Source: Gammaproteobacteria bacterium (GTDB lineage Bacteria > Pseudomonadota > Gammaproteobacteria > Thiohalobacterales > Thiohalobacteraceae). From it: a stretch of 47,798 nt of DNA. The stretch covers positions 1-47,798 of the forward strand of contig RFHK01000026.1 of NCBI GenBank assembly GCA_003695825.1, written 5' to 3'. Positions 1 to 47,798 of the stretch are shown piece by piece. A model generated the notes under the pieces. It was given only the letters and a program-made list of their open reading frames with translations. It did not search any database and was not told the DNA's origin. The first letter of the stretch is position 1; each line of letters begins with the position of its first letter. The position numbers and the translations under genes are program-made.

Positions 1-137
1 AGCTCGAGCTGCTCGTCGTCGGTGATGGTGTCGTCCGCACTGGAGACGGAAATCCCGGCACCGTCGAGCTGCGAGAGCAGCCGCTCGACCGGGATCTTCA
101 GGTTCTCGGCAAGTTGCGCGATGGTGACCTCTGACAT
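1..137 (-). CDS. infB: Translation initiation factor IF-2, N-terminal fragment
   Basis: Only the first 45 codons lie in the window; the gene runs off the left edge. IF-2 is the GTPase that places initiator tRNA on the 30S subunit. The visible peptide begins MSEVTIAQLAENLKIP and continues through VERLLSQLDGAGI, which is the IF2_N helical domain; the GTPase domains are outside. The ATG at 137-135 is preceded by a GGAG ten bases upstream. It follows nusA by 22 bases on the same strand, the usual rimP-nusA-infB order, which supports the call despite the short length. Confidence 0.88.
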   Translation of the reverse strand, partial: MSEVTIAQLAENLKIPVERLLSQLDGAGISVSSADDTITDDEQLE

Positions 138-159
138 TGCTCGTTCACTCCTGCAGGAT

Positions 160-1683
160 TCAGCCCTGCTGTTCCTCGGCCGCCGGTTCTTGCTCCTCTT
201 CCTCGAACCAGGGCGCACGGGCCGCCATGATGAGTGCGGCGGCCCGGTCTTCTTCCATGTCCACGATCTCGGTGAGCTCGTCCACCGACAGTTCGGCCAG
301 GTCCTCCTGGGTGACGATGCCGTGGGCGGCCAGCCGATGCGCGAGTTCCTCGTCCATGCCCTCGAGCGCAAGCAGGTCTTCGGCCGGCTTGCCCTCTTCC
401 CGCTCGTCGCCCTTGAGAGCGCGCGCCAGGAGCACGTCCCGTGCCCGGCTGCGCAAGGCCTCGACGATCTCCTCGTCGAACTCCTCGATCTCCAGCAGTT
501 CGGAGGCGGGCACGTAGGCGATCTCGTCGATGGTGGTGAACCCTTCCTGGGTCAGGATGGCCGCCACCTCCTCGTCCACGTTGAGCTGCTCCATGAACTG
601 GGCCTGGATGCGCTGCGCCTCTTCCTCGCTCTTGCGCTCGGCCTCCTCGACGGTCATCACGTTGAGTTCCCACCCGGTCAGTTCGCTGGCCAGGCGCACG
701 TTCTGTCCACCGCGACCGATGGCCTGTGAGAGCTGGTCCTCGGGCACGGCGATGTCCATGGAATGCGCGTCCTCGTCCACCACGATGGAGACGACCTCCG
801 CGGGAGACATGGCGTTGATCACGAACTGGGCCGGGTTCTCGTCCCAGAGAATGATGTCGATGCGCTCCCCGCCCAGCTCGTTGGAGACCGTCTGCACGCG
901 GGTCCCGCGCATACCCACGCAGGCGCCCACCGGGTCGATGCGCGGATCCAGCGAATGCACCGCGATCTTGGCCCGCACACCCGGATCCCGGGCCGCGCCC
1001 TTGATCTCGATGAGCTCCTGGCCGATCTCGGGCACCTCGATCTTGAACAGTTCGACGAGAAACTCCGGCGCCGTCCGGCTCACGAACAGCTGGGGCCCCC
1101 GCGGCTCGGAACGTACCTCCTTGAGGTAGCCGCGCAGGCGGTCGCCCATGCGAACGGACTCGCGTGGGATCATCTCCTCGCGGGGGATGAAGGCCTCGGC
1201 ACCGTCGCCCAGGTCGAGGTAGACATTGCCGCGATCGACCCGCTTGACGATTCCCGAGACCAGCTCGCCGACCCGGTCCTTGTAGGCCTCCACCACCTGC
1301 GCGCGTTCGGCCTCGCGCACCTTCTGCACGATCACCTGCTTGGCCGTCTGGGCGGCGATGCGCCCGAATTCGACCGACTCGATCTTTTCCTCGATGTAGT
1401 CGCCCACCTGGACACCGGGCCGCAGCTGCTGGGCCCGGGTGTAGAGCACCTGGCGTGCAGGCGACTCGAAGTTCTCGTCTTCGTCGTCGACCACCTGCCA
1501 GCGGCGGAAGGTCTCGTACTCGCCGGTCTCGCGGTCGATCTGCACGCGCACGTCGATGTCTCCGCCATGCTTCTTGCGCGTGGCGGAGGCCAGGGCGGCC
1601 TCGATCGCCTCGAAGATCACTTCCTTGTCGACGCCCTTCTCGTGCGAGACGGCATCGACGACCATCAGGATTTCCTTGTTCAT
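160..1683 (-). CDS. nusA: Transcription termination/antitermination protein NusA
   Basis: NusA binds RNA polymerase and nascent RNA and modulates pausing, intrinsic termination and rRNA antitermination. The 507-residue protein has the full enterobacterial-type layout: N-terminal polymerase-binding domain (about 1-130), S1 domain (about 137-200, [20 protein letters not shown]), two KH domains ([14 protein letters not shown] near 253-266; [21 protein letters not shown] near 318-338) and two acidic C-terminal repeats (about 365-495) rich in Glu and Asp. Length matches E. coli NusA closely. The ATG at 1683 has a GGAG ten bases upstream. It lies 52 bases after rimP and 22 before infB, and is probably cotranscribed with both. 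Confidence 0.98.
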
Positions 1684-1735
1684 GACCTCATGTCTCCGAG
1701 CAGGATCTGCTCCCTCTCACACCCATCGCAGCCCG

Positions 1736-2209
1736 TCACTTCCCGGCGCCCGCGAAGTCCGGTACCAGGCGCGCACGGTGCACGTCTGCAAGCGGCAATT
1801 CCACCGTGCGGCCGTCGTCCAGCAACAGCCGGATCCGTCCCGCCTCGTGCCCCTGCAGCGTCCCGCGAAACCGTTTGCGGCCCGCCACCGGGCACTGCAT
1901 GCGCACGTCGACCCGGCGCCCGGCGAAGCGCTCGTAGTCGGCCGGCGTGAACAGCGGCCGGTCGAGGCCCGGCGAGGAGACCTCCAGCACGTAATGGCCG
2001 GGGATCGGGTCCTCCACGTCCAGGATCCCGCTCACCTGATAGCTCACCGCCTCGCAGTCGTCCAGGGTCACGCCCCCGGGACGATCGATGTAGAGGCGGA
2101 GAATGCTGCGCGCCCCGGCGGGGAGGAATTCCACGCCCAGCAGCTCGCATCCCGCCACCCGGGCCGCCGGGGCCAGCAGTGCTTTCAGCCTCTCGAGATC
2201 CAGTGCCAT
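1736..2209 (-). CDS. rimP: Ribosome maturation factor RimP
   Basis: RimP assists maturation of the 30S subunit. The 157-residue protein contains the family landmarks: GCELLGVEFLPAG near the N-terminus, YIDRPGGVTLDDCEAVS, the DPIPGHYVLEVSSPGLDRPL signature, and a C-terminal SH3-like beta domain. I chose the ATG at 2209 (MALDLERLK) because the frame stays open further upstream only through a low-complexity, hairpin-containing leader that encodes nothing like RimP. It is the first gene of the rimP-nusA-infB operon. The start lies 17 bases downstream of a terminator-like hairpin, so expression may depend on readthrough. Confidence 0.95.
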   Translation of the reverse strand: MALDLERLKALLAPAARVAGCELLGVEFLPAGARSILRLYIDRPGGVTLDDCEAVSYQVSGILDVEDPIPGHYVLEVSSPGLDRPLFTPADYERFAGRRVDVRMQCPVAGRKRFRGTLQGHEAGRIRLLLDDGRTVELPLADVHRARLVPDFAGAGK

Positions 2210-2226
2210 CACCCTGTCGCCGAAAC

Positions 2227-2250
2227 AAAAAATGGGCCGGAGGCCCATTT
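2227..2250 (-). terminator. Terminator-like leader hairpin directly upstream of rimP
   Basis: Read on the minus strand, AAATGGGCC and GGCCCATTT pair perfectly around a 3-base loop and are followed at once by six T residues. This is a textbook intrinsic terminator shape. It lies between the predicted promoter (2341-2370) and the rimP start at 2209, so it would act as an attenuator or readthrough terminator rather than as the end of an upstream gene, because no minus-strand gene lies upstream within 1 kb. Confidence 0.65.
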
Positions 2251-2280
2251 CCCGACCCACGCGCGGTGGGCAGAATATGA

Positions 2281-2303
2281 AAAGACCCCAACGACTGGGG
2301 CCC
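2281..2303 (-). terminator. Second terminator-like hairpin in the rimP leader
   Basis: On the minus strand GGCCCC and GGGGTC pair (one G-T) around a 7-base loop and run into TTTT. It precedes the stronger hairpin at 2227-2250, giving two tandem candidate terminators in the leader of rimP-nusA-infB. Confidence 0.45.
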
Positions 2304-2340
2304 CTGCGTGCACACCGCCCTGCCAGGCCGGCGACCCGCA

Positions 2341-2370
2341 GAGTATACCCAAACGACCGTCCCGCCCGCA
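2341..2370 (-). promoter_or_regulatory. Candidate sigma-70 promoter for rimP-nusA-infB
   Basis: TTGCGG (2370-2365) and TATACT (2346-2341) are separated by 18 bases on the minus strand. The predicted start near 2334 puts both leader hairpins in the transcript. The spacing and the near-consensus -10 support it; the -35 is only partial. Confidence 0.45.
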
Positions 2371-2404
2371 AGTGGCGGCGGCCAATACCCCATGGACCTC
2401 ATTC

Positions 2405-2432
2405 TTGACAGGTCTACTAGGTTTTCTATGCT
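2405..2432 (+). promoter_or_regulatory. Candidate sigma-70 promoter for the small-gene pair
   Basis: A perfect TTGACA (2405-2410) and TATGCT (2427-2432) are separated by 16 bases. The predicted transcription start is near 2439, which is also the A of an ATG that opens a 17-codon frame. Confidence 0.6.
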
Positions 2433-2438
2433 CACCAC

Positions 2439-2492
2439 ATGGAGGCGGCAGCCACCGCTTTCAAGCCCTTCCTTCCTGGAGGTGTACCATGA
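2439..2492 (+). CDS. Possible leader peptide coupled to the downstream gene
   Basis: A 17-codon frame (MEAAATAFKPFLPGGVP) starts at 2439, almost exactly the predicted transcription start, so it would be translated from a leaderless mRNA. Its TGA (2490-2492) overlaps the ATG of the next gene (2489-2491) as ATGA, the classic arrangement for translational coupling. It has no Shine-Dalgarno of its own and no recognisable regulatory codon run. It may be chance; the downstream gene has its own good ribosome binding site. Confidence 0.25.
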   Translation: MEAAATAFKPFLPGGVP

Positions 2493-2743
2493 ACCGCAGC
2501 ACGCCGCGCACCACGCCGCCACTGGACCGGGGACAGACCACCGACCCCATCAGCGGACACCGCGTCGAGATCACGGACGACACGCTCTGGTTGCAAGAAG
2601 GCGACCCGGACGAGGGCATCACCCTCTACTTCGAGAGTCGCGAGACGCTGGAGACCTACCGACGCATACCGGTGGAACACCCGGAAACCGGCCTGTCTCG
2701 CTCGCTGAGCAACGACACCGACGAAGGCTGGGACGAAGGATGA
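2489..2743 (+). CDS. Small acidic hypothetical protein
   Basis: I do not recognise this 84-residue protein. It is hydrophilic and strongly acidic, with no signal peptide or membrane segment: an N-terminal Thr/Pro-rich stretch (1-20), a middle part (ISGHRVEITDDTLWLQEG, then GITLYFESRETLETYRRIP) that looks like a short beta-rich fold, and a tail of Asp/Glu/Gly. The ATG at 2489 has a strong GGAGGT eight bases upstream and lies 57 bases from a good promoter, so I believe it is expressed. It is followed 54 bases later by another unknown gene on the same strand. Confidence 0.7.
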   Translation: MNRSTPRTTPPLDRGQTTDPISGHRVEITDDTLWLQEGDPDEGITLYFESRETLETYRRIPVEHPETGLSRSLSNDTDEGWDEG

Positions 2744-2797
2744 TCCCGGTTCCGGTCCATCAAGCCCGGACCGGATCCGGACGATAACCATTGCAGG

Positions 2798-3184
2798 ATG
2801 GACCGGAAGCAAGACCAATCCTCGCCCTTTCTCGCCCGGGCCTGGGCAAGGTTCGAGGCCGCGGAGATCCGCCTCATGGAGGCGAAAGCGGCAGCCTGCT
2901 TCTTCGGGCTCGCGTTCCTCAACGGGCGGCTGCTCGACACCGCGCACCTGGGTGCGCTGTCCCGGCGGATCCAGCAGGCGGAAGAGGCACACGAGGCGGC
3001 ACGCCAGGCGCTTGCACGCATCCGACCCGGTGCGCCCCGGTACGCACTGAACGAGACCGAGGCCGTGGAACGCTTCATCCGGGAGTTGGAACGGTTGGCC
3101 GCAGACCACGGGTTGCCGGACGGTCTCTGGCCGCGTGCCGACTTGTACGCGATGGCCACCGAGCTGATCCGCTCAACGCCCTGA
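2798..3184 (+). CDS. Hypothetical helical protein
   Basis: This 128-residue protein is not recognised. It looks almost wholly alpha-helical, with many Ala, Glu and Arg residues (for example RRIQQAEEAHEAARQALARI), and has one moderately hydrophobic patch (AAACFFGLAFLNGRLL, about 30-45) too short and too mixed for a confident membrane segment. Codons favour G or C in the third position as in neighbouring genes. The ribosome binding site is weak (GCAGG close to the ATG), so it may depend on translation or transcription from the gene 54 bases upstream. Opposite-strand frames here look like shadows. Confidence 0.55.
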   Translation: MDRKQDQSSPFLARAWARFEAAEIRLMEAKAAACFFGLAFLNGRLLDTAHLGALSRRIQQAEEAHEAARQALARIRPGAPRYALNETEAVERFIRELERLAADHGLPDGLWPRADLYAMATELIRSTP

Positions 3185-3332
3185 ACGTCACGGGGGGTTC
3201 ACCCCGCCCATTGCACCAGGGCGGAAGCGGGCGGGGTCATGGGTCTTCGAGGTGACAGCAGTTCGAGGGGGTGCGTGCGGTTTCCGGCGCTCGCGGACTT
3301 GCGCTCGGACCCGTGGGCGCTTCACGCGAGTC

Positions 3333-3351
3333 GCAGCCCGGCCCGGGCTGC
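3333..3351. repeat. Perfect GC-rich inverted repeat between convergent genes
   Basis: GCAGCCCGG and CCGGGCTGC are perfect inverted arms around a single C. It sits in the 217-base gap between the plus-strand hypothetical gene and the 3' end of feoC. There is no T-run on either strand, so it could be a weak bidirectional terminator or an extragenic palindrome. I see nothing else in this gap. Confidence 0.5.
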
Positions 3352-3401
3352 AAATCCATCATCCTCCGGAGCCCTCGGCGCAATATGCAGGTCACGGCGG
3401 C

Positions 3402-3680
3402 TCAATCGCGCCCTTCCCGCACCCGGCAGTCGGTCACCGACACGGCACCCGCGCTCGGGGGCTCTCCCACCCAGGCATAGAGTTCCACGGTGTCGGGGGC
3501 ACAGCTCGTGCACCCCGAACACGGCGTGCCCGGGGGCAACCGGCGCACCTTTCCCTTGCGGATCCAGTGCTCCAGGGCCCCGCGCAGGGCCGAGGCGTCC
3601 ATGTCGAAGCGCACTGCCATGTCCTGCAGCGAGGCCTGGCCGTGTTCCCTGAGGTAGTCGCGGAGCTCGGTGAGGATCAT
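3402..3680 (-). CDS. feoC: FeoC-like [Fe-S]-dependent regulator
   Basis: FeoC is a small winged-helix protein of the ferrous iron transporter, thought to stabilise or regulate FeoB in response to iron or oxygen. The 92-residue protein starts MILTELRDYLREHGQASLQDMA (winged helix) and has four Cys: 54, 57 and 60 in PCSGCTSC, and 85, consistent with the Fe-S-binding wing of the family. Its ATG overlaps the feoB stop as ATGA, so it is translated as part of feoABC. Size and position fit E. coli FeoC, though Cys spacing differs. Confidence 0.88.
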   Translation of the reverse strand: MILTELRDYLREHGQASLQDMAVRFDMDASALRGALEHWIRKGKVRRLPPGTPCSGCTSCAPDTVELYAWVGEPPSAGAVSVTDCRVREGRD

Positions 3681-6067
3681 TCGGCATAGAGTGCCCGGCC
3701 GCCCGAACCGGTCGGACGCGAGGCCAGGTAGCGCAGGGTGAACAAGAGAATCAGGAACGAAACCAGGATCCCGGCGCCCCAGGCCAGGGACTGCCCGGGA
3801 TGCCGTGACCAGGTCGCCAACTGGTAGTAGAAGGTCGCGCTCATCCAGGCGAGCGTCGTGGTCCAGCTCACGGCGAACAGGGTCCAGCGCGGGCCGGTCT
3901 CCCGAAAGATGGCGGAAGTGGCCGCCACGCAGGGCGAATAGAGCAGCACGAACAGCAGGTAGGCGAAGGCCCCGGCCCGGCCGTCGAAGCGGCGCCACAT
4001 CTCGCCGAAGGTGGTGGCATGGATCCCCGCCTCGGCGGCGGCCGCCTCGGCCGAGCCCCCCGCCCCTTCCCGGACCGCCCGCAAGCCCAGCGGATCGCCC
4101 AGGTTCTCGAGCACGTCCTCGAGGTTGCCGCGCGTGGTCTCGATCGCACGCCGCCAGGCCCCGGCGAGATCGAAGCCCGCTGCGGGCTGCACGCCGTCCC
4201 CCGCGGTCTCCCCGGCGGCCAGGTTGGTGTACATGGCATCGAGGGCACCGACCACCACCTCCTTGGCGAGCAGGCCCGAGAAGACGCCCACCGTCGCCGG
4301 CCAATTGTCTTCCCGGATGCCGAGGGGCGCGAACACCGGCTGGATGGTGCGGCCCACGGCACTGAGCACCGAGCGTTCGCTGTCCTCGTTGCCGAAGCTG
4401 CCGTCCGTACCCAGGGAATTGAGGGTATTGATGACCACCACCATGACCACGATCAGGCGCCCGGCATCCACCATGAAGCCACGCAGGCGCTCCCAGGTGT
4501 GCAGCAGGATGTCACGCAGGGTGGGGACATGGTAGGCCGGCAACTCCATCAGGAAGGCGCTCGCCTCGCCCTTGAGAAAGGTCTTGCGCAACACCCAGGC
4601 GGTCAGGATGGCGAAGCCGATCCCCACCAGGTAGAGCGCCATGACCACGTTCTGGCCGCCGTGGGGAAAGAAGGCCGCGGCGAAGAGGGCGTACACGGAC
4701 AGGCGGGCGCCGCAGGACATGAAAGGCGCCATCATCACCGTCAGGATGCGTTCGCGCGGATGCTCGAGGGTGCGCGCGGCCATGATGGCGGGAACGTTGC
4801 AACCGAAGCCCACGATCAGCGGCACGAAGGCCTTGCCGGGCAGGCCCAGCGCACGCATGAAGCGGTCCATGACGAAGGCCGCGCGGGCCATGTAGCCCCA
4901 GCCTTCCAGGAAGGAGAGGAAGAGATAGAGAAACCCGATCACCGGGATGAAGGTGGCCACCACCTCGATACCGGCACCGACCCCGTCGGCGAGCAGGACC
5001 TGCAACCAGGTGGGGGCACCGAGGGCCTGCAACAAGGTGCGCGTGCCGTCCACGAAGAGCGCCCCGCCGAGGATGTCGAAGAAGTCCACGAAGGCCCCAC
5101 CGATGTTGATCGACAGCGTGAAGAGCAGGTACATCACCAGCAGGAACACCGGCACCCCCAGCCAGCGGTGCAGAACGACGGCATCGATGCGGTCGGAGGC
5201 GGTGCGCGAGACCTCCGAGCGGCGACGCACCACCTCGCGGGCCAGCGCACGGGCGATGCCGTAGCGGGCATCGGCGATGAGGATGTCGATGTCCTCCCCT
5301 TCCGCCGTCTCGATCCGGCTGCGGGCGGCGGCGGCCTGGTCGAGCACCCGGGCGTCCACCTCGCGACAGCATTCGCCCGCTCCCTCGAGCAGCTGCACCG
5401 CGGCCCAGCGGGGATGGATGCCGTGCGCTCGTGCAAAACCCTCCACGGCCGGTTCGAGTTCCGCGAGCGCCGCCTCGATCCGTGTCCCGTAGCGGATCGG
5501 CAGCAGGGGCCGGGTATGGTTCCGCGCCACGCGCAGCAAGGCCTCGCGCAGCTCCTCGATCCCGCGGTTGCGGTTGGCCACCGTCTCGATCACGGGGCAA
5601 CCGAGCCGGTAAGAGAGGCGCTCGACATCGATGCGGATTCCCCGCTCGGCGGCCACGTCGGTCATGTTCAGCGCCACCACTACCGGTACGCGCATCTCCA
5701 GGAGCTGGACCGCGAGGTAGAGGTTGCGCTCGAGGTTGGAAGCATCGACGACGTTGAGAATCACGTCCGCCTCGCCGGAGAGGATGTAGGAACGCGCCAC
5801 CCGCTCGTCGAGTGAATCGTGGCTGGGATCGAGGGAATAGACCCCGGGCAGGTCGACGAGGTTGAAGACCACCCCCTGGTATTCGAACCGTCCCTCACGG
5901 CGCTCGACCGTGACACCTGGCCAGTTGCCCGTGCGCTGGCGTGCACCGGTGAGGGCATTGAACAGGGTCGACTTGCCGCAGTTGGGGTTGCCCAGGACAC
6001 CGATGGTGTAATCCTGGCGTTCCCGGCGCCCTCGCCCGGTATCGGTTACGGGACAGCATCCTGCCAT
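3677..6067 (-). CDS. feoB: Ferrous iron transporter FeoB
   Basis: FeoB is the inner-membrane Fe(II) permease with an N-terminal G domain. The 796-residue protein shows G1 GNPNCGKS (26-33, with Cys where many have Ser), G3 VDLPG (71-75) and G4 NMTD, followed by the helical GDP-dissociation region and a polytopic membrane part with the paired gate motifs (for example GFGCNVPAIMAARTLEHPRE and LYSPCVAATSAI). The start chosen, ATG at 6067, overlaps the feoA stop (TGATG); upstream in-frame sequence is the feoA shadow. Two Cys at positions 4 and 5 precede the G domain. Operon with feoA and feoC. Confidence 0.97.
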   Translation of the reverse strand: MAGCCPVTDTGRGRRERQDYTIGVLGNPNCGKSTLFNALTGARQRTGNWPGVTVERREGRFEYQGVVFNLVDLPGVYSLDPSHDSLDERVARSYILSGEADVILNVVDASNLERNLYLAVQLLEMRVPVVVALNMTDVAAERGIRIDVERLSYRLGCPVIETVANRNRGIEELREALLRVARNHTRPLLPIRYGTRIEAALAELEPAVEGFARAHGIHPRWAAVQLLEGAGECCREVDARVLDQAAAARSRIETAEGEDIDILIADARYGIARALAREVVRRRSEVSRTASDRIDAVVLHRWLGVPVFLLVMYLLFTLSINIGGAFVDFFDILGGALFVDGTRTLLQALGAPTWLQVLLADGVGAGIEVVATFIPVIGFLYLFLSFLEGWGYMARAAFVMDRFMRALGLPGKAFVPLIVGFGCNVPAIMAARTLEHPRERILTVMMAPFMSCGARLSVYALFAAAFFPHGGQNVVMALYLVGIGFAILTAWVLRKTFLKGEASAFLMELPAYHVPTLRDILLHTWERLRGFMVDAGRLIVVMVVVINTLNSLGTDGSFGNEDSERSVLSAVGRTIQPVFAPLGIREDNWPATVGVFSGLLAKEVVVGALDAMYTNLAAGETAGDGVQPAAGFDLAGAWRRAIETTRGNLEDVLENLGDPLGLRAVREGAGGSAEAAAAEAGIHATTFGEMWRRFDGRAGAFAYLLFVLLYSPCVAATSAIFRETGPRWTLFAVSWTTTLAWMSATFYYQLATWSRHPGQSLAWGAGILVSFLILLFTLRYLASRPTGSGGRALYAE

Positions 6068-6390
6068 CACAGCGGCTCCACCAGGATCCTGCGTGCCATG
6101 TCGTGCCCCACGGCGAGCCGCGCCCCGCCGACGGCGAGGACCACGGCGCCTCCCCGCCGATGGACGATCTCCACCACCGTGCCCAGTGGCACGCCCATGC
6201 TCAGCAACCGCTTTTCGGTGGCCTTGTCGGCCTGGATGGCCTCCACGCGCAGGGGAACGCCGGACGGAGCACGCCACAGTGGCACCGGCTCACGGTGCTC
6301 GGCCACCCGGGTGATGACCTCGCCTTCCGGCCGCAACGGCTGGACAATCGTCCGGGTGGGTTCCGCTTCCTCTTCCAGGCGCATCGGCAC
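6067..6390 (-). CDS. feoA: Ferrous iron transport protein FeoA
   Basis: FeoA is a cytoplasmic SH3-fold partner of FeoB. The 107-residue product has a 28-residue N-terminal extension and then the FeoA domain, including ATEKRLLSMGVPLGTVVEIV and GHDMARRILVEPL. Translation probably begins at GTG 6390, ten bases after a GGAG; an in-frame ATG at 6384 is the alternative. It is the first gene of feoABC and lies about 25 bases from a Fur box overlapping its promoter, so repression by Fe-loaded Fur is expected. Confidence 0.93.
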   Translation of the reverse strand: MPMRLEEEAEPTRTIVQPLRPEGEVITRVAEHREPVPLWRAPSGVPLRVEAIQADKATEKRLLSMGVPLGTVVEIVHRRGGAVVLAVGGARLAVGHDMARRILVEPL

Positions 6391-6413
6391 GGTTCCGGGG
6401 CTCCATCATGAAC

Positions 6414-6432
6414 GATAATGATTCTCAATTAT
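6414..6432. promoter_or_regulatory. Fur box of feoABC
   Basis: GATAATGATTCTCAATTAT matches the 19-base Fur consensus at 13 positions, including the entire first nine bases. It overlaps the -10 of the feo promoter, the expected place for iron-dependent repression. Confidence 0.8.
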
Positions 6433-6455
6433 ACCGTCCCCGTCGTTCCTGTCCA
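6428..6455 (-). promoter_or_regulatory. feoABC promoter
   Basis: On the minus strand TGGACA (6455-6450) and a perfect TATAAT (6433-6428) are 16 bases apart. The -10 lies inside the Fur box. Predicted start near 6421, about 30 bases ahead of the feoA GTG. Confidence 0.7.
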
Positions 6456-6556
6456 CCCTCCCCCGGAGAGGGGAGCCGGCAACACGCAACCGGGCACGCC
6501 CAGGCACTGCGAATTCACAATCTGATAATATTCCCGGGTGCTGACCATGACATGCA

Positions 6557-6570
6557 TTGACCCAGGTCAC
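6557..6570. promoter_or_regulatory. FNR/CRP-family-type palindrome, distal copy
   Basis: TTGACCCAGGTCAC keeps the TTGAC-N4-GTCA shape of FNR/Dnr-family sites. It is centred 30 bases from a second, better site. It lies between the divergent feoA and kinase genes, so the target is uncertain. Confidence 0.4.
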
Positions 6571-6586
6571 GCCAGGACGGAAAAAA

Positions 6587-6600
6587 TTGACCGATATCAA
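6587..6600. promoter_or_regulatory. FNR-type box, proximal copy
   Basis: TTGACCGATATCAA matches TTGAT-N4-ATCAA at nine of ten defined positions. It is 64 bases from the kinase-fusion start and about 170 bases from the feo start. FNR is known to activate feo in E. coli, but the distance here is long; it may serve the plus-strand gene instead. Confidence 0.5.
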
Positions 6601-6663
6601 TGAACTTTCTGTAGGTATTGGCCAGCATCCTCGCTTGCATGCACCGAGACGGGCCGCTCTCGC

Positions 6664-8283
6664 ATGACGTCCACTCCTCTCGACACCACGCGCGCCCTGG
6701 TCGAGGCCCTGCGGGACCCCGACGCCTATCCCCACGAAGCAACCCAGGTCGAAGTCCTCGAGACGCACATCAGCTTCATCCTGCTGGCCGGGCATCACGC
6801 CTACAAGATCCTCAAGCCGGTGGACCTCGGCTTTCTCGATTTCAGCACCCTCGCCCGGCGGCGCGAGGACTGCGAACGCGCCCTGCTGCTCAACCGGCGT
6901 TTCAACCCGCGCCTGTACCGGGAAGTGGTCCCGATCACGGGGACCCCTGACCATCCCCGCATCGGCGGCCGGGAGGCGGTGCTGGAATACGCACTTCACA
7001 TGGAGCGTTTCGACCCCGCCTGTACCCTCGATCGCCGGATCGAACGCCAACCGCCGCCGCGGCCGGCCTGGGACGACTTCGCCCGCCGCCTGGGCGAGAT
7101 CCACGCGGAACTTCCGCGCGCACCGGAATGCAGCCGGTTCGGCAGCCCGGAGCTGGTGCGCCGCCACATGCTGGACAATTTCGAGGCCGTCCTGTCGCGG
7201 CTGCCGGCACTCGAAGACCGTATCGGGGCGCTGGAACGCGCCACCCGGGAATGCCTCGATGCCAGCGAGAACGACCTCGACCTCCGCTGGCGCGGCGGCT
7301 GGATCCGAGAATGCCATGGCGACCTGCACCTGGCCAACCTGTTGCAGGAGCCGGGCCGGCCCATCGAGCTCTTCGACTGCCTGGAATTCTCCGACACGCT
7401 GCGCATCATCGACACCCTGAGCGACGTCGCATTCCTGCTCATGGACCTGGACCTGCACGGCCGGGGCGATCTCCATCACCGCGTGCTCAGCCAATACCTC
7501 GAGGCCGCCAACGACTACATGGGATTGACCCTGCTGCGTCCTTACCAGGCCTACCGTGCCATGGTGCGCGCGAAGGTGGCCGCCATCGAGCTGGAGCAGG
7601 CCCGCGCGCGCGACGCGGCCGAAGAAGAACGCCGTGCCCGGCAGGCACTCGAGTCCCACCTGTTGCTGGCAGAGCACTACCTGGACGAGCGGACCCAGAC
7701 CCCCCTGCTCCTGCTCATGCACGGGGTCACCGGCAGCGGCAAGAGCCGGTTGGCCTTGGACCTGGTCGAGGCCCTGGGCGCCGTCCGGCTGCGTTCCGAC
7801 GTCGAGCGCAAGCGCCTGCTGGGACTGGCTCCCGAGGACGACACCCGGCAGGCGGGCCGCAATGCCTATACCCCGGCCATGCACCGGGCCACCTACCGGC
7901 GGCTGCTGGCACTGGCCTTCGGCATCCTGGATGCCGGCTACCCGGTGATCGTGGACGCCACCTTCCTGCGGCGCGAGTACCGCCTCCCCTTCCTGCAACT
8001 CGCCCAGCGGCTCGGGCTGCCCGTGCGCATCCTGCACCTCACCGCTCCCGAGGCCGTGCTGCGCGAACGCGTGGTACAACGCGCCCGTGCGGGTTCCGAT
8101 CCCTCCGAGGCGGGGCTCGAGGTACTCGCGCACCAGATGGAGGCAATCGAACCGCTCACCGAGGCAGAGCGCGCCCTCGCCATCGGGATCGACACCACCC
8201 GCCCACTGGACGTCGAGGCCCTGGCGCAGGAGCTGGACGCGGCGCACGTCACTCAGCGCATCCCGGACGTCAGCCAGAAATAA
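6664..8283 (+). CDS. Phosphotransferase (APH-like)/P-loop kinase fusion protein
   Basis: A 539-residue two-domain protein. The N-terminal half resembles aminoglycoside-phosphotransferase/choline-kinase-type enzymes: a possible ATP lysine in GHHAYKILKPVDLGFLDF (near 43-60), the catalytic loop HGDLHLAN (218-225) and a metal Asp in IELFDCLEF (near 238). The C-terminal half has a Walker A GVTGSGKS (354-361), and VIVDATFLRREYRLPF resembles gluconate-kinase or polynucleotide-kinase type P-loop enzymes. Fusions of this kind are widespread and of unknown substrate; despite the APH label there is no reason to infer drug resistance. FNR-like boxes lie upstream. Its last 31 bases overlap the convergent protease gene. 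Confidence 0.88.
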   Translation: MTSTPLDTTRALVEALRDPDAYPHEATQVEVLETHISFILLAGHHAYKILKPVDLGFLDFSTLARRREDCERALLLNRRFNPRLYREVVPITGTPDHPRIGGREAVLEYALHMERFDPACTLDRRIERQPPPRPAWDDFARRLGEIHAELPRAPECSRFGSPELVRRHMLDNFEAVLSRLPALEDRIGALERATRECLDASENDLDLRWRGGWIRECHGDLHLANLLQEPGRPIELFDCLEFSDTLRIIDTLSDVAFLLMDLDLHGRGDLHHRVLSQYLEAANDYMGLTLLRPYQAYRAMVRAKVAAIELEQARARDAAEEERRARQALESHLLLAEHYLDERTQTPLLLLMHGVTGSGKSRLALDLVEALGAVRLRSDVERKRLLGLAPEDDTRQAGRNAYTPAMHRATYRRLLALAFGILDAGYPVIVDATFLRREYRLPFLQLAQRLGLPVRILHLTAPEAVLRERVVQRARAGSDPSEAGLEVLAHQMEAIEPLTEAERALAIGIDTTRPLDVEALAQELDAAHVTQRIPDVSQK

Positions 8284-8693
8284 CCCAGGTTGTACCAGGC
8301 ATGGACCACGAAGGCTGGCAGGAAACTGCCCGTGCGATCGCGCACCCAGCCGAACACGAGCGAAGGCAGGAAGACGGCAGCGGCCGCCGCCGGTGGATGC
8401 GTGAACCCGTGCAGCGCCGCGAACAGCAGGCTGGTCAGCACATTCGCCGCCCCGAGGCCGTACCACTGGCCGGAAAAGGACTGTGCCAGCCAGGGCTGGA
8501 GGCGTCCCCGGAAGATCCATTCCTCCAGGAACGGGAAGAAGAGCACGGTGCGCAGCGCCATCCCGGGGGCATGCGCGGGCCAGAGCGGATCGGGCGGCTG
8601 CGGGAGGCGAAACCACAACCCCACCCAGACCGGCAGGGCGAGACCCATCGCCGCCCACAGGGCCCATCGCTTTCCTCGCCCACGCCCGGTCAT
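8253..8693 (-). CDS. CPBP-family intramembrane protease
   Basis: A 146-residue membrane protein with the glutamic intramembrane protease (Rce1/CPBP) signature: EEWIFRG (E57, E58, R62), then LHGFTHP (H95, H99) and HAWYNLGYF (H131, N135). About four hydrophobic segments are visible (about 10-30, 47-61, 80-97, 103-140). I start at ATG 8693 (MTGRGRGKRW); upstream frame sequence is not protein-like. The family includes CAAX-type proteases and small MrtJ-like enzymes that process C-terminal sorting signals; the small size fits the latter but I see no substrate gene here. The 3' end overlaps the convergent kinase gene by 31 bases. Confidence 0.85.
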   Translation of the reverse strand: MTGRGRGKRWALWAAMGLALPVWVGLWFRLPQPPDPLWPAHAPGMALRTVLFFPFLEEWIFRGRLQPWLAQSFSGQWYGLGAANVLTSLLFAALHGFTHPPAAAAAVFLPSLVFGWVRDRTGSFLPAFVVHAWYNLGYFWLTSGMR

Positions 8694-8700
8694 GCCCAGA

Positions 8701-8729
8701 TTGTACCCGGTCGTGCAGGTTGATAGACT
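8701..8729 (+). promoter_or_regulatory. Candidate promoter of galE
   Basis: TTGTAC (8701-8706) and TAGACT (8724-8729) lie 17 bases apart, 79 bases upstream of the galE ATG. Both hexamers are partial matches. Confidence 0.35.
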
Positions 8730-8807
8730 GGGCGCACGGCACGCGTCTCGCACAATCGCGTGCCCTTCCAAAAATAACACCTGCATTCGAACAACAAGGG
8801 ATATGCC

Positions 8808-9809
8808 ATGACGAACGAAGCCATCCTCGTCACCGGCGGCGCCGGCTACATCGGCAGCCACGTCGTCCGACAGCTACGCCGCCGCGGCGAACCCGTGGTC
8901 GTGCTGGACAACCTCTCCACCGGTTTTCGCGAGGCGGTGGGCGACGCCGAGCTGGTCGTGGGAGACACGGGCGACATGGCCCTCGTGCGTGACCTGCTCG
9001 CACGCTACGGCGTACGCTCCGTGCTGCACTTCGCCGCCCACACGGTGGTCCCCGAGTCGGTGGAGAACCCGCTCAAGTACTACGGCAACAACACCTGCCA
9101 TACGCGCAACCTGCTCGCCTGCTGCCAGGAAGCGGGGGTGGAACACTTCATCTTCTCCTCGACGGCCGCGGTCTACGGGATCCCGGAGGGCGAATACTGC
9201 GACGAGGACTCGCCCACCGCCCCGATCAATCCCTACGGGATGTCGAAGCTGATGAGCGAGATCATGCTGCGGGACCTCGGCAAGGCCACGCCGATGCGCC
9301 ACGTGATCCTGCGTTATTTCAACGTCGCCGGTTGCAACCCGGACGGCGAGATTGGCCAGTCCACGCCCAACGCCACCCTGCTCATCAAGGTCGCCAGCGA
9401 GGTGGCCACCGGGCGACGCGAGAAACTCTACGTCTTCGGCACCGATTACCCTACGCCCGACGGCACCGGCGTACGCGACTACATCCACGTCGAGGACCTG
9501 GCCGACGCCCACTTGCGGGCGCTCGACTACCTGCGCGCGGGCGGGGAATCGATCACCCTCAACTGCGGGTATGGCCACGGCTACAGCGTGCGCGAGGTGA
9601 TCGAGGCCGTGGAACGCGTGGCCGGGCATCCGCTGCCGGTCGAGGAGGCCCCAAGGCGCCCGGGTGACCCCCCTGCCCTCGTCGCCCGGGCCGACCGGAT
9701 CCAGGAGGTACTGGGCTGGAGACCGCGCCTCGACGACCTCGACGAGATCGTGCGCACCTCGCTGGAGTGGGAAAGGAAGATCGCGCGGGGGGAAGCCTAC
9801 GGGGCCTGA
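8808..9809 (+). CDS. galE: UDP-glucose 4-epimerase
   Basis: GalE interconverts UDP-glucose and UDP-galactose in the cytoplasm, supplying envelope polysaccharide synthesis. The 333-residue protein is an extended short-chain dehydrogenase: NAD-binding TGGAGYIGSH near the N-terminus, the Ser of FSSTAAVYG, and the catalytic YGMSK. The C-terminal GYGHGYSVREVIEAVERVAG and ADRIQEVLGWRPR are typical of GalE. The ATG follows AAGGGA by seven bases. Two further nucleotide-sugar genes lie convergently downstream beyond a repeat array, suggesting a small sugar-precursor locus rather than galactose catabolism; no gal operon partners are present. Confidence 0.93.
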   Translation: MTNEAILVTGGAGYIGSHVVRQLRRRGEPVVVLDNLSTGFREAVGDAELVVGDTGDMALVRDLLARYGVRSVLHFAAHTVVPESVENPLKYYGNNTCHTRNLLACCQEAGVEHFIFSSTAAVYGIPEGEYCDEDSPTAPINPYGMSKLMSEIMLRDLGKATPMRHVILRYFNVAGCNPDGEIGQSTPNATLLIKVASEVATGRREKLYVFGTDYPTPDGTGVRDYIHVEDLADAHLRALDYLRAGGESITLNCGYGHGYSVREVIEAVERVAGHPLPVEEAPRRPGDPPALVARADRIQEVLGWRPRLDDLDEIVRTSLEWERKIARGEAYGA

Positions 9810-9900
9810 ACGCGAGGAGCGACGGGCACGATCGATACTGCTGTTTCGCGTCTTTGCCTGCCTTCGGGAGAGGGGGGTCCGGTTTCAGGCATGCGTGGTG

Positions 9901-9940
9901 CAGAGGAATCCGGAGGGCATCCTCCAACGGATTGCCTCTG
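9901..9940. repeat. 40-base imperfect palindrome (REP-like)
   Basis: CAGAGG, AATCCG and GAGG pair in order with CCTC, CGGATT and CCTCTG around a GCAT loop, giving 16 base pairs with a 3-base and a 1-base bulge. It lies between galE and the heptamer array and belongs to no gene I can identify. It resembles an extragenic palindrome more than a terminator, having no T-run. Confidence 0.6.
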
Positions 9941-9961
9941 TCGCATTGCCACAGCATCCAA

Positions 9962-10087
9962 CTTCTGCCTTCCGCCTTCCGCCTTCCGCCTTCCGCCTTC
10001 CGCCTTCTGACTTCTGACTTCTGACTTCTGACTTCCAGCTCCTAGCTCCCAGCTCCCAGCTCCCAGCTCCTACCTCCCAGCTCCCAT
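9962..10087. repeat. 18-unit tandem array of degenerate 7-bp repeats
   Basis: The stretch divides without gap into 18 heptamers, all fitting CTYCYRN: CTTCTGC, five CTTCCGC, four CTTCTGA, CTTCCAG, CTCCTAG, three CTCCCAG, CTCCTAC, CTCCCAG and CTCCCAT. Three blocks of different sequence keep one 7-bp phase. The array is pyrimidine-rich on the plus strand and ends two bases before the stop codon of the convergent epimerase gene. No open gene in any frame is convincing across it. There are no spacers, so it is not a CRISPR. Confidence 0.95.
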
Positions 10088-10089
10088 CC

Positions 10090-11097
10090 TCAGACCCCGT
10101 AGAAGGCCCGGTACCAGTCGACGAACTTGCGCACGCCCTCCTCCACGCTGGTACTGGGCCGGTAGCCGATGTCGCGTACCAGGTCGCTGACGTCGGCATA
10201 GGTATCGGGTACGTCGCCCGGCTGCAGTGGCAACAGGTTCTTCTCCGCCTTCTTACCGAGACAGTCCTCCAGCACCTCGATGTAGTGCATCAGTTCCACC
10301 GGCTGGTGGTTGCCGATGTTGTAGAGCCGGTAGGGAGCCTTCGAGGAGGCCGCGTCCGGTGCATCTCCCGACCAGTCCGGGTTCGGCTCCGGGATCCGGT
10401 CCAGCACCCGGACCACGCCCTCCACGATGTCGTCGATATAGGTGAAGTCGCGGCGGTGCTTGCCGTAGTTGAAGACGTCGATCGGTTCCCCGGCCAGGAT
10501 CTTGCGCGTGAAGAGGAAGAGGGCCATGTCGGGGCGCCCCCAGGGTCCGTAGACGGTGAAGAACCGCAGCCCCGTCGTCGGCAACCCGTAGAGATGGCTG
10601 TAGGTGTGCGCCATCAGCTCGTTGGCCTTCTTGCTGGCGGCATAGAGGCTGACGGGGTGATCGACATTGTCGTGCACCGAGAACGGCATTCGGGTGTTGG
10701 CGCCGTAGACGGAGCTGCTGGAGGCGAACACCAGGTGCTCGACTCCGTAGTGCCGGCAGCCTTCCAGGATGTTGAGGAACCCGACCAGGTTGGTGTCGAC
10801 GTAGGCGTGCGGGTTCTCGAGCGAATAGCGCACGCCGGCCTGGGCGGCGAGGTTGACCACCCGTTGCGGTCGATGGGTCCGGAATACCGCCTCCATCGCC
10901 TCGCGGTCGGCGATGTCGGCACGCACGTCCGTGTACCCGGGGTATTCCAGCGTGCGCGCGAGCCGCGCCTCCTTCAGGGACACGTCGTAGTAATCGTTGA
11001 GGTTGTCGACGCCGATGACCTCGTCGCCGCGCTCGAGCAGGCGCAGGGCCAGGGCCGAACCGATGAAACCCGCCGAACCGGTAATGAGAACCTTCAT
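10090..11097 (-). CDS. UDP-glucuronate 4-epimerase-like NAD-dependent epimerase
   Basis: A 335-residue extended SDR enzyme. Visible are [22 protein letters not shown] (NAD binding), [46 protein letters not shown] and catalytic YAASK, then [20 protein letters not shown]. These are hallmarks of the UDP-GlcA 4-epimerase group (CapI/WcaG-like), which makes UDP-galacturonate for capsule, LPS or exopolysaccharide. It starts 18 bases after the nucleotide-sugar dehydrogenase on the same strand, so the two probably form an operon producing an acidic sugar nucleotide. The exact substrate is inferred from similarity only. Confidence 0.88.
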
Positions 11098-11115
11098 GAT
11101 CGCACGCTCCCGGAT

Positions 11116-12393
<1,278 letters not shown>

Positions 12394-12418
12394 GATGGTC
12401 TCCCTGCAGTGTCGTTGA

Positions 12419-13135
12419 TTATGTCCCTTCGTCCTCGTCCTTCCACAGCGGTTCGTGGCCGGCGGCACGCATGGCCGCCAGGAAGGCGGCATGCGCGGCG
12501 GCTTCCTCGGCGCTGGCCCGGATCACGCGCAGCGGCGGTTTGTCGCGAATGCGGTCCGGCACCGCCTCGGCCCCGCCGCCGGATGCCTCCGCCTCCTCGA
12601 CCGGCAACAGGCTCGCCTGGCCCCCGGTCATGGCCAGATAGACGTCGGCGAGGATCTCGGCGTCCAGCAGGGCGCCGTGCAGCTCCCGGCCGGAGTTGTC
12701 CACGCCATAGCGCTTGCACAGGGCATCGAGGCTGTTGCGCTGCCCCGGGTGCATGCGTCGCGCCAGCGCCAAGGTGTCGAGGATGCGGCAATGGTCCTCG
12801 ATGCGCCCCCGGTCCTCCCCGAGCAAGGCCAGCTCGTGGTTGAGGAAGCCCACGTCGAAGGGCGCGTTGTGGATGATCAGCTCCGCACCCTCCACGAAGG
12901 CGAGGAATTCGTCGACGATATCGGCAAAGCGCGGCTTGTCCTGCAGGAATTCGTTCGTGATCCCGTGCACCTCCACCGCACCCTCGTCGATCTCGCGGTC
13001 CGGCTGAAGGTAGACGTGGAAGGTACGCCGGGTGGGCCGGCGGTCGACGAGTTCCACGCAGCCGATCTCGATGATGCGGTGTCCCTCCGCCGGGTCCAGC
13101 CCGGTAGTCTCGGTATCGAGCACGACCTGTCGCAT
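12419..13135 (-). CDS. dnaQ: DNA polymerase III epsilon subunit (proofreading exonuclease)
   Basis: The 238-residue protein is a DEDDh 3'-5' exonuclease: Exo [10 protein letters not shown] (D7, E9), Exo [15 protein letters not shown], Exo [18 protein letters not shown]. The C-terminal tail after a Gly/Ala linker is where epsilon contacts the polymerase alpha subunit. It is the proofreading subunit of the replicase. ATG 13135 is chosen because DnaQ homology begins exactly there. It lies 2 bases after the symporter gene and 25 bases before the sugar dehydrogenase. In enterobacteria dnaQ pairs with rnhA; that partner is absent here. Confidence 0.94.
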
Positions 13136-13137
13136 GC

Positions 13138-14406
13138 CTAGGCCTCCAGGATGCCCCGTTCTCCCTCGAGGCGGCCGATGATCACCGCACCGCAGGAATC
13201 GCTGAACACGTTCACGCTGGTGCGCATCATGTCGAGCAGGCGGTCCACGGCCAGGATCAGCCCGATGGCCTCCGCCGGCAGGCCGACGGCACCGAGGATG
13301 ATGGTGATCGCCACCAGGCTGGCAGCCGGGATACCGGCGACACCGATGGAGGTCAGCAGCGCGGTGAGCACCACGATGAACTGCTGCGCCGGCCCCAGCT
13401 CGACCCCGTAGGCCTGGGCGATGAAGAGTGCCGCCACGCACTCGTAGAGTGCCGTGCCGTCCATGTTCACCGTGGCCCCGAGGGGCAGGACGAAGCTGGT
13501 GGTGCGGTTGGAGACCCCGGCCTTCTTTTCCACGCATTCCATGGTCACCGGAAGGGTCGCCGAGGAGGAGGCCGTGGAGAAGGCAGTCAGCAACGCCGGA
13601 AGCATGGCCCGGTAATGGCGCCAGGGCGAGACCCGCCCCACCAGCCGCAGGAGCAGGGGCAGGGTGACGAGGAAATGCACCGCGAGGGCGGCGACCACCG
13701 TGAGGAAGAAACGCATCAGGGGCGCGAAGGCCCCGAAACCGGTCGTGGCCACGGTCTTGGCGACCAGGCCGAACACCCCGAGCGGCGCGAAGCGCAGCAC
13801 GATGTCGGTCATGCGCATCATGACCTGGAAGACGCCCTGCCAGAAGCGGTCGAGCGTCTCGCGCTGGGGAGGCTCGATGCGCGTCAAGAAGAAACCGAAC
13901 AGCAGGCTGAAGAAGATCAGCCCCAGCATCTGGCCCTGGGCCGCGGCCTGGACGATGTTGGTGGGCACCATGCGCAGGAAGATCTCGACCAGGTCCCCGG
14001 CACCGTGCCCGGCGATGCGCTCCAGGCGGGACTCGGGCAGGCGCGCCAGGCCGAGAAGGTCCCGCACGGGGTGCCCACCGGCCAGGCCGGGCTGGACGAG
14101 GTCGACCAGCACCAGCCCGGTGAGGATGGCCAGCAGGGAAGTGGTCAGGTAATAGACCAGGGTGCGCATCCCCAGGCGGCCGAGCGCCTCGCTGCGCCCC
14201 AGGCCGGCCACGCCGGTGACGATGGAGGCCATGATCAGCGGCACGATGAGCATCTTCAGGGCATTGAGGAACAGGGTCCCGGCGAAGGCGTAGACCTCAA
14301 CGAGCGGGACGCCGAGCCAGGCCGTACGCGGCCCGGTCAGGGCCCCGGCGAGCACCCCCAGCCCCAGGGCCGCCAGGATCTGCCAGTGCAGGGCGATCCG
14401 GGGCAT
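13138..14406 (-). CDS. Dicarboxylate/amino acid:cation symporter (GltP/DctA family)
   Basis: A 422-residue inner-membrane transporter of the DAACS family (glutamate/aspartate or C4-dicarboxylate uptake with H+ or Na+). Eight membrane segments plus two hairpins are expected; family motifs seen are [21 protein letters not shown], the serine-rich hairpin [23 protein letters not shown], and the [21 protein letters not shown] segment that forms the substrate/cation site. The substrate cannot be fixed by eye. It starts one base after the ppiD stop codon and ends two bases before dnaQ, so all three are probably one transcription unit, an unusual grouping. Confidence 0.93.
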
Positions 14407-14407
14407 G

Positions 14408-16327
14408 TTATTTCAGCATGTCTTCGTTGATGTCGATGTCCGCCTTCGCCTTGAGCGATGCGATCACGGCATCCAGCTCACGCCGCCCCGAAAGCCGAGC
14501 CAGGTTGCGCGCGAACGAGGCCTTGCGACCGGCATCCACCTTGCCGGGATCGGCATCCTTCACTGCCTGGAGGACGACGACCTCGTAGTCGCCGTTGTCC
14601 AGTGTAAAGCCGGTGAAGGTGCGCTTACCCGGGGCCTGGCGCGGCATGCGAAAGACCTCGCGGACCAGTTTCGGATCGAGCTTGCCCTCGTCGCGCCGGA
14701 CGAAGTCCTCCTGCTCGACCTCGAGCCCGAGGGCCTGGGCGGCCTTCTCGAGCGGTTCCCCGGCACGCAGCCGTCCGAGCAGCTTCTCGCCCAGCGCCCG
14801 GGCCTGCTCGCGAGCCTTCTTCTCGATCAAGGCCTTGCGGATCCGGTCCCGGACCTGCTCGAAGGGCAGAGGCTGGGCCTTGCGATGGTCCACCACCCGG
14901 ACGACCACGACATGGTTCGGGCCGAGCTCGATGGGCAGGCTGTTGTTGCCCTGCACGAGCACCTCGTCGCTGAAGGCCGCCTCGAGCACGTCCGGGTTGG
15001 CCGTGACGCCCTTTGCGGTCCCCTTGCGCGTGATCCAGTCGCTGGTGTGGATCTTCAGGCCCAGGGACTGGGCGGCCGTCTCGAGGGTGTCGGGGTGCTC
15101 GAACGTGAGGTTGGCCAGCTCGTCCTGCTTCTCGTAGAAACGTTTCTCGGCCTCCTCCCGCACGGCCTCCTTCTCCAGCTCGGGGCGCAGTTCCTCGAAG
15201 CTGGGTGGAGTGACCTTGCGGATGTCCTCCACCTCGATGAGGTGATAGCCGAACTGGCTGCGCACGGGCTCACTGAGCTTGCCTTTCTCCAGGGAGAAGG
15301 CGGCCTTCTCGAAGGCCGGGTCCATGACCCCGCGACCGAAGTAGCCCAGGTCTCCACCCTGCTTCGCCGAGCCCGGGTCCTGGGAGTACTTCTTCGCCGC
15401 ATCGGCGAAACCGATCTTGCCGGAGAGGATCTCCCGGCGGATCTCCTCGATGCGCTTCTTCGCCGCCTCCTCGTCGGCCTCCGAGGCGCCCGTGGGCACC
15501 TGGATGAGGATATGGCGCACGCGCCGTTCCTCCTGGTTGGCCAGCGCCTTGACCCGTTCCTCGTAGCGCTTGCGCACCTCCTGCGGGTCGGCCTCGAGCC
15601 CCCGTGCGATGTCATCGAGGTCGAGTTCGATCCAGGCCAGCTTCACCTTCTCCGGGGCCTGGTAGTCCTTCCGGTGGCTTTCGTACCAGTCCCGGATCGC
15701 CTTCTCGCTCACTTGCACCTGGTCCCGGAAGCGCGCGACCGGGATCCGGACATGGGCGAAGCGGCGTTGCTGGGCCTGGAGACGCAATCCCTGGGCCGTC
15801 TCCCAGGACGTGGCGAGGGCGGAACCCGTGACAGCGCCGATGTACTGGTTGACGAGCAGGCTGCGCCGCACCTGGGCCTCGAAGAGCGCCGGTGGCATCC
15901 CCTGGCGCTTGAGCACGGCCTCGTACCGGGCCCGGTCGAACTTGCCATCCTTGCGGAACTGGGGAATGGCACGGATGCGGCTGGCGAGGTAGGCGTCGCT
16001 GATGGCCATGCCGGCGTCATGGGCCGCCTCCACGATCAATTCCTCCTCGATCATGCGGTCGAGCACGCGGCGGCGGAATTCGGGGGTGTTGAACCGGGAG
16101 GGACGGAATGCATTGCCCATGAGCACCCGCATCTGCCGGAGTTGCTGCTGGACGGCACGCCGGAAGGCCCGTTCGCTGATCTCCGTGTCGTTGACCTTGG
16201 CCACGTAGGTGCGCACATTGCGCCTCAGGTAGGAGTCGATGCCCCACAGGGCGAAGGTGATGGAGATGCCGATGATGATGACCCAGGCCACGATCCCGGT
16301 GATGCGATCCCGAATCGCCTGCAGCAT
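14408..16327 (-). CDS. ppiD: Periplasmic folding chaperone PpiD (SurA N/parvulin)
   Basis: PpiD is an inner-membrane-anchored periplasmic chaperone near the Sec translocon. The 639-residue protein has a single N-terminal anchor (about 12-33, ITGIVAWVIIIGISITFALWG), a SurA_N-like helical region, a parvulin domain (about 258-360, with HILIQVP, GSAKQGGDLGYFGRGVMDPAFEKA and SQFGYHLIEVEDI) and a long C-terminal chaperone part. ATG 16327 follows AGGGGAG. It keeps the conserved lon-hupB-ppiD order, but a strong terminator at 16392-16418 separates it from hupB, so it probably has its own promoter. Confidence 0.95.
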   Translation of the reverse strand: MLQAIRDRITGIVAWVIIIGISITFALWGIDSYLRRNVRTYVAKVNDTEISERAFRRAVQQQLRQMRVLMGNAFRPSRFNTPEFRRRVLDRMIEEELIVEAAHDAGMAISDAYLASRIRAIPQFRKDGKFDRARYEAVLKRQGMPPALFEAQVRRSLLVNQYIGAVTGSALATSWETAQGLRLQAQQRRFAHVRIPVARFRDQVQVSEKAIRDWYESHRKDYQAPEKVKLAWIELDLDDIARGLEADPQEVRKRYEERVKALANQEERRVRHILIQVPTGASEADEEAAKKRIEEIRREILSGKIGFADAAKKYSQDPGSAKQGGDLGYFGRGVMDPAFEKAAFSLEKGKLSEPVRSQFGYHLIEVEDIRKVTPPSFEELRPELEKEAVREEAEKRFYEKQDELANLTFEHPDTLETAAQSLGLKIHTSDWITRKGTAKGVTANPDVLEAAFSDEVLVQGNNSLPIELGPNHVVVVRVVDHRKAQPLPFEQVRDRIRKALIEKKAREQARALGEKLLGRLRAGEPLEKAAQALGLEVEQEDFVRRDEGKLDPKLVREVFRMPRQAPGKRTFTGFTLDNGDYEVVVLQAVKDADPGKVDAGRKASFARNLARLSGRRELDAVIASLKAKADIDINEDMLK

Positions 16328-16391
16328 GCGTGAGACTCCCCTGGCTGGTTGCAGAAGCCGTGCTTCCGGATTCCGAAAAGCGTGATGATAC

Positions 16392-16418
16392 AAAAAAGGC
16401 GCCCTCGCGGGGCGCCTT
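16392..16418 (-). terminator. Intrinsic terminator of hupB-tRNA-Val-tRNA-Asp
   Basis: On the minus strand AAGGCGCCC and GGGCGCCTT pair perfectly over nine bases around a 5-base loop and run into a T-tract (six T in total). It lies nine bases after the encoded CCA of tRNA-Asp. Confidence 0.9.
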
Positions 16419-16426
16419 CGGGAACT

Positions 16427-16503
16427 TGGCGGAGTGGACGGGACTCGAACCCGCGACCCCCGGCGTGACAGGCCGGTATTCTAACCAGCTGAACTACCAC
16501 TCC
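16427..16503 (-). tRNA. tRNA-Asp (GTC)
   Basis: A 77-base cloverleaf with encoded CCA. Acceptor GGAGTGG pairs with CCACTCC, discriminator G; anticodon loop CTGTCAC gives GTC (16467-16469). T-loop GGTTCGAGTCC is standard. It follows tRNA-Val by six bases and ends just before a terminator. Confidence 0.97.
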
Positions 16504-16509
16504 GTGTCC

Positions 16510-16585
16510 TGGTGGGTGCTGCAGGGATCGAACCTGCGACCCTCGCCTTGTAAGGGCGATGCTCTCCCGGCTGAGCTAAGCACCC
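16510..16585 (-). tRNA. tRNA-Val (TAC)
   Basis: A 76-base cloverleaf with encoded CCA. Acceptor GGGTGCT pairs with AGCACCC, discriminator A; anticodon loop CTTACAA gives TAC. It begins ten bases after the hupB stop codon, so it is probably processed from a hupB-tRNA transcript. Confidence 0.97.
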
Positions 16586-16595
16586 GGAAGACCGG

Positions 16596-16868
16596 TCAGT
16601 TTACGGCATCCTTCAGGGCTTTTCCAGCCTTGAAGGCGGGCACCCTGGCCGCCGGGATCTCGAGAGTTTCCCCGGTGCGGGGGTTGCGCCCGGTACGGGC
16701 GGCGCGCTCGCGCACCTCGAAGGTTCCGAAGCCGACCAGGCTGACCGCTTCCCCCCGGCCGAGTGCCTCGGCGATGCTGGCCAGCAGGGCATCGACCGCC
16801 TTGGCGGCCTCGGCCCGGCTCATGCCGGCCCGTTCGGCTACGGTTGCTATGAGTTCCGTCTTGTTCAT
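16596..16868 (-). CDS. hupB: DNA-binding protein HU (beta type)
   Basis: HU is the abundant nucleoid protein that bends DNA without sequence specificity. The 90-residue protein [20 protein letters not shown]... has the helical dimerisation half and the [22 protein letters not shown] beta-arm signature with the conserved RNPxTG tip. I use ATG 16868 (MNKTEL), the family start; six residues upstream are not HU-like. It lies downstream of lon as in E. coli, has its own consensus promoter, and is followed by two tRNA genes and a terminator. Close relatives (IHF subunits) lack this arm sequence. Confidence 0.96.
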
Positions 16869-16990
16869 CGCTGGCGTGCCCTCCACACGAACCCTACCGT
16901 GCCGGATCGCCGCCGTTCACGGGGTTCCGGCCCTGCGTCTTCACCCCTGAACGCAGGCCGTCAACGAGGGCCCGCCGAAGACGGGGTGCC

Positions 16991-17019
16991 TTTATACAGT
17001 CGCCCTCGGGGGGTGTCAA
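16991..17019 (-). promoter_or_regulatory. hupB promoter
   Basis: A perfect TTGACA (17019-17014) and TATAAA (16996-16991) stand 17 bases apart on the minus strand in the lon-hupB gap. The leader to the hupB ATG is about 115 bases and GC-rich. Confidence 0.75.
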
Positions 17020-17059
17020 CAAGGAAAGCCGAGGGCACGGGCCGAGGCCCGCGCCCGGT

Positions 17060-19504
<2,445 letters not shown>

Positions 19505-19536
19505 GTGGAGTCACCTCTCTGGTCTGGATGAGCCCG

Positions 19537-19565
19537 ATATGGGGCCGGGCCGCCGGCGTTTCAAT
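19537..19565 (-). promoter_or_regulatory. Sigma-32 (RpoH) heat-shock promoter of lon
   Basis: On the minus strand ATTGAAA (19565-19559), a 14-base spacer and CCCCATAT (19544-19537) match the RpoH consensus CTTGAAA-N(11-16)-CCCCATnT at all but the first base. It lies about 30 bases upstream of the lon ATG, so Lon should be heat-inducible. Confidence 0.85.
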
Positions 19566-19715
19566 CCCGACACGAGGGAAGTCGAAGCAACTTGCGGGCC
19601 AGCCGAGCGTCGGCCGCCGGGCGAGACACCCGGTGCAGGCCGGGTTTCGGGTAGGGCGGGCGGAAACGGCCATCCCTGCCCCGCGCGGCGGCACCGCCCG
19701 GGGGACGGGACGCGT

Positions 19716-20993
19716 TCAGTCGGAGGCGGCACGCTGCTCCGGCTCGGGCGTGTCGTAGACGATGTAGGGCTTGGATTCTCCGGTGATCACGCTCTCGTCG
19801 ATGACCACCTTGCTCACGTTCTCCATCGAGGGCAGTTCGTACATGATGTCGAGCAGCACGTGCTCGAGGATGGTGCGCAGGCCCCGTGCCCCGGTCTTGC
19901 GCTCCATGGCCTTGCGCGCGACCGCGCGCAGGGCATCCTCGCGGAATTCGATCTCCACGCCTTCCATCTCGAACAGCTTCGCGTACTGCTTGGTGATGGC
20001 GTTCTTGGGCTCGGTGAGGATGCGCACCAGGGCGTCCTCGTCGAGCTCCTCGAGGGTCGCCACCACCGGCAGGCGACCGACGAATTCCGGGATGAGCCCG
20101 AACCGGATGAGGTCCTCGGGCTCCACGTCGTGGAGGATCTCGCCGAGGTTGCGCGAGTCTTCCTTGCTCTTGATCTCGGCCGAGAACCCGATCCCACCCT
20201 TCTCCGAGCGGTCGCGGATGATCTTCTCGAGCCCCGCGAAGGCACCGCCGCAGATGAACAGGATATTGCTGGTATCCACCTGCAGGAATTCCTGCTGCGG
20301 GTGCTTGCGCCCGCCCTGCGGCGGCACCGAGGCCACCGTGCCCTCGATGAGCTTGAGCAGGGCCTGCTGCACGCCCTCGCCCGAGACGTCCCGGGTGATG
20401 GAGGGGTTGTCGGACTTGCGCGAGATCTTGTCGATCTCGTCGATGTAGACGATCCCGGTCTGCGCCTTCTCGACGTCGTAGTCGCACTTCTGCAACAGCT
20501 TCTGGATGATGTTCTCGACATCCTCGCCGACATAGCCCGCCTCGGTCAGGGTGGTGGCGTCGGCGATGGTGAAGGGGACGTTGAGCAGGCGGGCGAGGGT
20601 CTCGGCGAGCAGCGTCTTGCCCGAACCGGTGGGACCGATGAGCAGGATGTTGCTCTTGGCCAGCTCGACGTCATCCTTGCTGTTGCGTGCCTCCAGGCGC
20701 TTGTAGTGGTTGTAGGCCGCCACCGACAGGACCTTCTTGGCACGGTCCTGGCCGATGACGTACTCGTCGAGCACGGCGTTGATCTCCTTCGGCTTCGGCA
20801 GCCGGCTTCCGCCCGCGGCCGCCTTCTCCTGCATCTCCTCGCGGATGATGTCGTTGCACAGCTCGACGCATTCGTCGCAGATGAAGACCGAAGGGCCGGC
20901 GATCAGCTTGCGTACCTCGTGCTGGCTCTTCCCGCAGAAAGAGCAGTACAGGAGTTTGCCGTCATCCCCCTTGCCGGTTCTGTCGTTGCTCAT
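19716..20993 (-). CDS. clpX: ClpXP unfoldase subunit ClpX
   Basis: ClpX is the AAA+ unfoldase that feeds tagged proteins to ClpP. The 425-residue protein has the N-terminal zinc-binding domain (C17, C20, C39, C42), Walker A GPTGSGKT (120-127), pore loop GYVG (153-156), Walker B IVYIDEID (181-188), and the IGF loop (268-270) that docks to ClpP. Length matches E. coli ClpX (424). ATG 20993 is the family start ([12 protein letters not shown]). It follows clpP by 149 bases and precedes lon. Confidence 0.98.
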
Positions 20994-21060
20994 GGTCTGT
21001 CCTCTCGCTGCCCAAACCCGCCCGGTGGCTCGCACCGTACCGGGTCCGTTCCCATTTGAG

Positions 21061-21099
21061 CATTACCGCCTGGCGGTTTCAACACTCCGGGTTGTAATG
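21061..21099. repeat. Nested palindrome between clpP and clpX
   Basis: ACCGCC-T-GGCGGT (21065-21077) is a perfect palindrome, and outer CATTAC (21061-21066) and GTAATG (21094-21099) are complementary. It sits in the 149-base clpP-clpX gap. It could be a transcript-processing or attenuation hairpin or a repressor site; nothing decides between these. Confidence 0.45.
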
Positions 21100-21142
21100 A
21101 AACAGGCAAGATCCGGGCCAATCTCCTGTCACTGCACGAGGC

Positions 21143-21793
21143 TCATTGCTCCTGCTTGCGGAGCGTCTCCTCGCGGCTGCCGAGCACGACGTCGATGAGG
21201 CCGTAATCCCGGGCCTCCTCCGAGCTCATGAAGTTGTCACGGTCGGTGTCCCGCTCGATCTTCTCCAGCGGCTGGCCGGTATGCTTGGACAGGATCCGGT
21301 TCAGCTTGTCGCGGATGAGCAGGATCTCCTCGGCATGGATCTGGATGTCGCTGGCCTGCCCCTGGAAACCGCCGAGCGGCTGATGGATCATGACGCGCGA
21401 ATGGGGCAGGCAGTAGCGCTTGCCCTTCGCCCCCCCGGCGAGCAGGATCGCACCCATACTGGCGGCCTGCCCGACGCACATGGTGCTGACGTCGGGCTTG
21501 ATGAATTGCATGGTGTCGTAGATGGCGAGCCCGGCCGTCACCGAGCCCCCGGGCGAGTTGATGTAGAGGTGGATGTCCTTGTCCGGGTTCTCGGACTCCA
21601 GGAACAGCAACTGGGCCACGATCAGGTTGGCCATGTAGTCCTCGATCGGGCCCACCGCGAAGACCACGCGTTCCTTGAGCAGACGTGAATAGATGTCGTA
21701 GGCGCGCTCGCCGCGCGAGGTCTGCTCGATCACCATCGGCACCAGGTTCAGTGCCTGCGGATTCCATGCACCCATGTCAGTAGTATCGGTCAT
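21143..21793 (-). CDS. clpP: ATP-dependent Clp protease proteolytic subunit ClpP
   Basis: ClpP forms the tetradecameric serine protease chamber used by ClpX and ClpA. The 216-residue protein contains the complete triad: S112 (GQAASMG), H137 ([10 protein letters not shown]) and D186 (RDTDRDNFM), offset by a constant 15 from E. coli mature numbering (S97, H122, D171), which fits an N-terminal propeptide. The glycine-rich handle region [20 protein letters not shown] is present. It lies 18 bases after tig, presumably cotranscribed, and ahead of clpX. Confidence 0.98.
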
Positions 21794-21811
21794 CGGTTTC
21801 CATCCCTTTAA

Positions 21812-23116
21812 TTAGGCGTTCGCGGCACGGCGAAGTTCCATCAGTTCGTCGAAGCCGACCTGGACTTCCTTGACCTCGGCCTGCTCGAGGACCCAGTCGG
21901 CGACCTGCTCCTCCAGCACGAGGGTCCGGATCCCGCTCATCGCCTCGGGGTTTCCCCGGTACCAGTCGATGACCTCCTGCGGCTCCTCGTAGCTGGCCGC
22001 GATGTTCTCGAGGGTCCGGGTCACCCGGTCCTCGTCGAGCACGATCCCGTGGCGCTTGACGATCTCGCCGAGGATCAGGCCCAGGGCCACCCGGCGCCGG
22101 GCCCGCTCCTCGAAGAGGTCGCGCGGGAGGTTGAGCCGGGTCTCGCCGCCGACCTCCTCCTGGAGCTGGCGGACCAGGTGGTCGATCTCCTCCTCCACCA
22201 GGGCGCGAGGCAACTCCAGCGGGTTCCGGTCGAGCAGGGCCTGGAAGGCGCGCTCCTTGATCACCAGCTTGCGCGCGGTCTCCGCCTCCCGTTCCATGTT
22301 GCGGCGCACCTCTTCGCGCAGCCGGTCCAGGGAACCGTCTTCGATCCCGAAAGCCCGGGCGAAATCCGCATCGAGCTCGGGGAGCCGTTCGGCCTCGACC
22401 CGCTTGAGGGTGACCTCGAAACGGGCGGTCCGGCCGGCGAGCTTCTCGTTGGCATAGTCCTCGGGGAAGGTGACCTCGAGGGTGCGGGTCTCGCCGGGCG
22501 TCATCCCGACCAGTCCCTGCTCGAAACCCTCGACCATGCGACCGCTGCCGATCTCGAGGGTCACGTCCTCCCCTTCCCCGCCCTCGAAGGGCTCGTCGTC
22601 GATCGTGCCGCGAAAGTCGACCGTCACCCGGTCGCCGGTCTCGGCCGCCCGCTCCACCGACTCCCAGGTGGCCCTTTGGCGCCTGAGCTTCTCGATCATG
22701 GCCTCGACGTCCGCCTCCGTGACCTCGGTGCGGGGGGTCTCGATCTCGACCCCTGCCATGCTGGCCGGCTCGAACTCGGGGTAGACCTCGAAGACGGCCG
22801 TGTACTCGAGGGCCTTGCCGGGCTCGACGGGACCCTGCTCGATGCGGGGTCCTCCCGCGGGACGCAGGCCTTCACGGGCCAGGGCCTCCTGGAGGGTGCG
22901 GGCGATCAGGTCGTTGGCCACCTCGTCCTGGACCTGGCGGCCGAACCGCTGGCGTATGATGCGCATCGGCACCCTTCCCGGGCGAAACCCGGCCAGGCGC
23001 ACGCTGTGGGCCATCGAGCGCAGGCGCTCGTCGATGGCTTCGCTCAACTGTTCCGCCGGAATCTGGACCTTCATCCGGCGCTCGAGACTTCCGGTTTCCT
23101 CGATCGATACTTGCAT
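21812..23116 (-). CDS. tig: Trigger factor
   Basis: Trigger factor is the ribosome-bound chaperone and peptidyl-prolyl isomerase met first by nascent chains. The 434-residue protein has the ribosome-docking signature GFRPGRVPMRIIRQRFG (about 44-60), a central FKBP-type domain (GDRVTVDFRGTIDDEPFEGGEG, about 162-183) and the helical substrate-binding arms to the C-terminus. Length matches the family. It is downstream of a five-tRNA operon, with tRNA-Leu 84 bases upstream, and upstream of clpP, as in Pseudomonas-type genomes. Confidence 0.98.
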   Translation of the reverse strand: MQVSIEETGSLERRMKVQIPAEQLSEAIDERLRSMAHSVRLAGFRPGRVPMRIIRQRFGRQVQDEVANDLIARTLQEALAREGLRPAGGPRIEQGPVEPGKALEYTAVFEVYPEFEPASMAGVEIETPRTEVTEADVEAMIEKLRRQRATWESVERAAETGDRVTVDFRGTIDDEPFEGGEGEDVTLEIGSGRMVEGFEQGLVGMTPGETRTLEVTFPEDYANEKLAGRTARFEVTLKRVEAERLPELDADFARAFGIEDGSLDRLREEVRRNMEREAETARKLVIKERAFQALLDRNPLELPRALVEEEIDHLVRQLQEEVGGETRLNLPRDLFEERARRRVALGLILGEIVKRHGIVLDEDRVTRTLENIAASYEEPQEVIDWYRGNPEAMSGIRTLVLEEQVADWVLEQAEVKEVQVGFDELMELRRAANA

Positions 23117-23199
23117 GGTTCCTCATCCTGCAGCCCGGCGGGCCGTTTGCTGTTGCTTGATCGTTGCGAATCCGGGCCCGCCGCCAGGGCCGGGCCTGT

Positions 23200-23285
<86 letters not shown>

Positions 23286-23403
23286 TGGAGCGCGGCGCGC
23301 ATGCGCCGGTCAAGAGGGAAATTATACCGGGTCACCCGGGGTGGGACACGCCCGGCGCAGGGGAGAGATCTCCACCGCCGCCGGGTGGGTGCGAAGGAAT
23401 GGC

Positions 23404-23479
23404 TGGTGGGCCATCTAGGACTCGAACCTAGAACCGACGGATTAAGAGTCCGCTGCTCTACCAATTGAGCTAATGGCCC
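23404..23479 (-). tRNA. tRNA-Lys (CTT)
   Basis: A 76-base cloverleaf with encoded CCA. Acceptor GGGCCAT pairs with ATGGCCC; anticodon loop CTCTTAA gives CTT, reading AAG, the favoured Lys codon in a GC-rich genome. Confidence 0.97.
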
Positions 23480-23508
23480 GTGTTCGGTGCGCCTGTGGCG
23501 CCATTATA

Positions 23509-23585
23509 TGGGGTGGACGATGGGAATTGAACCCACGACCGCAGGAGCCACAATCCTGTGCTCTACCAGCTGAGCTACGTCCACC
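23509..23585 (-). tRNA. tRNA-His (GTG)
   Basis: A 77-base tRNA with encoded CCA. It carries the extra 5' G (G-1, position 23585) opposite C73 that identifies tRNA-His; anticodon loop TTGTGGC gives GTG. Confidence 0.97.
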
Positions 23586-23616
23586 ATCGGAATCGCCTGC
23601 ATGCCGGCCCGTCCAG

Positions 23617-23693
23617 TGGCACCCCGGGAGGGATTCGAACCCCCGACCCAGAGCTTAGAAGGCTCTTGCTCTATCCTGCTGAGCTACCGGGGC
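23617..23693 (-). tRNA. tRNA-Arg (TCT)
   Basis: A 77-base cloverleaf with encoded CCA. Acceptor GCCCCGG pairs with CCGGGGT (first pair G-T); anticodon loop CTTCTAA gives TCT, which reads the rare AGA/AGG codons. Confidence 0.96.
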
Positions 23694-23725
23694 AGATCGC
23701 TGCTGTCTGGCAGCCGGCAACAAGA

Positions 23726-23802
23726 TGGTCGGGGTAGAGGGATTCGAACCCCCGACATCCTGCTCCCAAAGCAGGCGCGCTACCAGACTGCGCTATACCC
23801 CG
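23726..23802 (-). tRNA. tRNA-Pro (TGG)
   Basis: A 77-base cloverleaf with encoded CCA. Acceptor CGGGGTA pairs with TACCCCG; anticodon loop TTTGGGA gives TGG. It is the first gene of the Pro-Arg-His-Lys-Leu cluster. Confidence 0.97.
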
Positions 23803-23842
23803 CTGGAACCGCCACCTGACCGGGACGGGCAGCAGGCCGGAA

Positions 23843-23871
23843 ATGATACGTTCGCCCCCCGGTTGCGTCAA
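23843..23871 (-). promoter_or_regulatory. Promoter of the five-tRNA operon
   Basis: TTGACG (23871-23866) and TATCAT (23848-23843) are 17 bases apart on the minus strand, about 34 bases from the predicted start to tRNA-Pro. Readthrough could also supply tig. Confidence 0.7.
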
Positions 23872-23940
23872 CGCGCCCTTGTGATCCCCGGATGCGGGTG
23901 CGAGAATTGCCCGCCACTGCAGGCAGCGGTGGGGGTTTCC

Positions 23941-24795
23941 ATGACGGCTCGCATCCTCGACGGCAGGGCGGTCGCCGCCGAACTCCGGCGCCGGGTGGCC
24001 GAGGGCGTGCGCGAGCGCACGTCCCGGGGCCTGCCCCCGCCCGGCCTCGCCGTCATCCTGGTGGGTGAGGACCCGGCCTCGCGGGTCTACGTGCGCAACA
24101 AGCGCCGGGCCTGCGAAGAGGTCGGCATCCGCTCCTTCAAGCACGACCTGCCCGCCGACACCAGCGAGGCGGCCCTGCTCGCCCTGATCGACCGCCTCAA
24201 CCGCGACCCGGCCGTCGACGGCATCCTCGTGCAACTGCCCCTGCCCCCCCACATCGACGCCGAGGCCGTCGTCGAGCGCATCCGTCCCGACAAGGACGTC
24301 GACGGCTTCCATCCCTACAACATGGGGCGGCTGGCCCTGCGCATCCCCACGCTCCGCCCCTGCACCCCCTGGGGCGTGATGCAGCTGCTCGAGATCACCG
24401 GCCAGGACCTCCACGGGCGCGAGGCCGTGGTGGTGGGGGCCTCCAACATCGTGGGGCGTCCCATGGCGCTGGAGCTGTTGCTGGCGGGCTGCACCGTGAC
24501 CGTCTGCCACCGCTTCACGCGGGACCTGCCGACGCACGTGGCGCGCGCCGAGATCCTGGTGGTGGCCGTGGGCAAACCCGGGATCGTGAAGGGGACGTGG
24601 ATCCGCGAAGGCGCCACGGTGATCGACGTGGGGATCAACCGCACGCCCGAGGGCAAGCTCGTCGGGGACGTGGAATTCGAAGCGGCGGCGGCGCGCGCCG
24701 CCTGGATCACCCCCGTGCCCGGCGGCGTGGGACCGATGACCGTCGCGGTCCTGCTCGAGAACACCCTGCGGGCGGCCGAGCACCACGCACGCTAG
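23941..24795 (+). CDS. folD: Methylenetetrahydrofolate dehydrogenase/cyclohydrolase FolD
   Basis: FolD oxidises 5,10-methylene-THF to methenyl-THF with NADP and hydrolyses it to 10-formyl-THF, feeding purine and formyl-Met synthesis. The 284-residue protein has [23 protein letters not shown] with the catalytic Tyr-x(3)-Lys, the QLPLPPHID motif, the Rossmann [17 protein letters not shown] and the C-terminal [21 protein letters not shown] 23941 ([12 protein letters not shown]) is the family start; the longer open frame upstream crosses the tRNA-Pro gene. It is divergent from the tRNA operon and convergent with cysS. Confidence 0.97.
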
Positions 24796-24868
24796 CAACC
24801 TGTCGGGCTTTGGCCGGATCGACTGCGCAGGCGGGAACGCTGTCCACAAACTCCGACAGGGTGTTAGC
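24791..24868. repeat. Interspersed inverted-repeat element, copy 1 (folD/cysS)
   Basis: Imperfect 21-base arms (24791-24811 and 24848-24868) share a perfect core CCTGTCGG/CCGACAGG (24799-24806, 24853-24860). The left arm contains the folD TAG and the right arm the cysS TAA, so both convergent genes end inside the element. A related element follows the gene ending at 31278: both begin TAGCA, then CCT.TCGG.CTTTGGC.GGATC.ACTGCGC. Confidence 0.85.
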
Positions 24869-26270
24869 CACGCCGCCAGGTCGTGCCCTGCGGGGTGTCC
24901 TCGAGCACGATGCCCCGGGCCTGCAGCTGGTCGCGGATGCGGTCCGCCTCTGCCCAGTCACGCGCCTGCCGGGCCGCCGCACGCGCCGCGATCAGCCGCT
25001 CGATCTCCTCGTCCGGCAAGTCTTCCTCCCCCCTGCCACTGCGCAGGAAGGCCTCGGGGTCGTCCTGGAGCAGGCCGAGCAACCCGCCCAGGTGTCTCAG
25101 GACGCCCGCCAGCCGGGCGGCCTCGGCGGGATCACGTGCCCGGCGGCGGTTGATCTCGCGGGCCAGGTCGAACAGCACCGAGATCGCCTCGGGGGTGTTG
25201 AAGTCGTCGCGCATCGCGGCGTGGAAGGGGGCCGCGGCCTCCGCCCGGTCCGTCTCCGCCGCCCCCGGTGCGAGGCCGCGCAGGGCGGTGTAGAGCCGCG
25301 AGAGCCCCTGGCGTGCGGCCTCCAGGTTCTCCTCGCTGTAATTGAGCGGGGAGCGGTAATGGCTGCCGAGAATGAAGAACCGGACCACCTCCGGGGGATA
25401 GTGGCGGAGCACCTCCCGCACGGTGAAGAAGTTGCCGAGCGACTTCGACATCTTCTCCTCGTTCACCTGCACGAAGCCGTTGTGGATCCAGTAGTTCACG
25501 AACCGGCAGTCGCAGACGCCCTCGGACTGGGCGATCTCGTTCTCGTGATGGGGGAATTTCAGGTCCATGCCGCCGCCGTGGATGTCGAAGCGTTCGCCCA
25601 GGTAGTGGGTGGACATGGCGGAGCACTCGATGTGCCAGCCCGGGCGACCCGGTCCCCAGGGCGAATCCCAGCTCGGCTCGCCCGGCTTGGCCTGCTTCCA
25701 GAGCACGAAGTCGAGCGGGTCGTCCTTGGCCTCGCCCACCTCGATGCGGGCCCCGGCCCGCAGCGCCTCGGGCTTCTCGCCCGAGAGCTTGCCATACTCG
25801 GGAAAACTGCTGACGTCGTAGTAGACGTCGCCGTTGGCACCGACGTAGGCATGCCCCTTCTCCAGGAGGCGGCGGATCATGGCGATGATCTCGCCCATGC
25901 TGGCCGTCGCACGCGGCTCGATGTCGGGCGGCAGGACGCCGAGGGCGGCGGCGTCCTCGTGCATGGCGCGGATGTAGAAGTCGGTCAGGTCGCGGAAGTC
26001 CTCGTGCCGCTCGTTGGCCCGCTGGATGATCTTGTCGTCGATGTCGGTGATGTTGCGCACGTAGGTGACGTCGTAGCCGACCGCACGCAGGTAGCGGACG
26101 ATGACGTCGAAGACCACCATCACGCGGGCATGGCCGATGTGGCAATAGTCGTAGACCGTCATCCCGCAGACGTACATGCGGACGCGCCCGGGCTCGATGG
26201 GGACGAAGGGCTCCTTCTTCCGCGTCAGGCTGTTGTAGACGAGGATCGGCTGGTCGTGCATCGTGCTCAT
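24864..26270 (-). CDS. cysS: Cysteinyl-tRNA synthetase
   Basis: CysRS charges tRNA-Cys. The 468-residue class I enzyme has HIGH (44-47, in [11 protein letters not shown]), KMSKS (273-277) and the four zinc ligands C35, C216, H241 and E245, each offset by seven from E. coli CysRS. ATG 26270 ([13 protein letters not shown]) overlaps the gltX stop as ATGA, which supports this start; a second Met at residue 4 is an alternative. It is translationally coupled to gltX, and its stop codon lies within the inverted repeat shared with folD. Confidence 0.97.
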
Positions 26271-27775
26271 GTTCGCTCTCGCATTGCGTCCAGGTGCCGG
26301 CAGGCGGCGCGGGCCGCTTCGAGCCGGCGGTCGAGCTCGCCCCGCTCCCACAGGGACCACAGCCGCCCGAGCTCGGGGCCCTGGCGCCAGTAGCCCGGGG
26401 ATGCGCCGGAGACCTGGATGCCGGTCAGGGCGGCGCGCAACGGCTGGAAGAGCCACCGGCCCCGGCGACCGGTCCGCTCCGCGACCCGCCCCGTCCAGTC
26501 ACGGAAACCGGCGCCGGGCGGCAGCGCCGAGAGGGCCTCGGCGGCCGCATCCAGGAAATCGCAGCCGGCCGCGCGCAACGCATCGAGGGCGTAGGCATCA
26601 TACGCGATCGCCTCCGCGAAGAGGTTCTCCGCCCAACGGACGGCGTCCTCCGGGAAGCGCAGGTTGCCGCGTACCGCCGCCACGAAATCCGGCCACCGCG
26701 CCCGGGGCACCCGTTCCACGGCCCGCCGCCCCTCGGGATGTCCCGCCAGCCAGGCGCGAACGGCCCCGGGGTCGAGGCGTTCCAGCACGGCCTTCTGCCA
26801 GGCATCGAGCCGGGCGGGATCGTGACGGGCCGGTGCCCGTCCGATGCGCGCCGGGTCGAACCCCCGCGCCAGGGCTTCGAGGTCCGCCGGCCCGGGGTCC
26901 TCGGCATAGGCATGGCCGAGGCGCGCCAGGTGATTGCACAGGGCCGCCGGAAGATACCCCCGCGCGCGCAGGGCGTCCAGTGACAGGCTGCCCAGCCGCT
27001 TGGAGAGCGGTCGGCCCGCCGCATCCACGAGCAGGGGCAGGTGCCCGTAGCGGGGTGCCTCCAGTCCCACGGCGGCGAGCAGCAACAGCTGGCGGGGCGT
27101 GTTGCTGAGATGGTCCTCGCCCCGCAAGACGTGCGTGATGCCCATCAGGGCGTCGTCCACCGCGTTGGCGAAGAGGAAGGCCGGGGTGCCGTCGGCGCGT
27201 CGGACGACGAAATCGCCGAGCGTGTCCGTGTCCACCTCCTGGGGACCACGCACCAGGTCCTCGAACCGGACCCGGCGACCGGCGGGCACGCGGAAGCGCA
27301 GCACGGCCGGCTCGCCGGCGGCCCGGCGGCGTTCCGCATCCGCGGCATCCAGGCGCGCACAGGCCCCGTCGTAGCGCGGCGGGCGCCCGGCGGCGCGCTG
27401 ACGCTGCCGCAGCCGGGCCAGGCGGGCCTCGGTGCAGAAACACCAGTAGGCCGCCCCGGTCGCGAGCAGGCGTGCATAGAGCGGCGCGTAGTGCGCCTCC
27501 CGGCGGGACTGGAACCAGTCGGGGTCCGGCTCGGCCCCGGACGGGCCGTGGTCCCAGGCCAGCCCGAGCCAGCGCAGGTCCTCGAGCAGCGCCGCGACGT
27601 ATTCGCGCCGACTGCGTTCCCGGTCCGTGTCCTCGATACGCAACAGGAACTCCCCTCCGGCATGGCGTGCCAGCAGGGCGTTGAACAGCGCCGTGCGTGC
27701 ATTGCCCAGGTGCAGCCGCCCCGTGGGGCTGGGCGCGAAACGGGTGCGGATGGGTTCCCGGTCCTGCTTCTGCAT
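26267..27775 (-). CDS. gltX: Glutamyl-tRNA synthetase
   Basis: A 502-residue class I synthetase of the GltX type: [42 protein letters not shown] at 13-54 (HLGN replaces HIGH), a four-Cys-type zinc segment represented by CFC...YDGAC, and PLSKRLG as the KMSKS equivalent near residue 250. A full anticodon-binding C-terminal half is present, so it is not the truncated GluQ-RS. It sits between ppiA and cysS, the place where Pseudomonas has glnS, and overlaps cysS. Whether it charges only tRNA-Glu or also tRNA-Gln cannot be told from sequence by eye. Confidence 0.93.
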
Positions 27776-27890
27776 GGAGAATTCCCGTGGCCGGGGCGCA
27801 TTGTGCCACGATTCCGCGCTTTCGGCAGGCGCCCGAAAGGACTAGAATCCGTTCTCGGCCTCCCGCCCATTCATGGAGATCGAAGTTCCC

Positions 27891-28475
27891 ATGTTGCGAC
27901 GGCTGCTCCTTCTCCTGCTGGCCTCCTTGCTCGCGCTGCCGGTCCTGGCCGGGACCCCGGCTGCCGGAGGGCACACCGTGACCGTGCACATGCAGACCAA
28001 CCATGGCGAGATCGTCCTGGAACTCTATCCCGACAAGGCACCCGAGACGGTCGCCAACTTTCTGGCATACGTCCGCTCCGGTTTCTACGACGGCACCCTC
28101 TTCCACCGCGTCATCCCGGGATTCATGATCCAGGGAGGCGGCTTCGAGCCCGGCATGAAACGCAAGCCCACCCGGGCACCCATCCGCAACGAGGCCGACA
28201 ACGGGTTGCGCAACCGTGCAGGCACCATCGCCATGGCACGCACCCCGGATCCCCATTCCGCCACCTCGCAATTCTTCATCAACGTCAAGGACAACGACTT
28301 CCTCGACTTCACCGCACCCACGCCCCAGGGCTATGGCTACTGCGTCTTCGGCCGCGTCGTCCGGGGCATGGACGTGGTGCATGCGATCGAAAAGGTTCCG
28401 ACCGGCACCCGGTACGGCTACCGCGACGTGCCCCTGCACGACGTGGTTATCGAGAAAGTCTGGGTCGAAGACTAG
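27891..28475 (+). CDS. ppiA: Periplasmic peptidyl-prolyl cis-trans isomerase, cyclophilin type
   Basis: A 194-residue cyclophilin. Signal peptide [21 protein letters not shown] at the N-terminus predicts export; the mature part has the cyclophilin core ([66 protein letters not shown]). Active-site Arg and Phe of FHRVIPGF are present. I prefer ATG 27891 because it gives a clean signal peptide and follows GGAG; an ATG at 27873 would add six residues. It is divergent from gltX and 10 bases upstream of lpxH, an order also seen in Pseudomonas (ppiB-lpxH). Confidence 0.93.
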
Positions 28476-28485
28476 CCTCCCCGTC

Positions 28486-29226
28486 TTGCCCCGCACCCTG
28501 TTCATCTCGGATCTCCACCTCACCCCGGAGCGCCCGGAGATCCTGCAGCTGTTCCACGCCTTCGCCGAGGGACTCGATCCCACCGAGGTCGAGGGCCTCT
28601 ACATCCTGGGGGACCTCTTCGAGGCCTGGGTGGGCGACGACGAGGACGACCCGGTGCTGCGCGGCATCGTGCAGGCCCTGCGCGCGCTCGTGGAGCGCGG
28701 CATCCCGGTCCACTTCATGCGTGGTAACCGGGACTTCCTGGCTGGGCGCGGCTTCGCCGAGGCCTCCGGCTGTCACCTGCTCGAAGACCCGGCCTGTATC
28801 GAGCTCCATGGCCGCGCGGTGCTCCTCTCCCACGGCGACACCCTGTGCACGGACGACGTCGCCTACCAGCGCTTCCGTGCGCAGGTGCGAGACCCGGCCT
28901 GGCAACGGGCCCTGCTCGCCCGGCCGCTCGCTGAAAGGCGCCGCCTCGCCGCGCAACTGCGCGAGGAAAGCGAACGCAGTACGGCCGGAAAACGCCCCGA
29001 GCTCATGGACGTGAACCCGGCGGCCGTGGAGGCGGCCTTCCGCACCCACGGCGTGGACCTCCTGATCCACGGCCACACCCACCGGCCGGCCATCCACGCG
29101 CTCACCGTCGACGGCCGTCGCTGCTGGCGCATCGTGCTGGGCGACTGGTACGCGCAGGGCAGTGTCCTGGAAGCCGACGCACGCGGTACCTTCGTGCTGC
29201 GACGTTTCGGTGCTGATGCAGGATGA
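28486..29226 (+). CDS. lpxH: UDP-2,3-diacylglucosamine hydrolase
   Basis: LpxH cleaves UDP-2,3-diacylglucosamine to lipid X in lipid A synthesis at the inner face of the inner membrane. The 246-residue metallophosphoesterase shows SDLHL (D9, H11), GDLFEAWVGDD (D43), GNRDF (N81), SHGD (H116) and IHGHTHRP (H195, H197), the complete dimanganese set. No ATG fits; TTG 28486 gives MPRTLFISDLHL, matching the family N-terminus. The weak start and 10-base gap after ppiA suggest dependence on upstream translation. Confidence 0.94.
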   Translation: MPRTLFISDLHLTPERPEILQLFHAFAEGLDPTEVEGLYILGDLFEAWVGDDEDDPVLRGIVQALRALVERGIPVHFMRGNRDFLAGRGFAEASGCHLLEDPACIELHGRAVLLSHGDTLCTDDVAYQRFRAQVRDPAWQRALLARPLAERRRLAAQLREESERSTAGKRPELMDVNPAAVEAAFRTHGVDLLIHGHTHRPAIHALTVDGRRCWRIVLGDWYAQGSVLEADARGTFVLRRFGADAG

Positions 29227-29268
29227 GGCGCCGGGGTTCCCCCGACGCCCGGATGCACCCGAAGCGCC

Positions 29269-30003
29269 TTACCGCCCCCGCCCGGCGGCGCCCCGCGCGG
29301 CCGCCGCGTCGCCGAGGACCACGCGCTCGTAACCTTCGGGAAGCCGGAACAGGCTGTCCGGAAGTTCGTCGTGCCGGTAGTCGAGCATCAGGCGCAGGCG
29401 CCCCCCCACGATGTGCTCGGAGAGGGGGAAACCGAACTCGAGCGGCTTCCAGGTCTCGTGGAGGTAGTTGGCCAGGAAACAGGGGGTACGGAACTCCTTG
29501 GGCGTGAGCGCGAGATCGCGCGCCTGGCGGGCCGCCAGGACATGGTAATAGCCCCGCAGCAGGCGGGCCGCGTCGGGCAACAGGCCCGCAACGACCATGC
29601 TCTCGGAACAGAGCTTCCCGCCTGCGCGAACCTGTACCAGGATGGGTGCCTTCCCCGCCACGCGGGGGGCCTCGGGGTCCTCCCGGTGGCGGACTTCCAG
29701 TCGCAGCGCGGCCGGGGGCTTCGGCACCTCGCCGTCCGGGATCACCAGGATCCGGCGTTCCTCGTGGGTGACGCTGTAGACCCGTCCCCGCGCGGCATCG
29801 TAGAGCACGTAGTCGCTGGCCGCGTAGCCGTCGTCGATGCGCAGCCGGTCGCCATGAACCAGCATGCGCACCCGGTAGGGGTCGAGGCCCGGTTCCGTCT
29901 CGCGGTACTCGATCCGGGTGACGTCGACGGTGCCGGCCGCAGCCACCCGGCCCCCCAGGGCCGCACACCCGCACAGTAGCAGGATCCTCGCCGCATCACG
30001 CAT
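29269..30003 (-). CDS. Exported protein of unknown function
   Basis: I do not recognise this 244-residue protein. It begins with a cleavable or lipid-type signal (MRDAARILLLCGCAALGGRVAAAG; LLLC or CGC could be lipobox-like), followed by a beta-rich mature domain (VRMLVHGDRLRIDDGYAASDYVLYD, RLRLMLDYRHDELPDSLFRLP) reminiscent of outer-membrane or periplasmic proteins that bind something with a beta-sandwich. Two Cys (GGKLCSES and RTPCFLANY) could form a disulfide. It starts inside the last 8 bases of the DUF455 gene, so the pair is an operon. Confidence 0.75.
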   Translation of the reverse strand: MRDAARILLLCGCAALGGRVAAAGTVDVTRIEYRETEPGLDPYRVRMLVHGDRLRIDDGYAASDYVLYDAARGRVYSVTHEERRILVIPDGEVPKPPAALRLEVRHREDPEAPRVAGKAPILVQVRAGGKLCSESMVVAGLLPDAARLLRGYYHVLAARQARDLALTPKEFRTPCFLANYLHETWKPLEFGFPLSEHIVGGRLRLMLDYRHDELPDSLFRLPEGYERVVLGDAAAARGAAGRGR

Positions 30004-30844
30004 CGAACATCGCCTCCAGCTCCTCCAGTTCCCGCTCGGTGAACCCGGCCGCCCTGCGCGCCGCCCGGTGCAACGGCGGCTTGATGCGGCCCCGCATCCT
30101 CTGACGCACCAGGCGGCGGAAGGTTTCCCTCGGCGGCCAGCCGCGTCGCGTGCAACAATACCGGAACCAGTGCGATCCCAGGGCCACGTGGCCGATCTCC
30201 TCTTCCAGGATGCGCTCCAGCACCGCCGCCGTCTCCCCGTCTCCCGCGGCGCGCAGGCGCTCGATCATGCCCGGCGTCACATCCAGCCCGCGCGCCTCCA
30301 GAACCCGGGGAACCAGCGCCATGCGTTCGAGCACGTCGTCCCGCGTGGCCAGGGCCATCTCCCACAGGCCGTCGTGGGCGGGCAGGTCCCCGTAGGCGGC
30401 GCCCAGGGACGCCAGGCGGCGGGCCAACAGGCGGAAATGCCGCGCCTCTTCCGCCGCCACCCGCGCCCAGTCGCGATAGAAGGCCTCGGGCATGCCCGGA
30501 AAGCGGGCCACGGCGTCCCAGGCGAGATTCACGGCGTTGAACTCGATGTGGACCACCGCGTGAATGAGGGCGATACGCCCGGCCCGCGAACCCGGTCGGC
30601 GGCGGGGCACCCGGGCGGGCGGTACGAGCCGGGGACGTTCCGGGCGACCGGGCCGCAAGGGGACTTCCAGCCTGCACCGGGGGTCGACGGCCAGGCGACC
30701 TGACTGGAGGGCCGCGTACACCGTCTCCGTGCACCGGCATTTCTCTTCCGGATCCGCCGTCTCCAGGCAGACGAGCGCGGCGGCCCGGAGTTCGCCGGGG
30801 GCGTTGATCCCGGTCAAGGCGGGGGCATCCATACTGCCATTCAT
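29996..30844 (-). CDS. DUF455 ferritin-like protein
   Basis: A 282-residue protein of the DUF455 family. It has the family start (GELRAAALVCLETADPEEKCRCT), the PERPRLVPPARVPRR region and a four-helix ferritin-like core with candidate di-iron ligands: HIEFNAVNLAWD, EEARHFRLLARRL (E-x(2)-H type) and EEEIGHVALGSHWF. The function is not established; an oxygen- or iron-dependent role is inferred from ligands only. ATG 30844 gives MNGSMDAPAL; ATG 30832 is possible. The predicted transcription start falls on the first ATG, suggesting a leaderless mRNA. Confidence 0.85.
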   Translation of the reverse strand: MNGSMDAPALTGINAPGELRAAALVCLETADPEEKCRCTETVYAALQSGRLAVDPRCRLEVPLRPGRPERPRLVPPARVPRRRPGSRAGRIALIHAVVHIEFNAVNLAWDAVARFPGMPEAFYRDWARVAAEEARHFRLLARRLASLGAAYGDLPAHDGLWEMALATRDDVLERMALVPRVLEARGLDVTPGMIERLRAAGDGETAAVLERILEEEIGHVALGSHWFRYCCTRRGWPPRETFRRLVRQRMRGRIKPPLHRAARRAAGFTERELEELEAMFDA

Positions 30845-30850
30845 TACGGG

Positions 30851-30880
30851 GTTATAATGTGTATCGACTGTCTTCCACAA
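30851..30880 (-). promoter_or_regulatory. Candidate promoter of the DUF455 operon
   Basis: TTGTGG (30880-30875) and TATAAC (30856-30851) are 18 bases apart on the minus strand. Plus-strand TATAAT (30853-30858) overlaps the same bases and may serve the divergent gene at 30934. Confidence 0.45.
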
Positions 30881-30933
30881 CGCGCCTTCCGTGCGTCATC
30901 CTCGGTTCGGCGGGCAGCAACGCGAGGTGTCCC

Positions 30934-31278
30934 ATGGGTGAAATACGGCAGCACCGCCTGGAAATCTACGAACCCTACGACTACGACGGCCCGAACCCGC
31001 TCCCCGTCCTGGGCAAGGGGCTGATCCGGGGCGCCAACGGGATCTTCTACTACCTGCTCGAGCGGGAGGACGGCGCCGCCATCCCGCTCGGGGACCGCCA
31101 GGTCCGCCAGCTCCTGGTCCTGCCCCGCTACGCGGGCGACCCGCCCAGCACCATGCAGGAGAACAGCTGCACGGTCAACATCGAGCTCGTGCACGACGAC
31201 GTCACGCTGCAGCCCGGCATGCCCTTCTCCTACAACGACGTGGAACACTGGGGCGTCGGCAAGATCACCCAGGCCTAG
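30934..31278 (+). CDS. Conserved-looking hypothetical protein
   Basis: A 114-residue soluble protein I cannot assign. It starts MGEIRQHRLEIYEPYDYDGPNPL, followed by a beta-rich stretch (GANGIFYYLLEREDGAAIPLGDRQVRQLLVLPRY) and CTVNIELVHDDVTLQPGMPFSYNDVEHWGVGKITQA. No signal or membrane segment. ATG 30934 follows GAGGTG by six bases. It is divergent from the DUF455 gene, possibly sharing the AT-rich promoter patch at 30851-30880. An interspersed inverted-repeat element begins at its TAG stop codon. Confidence 0.7.
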   Translation: MGEIRQHRLEIYEPYDYDGPNPLPVLGKGLIRGANGIFYYLLEREDGAAIPLGDRQVRQLLVLPRYAGDPPSTMQENSCTVNIELVHDDVTLQPGMPFSYNDVEHWGVGKITQA

Positions 31279-31349
31279 CAGCCTTCGGACTTTGGCTGGA
31301 TCTACTGCGCTCCCACCTTGCCCGCTACGATCCCCAAAGTCCGGCAGGC
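31276..31349. repeat. Interspersed inverted-repeat element, copy 2
   Basis: Starts at the stop codon TAG (31276-31278). Perfect 10-base arms CGGACTTTGG (31286-31295) and CCAAAGTCCG (31334-31343), extended imperfectly to 31281 and 31349, flank a 38-base loop. Arms and internal GGATC.ACTGCGC match the element at 24791-24868. It could act as a terminator hairpin insulating the lexA promoter 20 bases further on. Confidence 0.85.
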
Positions 31350-31368
31350 CGCCAGCAGCCGCACGCAC

Positions 31369-31397
31369 TTGAATGTTCTCCAAATGTTCTCTATGCT
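31369..31397 (+). promoter_or_regulatory. lexA-polymerase operon promoter
   Basis: TTGAAT (31369-31374) and TATGCT (31392-31397) are separated by exactly 17 bases. That spacer is precisely the first LexA-type box plus its two trailing bases, so bound repressor would block RNA polymerase. Confidence 0.75.
31375..31389 (+). promoter_or_regulatory. LexA-type box 1, GTTC-N7-GTTC
   Basis: Direct half-sites GTTC (31375-31378) and GTTC (31386-31389) are separated by seven bases, the form known for alphaproteobacterial LexA. It sits between the -35 and -10 of the lexA promoter. Confidence 0.75.
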
Positions 31398-31406
31398 TCG
31401 CATCGA

Positions 31407-31421
31407 GAACATTTGGAGAAC
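31407..31421 (-). promoter_or_regulatory. LexA-type box 2, GAAC-N7-GAAC
   Basis: GAAC (31407-31410) and GAAC (31418-31421) separated by seven bases are the exact inverse of box 1. It lies downstream of the predicted transcription start and overlaps the lexA ribosome binding site. Confidence 0.75.
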
Positions 31422-31427
31422 GTTTCC

Positions 31428-32021
31428 ATGCTGACCCCGACGCAACGCCGCCTGCTCGACTTCCTGGAACGCTACTGGGCCCTGCACGGCCAGGCCCCGA
31501 CCCTCGCCGAGATGGGAGAGGCGCTCGGCATTCGCTCCCGCGGCACCGTCCACCGCCACGTCCAGGCCCTGGTGGCGGCCGGCCACCTGCGCCGCATCCC
31601 CGGCCGCAAGCGCGGCCTGGCGCTCGTCCGCGGCCTGGAACACCCCGCGCTTCCCCTGCTGGGCCGCATCGCGGCTGGGCGTCCGATCGAGGCCATCCCG
31701 GACGAAGACCGCCTCGACCTGGCCGAGTTTCTGCTCGGACCGGGCCGCTTCGCCCTGCGCGTGCAGGGCGATTCCATGGTCGGTGCCGGCATTCTCGACG
31801 GCGACACCGTGGTGGTGGAAAGCTGCGAGGACGCACCGGACGGCGCCATCGTGGTCGCCCTGATCGACAACGAGGAGGCCACGCTCAAGCGCCTGCGCCA
31901 CCGCCCGGACGGCACCCTGATGCTGATCCCGGAGAACCCGGACCTGCGTCCCCTGATCTATCCCGCCCACCGGGTCCGTATCCAGGGACGGGTGGTGGGC
32001 GTGCTGCGCAGCTACGGATGA
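31428..32021 (+). CDS. lexA: LexA repressor
   Basis: LexA represses SOS genes until RecA-stimulated self-cleavage. The 197-residue protein has an N-terminal winged helix (1-65; APTLAEMGEALGIRSRGTVHRHVQALVAAGHL at 23-54) and a C-terminal S24 peptidase domain with cleavage site A83-G84 (RIAAGRPI), nucleophile S116 (GDSM) and base K154 (ATLKRL), so it should be cleavable. ATG 31428 follows GGAG; TTG 31413 would be inside the hairpin. The recognition helix SRGTVHRHVQAL has HR as I recall for alphaproteobacterial LexA, matching the box type. It overlaps the polymerase gene as ATGA. Confidence 0.95.
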   Translation: MLTPTQRRLLDFLERYWALHGQAPTLAEMGEALGIRSRGTVHRHVQALVAAGHLRRIPGRKRGLALVRGLEHPALPLLGRIAAGRPIEAIPDEDRLDLAEFLLGPGRFALRVQGDSMVGAGILDGDTVVVESCEDAPDGAIVVALIDNEEATLKRLRHRPDGTLMLIPENPDLRPLIYPAHRVRIQGRVVGVLRSYG

Positions 32022-33268
32022 ACTCCCGGCAAGCAGGCTACTGGCCGCGCGCCATCCTGCTGGTGGACATGAACGCCTTCTTCGCCTCGGTGGAACAGCA
32101 GGATCACCCGGCGCTGCGGGGCCGGCCGGTGGCCGTGACCAACGGCCTGGAAGGAACCTGCATCATCACCGCCAGCTACGAGGCCCGCGCCCATGGCATC
32201 CGGACCGGCATGCGCCTGCCCGAGGCCCGGCGCCTGTGCCCCCACTTGATCCGCCGGCCCGCGCGACCCCGGCGTTACGCCGAGATCTCTTCCCGCATCA
32301 TGCGCCTGCTGCGGGAAGAGATCACGCCGGACATCGAGGTGTTCTCGGTGGACGAGGCCTTTCTCGACCTCACCCGCTGTCAGCGCCTGCACGGTCCTCC
32401 GCCGGTGATCGCGGAGAAGGTGCGGCGGCTGATCGCCGAGCGCATCGGCCTGCCCTGTTCCATCGGCGTCTCCGGTGACAAGACCACCGCCAAGTACGCC
32501 GCCAAGCTGAAGAAGCCGAACGGGCTGACCATCATCCCGCCCTGGGAGGCCGCCGAACGACTGGCCGAGGTTCCGGTCACCGAGCTGTGCGGGATCGCAG
32601 AGGGGATCGGGCGATTCCTGGCGGCCCGGGGCGTGTTCCGCTGCGGCGACATGAAGCGGCTGCCGGTGAGCGTGCTGGGACAGCGCTTCGGGCCGCTCGG
32701 GCGCCGCCTGTGGCTCATGTGCCAGGGGCGCGATCCCGACCCCGTCCGTCCCCGGGTGCCTCCGCCCAAGAGCCTCGGTCACGGCAAGGTGCTCCCGCCG
32801 GAGACCCGCTCGCGCCGCACCCTGGTGGTCTACCTGCAGCACATGTGCGAGAAGGTCGCCGCCCGGTTGCGCCGCCACCGGCTGGAGGCCTCGCAGTTCC
32901 TGATCGCGCTCAAGACCCGCGACACCTGGCTGGGAGGGCGTTACCGCGCATCGCACCCCACGGCCCATGCACCCGACCTGCTGGCGCTCGCCCTGCGCAT
33001 GCTCCACGAGCACTGGCGGGGCGAGGGCATCTGGCAGGTGCAGGTCACGGCGCTGGATCCCGCACCCGCCCGCCTGCAACCGGACCTCTTCGAGGATCCG
33101 GACGAGGCCGGACACCGGCCGGACGCCCGGCTGGAGCCGGTGATGGATGCCGTGAACCGCCGTTTCGGAGACATGACGCTGGTGCCCGCCCGCCTGCTCG
33201 ACCGTTCGCCCATGCCGGATGTCATCGCCCCGGCCTGGAAGCCGTTCGGCCACCGCAAGACCCTCTGA
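32018..33268 (+). CDS. Y-family translesion DNA polymerase (DinB/UmuC-like)
   Basis: A 416-residue error-prone polymerase. Visible are the first metal site VDMNAFFASVEQ (D17), the fingers segment YEARAHGIRTGM, the catalytic SVDEAFLD (D112, E113), the SIGVSGDKTTAKYAAKLKKPNG thumb-adjacent motif, a little-finger domain, and a QPDLF beta-clamp-binding motif about 70 residues before the end. Length is nearer UmuC (about 420) than DinB (about 350), while the palm resembles DinB. ATGA overlap with lexA means coupled translation, so the polymerase is made with its own repressor. No UmuD or imuA partner is adjacent. Confidence 0.93.
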   Translation: MNSRQAGYWPRAILLVDMNAFFASVEQQDHPALRGRPVAVTNGLEGTCIITASYEARAHGIRTGMRLPEARRLCPHLIRRPARPRRYAEISSRIMRLLREEITPDIEVFSVDEAFLDLTRCQRLHGPPPVIAEKVRRLIAERIGLPCSIGVSGDKTTAKYAAKLKKPNGLTIIPPWEAAERLAEVPVTELCGIAEGIGRFLAARGVFRCGDMKRLPVSVLGQRFGPLGRRLWLMCQGRDPDPVRPRVPPPKSLGHGKVLPPETRSRRTLVVYLQHMCEKVAARLRRHRLEASQFLIALKTRDTWLGGRYRASHPTAHAPDLLALALRMLHEHWRGEGIWQVQVTALDPAPARLQPDLFEDPDEAGHRPDARLEPVMDAVNRRFGDMTLVPARLLDRSPMPDVIAPAWKPFGHRKTL

Positions 33269-33307
33269 GAAGCTCGGGGATCGCGGCGCAGGGAAACACC
33301 AGGGGCT

Positions 33308-34177
33308 TCAGGGGGCGTCCCGGTGGAGCAGGCGCTGGCACGCGTTGCGCAGGGGATCCGCCTCTTCGAGCAGGCCGAGCAGGCGCAGGAGGGCACGGCG
33401 TGCCGCCTCCCGAACCGGTGCCTCGGGATGGGCCAGCAGGGCCTCCAGTACGGCGAGGGCCTCGCGGTACTCCCCCTTGAGCACGTGGCGGGCGGCCTTC
33501 CTGCGCAGCAGCCCGGGATCCTCGGGGGTCTCCTGGAGGCTCCGTTCCAGTACGGCATCGGTCTCCTCGCCGGCCTCGATACGGAAACCGGTGAGAATGC
33601 GGAACTCGAGCAGTTCGTCGTACTGCTGCAATTCCCGGGGCAGGGCATCGAGCAGCCGCTGGGCCTCCTCGAACCGCCCCTCGTGGGAGAGCAGCTTGGC
33701 CATGGCCAGGGGCAGCCGGGGATTGACCGGGTCCTCGACGATGGCATCGGCCAGGGCCTGATAGGCGGCCTGGCGGCGTCCCTCGGCGAACAGGCCCACG
33801 GCCCTGCCGAGCACGGCATCCGAGTCCCGGGCCACGTAATACTGCACCAGGGCCTCGAGTTCACCGGCATCCTGGTAGCCGTGCCGGGTCTGCACCACCC
33901 GCCCCTTGCGGAAGAGCTTGAGCGTGGGCACGCTGGTCACGCCGTATTCACGGGCGATGCCGGGCTCGGCATCGACATCCACGTTGACCAGCAGCAGGCG
34001 CCCGTCGAGCCGGTGCACGAGCCGGTCGAGCAGCGGATACTGGCGCAGGCAGGGGCCGGCCTTGCGCGACCAGAAATTCACCAATACCGGTCCCTTCGCA
34101 GAGTTCTCCAGGACCAGGGTGGCGAAATCGCCCGCCCGGGCGGCCAGGATGTAAGGGGACTCGAGCGACTCGACCAT
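33308..34177 (-). CDS. cnoX: Thioredoxin-fold co-chaperone CnoX (YbbN)
   Basis: CnoX holds unfolding proteins under oxidative (chlorine) stress and hands them to GroEL. The 289-residue protein has an N-terminal thioredoxin fold (1-110) and C-terminal tetratricopeptide-like helices (about 120-289). The active site reads NFWSRKAGPC: the first catalytic Cys of CGPC is Ala40 and only C43 remains, as in E. coli YbbN, so it is not a disulfide reductase. ATG 34177 follows GGGAGC. Length equals E. coli YbbN within a few residues. It is minus-strand, 71 bases after tusE. Confidence 0.92.
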   Translation of the reverse strand: MVESLESPYILAARAGDFATLVLENSAKGPVLVNFWSRKAGPCLRQYPLLDRLVHRLDGRLLLVNVDVDAEPGIAREYGVTSVPTLKLFRKGRVVQTRHGYQDAGELEALVQYYVARDSDAVLGRAVGLFAEGRRQAAYQALADAIVEDPVNPRLPLAMAKLLSHEGRFEEAQRLLDALPRELQQYDELLEFRILTGFRIEAGEETDAVLERSLQETPEDPGLLRRKAARHVLKGEYREALAVLEALLAHPEAPVREAARRALLRLLGLLEEADPLRNACQRLLHRDAP

Positions 34178-34248
34178 CTCTGCTCCCTTTCCGGAAACGC
34201 CGAGCCCCCGCGCACGCGGGGGCTCGAAACGCCTCCGGGCTGGATCGT

Positions 34249-34542
34249 TCAGACGCAGCCGGTGGGCTTGGGCAGCCCGCCGTACTTGGTGATGGGCTTC
34301 ATGGGCCCGGTCATCCAGATCCTGAAGAGTTCCTTCTGGTCCCGGCCGATGTACTTGGCAAACTTGCGGATGGGCGGCACGCTGTTGTAGAGCTCGAAAA
34401 ACTCGCGTGCCTTGAGGATCTGGGCCCACTTGTCGTCGTCGAGTTCGACGCCGTCGGCGGCGGCCATGGCGCGGCCGATCTCCGGGGTCCAGTCGTTCAT
34501 GTTCACCAGGTAGCCGTCACCGTCGCGTTCGGGTAGTTCCAT
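34249..34542 (-). CDS. tusE: TusE/DsrC-family sulfur carrier
   Basis: Members carry a persulfide on the penultimate Cys: TusE passes sulfur to MnmA for tRNA 2-thiouridine, and DsrC serves dissimilatory sulfur metabolism. The 97-residue protein ends GGLPKPTGCV with C96. The second Cys of true DsrC, expected at position 85, is Thr (MKPITKYGG), so this is TusE-like or a DsrC relative without the disulfide partner. The middle is about ten residues shorter than usual (KFAKYIGRDQKELFRIWMTGP). ATG 34542 follows GGAAG. No dsr or tusBCD genes are adjacent. Confidence 0.9.
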   Translation of the reverse strand: MELPERDGDGYLVNMNDWTPEIGRAMAAADGVELDDDKWAQILKAREFFELYNSVPPIRKFAKYIGRDQKELFRIWMTGPMKPITKYGGLPKPTGCV

Positions 34543-34601
34543 CGTTTCTTCCTTCGGTCGTCTCGTGGGTTGTTGCCGGGGCCTGCGGCACCGGTGCCGT
34601 C

Positions 34602-34630
34602 ATTAGGCAATAATTTAGTATTTTTGTCAA
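34602..34630 (-). promoter_or_regulatory. Promoter of tusE
   Basis: A perfect TTGACA (34630-34625) and CCTAAT (34607-34602) are 17 bases apart on the minus strand, within the most AT-rich patch of this region. Confidence 0.55.
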
Positions 34631-34645
34631 GAATTGTTCGACGAG

Positions 34646-34669
34646 AAACCCCGCGCCATGGCGGGGTTT
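34646..34669 (-). terminator. Terminator downstream of adk
   Basis: AAACCCCGC and GCGGGGTTT pair perfectly over nine bases; on the minus strand it ends TTTCTCG. It lies 20 bases past the adk stop codon and just upstream of the tusE promoter. Confidence 0.75.
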
Positions 34670-34688
34670 CGGGAGAGACGCGCCGCCC

Positions 34689-35330
34689 TCAGAGACCCAA
34701 CCGCTCGCGGATGGCCTTGACGACCTCGTCGCTCGAGGTGGCCGAGACGTTGAGCAGCAGCCCTTCCTTCTCGTAGAAGTCGACCAGGGGCGCCGTCTTC
34801 TCGTTGTAGACGTCCAGGCGCTTGGCGATGGCCTCCTCGGTCTCGTCGTCCCGTTGCACGACCTGGCCGCCGCACTTGTCGCACACGCCCTCCACCTTGG
34901 GCGGCTTGGACTTGACGTTGTAGATCTCCCCGCACTGGACGCAGGTTCGGCGGGTGGTCAGCCGCTCGAGGATCACCTCGCGCGGCACATCCAGGTTGAC
35001 CGCCGCATCGAGCTGGATGCCCAGTTCCTCGAGCAGGGTCTTGAGCTGCTCGGCCTGGGGGATGGTGCGCGGAAAGCCGTCGAGCAGGAACCCCTTGGCC
35101 GCATCGGGCTGCTGCAGGCGCTCACGCATGATGCCCATGATGAGTTCGTCCGGGACCAGGTCGCCGGCATCCATGTAGGCCTTGGCCTTCTTGCCCAGCT
35201 CGGTACCGTCGCGCACCGCGGCACGCAGGATGTCACCGGTGGAAATCTGCACCGAACCGTCGATCTCGGTGAGCATCTTGGCCACGGTCCCCTTGCCGGC
35301 GCCGGGCGCACCCAGAAGTACGAGTCTCAC
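34689..35330 (-). CDS. adk: Adenylate kinase
   Basis: Adk interconverts ATP + AMP and 2 ADP. The 213-residue protein begins MRLVLLGAPGAGKGT (P-loop 7-15), with the AMP-binding DGFPRTIPQAEQL and RLTTRRTCVQCGEIYNV. The lid holds four Cys (C130, C133, C150, C153), the zinc-binding type common in Gram-positives and many other bacteria but absent from E. coli Adk. The start is GTG 35330, preceded at ideal distance by AAGGAGGT; no ATG fits. A terminator-like hairpin lies between its promoter and this start. Confidence 0.96.
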   Translation of the reverse strand: MRLVLLGAPGAGKGTVAKMLTEIDGSVQISTGDILRAAVRDGTELGKKAKAYMDAGDLVPDELIMGIMRERLQQPDAAKGFLLDGFPRTIPQAEQLKTLLEELGIQLDAAVNLDVPREVILERLTTRRTCVQCGEIYNVKSKPPKVEGVCDKCGGQVVQRDDETEEAIAKRLDVYNEKTAPLVDFYEKEGLLLNVSATSSDEVVKAIRERLGL

Positions 35331-35355
35331 GTGGATTACCTCCTTGAACAGACGT

Positions 35356-35385
35356 AAAAAATCCAACCCGGGCCGGCGCCCGGGT
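35356..35385 (-). terminator. Hairpin with T-run in the adk leader
   Basis: On the minus strand ACCCGGGC and GCCCGGGT form a perfect 8-bp stem with a 4-base loop, followed after four bases by six T (35361-35356). It lies between the predicted adk promoter and the Shine-Dalgarno, so it may attenuate adk. Confidence 0.5.
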
Positions 35386-35400
35386 CGCGGGATGCGCGGT

Positions 35401-35429
35401 ATTGTCCCCGAGCCGGGTGCGGGGATCAA
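35401..35429 (-). promoter_or_regulatory. Candidate adk promoter
   Basis: TTGATC (35429-35424) and GACAAT (35406-35401) are 17 bases apart on the minus strand, with the predicted start about 60 bases upstream of the adk GTG. Confidence 0.45.
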
Positions 35430-35586
35430 TCCCCGTGGCGGGAGCAGTGCCGGCCGCCGCCCCAGCGGCGGTGAGGGTGCAGGTGCGTCCTCGTCGCTTT
35501 CCATGCCCGGGTTGTCGATCGGGGTCTGGGAGGTCTGAAGTCGACGCAGTAGAATCCGCTCCGGGAATTCACAGGGAGGCCGATCC

Positions 35587-35889
35587 ATGCAGGTGACCAT
35601 CGTGCACGTTCACGTCAAGCCCGAACACGTCGAGGATTTCATCGCCGCCACCCGCGAGAACCACCTGGCCTCGGTGCAGGAGCCGGGCAACCTGCGTTTC
35701 GACGTACTGCAACTGGAAGAGGATCCCACCCGCTTCGTGCTCTACGAAGCCTACGCGGACGAGGCTGCCGCCGCGGCGCACAAGGAGACGGCCCACTACC
35801 GGCGCTGGCGCGAGGCCGTGGCCGAGTGGATGGCCGAACCGCGCCAGGGCATCCGCTACCGAGGCCTGTTCCCGGAGTCCGGCGCGTGA
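35587..35889 (+). CDS. Antibiotic biosynthesis monooxygenase (ABM) domain protein
   Basis: A 100-residue dimeric alpha/beta-barrel protein of the ABM superfamily (YgiN quinol monooxygenase, LsrG). It shows VTIVHVHVKPEHVEDFIAATRENHLASVQEPGNLRFDVLQ and FVLYEAYADEAAAAAHKETAHYRRWREAV, both family signatures. The cofactor-free oxygenase or isomerase substrate is unknown. ATG 35587 follows AGGGAGG by seven bases. Its stop overlaps the next start as GTGA, so it is coupled to an Fe-ADH; in LsrG-type operons such pairing suggests breakdown of a small carbonyl or signal molecule, which is inference only. Confidence 0.9.
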   Translation: MQVTIVHVHVKPEHVEDFIAATRENHLASVQEPGNLRFDVLQLEEDPTRFVLYEAYADEAAAAAHKETAHYRRWREAVAEWMAEPRQGIRYRGLFPESGA

Positions 35890-37073
35890 TCCCCGCCTTC
35901 TCCATCGCGCGCCTGCCCCGCATCGCGTACGGGCGCGGGCGGATCGAGGAACTGCCCGCGTACTGCCGCCGTCACGGGCAGCGGCTGTTGTTGCTCACCG
36001 GCCGGGCCTCCTTCGTTGAATCCCCCGGCTGGCCCCGTCTGCAGGAAGGTTTCGCGCGCGAGGGCCTCGAATGGTCGCGTGAAGTGATCGCGGGCGAGCC
36101 TTCGCCGGACGAGGTGGATGCCATCGCGATGAAGTACCGGGACCGGAACATCGACGTGGTGGCGGCCATCGGCGGGGGCAGCGTGCTCGACGCCGGCAAG
36201 GCCGTGGCCGGCCTGCTGCGGGTCCCCCATTCGGTCATGGACTTCCTCGAGGGTGTGGGTCCCGAACTGCCCTATCCGGGACCGGCCACCCCGTTCATTG
36301 CCGTGCCCACGACTGCCGGGACGGGCAGCGAGGCCACCAAGAATGCCGTGCTCAGCCGGCAGGGCCCGGACGGCTTCAAGAAATCCTTCCGGGACGAACG
36401 GCTGGTACCGGAGGTGGCCCTGGTCGACCCCGCCCTGCTCGCCACCTGCCCACCCGAGCAGATCGCGGCCAACGGGATGGACGCCTTCACCCAGCTCCTG
36501 GAGTCCTTTGTCTCGCTGCGCGCCAATCCCCTCACCGATGCGCTCGTGCGCCAGGGCCTGGTCCACGTGCGCGAGGCCCTGCTGCGCTGGTACACCCTGG
36601 GTGCCGCGGCCGAAAACGAACAGGACCGCATGGCGCTGGCCTCGCTGTACTCGGGTATCGCGCTGGCCCAGACCGGGCTGGGCTCGGTGCACGGGCTGGC
36701 CTCGCCGCTGGGGGCCTTCTTCCCCATCCCCCACGGCGTGGTTTGCGGCCGGCTGGTGGCCGAGGCGACACGGGTCAACATCGAGGCCCTGCAGGCCCGT
36801 GAACCCCACCACCCGGCGCTCGGCCGTTATGCCGAGGCCGGCAGGATCCTGGCACGGGACGGGAATCTCGAGGACGCGGAGGCCAGGCGACGGCTGGTCG
36901 CCCTCCTGCACGACTGGACAGCCTCGATGCGGCTGCCACGCCTGTCGGACTACGGGGTGACGCGGGACGACTTTCCCCGCATCGTCGCCAACAGCCGCGG
37001 TTCCAGCATGCGCACCAACCCCATCGTGCTCACCGACGAGGAGATCACCGCCATCCTCGAGGCCTGCCTGTGA
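35886..37073 (+). CDS. Iron-containing alcohol dehydrogenase family protein
   Basis: A 395-residue group III metal-dependent NAD(P) alcohol dehydrogenase. The dinucleotide site GGGSVLDAGKAVAG and PTTAGTGSEATKNAV are clear. Of the four FucO-type iron ligands three are visible (D199 in GMDAFTQ, H269 in VHGLASPLG, H283 in PHG), but the second His is Gln203 and the nearby catalytic-type His is Ser273. This may be a distinct clade with altered metal use. It starts at GTG 35886, overlapping the ABM stop. Substrate is unknown. Confidence 0.92.
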   Translation: MIPAFSIARLPRIAYGRGRIEELPAYCRRHGQRLLLLTGRASFVESPGWPRLQEGFAREGLEWSREVIAGEPSPDEVDAIAMKYRDRNIDVVAAIGGGSVLDAGKAVAGLLRVPHSVMDFLEGVGPELPYPGPATPFIAVPTTAGTGSEATKNAVLSRQGPDGFKKSFRDERLVPEVALVDPALLATCPPEQIAANGMDAFTQLLESFVSLRANPLTDALVRQGLVHVREALLRWYTLGAAAENEQDRMALASLYSGIALAQTGLGSVHGLASPLGAFFPIPHGVVCGRLVAEATRVNIEALQAREPHHPALGRYAEAGRILARDGNLEDAEARRRLVALLHDWTASMRLPRLSDYGVTRDDFPRIVANSRGSSMRTNPIVLTDEEITAILEACL

Positions 37074-37118
37074 TCGGAGAACCAAGGCGGGACGAGCCGC
37101 CCCGGCTTTTGGTGCGGG

Positions 37119-40017
<2,899 letters not shown>

Positions 40018-40038
40018 ATCCCTGCAGGCCGTGACACC

Positions 40039-40067
40039 TTGACCCGCAACGCCGGTGCGACTAGCAT
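40039..40067 (+). promoter_or_regulatory. Peroxiredoxin gene promoter
   Basis: TTGACC (40039-40044) and TAGCAT (40062-40067) are 17 bases apart; predicted start near 40074, inside the palindrome at 40071-40082. Confidence 0.55.
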
Positions 40068-40070
40068 TCG

Positions 40071-40082
40071 TACCAGTTGGTA
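40071..40082. promoter_or_regulatory. Palindromic operator candidate at the peroxiredoxin start site
   Basis: TACCA-GT-TGGTA is a short inverted repeat placed over the predicted transcription start, the position of many TetR-family operators. No regulator gene is adjacent. Confidence 0.4.
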
Positions 40083-40100
40083 TGTTCAAGGAGAGCCATC

Positions 40101-40775
40101 ATGGACCGCCCCACCCTCGCCGAACGCATCCAGGCCCGCCTCGCCGACTTCCTGCCGCAGATTCCCGCCCAGGACCTCGAGGTGATGCAGGAAACCACCC
40201 GCCGCCTCATGGCCCAGGGGCTGGCACAGCAGGCCGTCCAGCCCGGGGACCGGGCCCCCGATTTCACCCTGCCGACGCCCGACGGCCGCCACCTCTCGCT
40301 CACGGACCTGCGCCGTGCCGGCCCGGTGGTGCTCGATTTCTATCGCGGGGCCTGGTGCCCCTATTGCAACCTGGAGCTGCGCGCGCTCGACGAGATCCTT
40401 CCCGAGATCCGCGCGCGCGGCGCGGAACTGGTCGCGATCGCCCCCAACCTCCCTGGCAAGACCGCGGCGTTCCTCCAGGAAAACCCCTTCGGGTTCGATT
40501 TCCTGTGCGACGTCGACAACCGGGTCGCACGGCGTTACGGACTGGTGTTCACGCTGCCGGAGGCGTTGGTCGCGATCTACCGGCGCTTCGGCTTCGACCT
40601 GGAGGCCTTCGACGGCAACGACCGGCACGAACTCCCCATGCCGGCCACCTACGTCGTGGCACCCAACGGCATCGTCTTCGACGGGTTCGTGCACGAGAAC
40701 TACCTGCGCCGCATGGAACCGGCCGCCATCCTCGAGGCGCTCGACCGGCTGGCCGATCGCCCGGACGTGGCCTGA
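40101..40775 (+). CDS. AhpC/TSA-family peroxiredoxin
   Basis: A 224-residue thiol peroxidase-like protein. After a helical N-terminal segment (1-45) comes the thioredoxin fold, with GDRAPDFTLPTPDGRHLSLTDL and the active site FYRGAWCPYCNLELRAL, a CxxC in which the first Cys is the likely peroxidatic residue. It probably reduces hydroperoxides in the cytoplasm. ATG 40101 follows AAGGAG at good distance; an upstream in-frame Met at 40077 precedes the ribosome binding site and is rejected. A palindrome over the promoter start suggests induction by a repressor that senses an oxidant or electrophile. Confidence 0.9.
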   Translation: MDRPTLAERIQARLADFLPQIPAQDLEVMQETTRRLMAQGLAQQAVQPGDRAPDFTLPTPDGRHLSLTDLRRAGPVVLDFYRGAWCPYCNLELRALDEILPEIRARGAELVAIAPNLPGKTAAFLQENPFGFDFLCDVDNRVARRYGLVFTLPEALVAIYRRFGFDLEAFDGNDRHELPMPATYVVAPNGIVFDGFVHENYLRRMEPAAILEALDRLADRPDVA

Positions 40776-40780
40776 ACCTC

Positions 40781-41332
40781 CTACCGGGGCAGGCGGAAGA
40801 AACGCTCCCGGTAGTAGCGCAGCTCGGCGATCGACTCGCGGATGTCCTCCAGGGCCCGGTGGGTGTTCTGCTTGCGGAAACCCGAGAGGAGTTCCGGGGC
40901 CCAGCGCGCGGCCAGCTCCTTGATCGTGCTGACGTCCAGGTTGCGGTAGTGGAACCAGGCCTCCAGCCGCGGCATGCCGCGCGCCAGGAATCGCCGATCC
41001 TGGCAGATGCTGTTGCCGCACATGGGGGAGGTCCGCTCGGGCACGTGGCGGGCAAGGAACGCCAATGTCTCGGCCTCGGCGTCGGCCTCGCTGTAACGGC
41101 TGGACCGCACCCGGTCGATCAGGCCGGAGCGGCCGTGGTGTTCCCGGTTCCAGTCGTCCATCGCCGCCAGCACCGCCTCGGGCTGGTGGATGGCGATGAC
41201 CGGCCCTTCCGCGACGATGTCCAGGTCGCGGGTGGTGACGATGGTGGCGATCTCCAGGATCCGGTCGGTGTCCGGGTCCAGCCCGGTCATCTCGAGGTCG
41301 ATCCAGACCAGGTGGGTGGCATCCTGCGGCAT
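40781..41332 (-). CDS. orn: Oligoribonuclease
   Basis: Orn degrades 2-5 nt RNAs, including pGpG from cyclic-di-GMP turnover. The 183-residue DEDDh exonuclease has [22 protein letters not shown] (first Asp and Glu), [34 protein letters not shown]-type block and [17 protein letters not shown]. Length matches E. coli Orn (181). It is convergent with the peroxiredoxin gene and divergent from the M48 protease operon that ends in rsgA, a conserved neighbourhood in gammaproteobacteria. Confidence 0.97.
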
Positions 41333-41340
41333 GCGGCTTT

Positions 41341-41365
41341 CCCCGATCTCATGATTTCATCGGGG
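41341..41365. repeat. Inverted repeat upstream of orn
   Basis: CCCCGAT (41341-41347) and ATCGGGG (41359-41365) are perfect arms around an 11-base loop. It starts 9 bases upstream of the orn ATG and its minus-strand arm GGGG may include the ribosome binding site. Confidence 0.45.
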
Positions 41366-41420
41366 TTGCATTCTACCAGCCCGGCTGTACCTTTCCCGAT
41401 GGTTCCGCGAGAATGTCTCC

Positions 41421-42698
41421 ATGACCGAGAACGTCCAGCCCTTCACCCTGGCCTTCCTGGCCCTGCTCGTACTCTCCACCGGGCTGCGGCTCTGGCTCAC
41501 CCTCCGGCAGCTGCGCCACGTGCAGGCCCACGCGGACGCGGTACCCGATCCCTTCCGCACGCGCATCCCGCTGGCGGCCCACCGCAAGGCGGCGGCCTAC
41601 ACCCAGGCCCGCGCCCGCCTGCAACTGGCCGAGACCCTCTGGGAGGCCCTGGTGCTCCTGGGGTGGACGCTCGGCGGCGGCATCGACCTGCTCGACGGCT
41701 TCTGGCGCGGTTTCGCCTGGGGCCCGGTGGCGACCGGGACGGCGGTCCTGCTCAGTGCCTTCGTCCTCTCGGCGCTTCTCGAACTGCCGTTCTCCGTCTA
41801 CCACACCTTCGTCGTCGAGGCCCGCTTCGGCTTCAACCGCACCACGCCCGCCACCTTCGTCACGGACCTCCTCAAGCAGGGGGTGCTGCTGGTGGTCCTG
41901 GGCGGGCCGCTGGTCGCCCTGGTGCTCTGGCTCATGGACCGGGCCGGCGCACTCTGGTGGTTCGACGTCTGGGTGGTGTGGATGGGCTTCACCCTGCTCA
42001 TGCTCTGGGCCTGGCCCACCCTCATCGCCCCGCTCTTCAACCGCTTCACCCCGCTCGAGGACGAGGCGCTGAAGTCGCGCATCGAGCGCCTGCTGGCGCG
42101 GACGGGCTTCCACAGCCGCGGGATCTTCGTGATGGACGGTTCCCGGCGCAGCGGCCATGGCAATGCCTACTTCACCGGCTTCGGACGCAGCAAGCGCATC
42201 GTCTTCTTCGACACCCTGCTCGAGACCCTCACGCCCGACGAGATCGAGGCGGTCCTGGCCCACGAGCTGGGCCATTTCCGGCGCCGGCACGTGCAGAAAC
42301 AGCTGGCGGTCCTGGCGCTGCTGAGCTTCGCCGGGCTCCGGCTGCTGGGCTGGCTGATGACCCAACCCGACTTCTTCACGACCCTGGGCGTCCACCACCC
42401 CTCGACCTACGCCGGGCTGCTGCTCTTCCTGTTCGTCATGCCCTTGCTCGGCACCTTCCTGCAGCCGGTGCTCAACGCCTTCTCACGCCGCCACGAGTTC
42501 GAGGCCGACGATTTCGCCGCGCGCCAGACCCATCCGCGCCGGCTGATCGACGCCCTGGTCAAGCTCTACCGGGACAACGCCAGCACCCTGACGCCGGATC
42601 CCCTGTACTCGGCCTTTCACGATTCCCACCCCCCGGCACCGGTGCGGATCGCACACCTCGAGCAACAGGTCCACCCACTCCAGGAGGCAAGCCCATGA
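41421..42698 (+). CDS. M48 family membrane metalloprotease (Ste24-like)
   Basis: A 425-residue inner-membrane zinc protease related to CAAX prenyl protease Ste24. It has several hydrophobic helices (about 8-28, 73-92, 103-122, 153-172, 180-205, 293-312, 330-350), the catalytic HELGH (281-285) and the third zinc ligand in EFEADDFA (E361). In bacteria it is a membrane quality-control protease candidate; prenylated substrates are not expected. It is the first gene of an operon with cytochrome c (ATGA overlap), phhB and rsgA. TTGCAT-N16-TACCTT upstream (41366-41393) is a weak promoter candidate. Confidence 0.93.
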   Translation: MTENVQPFTLAFLALLVLSTGLRLWLTLRQLRHVQAHADAVPDPFRTRIPLAAHRKAAAYTQARARLQLAETLWEALVLLGWTLGGGIDLLDGFWRGFAWGPVATGTAVLLSAFVLSALLELPFSVYHTFVVEARFGFNRTTPATFVTDLLKQGVLLVVLGGPLVALVLWLMDRAGALWWFDVWVVWMGFTLLMLWAWPTLIAPLFNRFTPLEDEALKSRIERLLARTGFHSRGIFVMDGSRRSGHGNAYFTGFGRSKRIVFFDTLLETLTPDEIEAVLAHELGHFRRRHVQKQLAVLALLSFAGLRLLGWLMTQPDFFTTLGVHHPSTYAGLLLFLFVMPLLGTFLQPVLNAFSRRHEFEADDFAARQTHPRRLIDALVKLYRDNASTLTPDPLYSAFHDSHPPAPVRIAHLEQQVHPLQEASP

Positions 42699-42985
42699 TC
42701 CGCCGACTCGCACTCCCTGCATTCCTTCTGGCCGCCCTGCCGGGTTCGGCTGTGGCGGCGCAGGCCACGGATACCGGACGGCGACTGCACGACCAGTACT
42801 GTTTCCGATGCCACGACACCTCGGTCTACACCCGGAAGCACCGGCGCGTGCACGATCGCGCGGGACTGAAGAAACAGGTCCGTCGCTGCGAGCTGAGCCT
42901 GGGCCTGCGCTGGTTCGACGACGAGATCGACAGTGTGGTCGACTACCTCGACCGCCACTACTACCACTTCGGGAAGGGGAAATAG
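42695..42985 (+). CDS. Small periplasmic c-type cytochrome
   Basis: A 96-residue protein with a signal peptide (MIRRLALPAFLLAALPGSAVAAQ) and one haem site CFRCH, followed by about 55 residues ending YLDRHYYHFGKGK. No Met occurs after residue 1, so the usual Met sixth ligand of class I cytochrome c is missing; His residues (KHRRVH) or a vacant site must serve. A further Cys (VRRCEL) is present. It starts at ATG 42695 overlapping the protease stop, with AGGAGG upstream. Partner and redox role are unknown. Confidence 0.9.
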   Translation: MIRRLALPAFLLAALPGSAVAAQATDTGRRLHDQYCFRCHDTSVYTRKHRRVHDRAGLKKQVRRCELSLGLRWFDDEIDSVVDYLDRHYYHFGKGK

Positions 42986-42987
42986 CC

Positions 42988-43332
42988 ATGGAGACCCAGC
43001 CGTTGCATGCGCGCCACTGTCACCGGCCGCAGAAAGGCACCCCACCCCTCGCACCGGAGGAGGCCCGCCGCCTGCGCGAACAGTTGCACCCGGACTGGCG
43101 GATCGAGGGAGACACCCTGGTGCGCACCTGCCGCTTCGGCAACTACTACGAGACGATCGCCTTCGTGAACGCCCTGGCATGGATCGCCCACCGCGAGGAT
43201 CATCACCCGGACCTCCAGGTGGGCTACAACCGGGTGGAGATCCGCTACACGACCCACGCCCTGGGCGGACTCTCCGAGAACGATTTCATCTGTGCCGCCC
43301 GCATCGACCGCCTGCTGGAGGCCGATGACTGA
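42988..43332 (+). CDS. phhB: Pterin-4a-carbinolamine dehydratase
   Basis: PhhB dehydrates 4a-hydroxytetrahydrobiopterin, the by-product of aromatic amino acid hydroxylases. The 114-residue protein contains the family block FVNALAWIAHREDHHPDLQVGYNRVEIRYTTHALGGLSENDF, with catalytic His residues in HHPD and the H of THALGG. The N-terminal half (LPPLAPEE-type, DWRIEGDTLVRTCRF) fits. It starts two bases after the cytochrome stop. No phenylalanine hydroxylase gene is nearby; the gene may have another pterin role (for example molybdopterin), as proposed for orphan members. Confidence 0.95.
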   Translation: METQPLHARHCHRPQKGTPPLAPEEARRLREQLHPDWRIEGDTLVRTCRFGNYYETIAFVNALAWIAHREDHHPDLQVGYNRVEIRYTTHALGGLSENDFICAARIDRLLEADD

Positions 43333-44239
43333 ACCCCGCCTCGGCCGGGTGGTGCAGCACCACGGGCAGCACGCCGTGCTGGAACAGGATCCGGGCACCT
43401 TCGTGCGCTGCACCCGGCGCAGGAAGAGCGACCGGGTGGTGTGCGGCGACTGGGTCCGCTGGACCCCGACCGGCGCCGGGGAAGGCGTCATCGTCGAGCG
43501 CCTCCCCCGCCGCAACCTCCTCGAACGCCCCGACGCCCAGGGCCGCCCCCGCGCCGTGGCCGCCAACGTGGACCGGCTCTTCCTGGTGCTCGCACCCCGT
43601 CCCGAATGGCACCCGGGGCTGGTGGACCGCTACCTGGTCGCGGCCGAACACGCCGCCATGGCACCGGTCCTGGTGCTCAACAAGATCGACCTGCTCGATG
43701 CGGACGGGCGCGCGGCCCAGCTCGAACGGCTCGCCCCCTGGAAGGCCGCCGGCTACCCGGTCGTGGCGGTCAGCGCCCACCGGCCGGAGACCCTGGCGCC
43801 GCTGCAGGAGGCGGCCCGCGGTCACACCTCGATCCTGGTCGGCCAGTCCGGCGTGGGCAAGTCCTCCCTCGTCAACGCGCTCGTCCCCGACCTCGAGGTC
43901 CGCACCGGGGCCATCTCCGCGGCCAGTGGGCTGGGTCGACATACCACCACCGAGACCACGCTCTACCACCTGCCCGGGGGCGGAGACCTCATCGATTCGC
44001 CCGGCGTCCGCGACTTCCGGCCCTGGCACCTCGACGAGAAGGCCCTCGACCAGGCCTACCCGGAGTTCCGCCCCTGGCTCGGGCACTGCCGTTTCAACGA
44101 CTGCCGCCACCTCGACGAGCCCGGCTGTGCCGTGCGGGCGGCCGCCGAGTCGGGGCGCATCGACCCGGGCCGCTACGCGCGGTACCGGCAACTCTACGAA
44201 CAGCTCCGGGATATGCGTCGGCGCCAGCAGGGTTTCTGA
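43325..44239 (+). CDS. rsgA: Small ribosomal subunit biogenesis GTPase RsgA
   Basis: RsgA is the circularly permuted GTPase that matures the 30S subunit. The 304-residue protein has an N-terminal OB fold (about 1-75), then G4 NKID (119-122) ahead of G1 GQSGVGKS (173-180), G2 in GRHTTTETT and G3 DSPGVRDF, the diagnostic permuted order, and a C-terminal zinc motif (HCRFNDCRHLDEPGC). ATG 43325 overlaps the phhB stop by eight bases, supporting coupling. It ends the protease-cytochrome-phhB-rsgA operon. Confidence 0.96.
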   Translation: MTEPRLGRVVQHHGQHAVLEQDPGTFVRCTRRRKSDRVVCGDWVRWTPTGAGEGVIVERLPRRNLLERPDAQGRPRAVAANVDRLFLVLAPRPEWHPGLVDRYLVAAEHAAMAPVLVLNKIDLLDADGRAAQLERLAPWKAAGYPVVAVSAHRPETLAPLQEAARGHTSILVGQSGVGKSSLVNALVPDLEVRTGAISAASGLGRHTTTETTLYHLPGGGDLIDSPGVRDFRPWHLDEKALDQAYPEFRPWLGHCRFNDCRHLDEPGCAVRAAAESGRIDPGRYARYRQLYEQLRDMRRRQQGF

Positions 44240-44276
44240 TCGCCGGACCAGGACCGGCCGGGAGGGTCCCCAGGGG

Positions 44277-44600
44277 TCAGACGTAGAGATCCACCGCCGG
44301 GGCACGGGTGGCCGCCCCGCTGCCGGCGGCATGCACGGCGCGGTAGGCGGCCTCCATGCGGCGTCCCTCCAGGGTCTCGCGGACCACGGGCCCCGCCCGC
44401 AGGCGCAAGGCCTCCCAGGTCGAGAAGAAACGCCCCTGCCCGTGGCGTTCCAGGACCTCGCCCTCGATGACGTGCTCCTGCACGGGGCTTCCCGGGGCCT
44501 TCGGCACGGACAGCACCTCGCCGGCATAGGCCTGCGCCCGGGGCTCGGCGATCGACCTGGGGGAATACGCGATCGGCATGCCCAGCCGCCCTACCTCCAT
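44277..44600 (-). CDS. Hypothetical protein downstream of recR
   Basis: Not recognised. The chosen start, ATG 44600 (MEVGRLGMPIAYSPRSIAEPRAQAYAGE), follows a strong GGGGGAGGT by ten bases and gives 107 residues; ATG 44630 or 44579 are alternatives. The sequence is hydrophilic, lacks membrane segments, has a region VQEHVIEGEVLERHGQGRFFSTWEAL and ends AVDLYV. Third-position GC is as high as in neighbours. It lies 75 bases after recR on the same strand and may be cotranscribed; it converges with rsgA. Confidence 0.6.
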   Translation of the reverse strand: MEVGRLGMPIAYSPRSIAEPRAQAYAGEVLSVPKAPGSPVQEHVIEGEVLERHGQGRFFSTWEALRLRAGPVVRETLEGRRMEAAYRAVHAAGSGAATRAPAVDLYV

Positions 44601-44675
44601 GGCCGGATGCACCTCCCCCACGGCGGGCATGCAAATGCAATGGCTTGGTTGGGCATCGTTGCCTGAAATGGATCC

Positions 44676-45275
44676 CTATCGCACCGGCTTCCGATCCGCG
44701 AAGGCGTGGGAGAGGGTGCTCGAGTCGACGTACTCGAGTTCTCCGCCCACCGGTACACCGTGGGCGATGCGGGTGGCCCGGACGCCCGCCTCCTCGCACA
44801 GCTGCGCGATGAAATGGGCCGTGGCCTCTCCCTCCACGGTCGGATTGGTCGCCAGAATCACCTCCCGCACCTCCCCCCTGGCCAGGCGCTCCTGCAGGCG
44901 GTCGAGCCCGAGGGCCTCCGGGCCGATCCCGTCGAGCGGGGAGAGGTGCCCCATCAACACGAAGTATAGACCATCGTAGGTCCCTGTCTGCTCGACGGCC
45001 TCCACGTCGGCGGGAGATTCCACCACGCACAGCAGGCCGCGGTCGCGCTGGTCCCCGGCGCACAGCCGACAGCGCTCCTGCGCGGTGAAGTTGCGGCATT
45101 CGGTGCACTGGCGAAGCGAACGCATCGCCGCCTCCAGCGCACCCGCGAGCCGCAGGCCGGCGTCGCGATCCCGCTCCAGCAGGTGGTAGGCCATGCGCCG
45201 GGCGGTACGCGGTCCCACACCCGGCAGGACCTGGAATGCCTCGACGAGTTCTTCGAGCAGGGCGTCGGCGGTCAT
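44676..45275 (-). CDS. recR: Recombination mediator RecR
   Basis: RecR with RecO loads RecA on gapped DNA. The 199-residue protein has a helix-hairpin-helix start ([20 protein letters not shown]), a four-Cys zinc finger ([16 protein letters not shown]), a Toprim domain ([29 protein letters not shown]) and a Walker-B-like C-terminal part. Size equals the family. It follows ybaB by 46 bases in the dnaX-ybaB-recR operon. It would support RecA loading that in turn drives the LexA switch at 31428. Confidence 0.97.
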
Positions 45276-45321
45276 GGCCCCGGCCCGTCGTCTCCTGGCA
45301 GCATGGGAACGAAACCCGGGC

Positions 45322-45645
45322 TCAGAAGGGCAGGTTGAATCCGGGCGGCAGGTTGAGCCCGGCGGTGACCTTGGCCATGTGCTCCTGGGCCTGCTGCTCG
45401 GCCTTGCGCAGGGCGTCGTTGAAGGCCGCGGCGACCAGGTCCTCGAGCATTTCCTTGTCGTCTCCGATCAGGCTGTCGTCGATGTTCACCCGCCGTACCT
45501 CGTGACGCCCGGTCATGACCACCGAGACCATGCCGCCGCCGGCCTCGCCGGTCACCTCCAGGCTGGCGAGCGCCTCCTGGGCCTTCTGCAGGTTGGCCTG
45601 CATCTGCTGGGCCTGTTTCATCAGGTTGCCCAAACCACCTTTCAT
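45322..45645 (-). CDS. ybaB: YbaB/EbfC nucleoid-associated protein
   Basis: A 107-residue DNA-binding dimer that coats the nucleoid. It shows the family pattern [59 protein letters not shown] and the acidic [21 protein letters not shown] helix, ending in a short Gly/Pro tail ([12 protein letters not shown]). I use ATG 45645 ([11 protein letters not shown]), the family start, rather than an upstream Met that lies within dnaX. It lies 19 bases after dnaX and ahead of recR. Confidence 0.96.
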
Positions 45646-45664
45646 GCCTGCACCCTCCTCGTCG

Positions 45665-47260
45665 TCAATCCAGTGGCTGGATGCTGGATTCTTCGAGCTC
45701 TGCATCAAACATGGTTTTCATCATGTTGATATTCGGATCCTTTTCGATCGCTTCCCTGGCCTGTTGCCGGCGCCGGGCCGCGGCCTCGCGACGCTGTTTC
45801 GCCGGGGTGTCGACCACCTCGCCCACCTCGATGACCAGCTGCGTCCGTGTGCCCAGGCAGGCCTGGAGGGCCTGCTGCAAGCGGGACTCCAACAGGGGAG
45901 TGTGGAGCTGGGCATAGGCACCGTCGAGCCGCAGGCACACCCGTTCGGGGGCCAGGGCCTCCAGGGTGCAATGCTCGGCCAGCTGCCGCACCATGCCCCG
46001 CAGCCCCATCCGCTCGATGAGCGTCGCCCAGTCGGCTGGCGGCACCCCGGCCTCCCCCCCGGCCGCCGGGGAGCCCGGTGCCGCCTGCACGGTGGGACGG
46101 GCCGGCGCTTGCTCCCGGGGCGCAGTTGACGGCGCCTGGCCGACCCCATCCCTTGGGTTGGCTTCCCCCGGGGACAAGGGGCGGAAGGCCAGCATGCGCA
46201 GCAGGATCATCTCCAGGCCGCCGCGGGGGTCCGGTGCGAGCGGCAGGTCACGGCGCCCCATCAAGCCGATCTGGTACCAGAGCTGCACATCCTCGGGGGC
46301 CAGGCGCCCGGCCAGCGCCTCGATCCGGGCCCGGGCCTCCGGGTCCTCGACCAGGTCCACCTGCCCCACCGCCTGGAAGACGGCAATGCGCTGCAGCAGG
46401 GTAAGCAACTGGGCGAGCACGTCCCCGAAATCCACGGCCTGGGATGCGAGCGCCTCCACCACGTCCAGCAGCGTGGCGGCATCGTTGTCGGCCAGCGCCT
46501 CGAGCAGCGCATGGATCCGGCCGCGGTCCACCGTACCCAGCATGGCCCGCACCTCCTCCGCGCGCAGCCGCCCGTCCCCGAAGGCGATGGCCTGGTCGAG
46601 CAGGCTCAACGCGTCGCGCATACTGCCCTGGGCTGCCTCGGCGATGGCCTGCACGGCCTCGGGCTCGGCCGGCACCCCCTCCGCTTCCAGGATCCGCACC
46701 AGGTGATCGCGAATCTGTCCCTGCGGCAGGTGACGCAGGTTGAACTGCAGGCAGCGCGAGAGCACGGTCACGGGGAGTTTCTGGGGCTCGGTGGTGGCGA
46801 GCAGGAACTTCACGTGCGGGGGCGGTTCCTCCAGCGTCTTGAGCAATGCATTGAAGCTGGAGCGGGAGAACATGTGCACCTCGTCGATGAGGTAGACCTT
46901 GTAGCGCCCCCGGGTGGGTGCATATTGCACGTTCTCCAGCAGCTCGCGCGTGTCGTCCACACCGGTCCGGGAGGCGGCGTCCACCTCGATCAGGTCGACG
47001 AAGCGCCCGGCGTCGATCTCGGTGCAGGCACTGCACTCGCCGCAGGGTTCGGCCGTCACCCCCTGCTCGCAGTTGAGCGACTTGGCGAAGATGCGGGCGA
47101 GCGTCGTCTTGCCCACGCCCCGGGTGCCGGTGAAGAGGTAGGCGTGATGCAAGCGCCCCTGTTCCAGCGCATTGACCAGTGCACGCAGCACGTGCTCCTG
47201 GCCGACCATCTCGCGGAAGTTGCGGGGGCGCCACTTGCGGGCGAGGACCTGGTAGCTCAT
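45665..47260 (-). CDS. dnaX: DNA polymerase III subunit gamma/tau
   Basis: DnaX is the clamp-loader ATPase and, as tau, links the polymerases. The 531-residue protein has [24 protein letters not shown], Walker [10 protein letters not shown], zinc Cys set ([16 protein letters not shown]), Walker [10 protein letters not shown] and sensor [10 protein letters not shown]. The C-terminal part after about 370 is Ala/Pro/Gly-rich and then has a compact domain; it is shorter than E. coli tau (643). I see no strong A-rich frameshift site, so separate gamma synthesis is not supported. ATG 47260 lies just past the 4.5S RNA gene. Confidence 0.96.
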
Positions 47261-47296
47261 CGAAGGCTGGATACGACCTCGGGCCGGGAAACGGGA

Positions 47297-47408
47297 GGCG
47301 GACCATGCCAGCCGCACCCCGGCGCACGAGTCCACCGCTGCCGCTGCTCCCTTCCGGGCCTGACGGGGTTCACGGCTTGTCGTCGCGGGGGGACCGACAC
47401 GGCCCACC
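47297..47408 (-). ncRNA. ffs: Signal recognition particle 4.5S RNA
   Basis: The apical loop motif GTCAGGCCCGGAAGGGAGCAGC-type sequence (about 47340-47362) is the Ffh-binding signature of bacterial SRP RNA. The ends pair: 5' GGTGGGCC with 3' GGTCCGCC over eight bases with wobble, and the stem continues inward, giving about 112 nt, the size of E. coli 4.5S. Together with Ffh it targets membrane proteins to FtsY. It lies between a strong promoter and dnaX; ends are estimated from pairing. Confidence 0.93.
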
Positions 47409-47415
47409 GGGAAGG

Positions 47416-47444
47416 ATTATACGCGACTCGGGCGGGCTTGGCAG
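47416..47444 (-). promoter_or_regulatory. ffs promoter
   Basis: A perfect TATAAT (47421-47416) lies about eight bases before the RNA 5' end; CTGCCA (47444-47439) at 17-base spacing is a partial -35. Readthrough could also feed dnaX-ybaB-recR. Confidence 0.55.
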
Positions 47445-47532
47445 ATCGCCCTGCGGGCGCGGTGCCTTGCGTGGGCGGCGGGCCGGGCGAATAATCCCCG
47501 TCGGTTCCCCGGATTGGGATTGCGGGTCTCCC

Positions 47533-47798
47533 ATGCACGGCAACGCCGAACACCTCCTGGCACGTCTGGAACACCACTGGCGGGGGCATTTTTCCGCCCA
47601 GGAGATCCACCGCAGGCTGCACGCAGGGCTCGCTGAGCTCCGTGACCTCCTGCACAAGAACACCGAGGACGCCCGCCTCGTCAGCCACACCCTGCTGCGC
47701 CTCGCCGCCCGGGAGGAGATCCCACCGGAAGAGATGGCCGCGGCCGACCGGGCCCTTCACGCCCTGGCGGGAACCTTCGGCCTCGCCCTGCTCGCCCT
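47533..47798 (+). CDS. Hypothetical protein, N-terminal fragment
   Basis: An open frame beginning MHGNAEHLLARLEHHWRG runs off the right window edge after 88 codons. It is helical and charged (SAQEIHRRLHAGLAELRDLLHKNTE), with IPPEEMAAADRALHALAG and a hydrophobic end (FGLALLA) that may begin a membrane segment. I do not recognise it. Third-position GC is high as in neighbours. It is divergent from the ffs-dnaX unit, with 111 bases between its ATG and the ffs -10. Confidence 0.55.
   Translation, partial: MHGNAEHLLARLEHHWRGHFSAQEIHRRLHAGLAELRDLLHKNTEDARLVSHTLLRLAAREEIPPEEMAAADRALHALAGTFGLALLA

Follow-up and report, generated by a model that had tools for sequence, protein, structure and literature searches.

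The closest functional parallels to the locus described here are LexA2 of P. putida and the imuAB-dnaE2 cassette. The lexA2-imuA-imuB-dnaE2 mutagenesis cassette of P. putida reportedly encodes a second, self-regulating LexA together with linked translesion polymerase genes, and the operator of this LexA2 is said to be GTAC-N4-GTGC.

In Alphaproteobacteria, LexA is the master SOS repressor and its SOS box is a GTTC-N7-GTTC direct repeat; ~97% of Caulobacter SOS promoters carry one box (PMC3323433, PMC12700426). The LexA of Acidobacterium capsulatum is reported to have been acquired laterally from Alphaproteobacteria (Mazon 2006, cited in PMC3323433). In umuDC operons and in the case of Acinetobacter UmuDAb (PMC11332147), an S24-peptidase protein is encoded with, or represses, a Y-family polymerase.

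We analyzed a 47,798-nucleotide stretch of gammaproteobacterial DNA (GenBank assembly GCA_003695825.1, contig RFHK01000026.1), referred to as the window, in which the segment 31369-31421 precedes a lexA gene (lexA2) and a dinB-type polymerase gene. We conclude that this segment is very probably a promoter-operator by which a private SOS module, made up of these two genes, regulates itself. The module would share with the P. putida cassette a second self-regulating LexA, an operator of its own, and a linked translesion polymerase; the operator and the polymerase genes differ, and neither imuA nor dnaE2 lies between or beside lexA2 and the DinB-type polymerase gene, which sets the locus apart from an imuA-imuB-dnaE2 cassette. 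With alphaproteobacterial LexA, LexA2 has in common the half-site, the 11-bp direct repeat, H44-R45, and a clade apart from gammaproteobacterial LexA1, the type of the other LexA in the same assembly. It differs in having two inverted boxes and one or two target genes, and in being found in Gammaproteobacteria, beside or instead of LexA1. A. capsulatum is a likeness in that an alphaproteobacterial-type LexA and box occur outside Alphaproteobacteria, but it belongs to another phylum than the gammaproteobacterial LexA2 hosts. Unlike the umuDC and UmuDAb proteins, LexA2 combines a complete DNA-binding domain of LexA with a direct-repeat operator of the GTTC type.

Architecture of the lexA2 Promoter-Operator Region

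The features of the locus are as follows, group i denoting lexA2 loci of the window's type (38 non-redundant).

31369-31374, forward strand: -35 element TTGAAT, read in the sequence; abutment of TTG conserved in group i
31375-31391, forward strand: operator 1, GTTCTC-CAAAT-GTTCTC (GTTCTCCAAATGTTCTC), from sequence, shuffles, and cross-genome conservation
31392-31397, forward strand: -10 element TATGCT, read in the sequence; position of TA...T conserved in group i
31405-31421, reverse strand: operator 2, inverted, GAGAAC-ATTTG-GAGAAC (GAGAACATTTGGAGAAC), from sequence, shuffles, conservation, and arm complementarity
31415-31418, forward strand: Shine-Dalgarno GGAG, 9 nt 5' of the ATG and inside operator 2 (outer half-site, GGAGAAC)
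31428-32021, forward strand: lexA2, LexA-type repressor of 197 aa with its ATG at 31428, from profile matches and catalytic-residue alignment
32018-33268, forward strand: dinB-type Y-family polymerase of 416 aa, from profile matches; its start lies on the lexA2 stop (ATGA overlap)

Operator 1 is the whole 17-bp spacer between TTGAAT and TATGCT. The arrangement TTGAAT-N17-TATGCT with GTTC-N7-GTTC in the spacer, noted in an earlier sequence-only reading of this DNA, can be read directly from the coordinates; the TATGCT hexamer was not among the hits of a strict sigma-70 consensus scan. Operator 2 covers the expected transcription start (near 31403-31405) and leader, just 5' of the lexA2 ATG, and is separated from operator 1 by 13 bp (31392-31404). 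The inverted arms of the region (31372-31396 and 31400-31424) are 92% complementary. Operators 1 and 2 are the two GTTC-N7-GTTC matches of the window. Since 0.83 matches are expected by chance per shuffled window, and two or more occurred in 21 of 100 shuffles, the count of the bare pattern in 48 kb has no significance; it is the inverted arrangement and its conservation that carry it. CTGT-N8-ACAG did not occur anywhere in the window.

Upstream of lexA2 lies an ORF of 114 aa (30934-31278, forward strand) with no Pfam or NCBIfam match. A same-genus genome (L030) has the end of a closely resembling ORF upstream of lexA2 as well.

Conservation of the Double Operator

The exact double operator, in its 6-mer form, was present in 17 of 369 gammaproteobacterial genomes, once per genome, compared with 0 for the reversed-pattern control; the inverse GAAC-N7-GAAC that had been noted just past the -10 element is therefore well founded. 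A scan of 84,980 species yielded 92 stretches with the double operator, and the carriers were almost all Gammaproteobacteria, Thiodiazotropha, tubeworm symbionts, Thiogranum, Thiohalophilus, and Ectothiorhodospiraceae among them; Thiohalophilus thiocyanatoxydans (L086) and Plasticicumulans acidivorans (L095) are carriers available in culture. Among the matches listed, a LexA gene was directly downstream in 71 of 80; at L082 the stretch ends within the downstream lexA, whereas at L143 and L096 the double operator stands at dinB. The matches in Leucobacter (L081) and Bacteroidales (L099, L125, and L152) were set aside, as LexA is absent there and the sequences resemble unrelated repeats or hairpins. 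At L096 and L136, the double operator adjoins a cardiolipin-synthase-like gene, dinB of L096 being divergent on the opposite side.

LexA2 relatives collected by protein similarity from other gammaproteobacterial genomes have a promoter layout matching that of the window. Operator 1 has TTG immediately before it at 34 of the 38 non-redundant group-i loci and TA...T after it at 35 of them. The conserved unit is GTTCTC-N5-GTTCTC, an 11-bp direct repeat longer than GTTC. The search pattern itself imposed its half-site spacing, which the set collected by protein similarity shows as well, while the inner gap between the operators took values of 6-8, 10-17, and 21 bp (56 non-redundant loci). The constant spacing next to a variable gap suggests that each direct repeat is the binding unit. 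In some orthologs a single operator is recognizable (L034, L040, L042), and in others the operator has diverged (L039, L041, L053). Two of these, L040 and L053, are LexA2-type genes ~2.7 kb apart in opposite orientation (G039:C42:2360-6212), with different operators: GAGAAC-N5-GAGAAC versus a diverged TTCTC inverted repeat.

A second LexA group, group ii (for example L075, L102, L109, and L132; helix SRGSLHKHIQAL), has the same double operator. Its lexA gene is divergent from an MrfA-type helicase gene in 13 of 21 loci, and at L132 an RNase_H_2 exonuclease gene adjoins that of the helicase. From this gene order, group-ii LexA looks like a regulator of a mitomycin-repair (MrfAB-like) operon, with one operator for each of the divergent promoters.

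LexA2 and Its Relatives

LexA2 matches the LexA winged-HTH profile PF01726 with 52 bits (cut-off 23.7), the C-terminal S24 peptidase profile PF00717 with 94 bits, and TIGR00498 with 157 bits (cut-off 111). The pair A83-G84 and residues S116 and K154 align with the cleavage site A84-G85 and catalytic S119 and K156 of E. coli LexA; by this alignment, the cleavage site and Ser/Lys dyad of LexA2 are intact.

In the phylogenetic tree, LexA2 and alphaproteobacterial LexA split from gammaproteobacterial LexA1 with SH-aLRT values of 96-97. A LexA2 clade excluding the alphaproteobacterial sequences received a support of 42, and the tree accommodates alphaproteobacterial LexA either inside or beside LexA2. 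The HTH sequence of lexA2 is SRGTVHRHVQAL, with the alphaproteobacterial-type recognition-helix residues S39, H44, and R45. H44 and R45 are found in 50/51 and 48/51 group-i LexA2 proteins, respectively, in 17/17 alphaproteobacterial proteins, and in 0/16 LexA1 proteins. The marks of canonical gammaproteobacterial LexA, the CTGT-N8-ACAG operator and the N41/E44/E45-type helix, are both absent from LexA2. Judged by helix and tree, the window LexA has a predicted specificity of the alphaproteobacterial type. Gammaproteobacterial LexA2 sequences are at least as diverse as the alphaproteobacterial ones, which does not support a recent transfer from Alphaproteobacteria.

The Ordinary SOS System of the Same Assembly

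LexA1 was found in the same assembly on contig C43. Its helix, SPNAAESHL, is of the usual gammaproteobacterial N41/E44/E45 type, and its operators are CTGT-type: the lexA1 promoter has two CTGT-N8-CCAG boxes, CTGTATATAATTCCAG and CTGTACAGGTATCCAG. The box of recA (contig C132) is CTGGATATATGTCCAG, and the boxes of both genes fit CTGK-N8-MCAG. With LexA1 and these boxes present, the SOS system of the host does not appear altered: its regulon has a conventional look at lexA1 and recA, the two promoters covered, and the window LexA is the second LexA of this genome.

The assembly consists of 209 contigs, and LexA1 could be a contamination. A 30-bp interspersed repeat, CACCTTGC[TC]CGCTACGATCCCCAAAGTCCG, has 10 copies at up to three mismatches (control 0), located at 31286-31343 in the window, at G000:C43:33-62, and on eight other contigs; within the window it makes a CGGACTTTGG...CCAAAGTCCG stem. 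Being common to contigs C43 and C171 and lying upstream of both lexA genes, the repeat supports one organism as the source of both contigs, against contamination.

The discovery of LexA1 rules out the two boxes of the window as operator of the organism's main LexA. That the window gene is the lexA of a gammaproteobacterial SOS system finds no support: a separate canonical LexA1, with CTGK-N8-MCAG boxes at lexA1 and recA, is essentially what the sequence-only reading had named as refuting evidence, as far as a genome-wide change of specificity is concerned. What survives of that reading is a lineage of altered specificity, seen in the alphaproteobacterial-type boxes and helix and in the grouping with alphaproteobacterial LexA, which is not the organism's main SOS LexA.

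The Likely LexA2 Regulon

In the window, lexA2 and dinB form an ATGA-overlapping operon. A same-strand dinB comes after lexA2 at 30/48 group-i loci, and dinB also follows lexA2 on a Methylophaga plasmid. In the other 18/48 there was no dinB within the sequence covered. One of these 18 is L089, the lexA2 locus of G247, a genome with an unlinked dinB that carries the box. Unlinked lexA2 and dinB genes that both retain the operator were seen in two lineages, G247 and G240/L143 (Legionellales; the operator sequence of G240 is that of L143), and are the strongest evidence for LexA2 control of dinB.

It could be argued that the window LexA controls the whole SOS regulon through GTTC-N7-GTTC, the specificity having changed throughout the lineage, and several relatives, some of them complete genomes, do have a LexA2-type protein only. 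We consider this highly improbable. Apart from the presence of LexA1 and its boxes here, GTTC-N7-GTTC was absent from the recA promoters of all 21 genomes examined, including 13 whose only LexA is of the LexA2 type, and exact single boxes outside lexA2 and dinB were near zero; no broad regulon including recA, as under alphaproteobacterial-type LexA, was seen. In the window's own genome, allowing one or two mismatches gave 29 GTTC boxes in addition to operators 1 and 2 and three near matches, a number that does not clearly exceed the reversed control. Two of the 29, on C148, had their surroundings read, and both sit inside coding-type sequence. The regulon of LexA2 itself is thus likely to consist of lexA2 and dinB, as predicted from operator distribution.

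The recA promoters of L233, L236, L238, L240, L241, and L243 carry TAAAAAATATTGACA, which has no other exact occurrence in the respective genome. These six genomes, from four families, all lack LexA1, and the motif possibly belongs to another recA regulator.

Orientation of Operator 2

In group i, the start codon is usually 1-8 nt past operator 2, and the outer half-site there has the sequence GGAGAAC, a ribosome-binding site. The outer GAGAAC has a G before it at 29/38 group-i loci, compared with 8/38 at the equivalent place of operator 1 (P 3e-6), and GGAGAAC occurs in 30/35 loci with a start codon within 8 nt versus 10/21 with a farther start (P 0.005). The outer half-site appears to double as the Shine-Dalgarno sequence, which explains the inversion without dimer contact; supply of the ribosome-binding site is probably its main cause. 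Head-to-head contact of LexA2 dimers, as a tetramer or loop giving extra-tight repression, would account for two operators per promoter in constant inverted order in many genomes. Besides being dispensable given the overlap with the ribosome-binding site, such contact is improbable since the gap varies from 6 to 21 bp over the 56 loci, with no 10-11 bp helical phasing, making looping unlikely. The head-to-head dimers of the sequence-only reading are therefore doubtful as touching or looping partners, and plausible as two independent dimers repressing tightly.

The operator pair may also act in RNA. Read-through transcripts from upstream, which contain both arms, would fold into a long hairpin and hide GGAG, so that only transcripts begun at the lexA2 promoter are translated. 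The predicted fold of read-through RNA includes GGAG as part of its stem and reaches -47.2 kcal/mol (z -5.8), compared with -10.3 kcal/mol (z +1.2), no better than shuffles, for RNA from the predicted start. In group i, whose operator 2 holds the ribosome-binding site, mirror matches between the N5 spacers of the two operators exceed the chance level (88 against 69.7 at positions 2-5, P 0.0004; P 0.018 in a thinned set), and mirroring is not clear in the other group (P 0.14). The excess is modest, however, and template-switch correction of quasi-palindromes could yield it; an excess of G-U pairs, considered as a sign of RNA pairing, vanished under a position-keeping shuffle control, and some orthologs have only one operator. 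We regard the evidence for this second role as only suggestive and the role as rather unlikely. It is also doubtful that the 47-bp element combines a double LexA2 operator, the lexA2 ribosome-binding site, and a read-through hairpin hiding it, which would lock the polymerase both transcriptionally and translationally until damage occurs.

Discussion

The reading that we prefer, a self-regulated promoter-operator of a lexA2-dinB module, builds on direct observations: the sequence, the operon, its conservation, LexA1 with its boxes, the unlinked boxed dinB genes of relatives, and the catalytic residues. A LexA2 dimer would bind each GTTCTC-N5-GTTCTC repeat, one at operator 1 filling the -35/-10 spacer and one at operator 2 covering the start region; with both on the promoter, RNA polymerase would be excluded. 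Operator 2 would be reversed mainly because its outer half-site then provides the ribosome-binding site. Upon DNA damage, RecA filaments would stimulate self-cleavage of LexA2 at A83-G84, releasing lexA2 along with the dinB-type error-prone polymerase that is translationally coupled to it, and the remaining SOS regulon would stay under LexA1 at CTGK-N8-MCAG boxes.

A literature search that covered mostly papers outside subscription journals found no description of a lexA-dinB operon or of a lexA2-dinB group. A broad gammaproteobacterial LexA2 group that is related to alphaproteobacterial LexA, shares its operator, and would usually govern only itself and a mutagenic polymerase is apparently undescribed.

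The model in PMC8565304 (Fig. 10) deals with second LexAs whose motifs have changed: divergence of a LexA duplicate is followed by loss of the primary LexA, after which the divergent copy retakes the regulon. The genomes considered here provide a panel of such stages: both repressors in the window, LexA2 alone without control of recA in 13 genomes examined, and Alphaproteobacteria, where the series possibly ends. The ribosome-binding function of a half-site gives the operator orientation a simple reason. The boxes would be a private, conserved switch of the lexA2-dinB pair that dozens of other gammaproteobacteria have in the same form.
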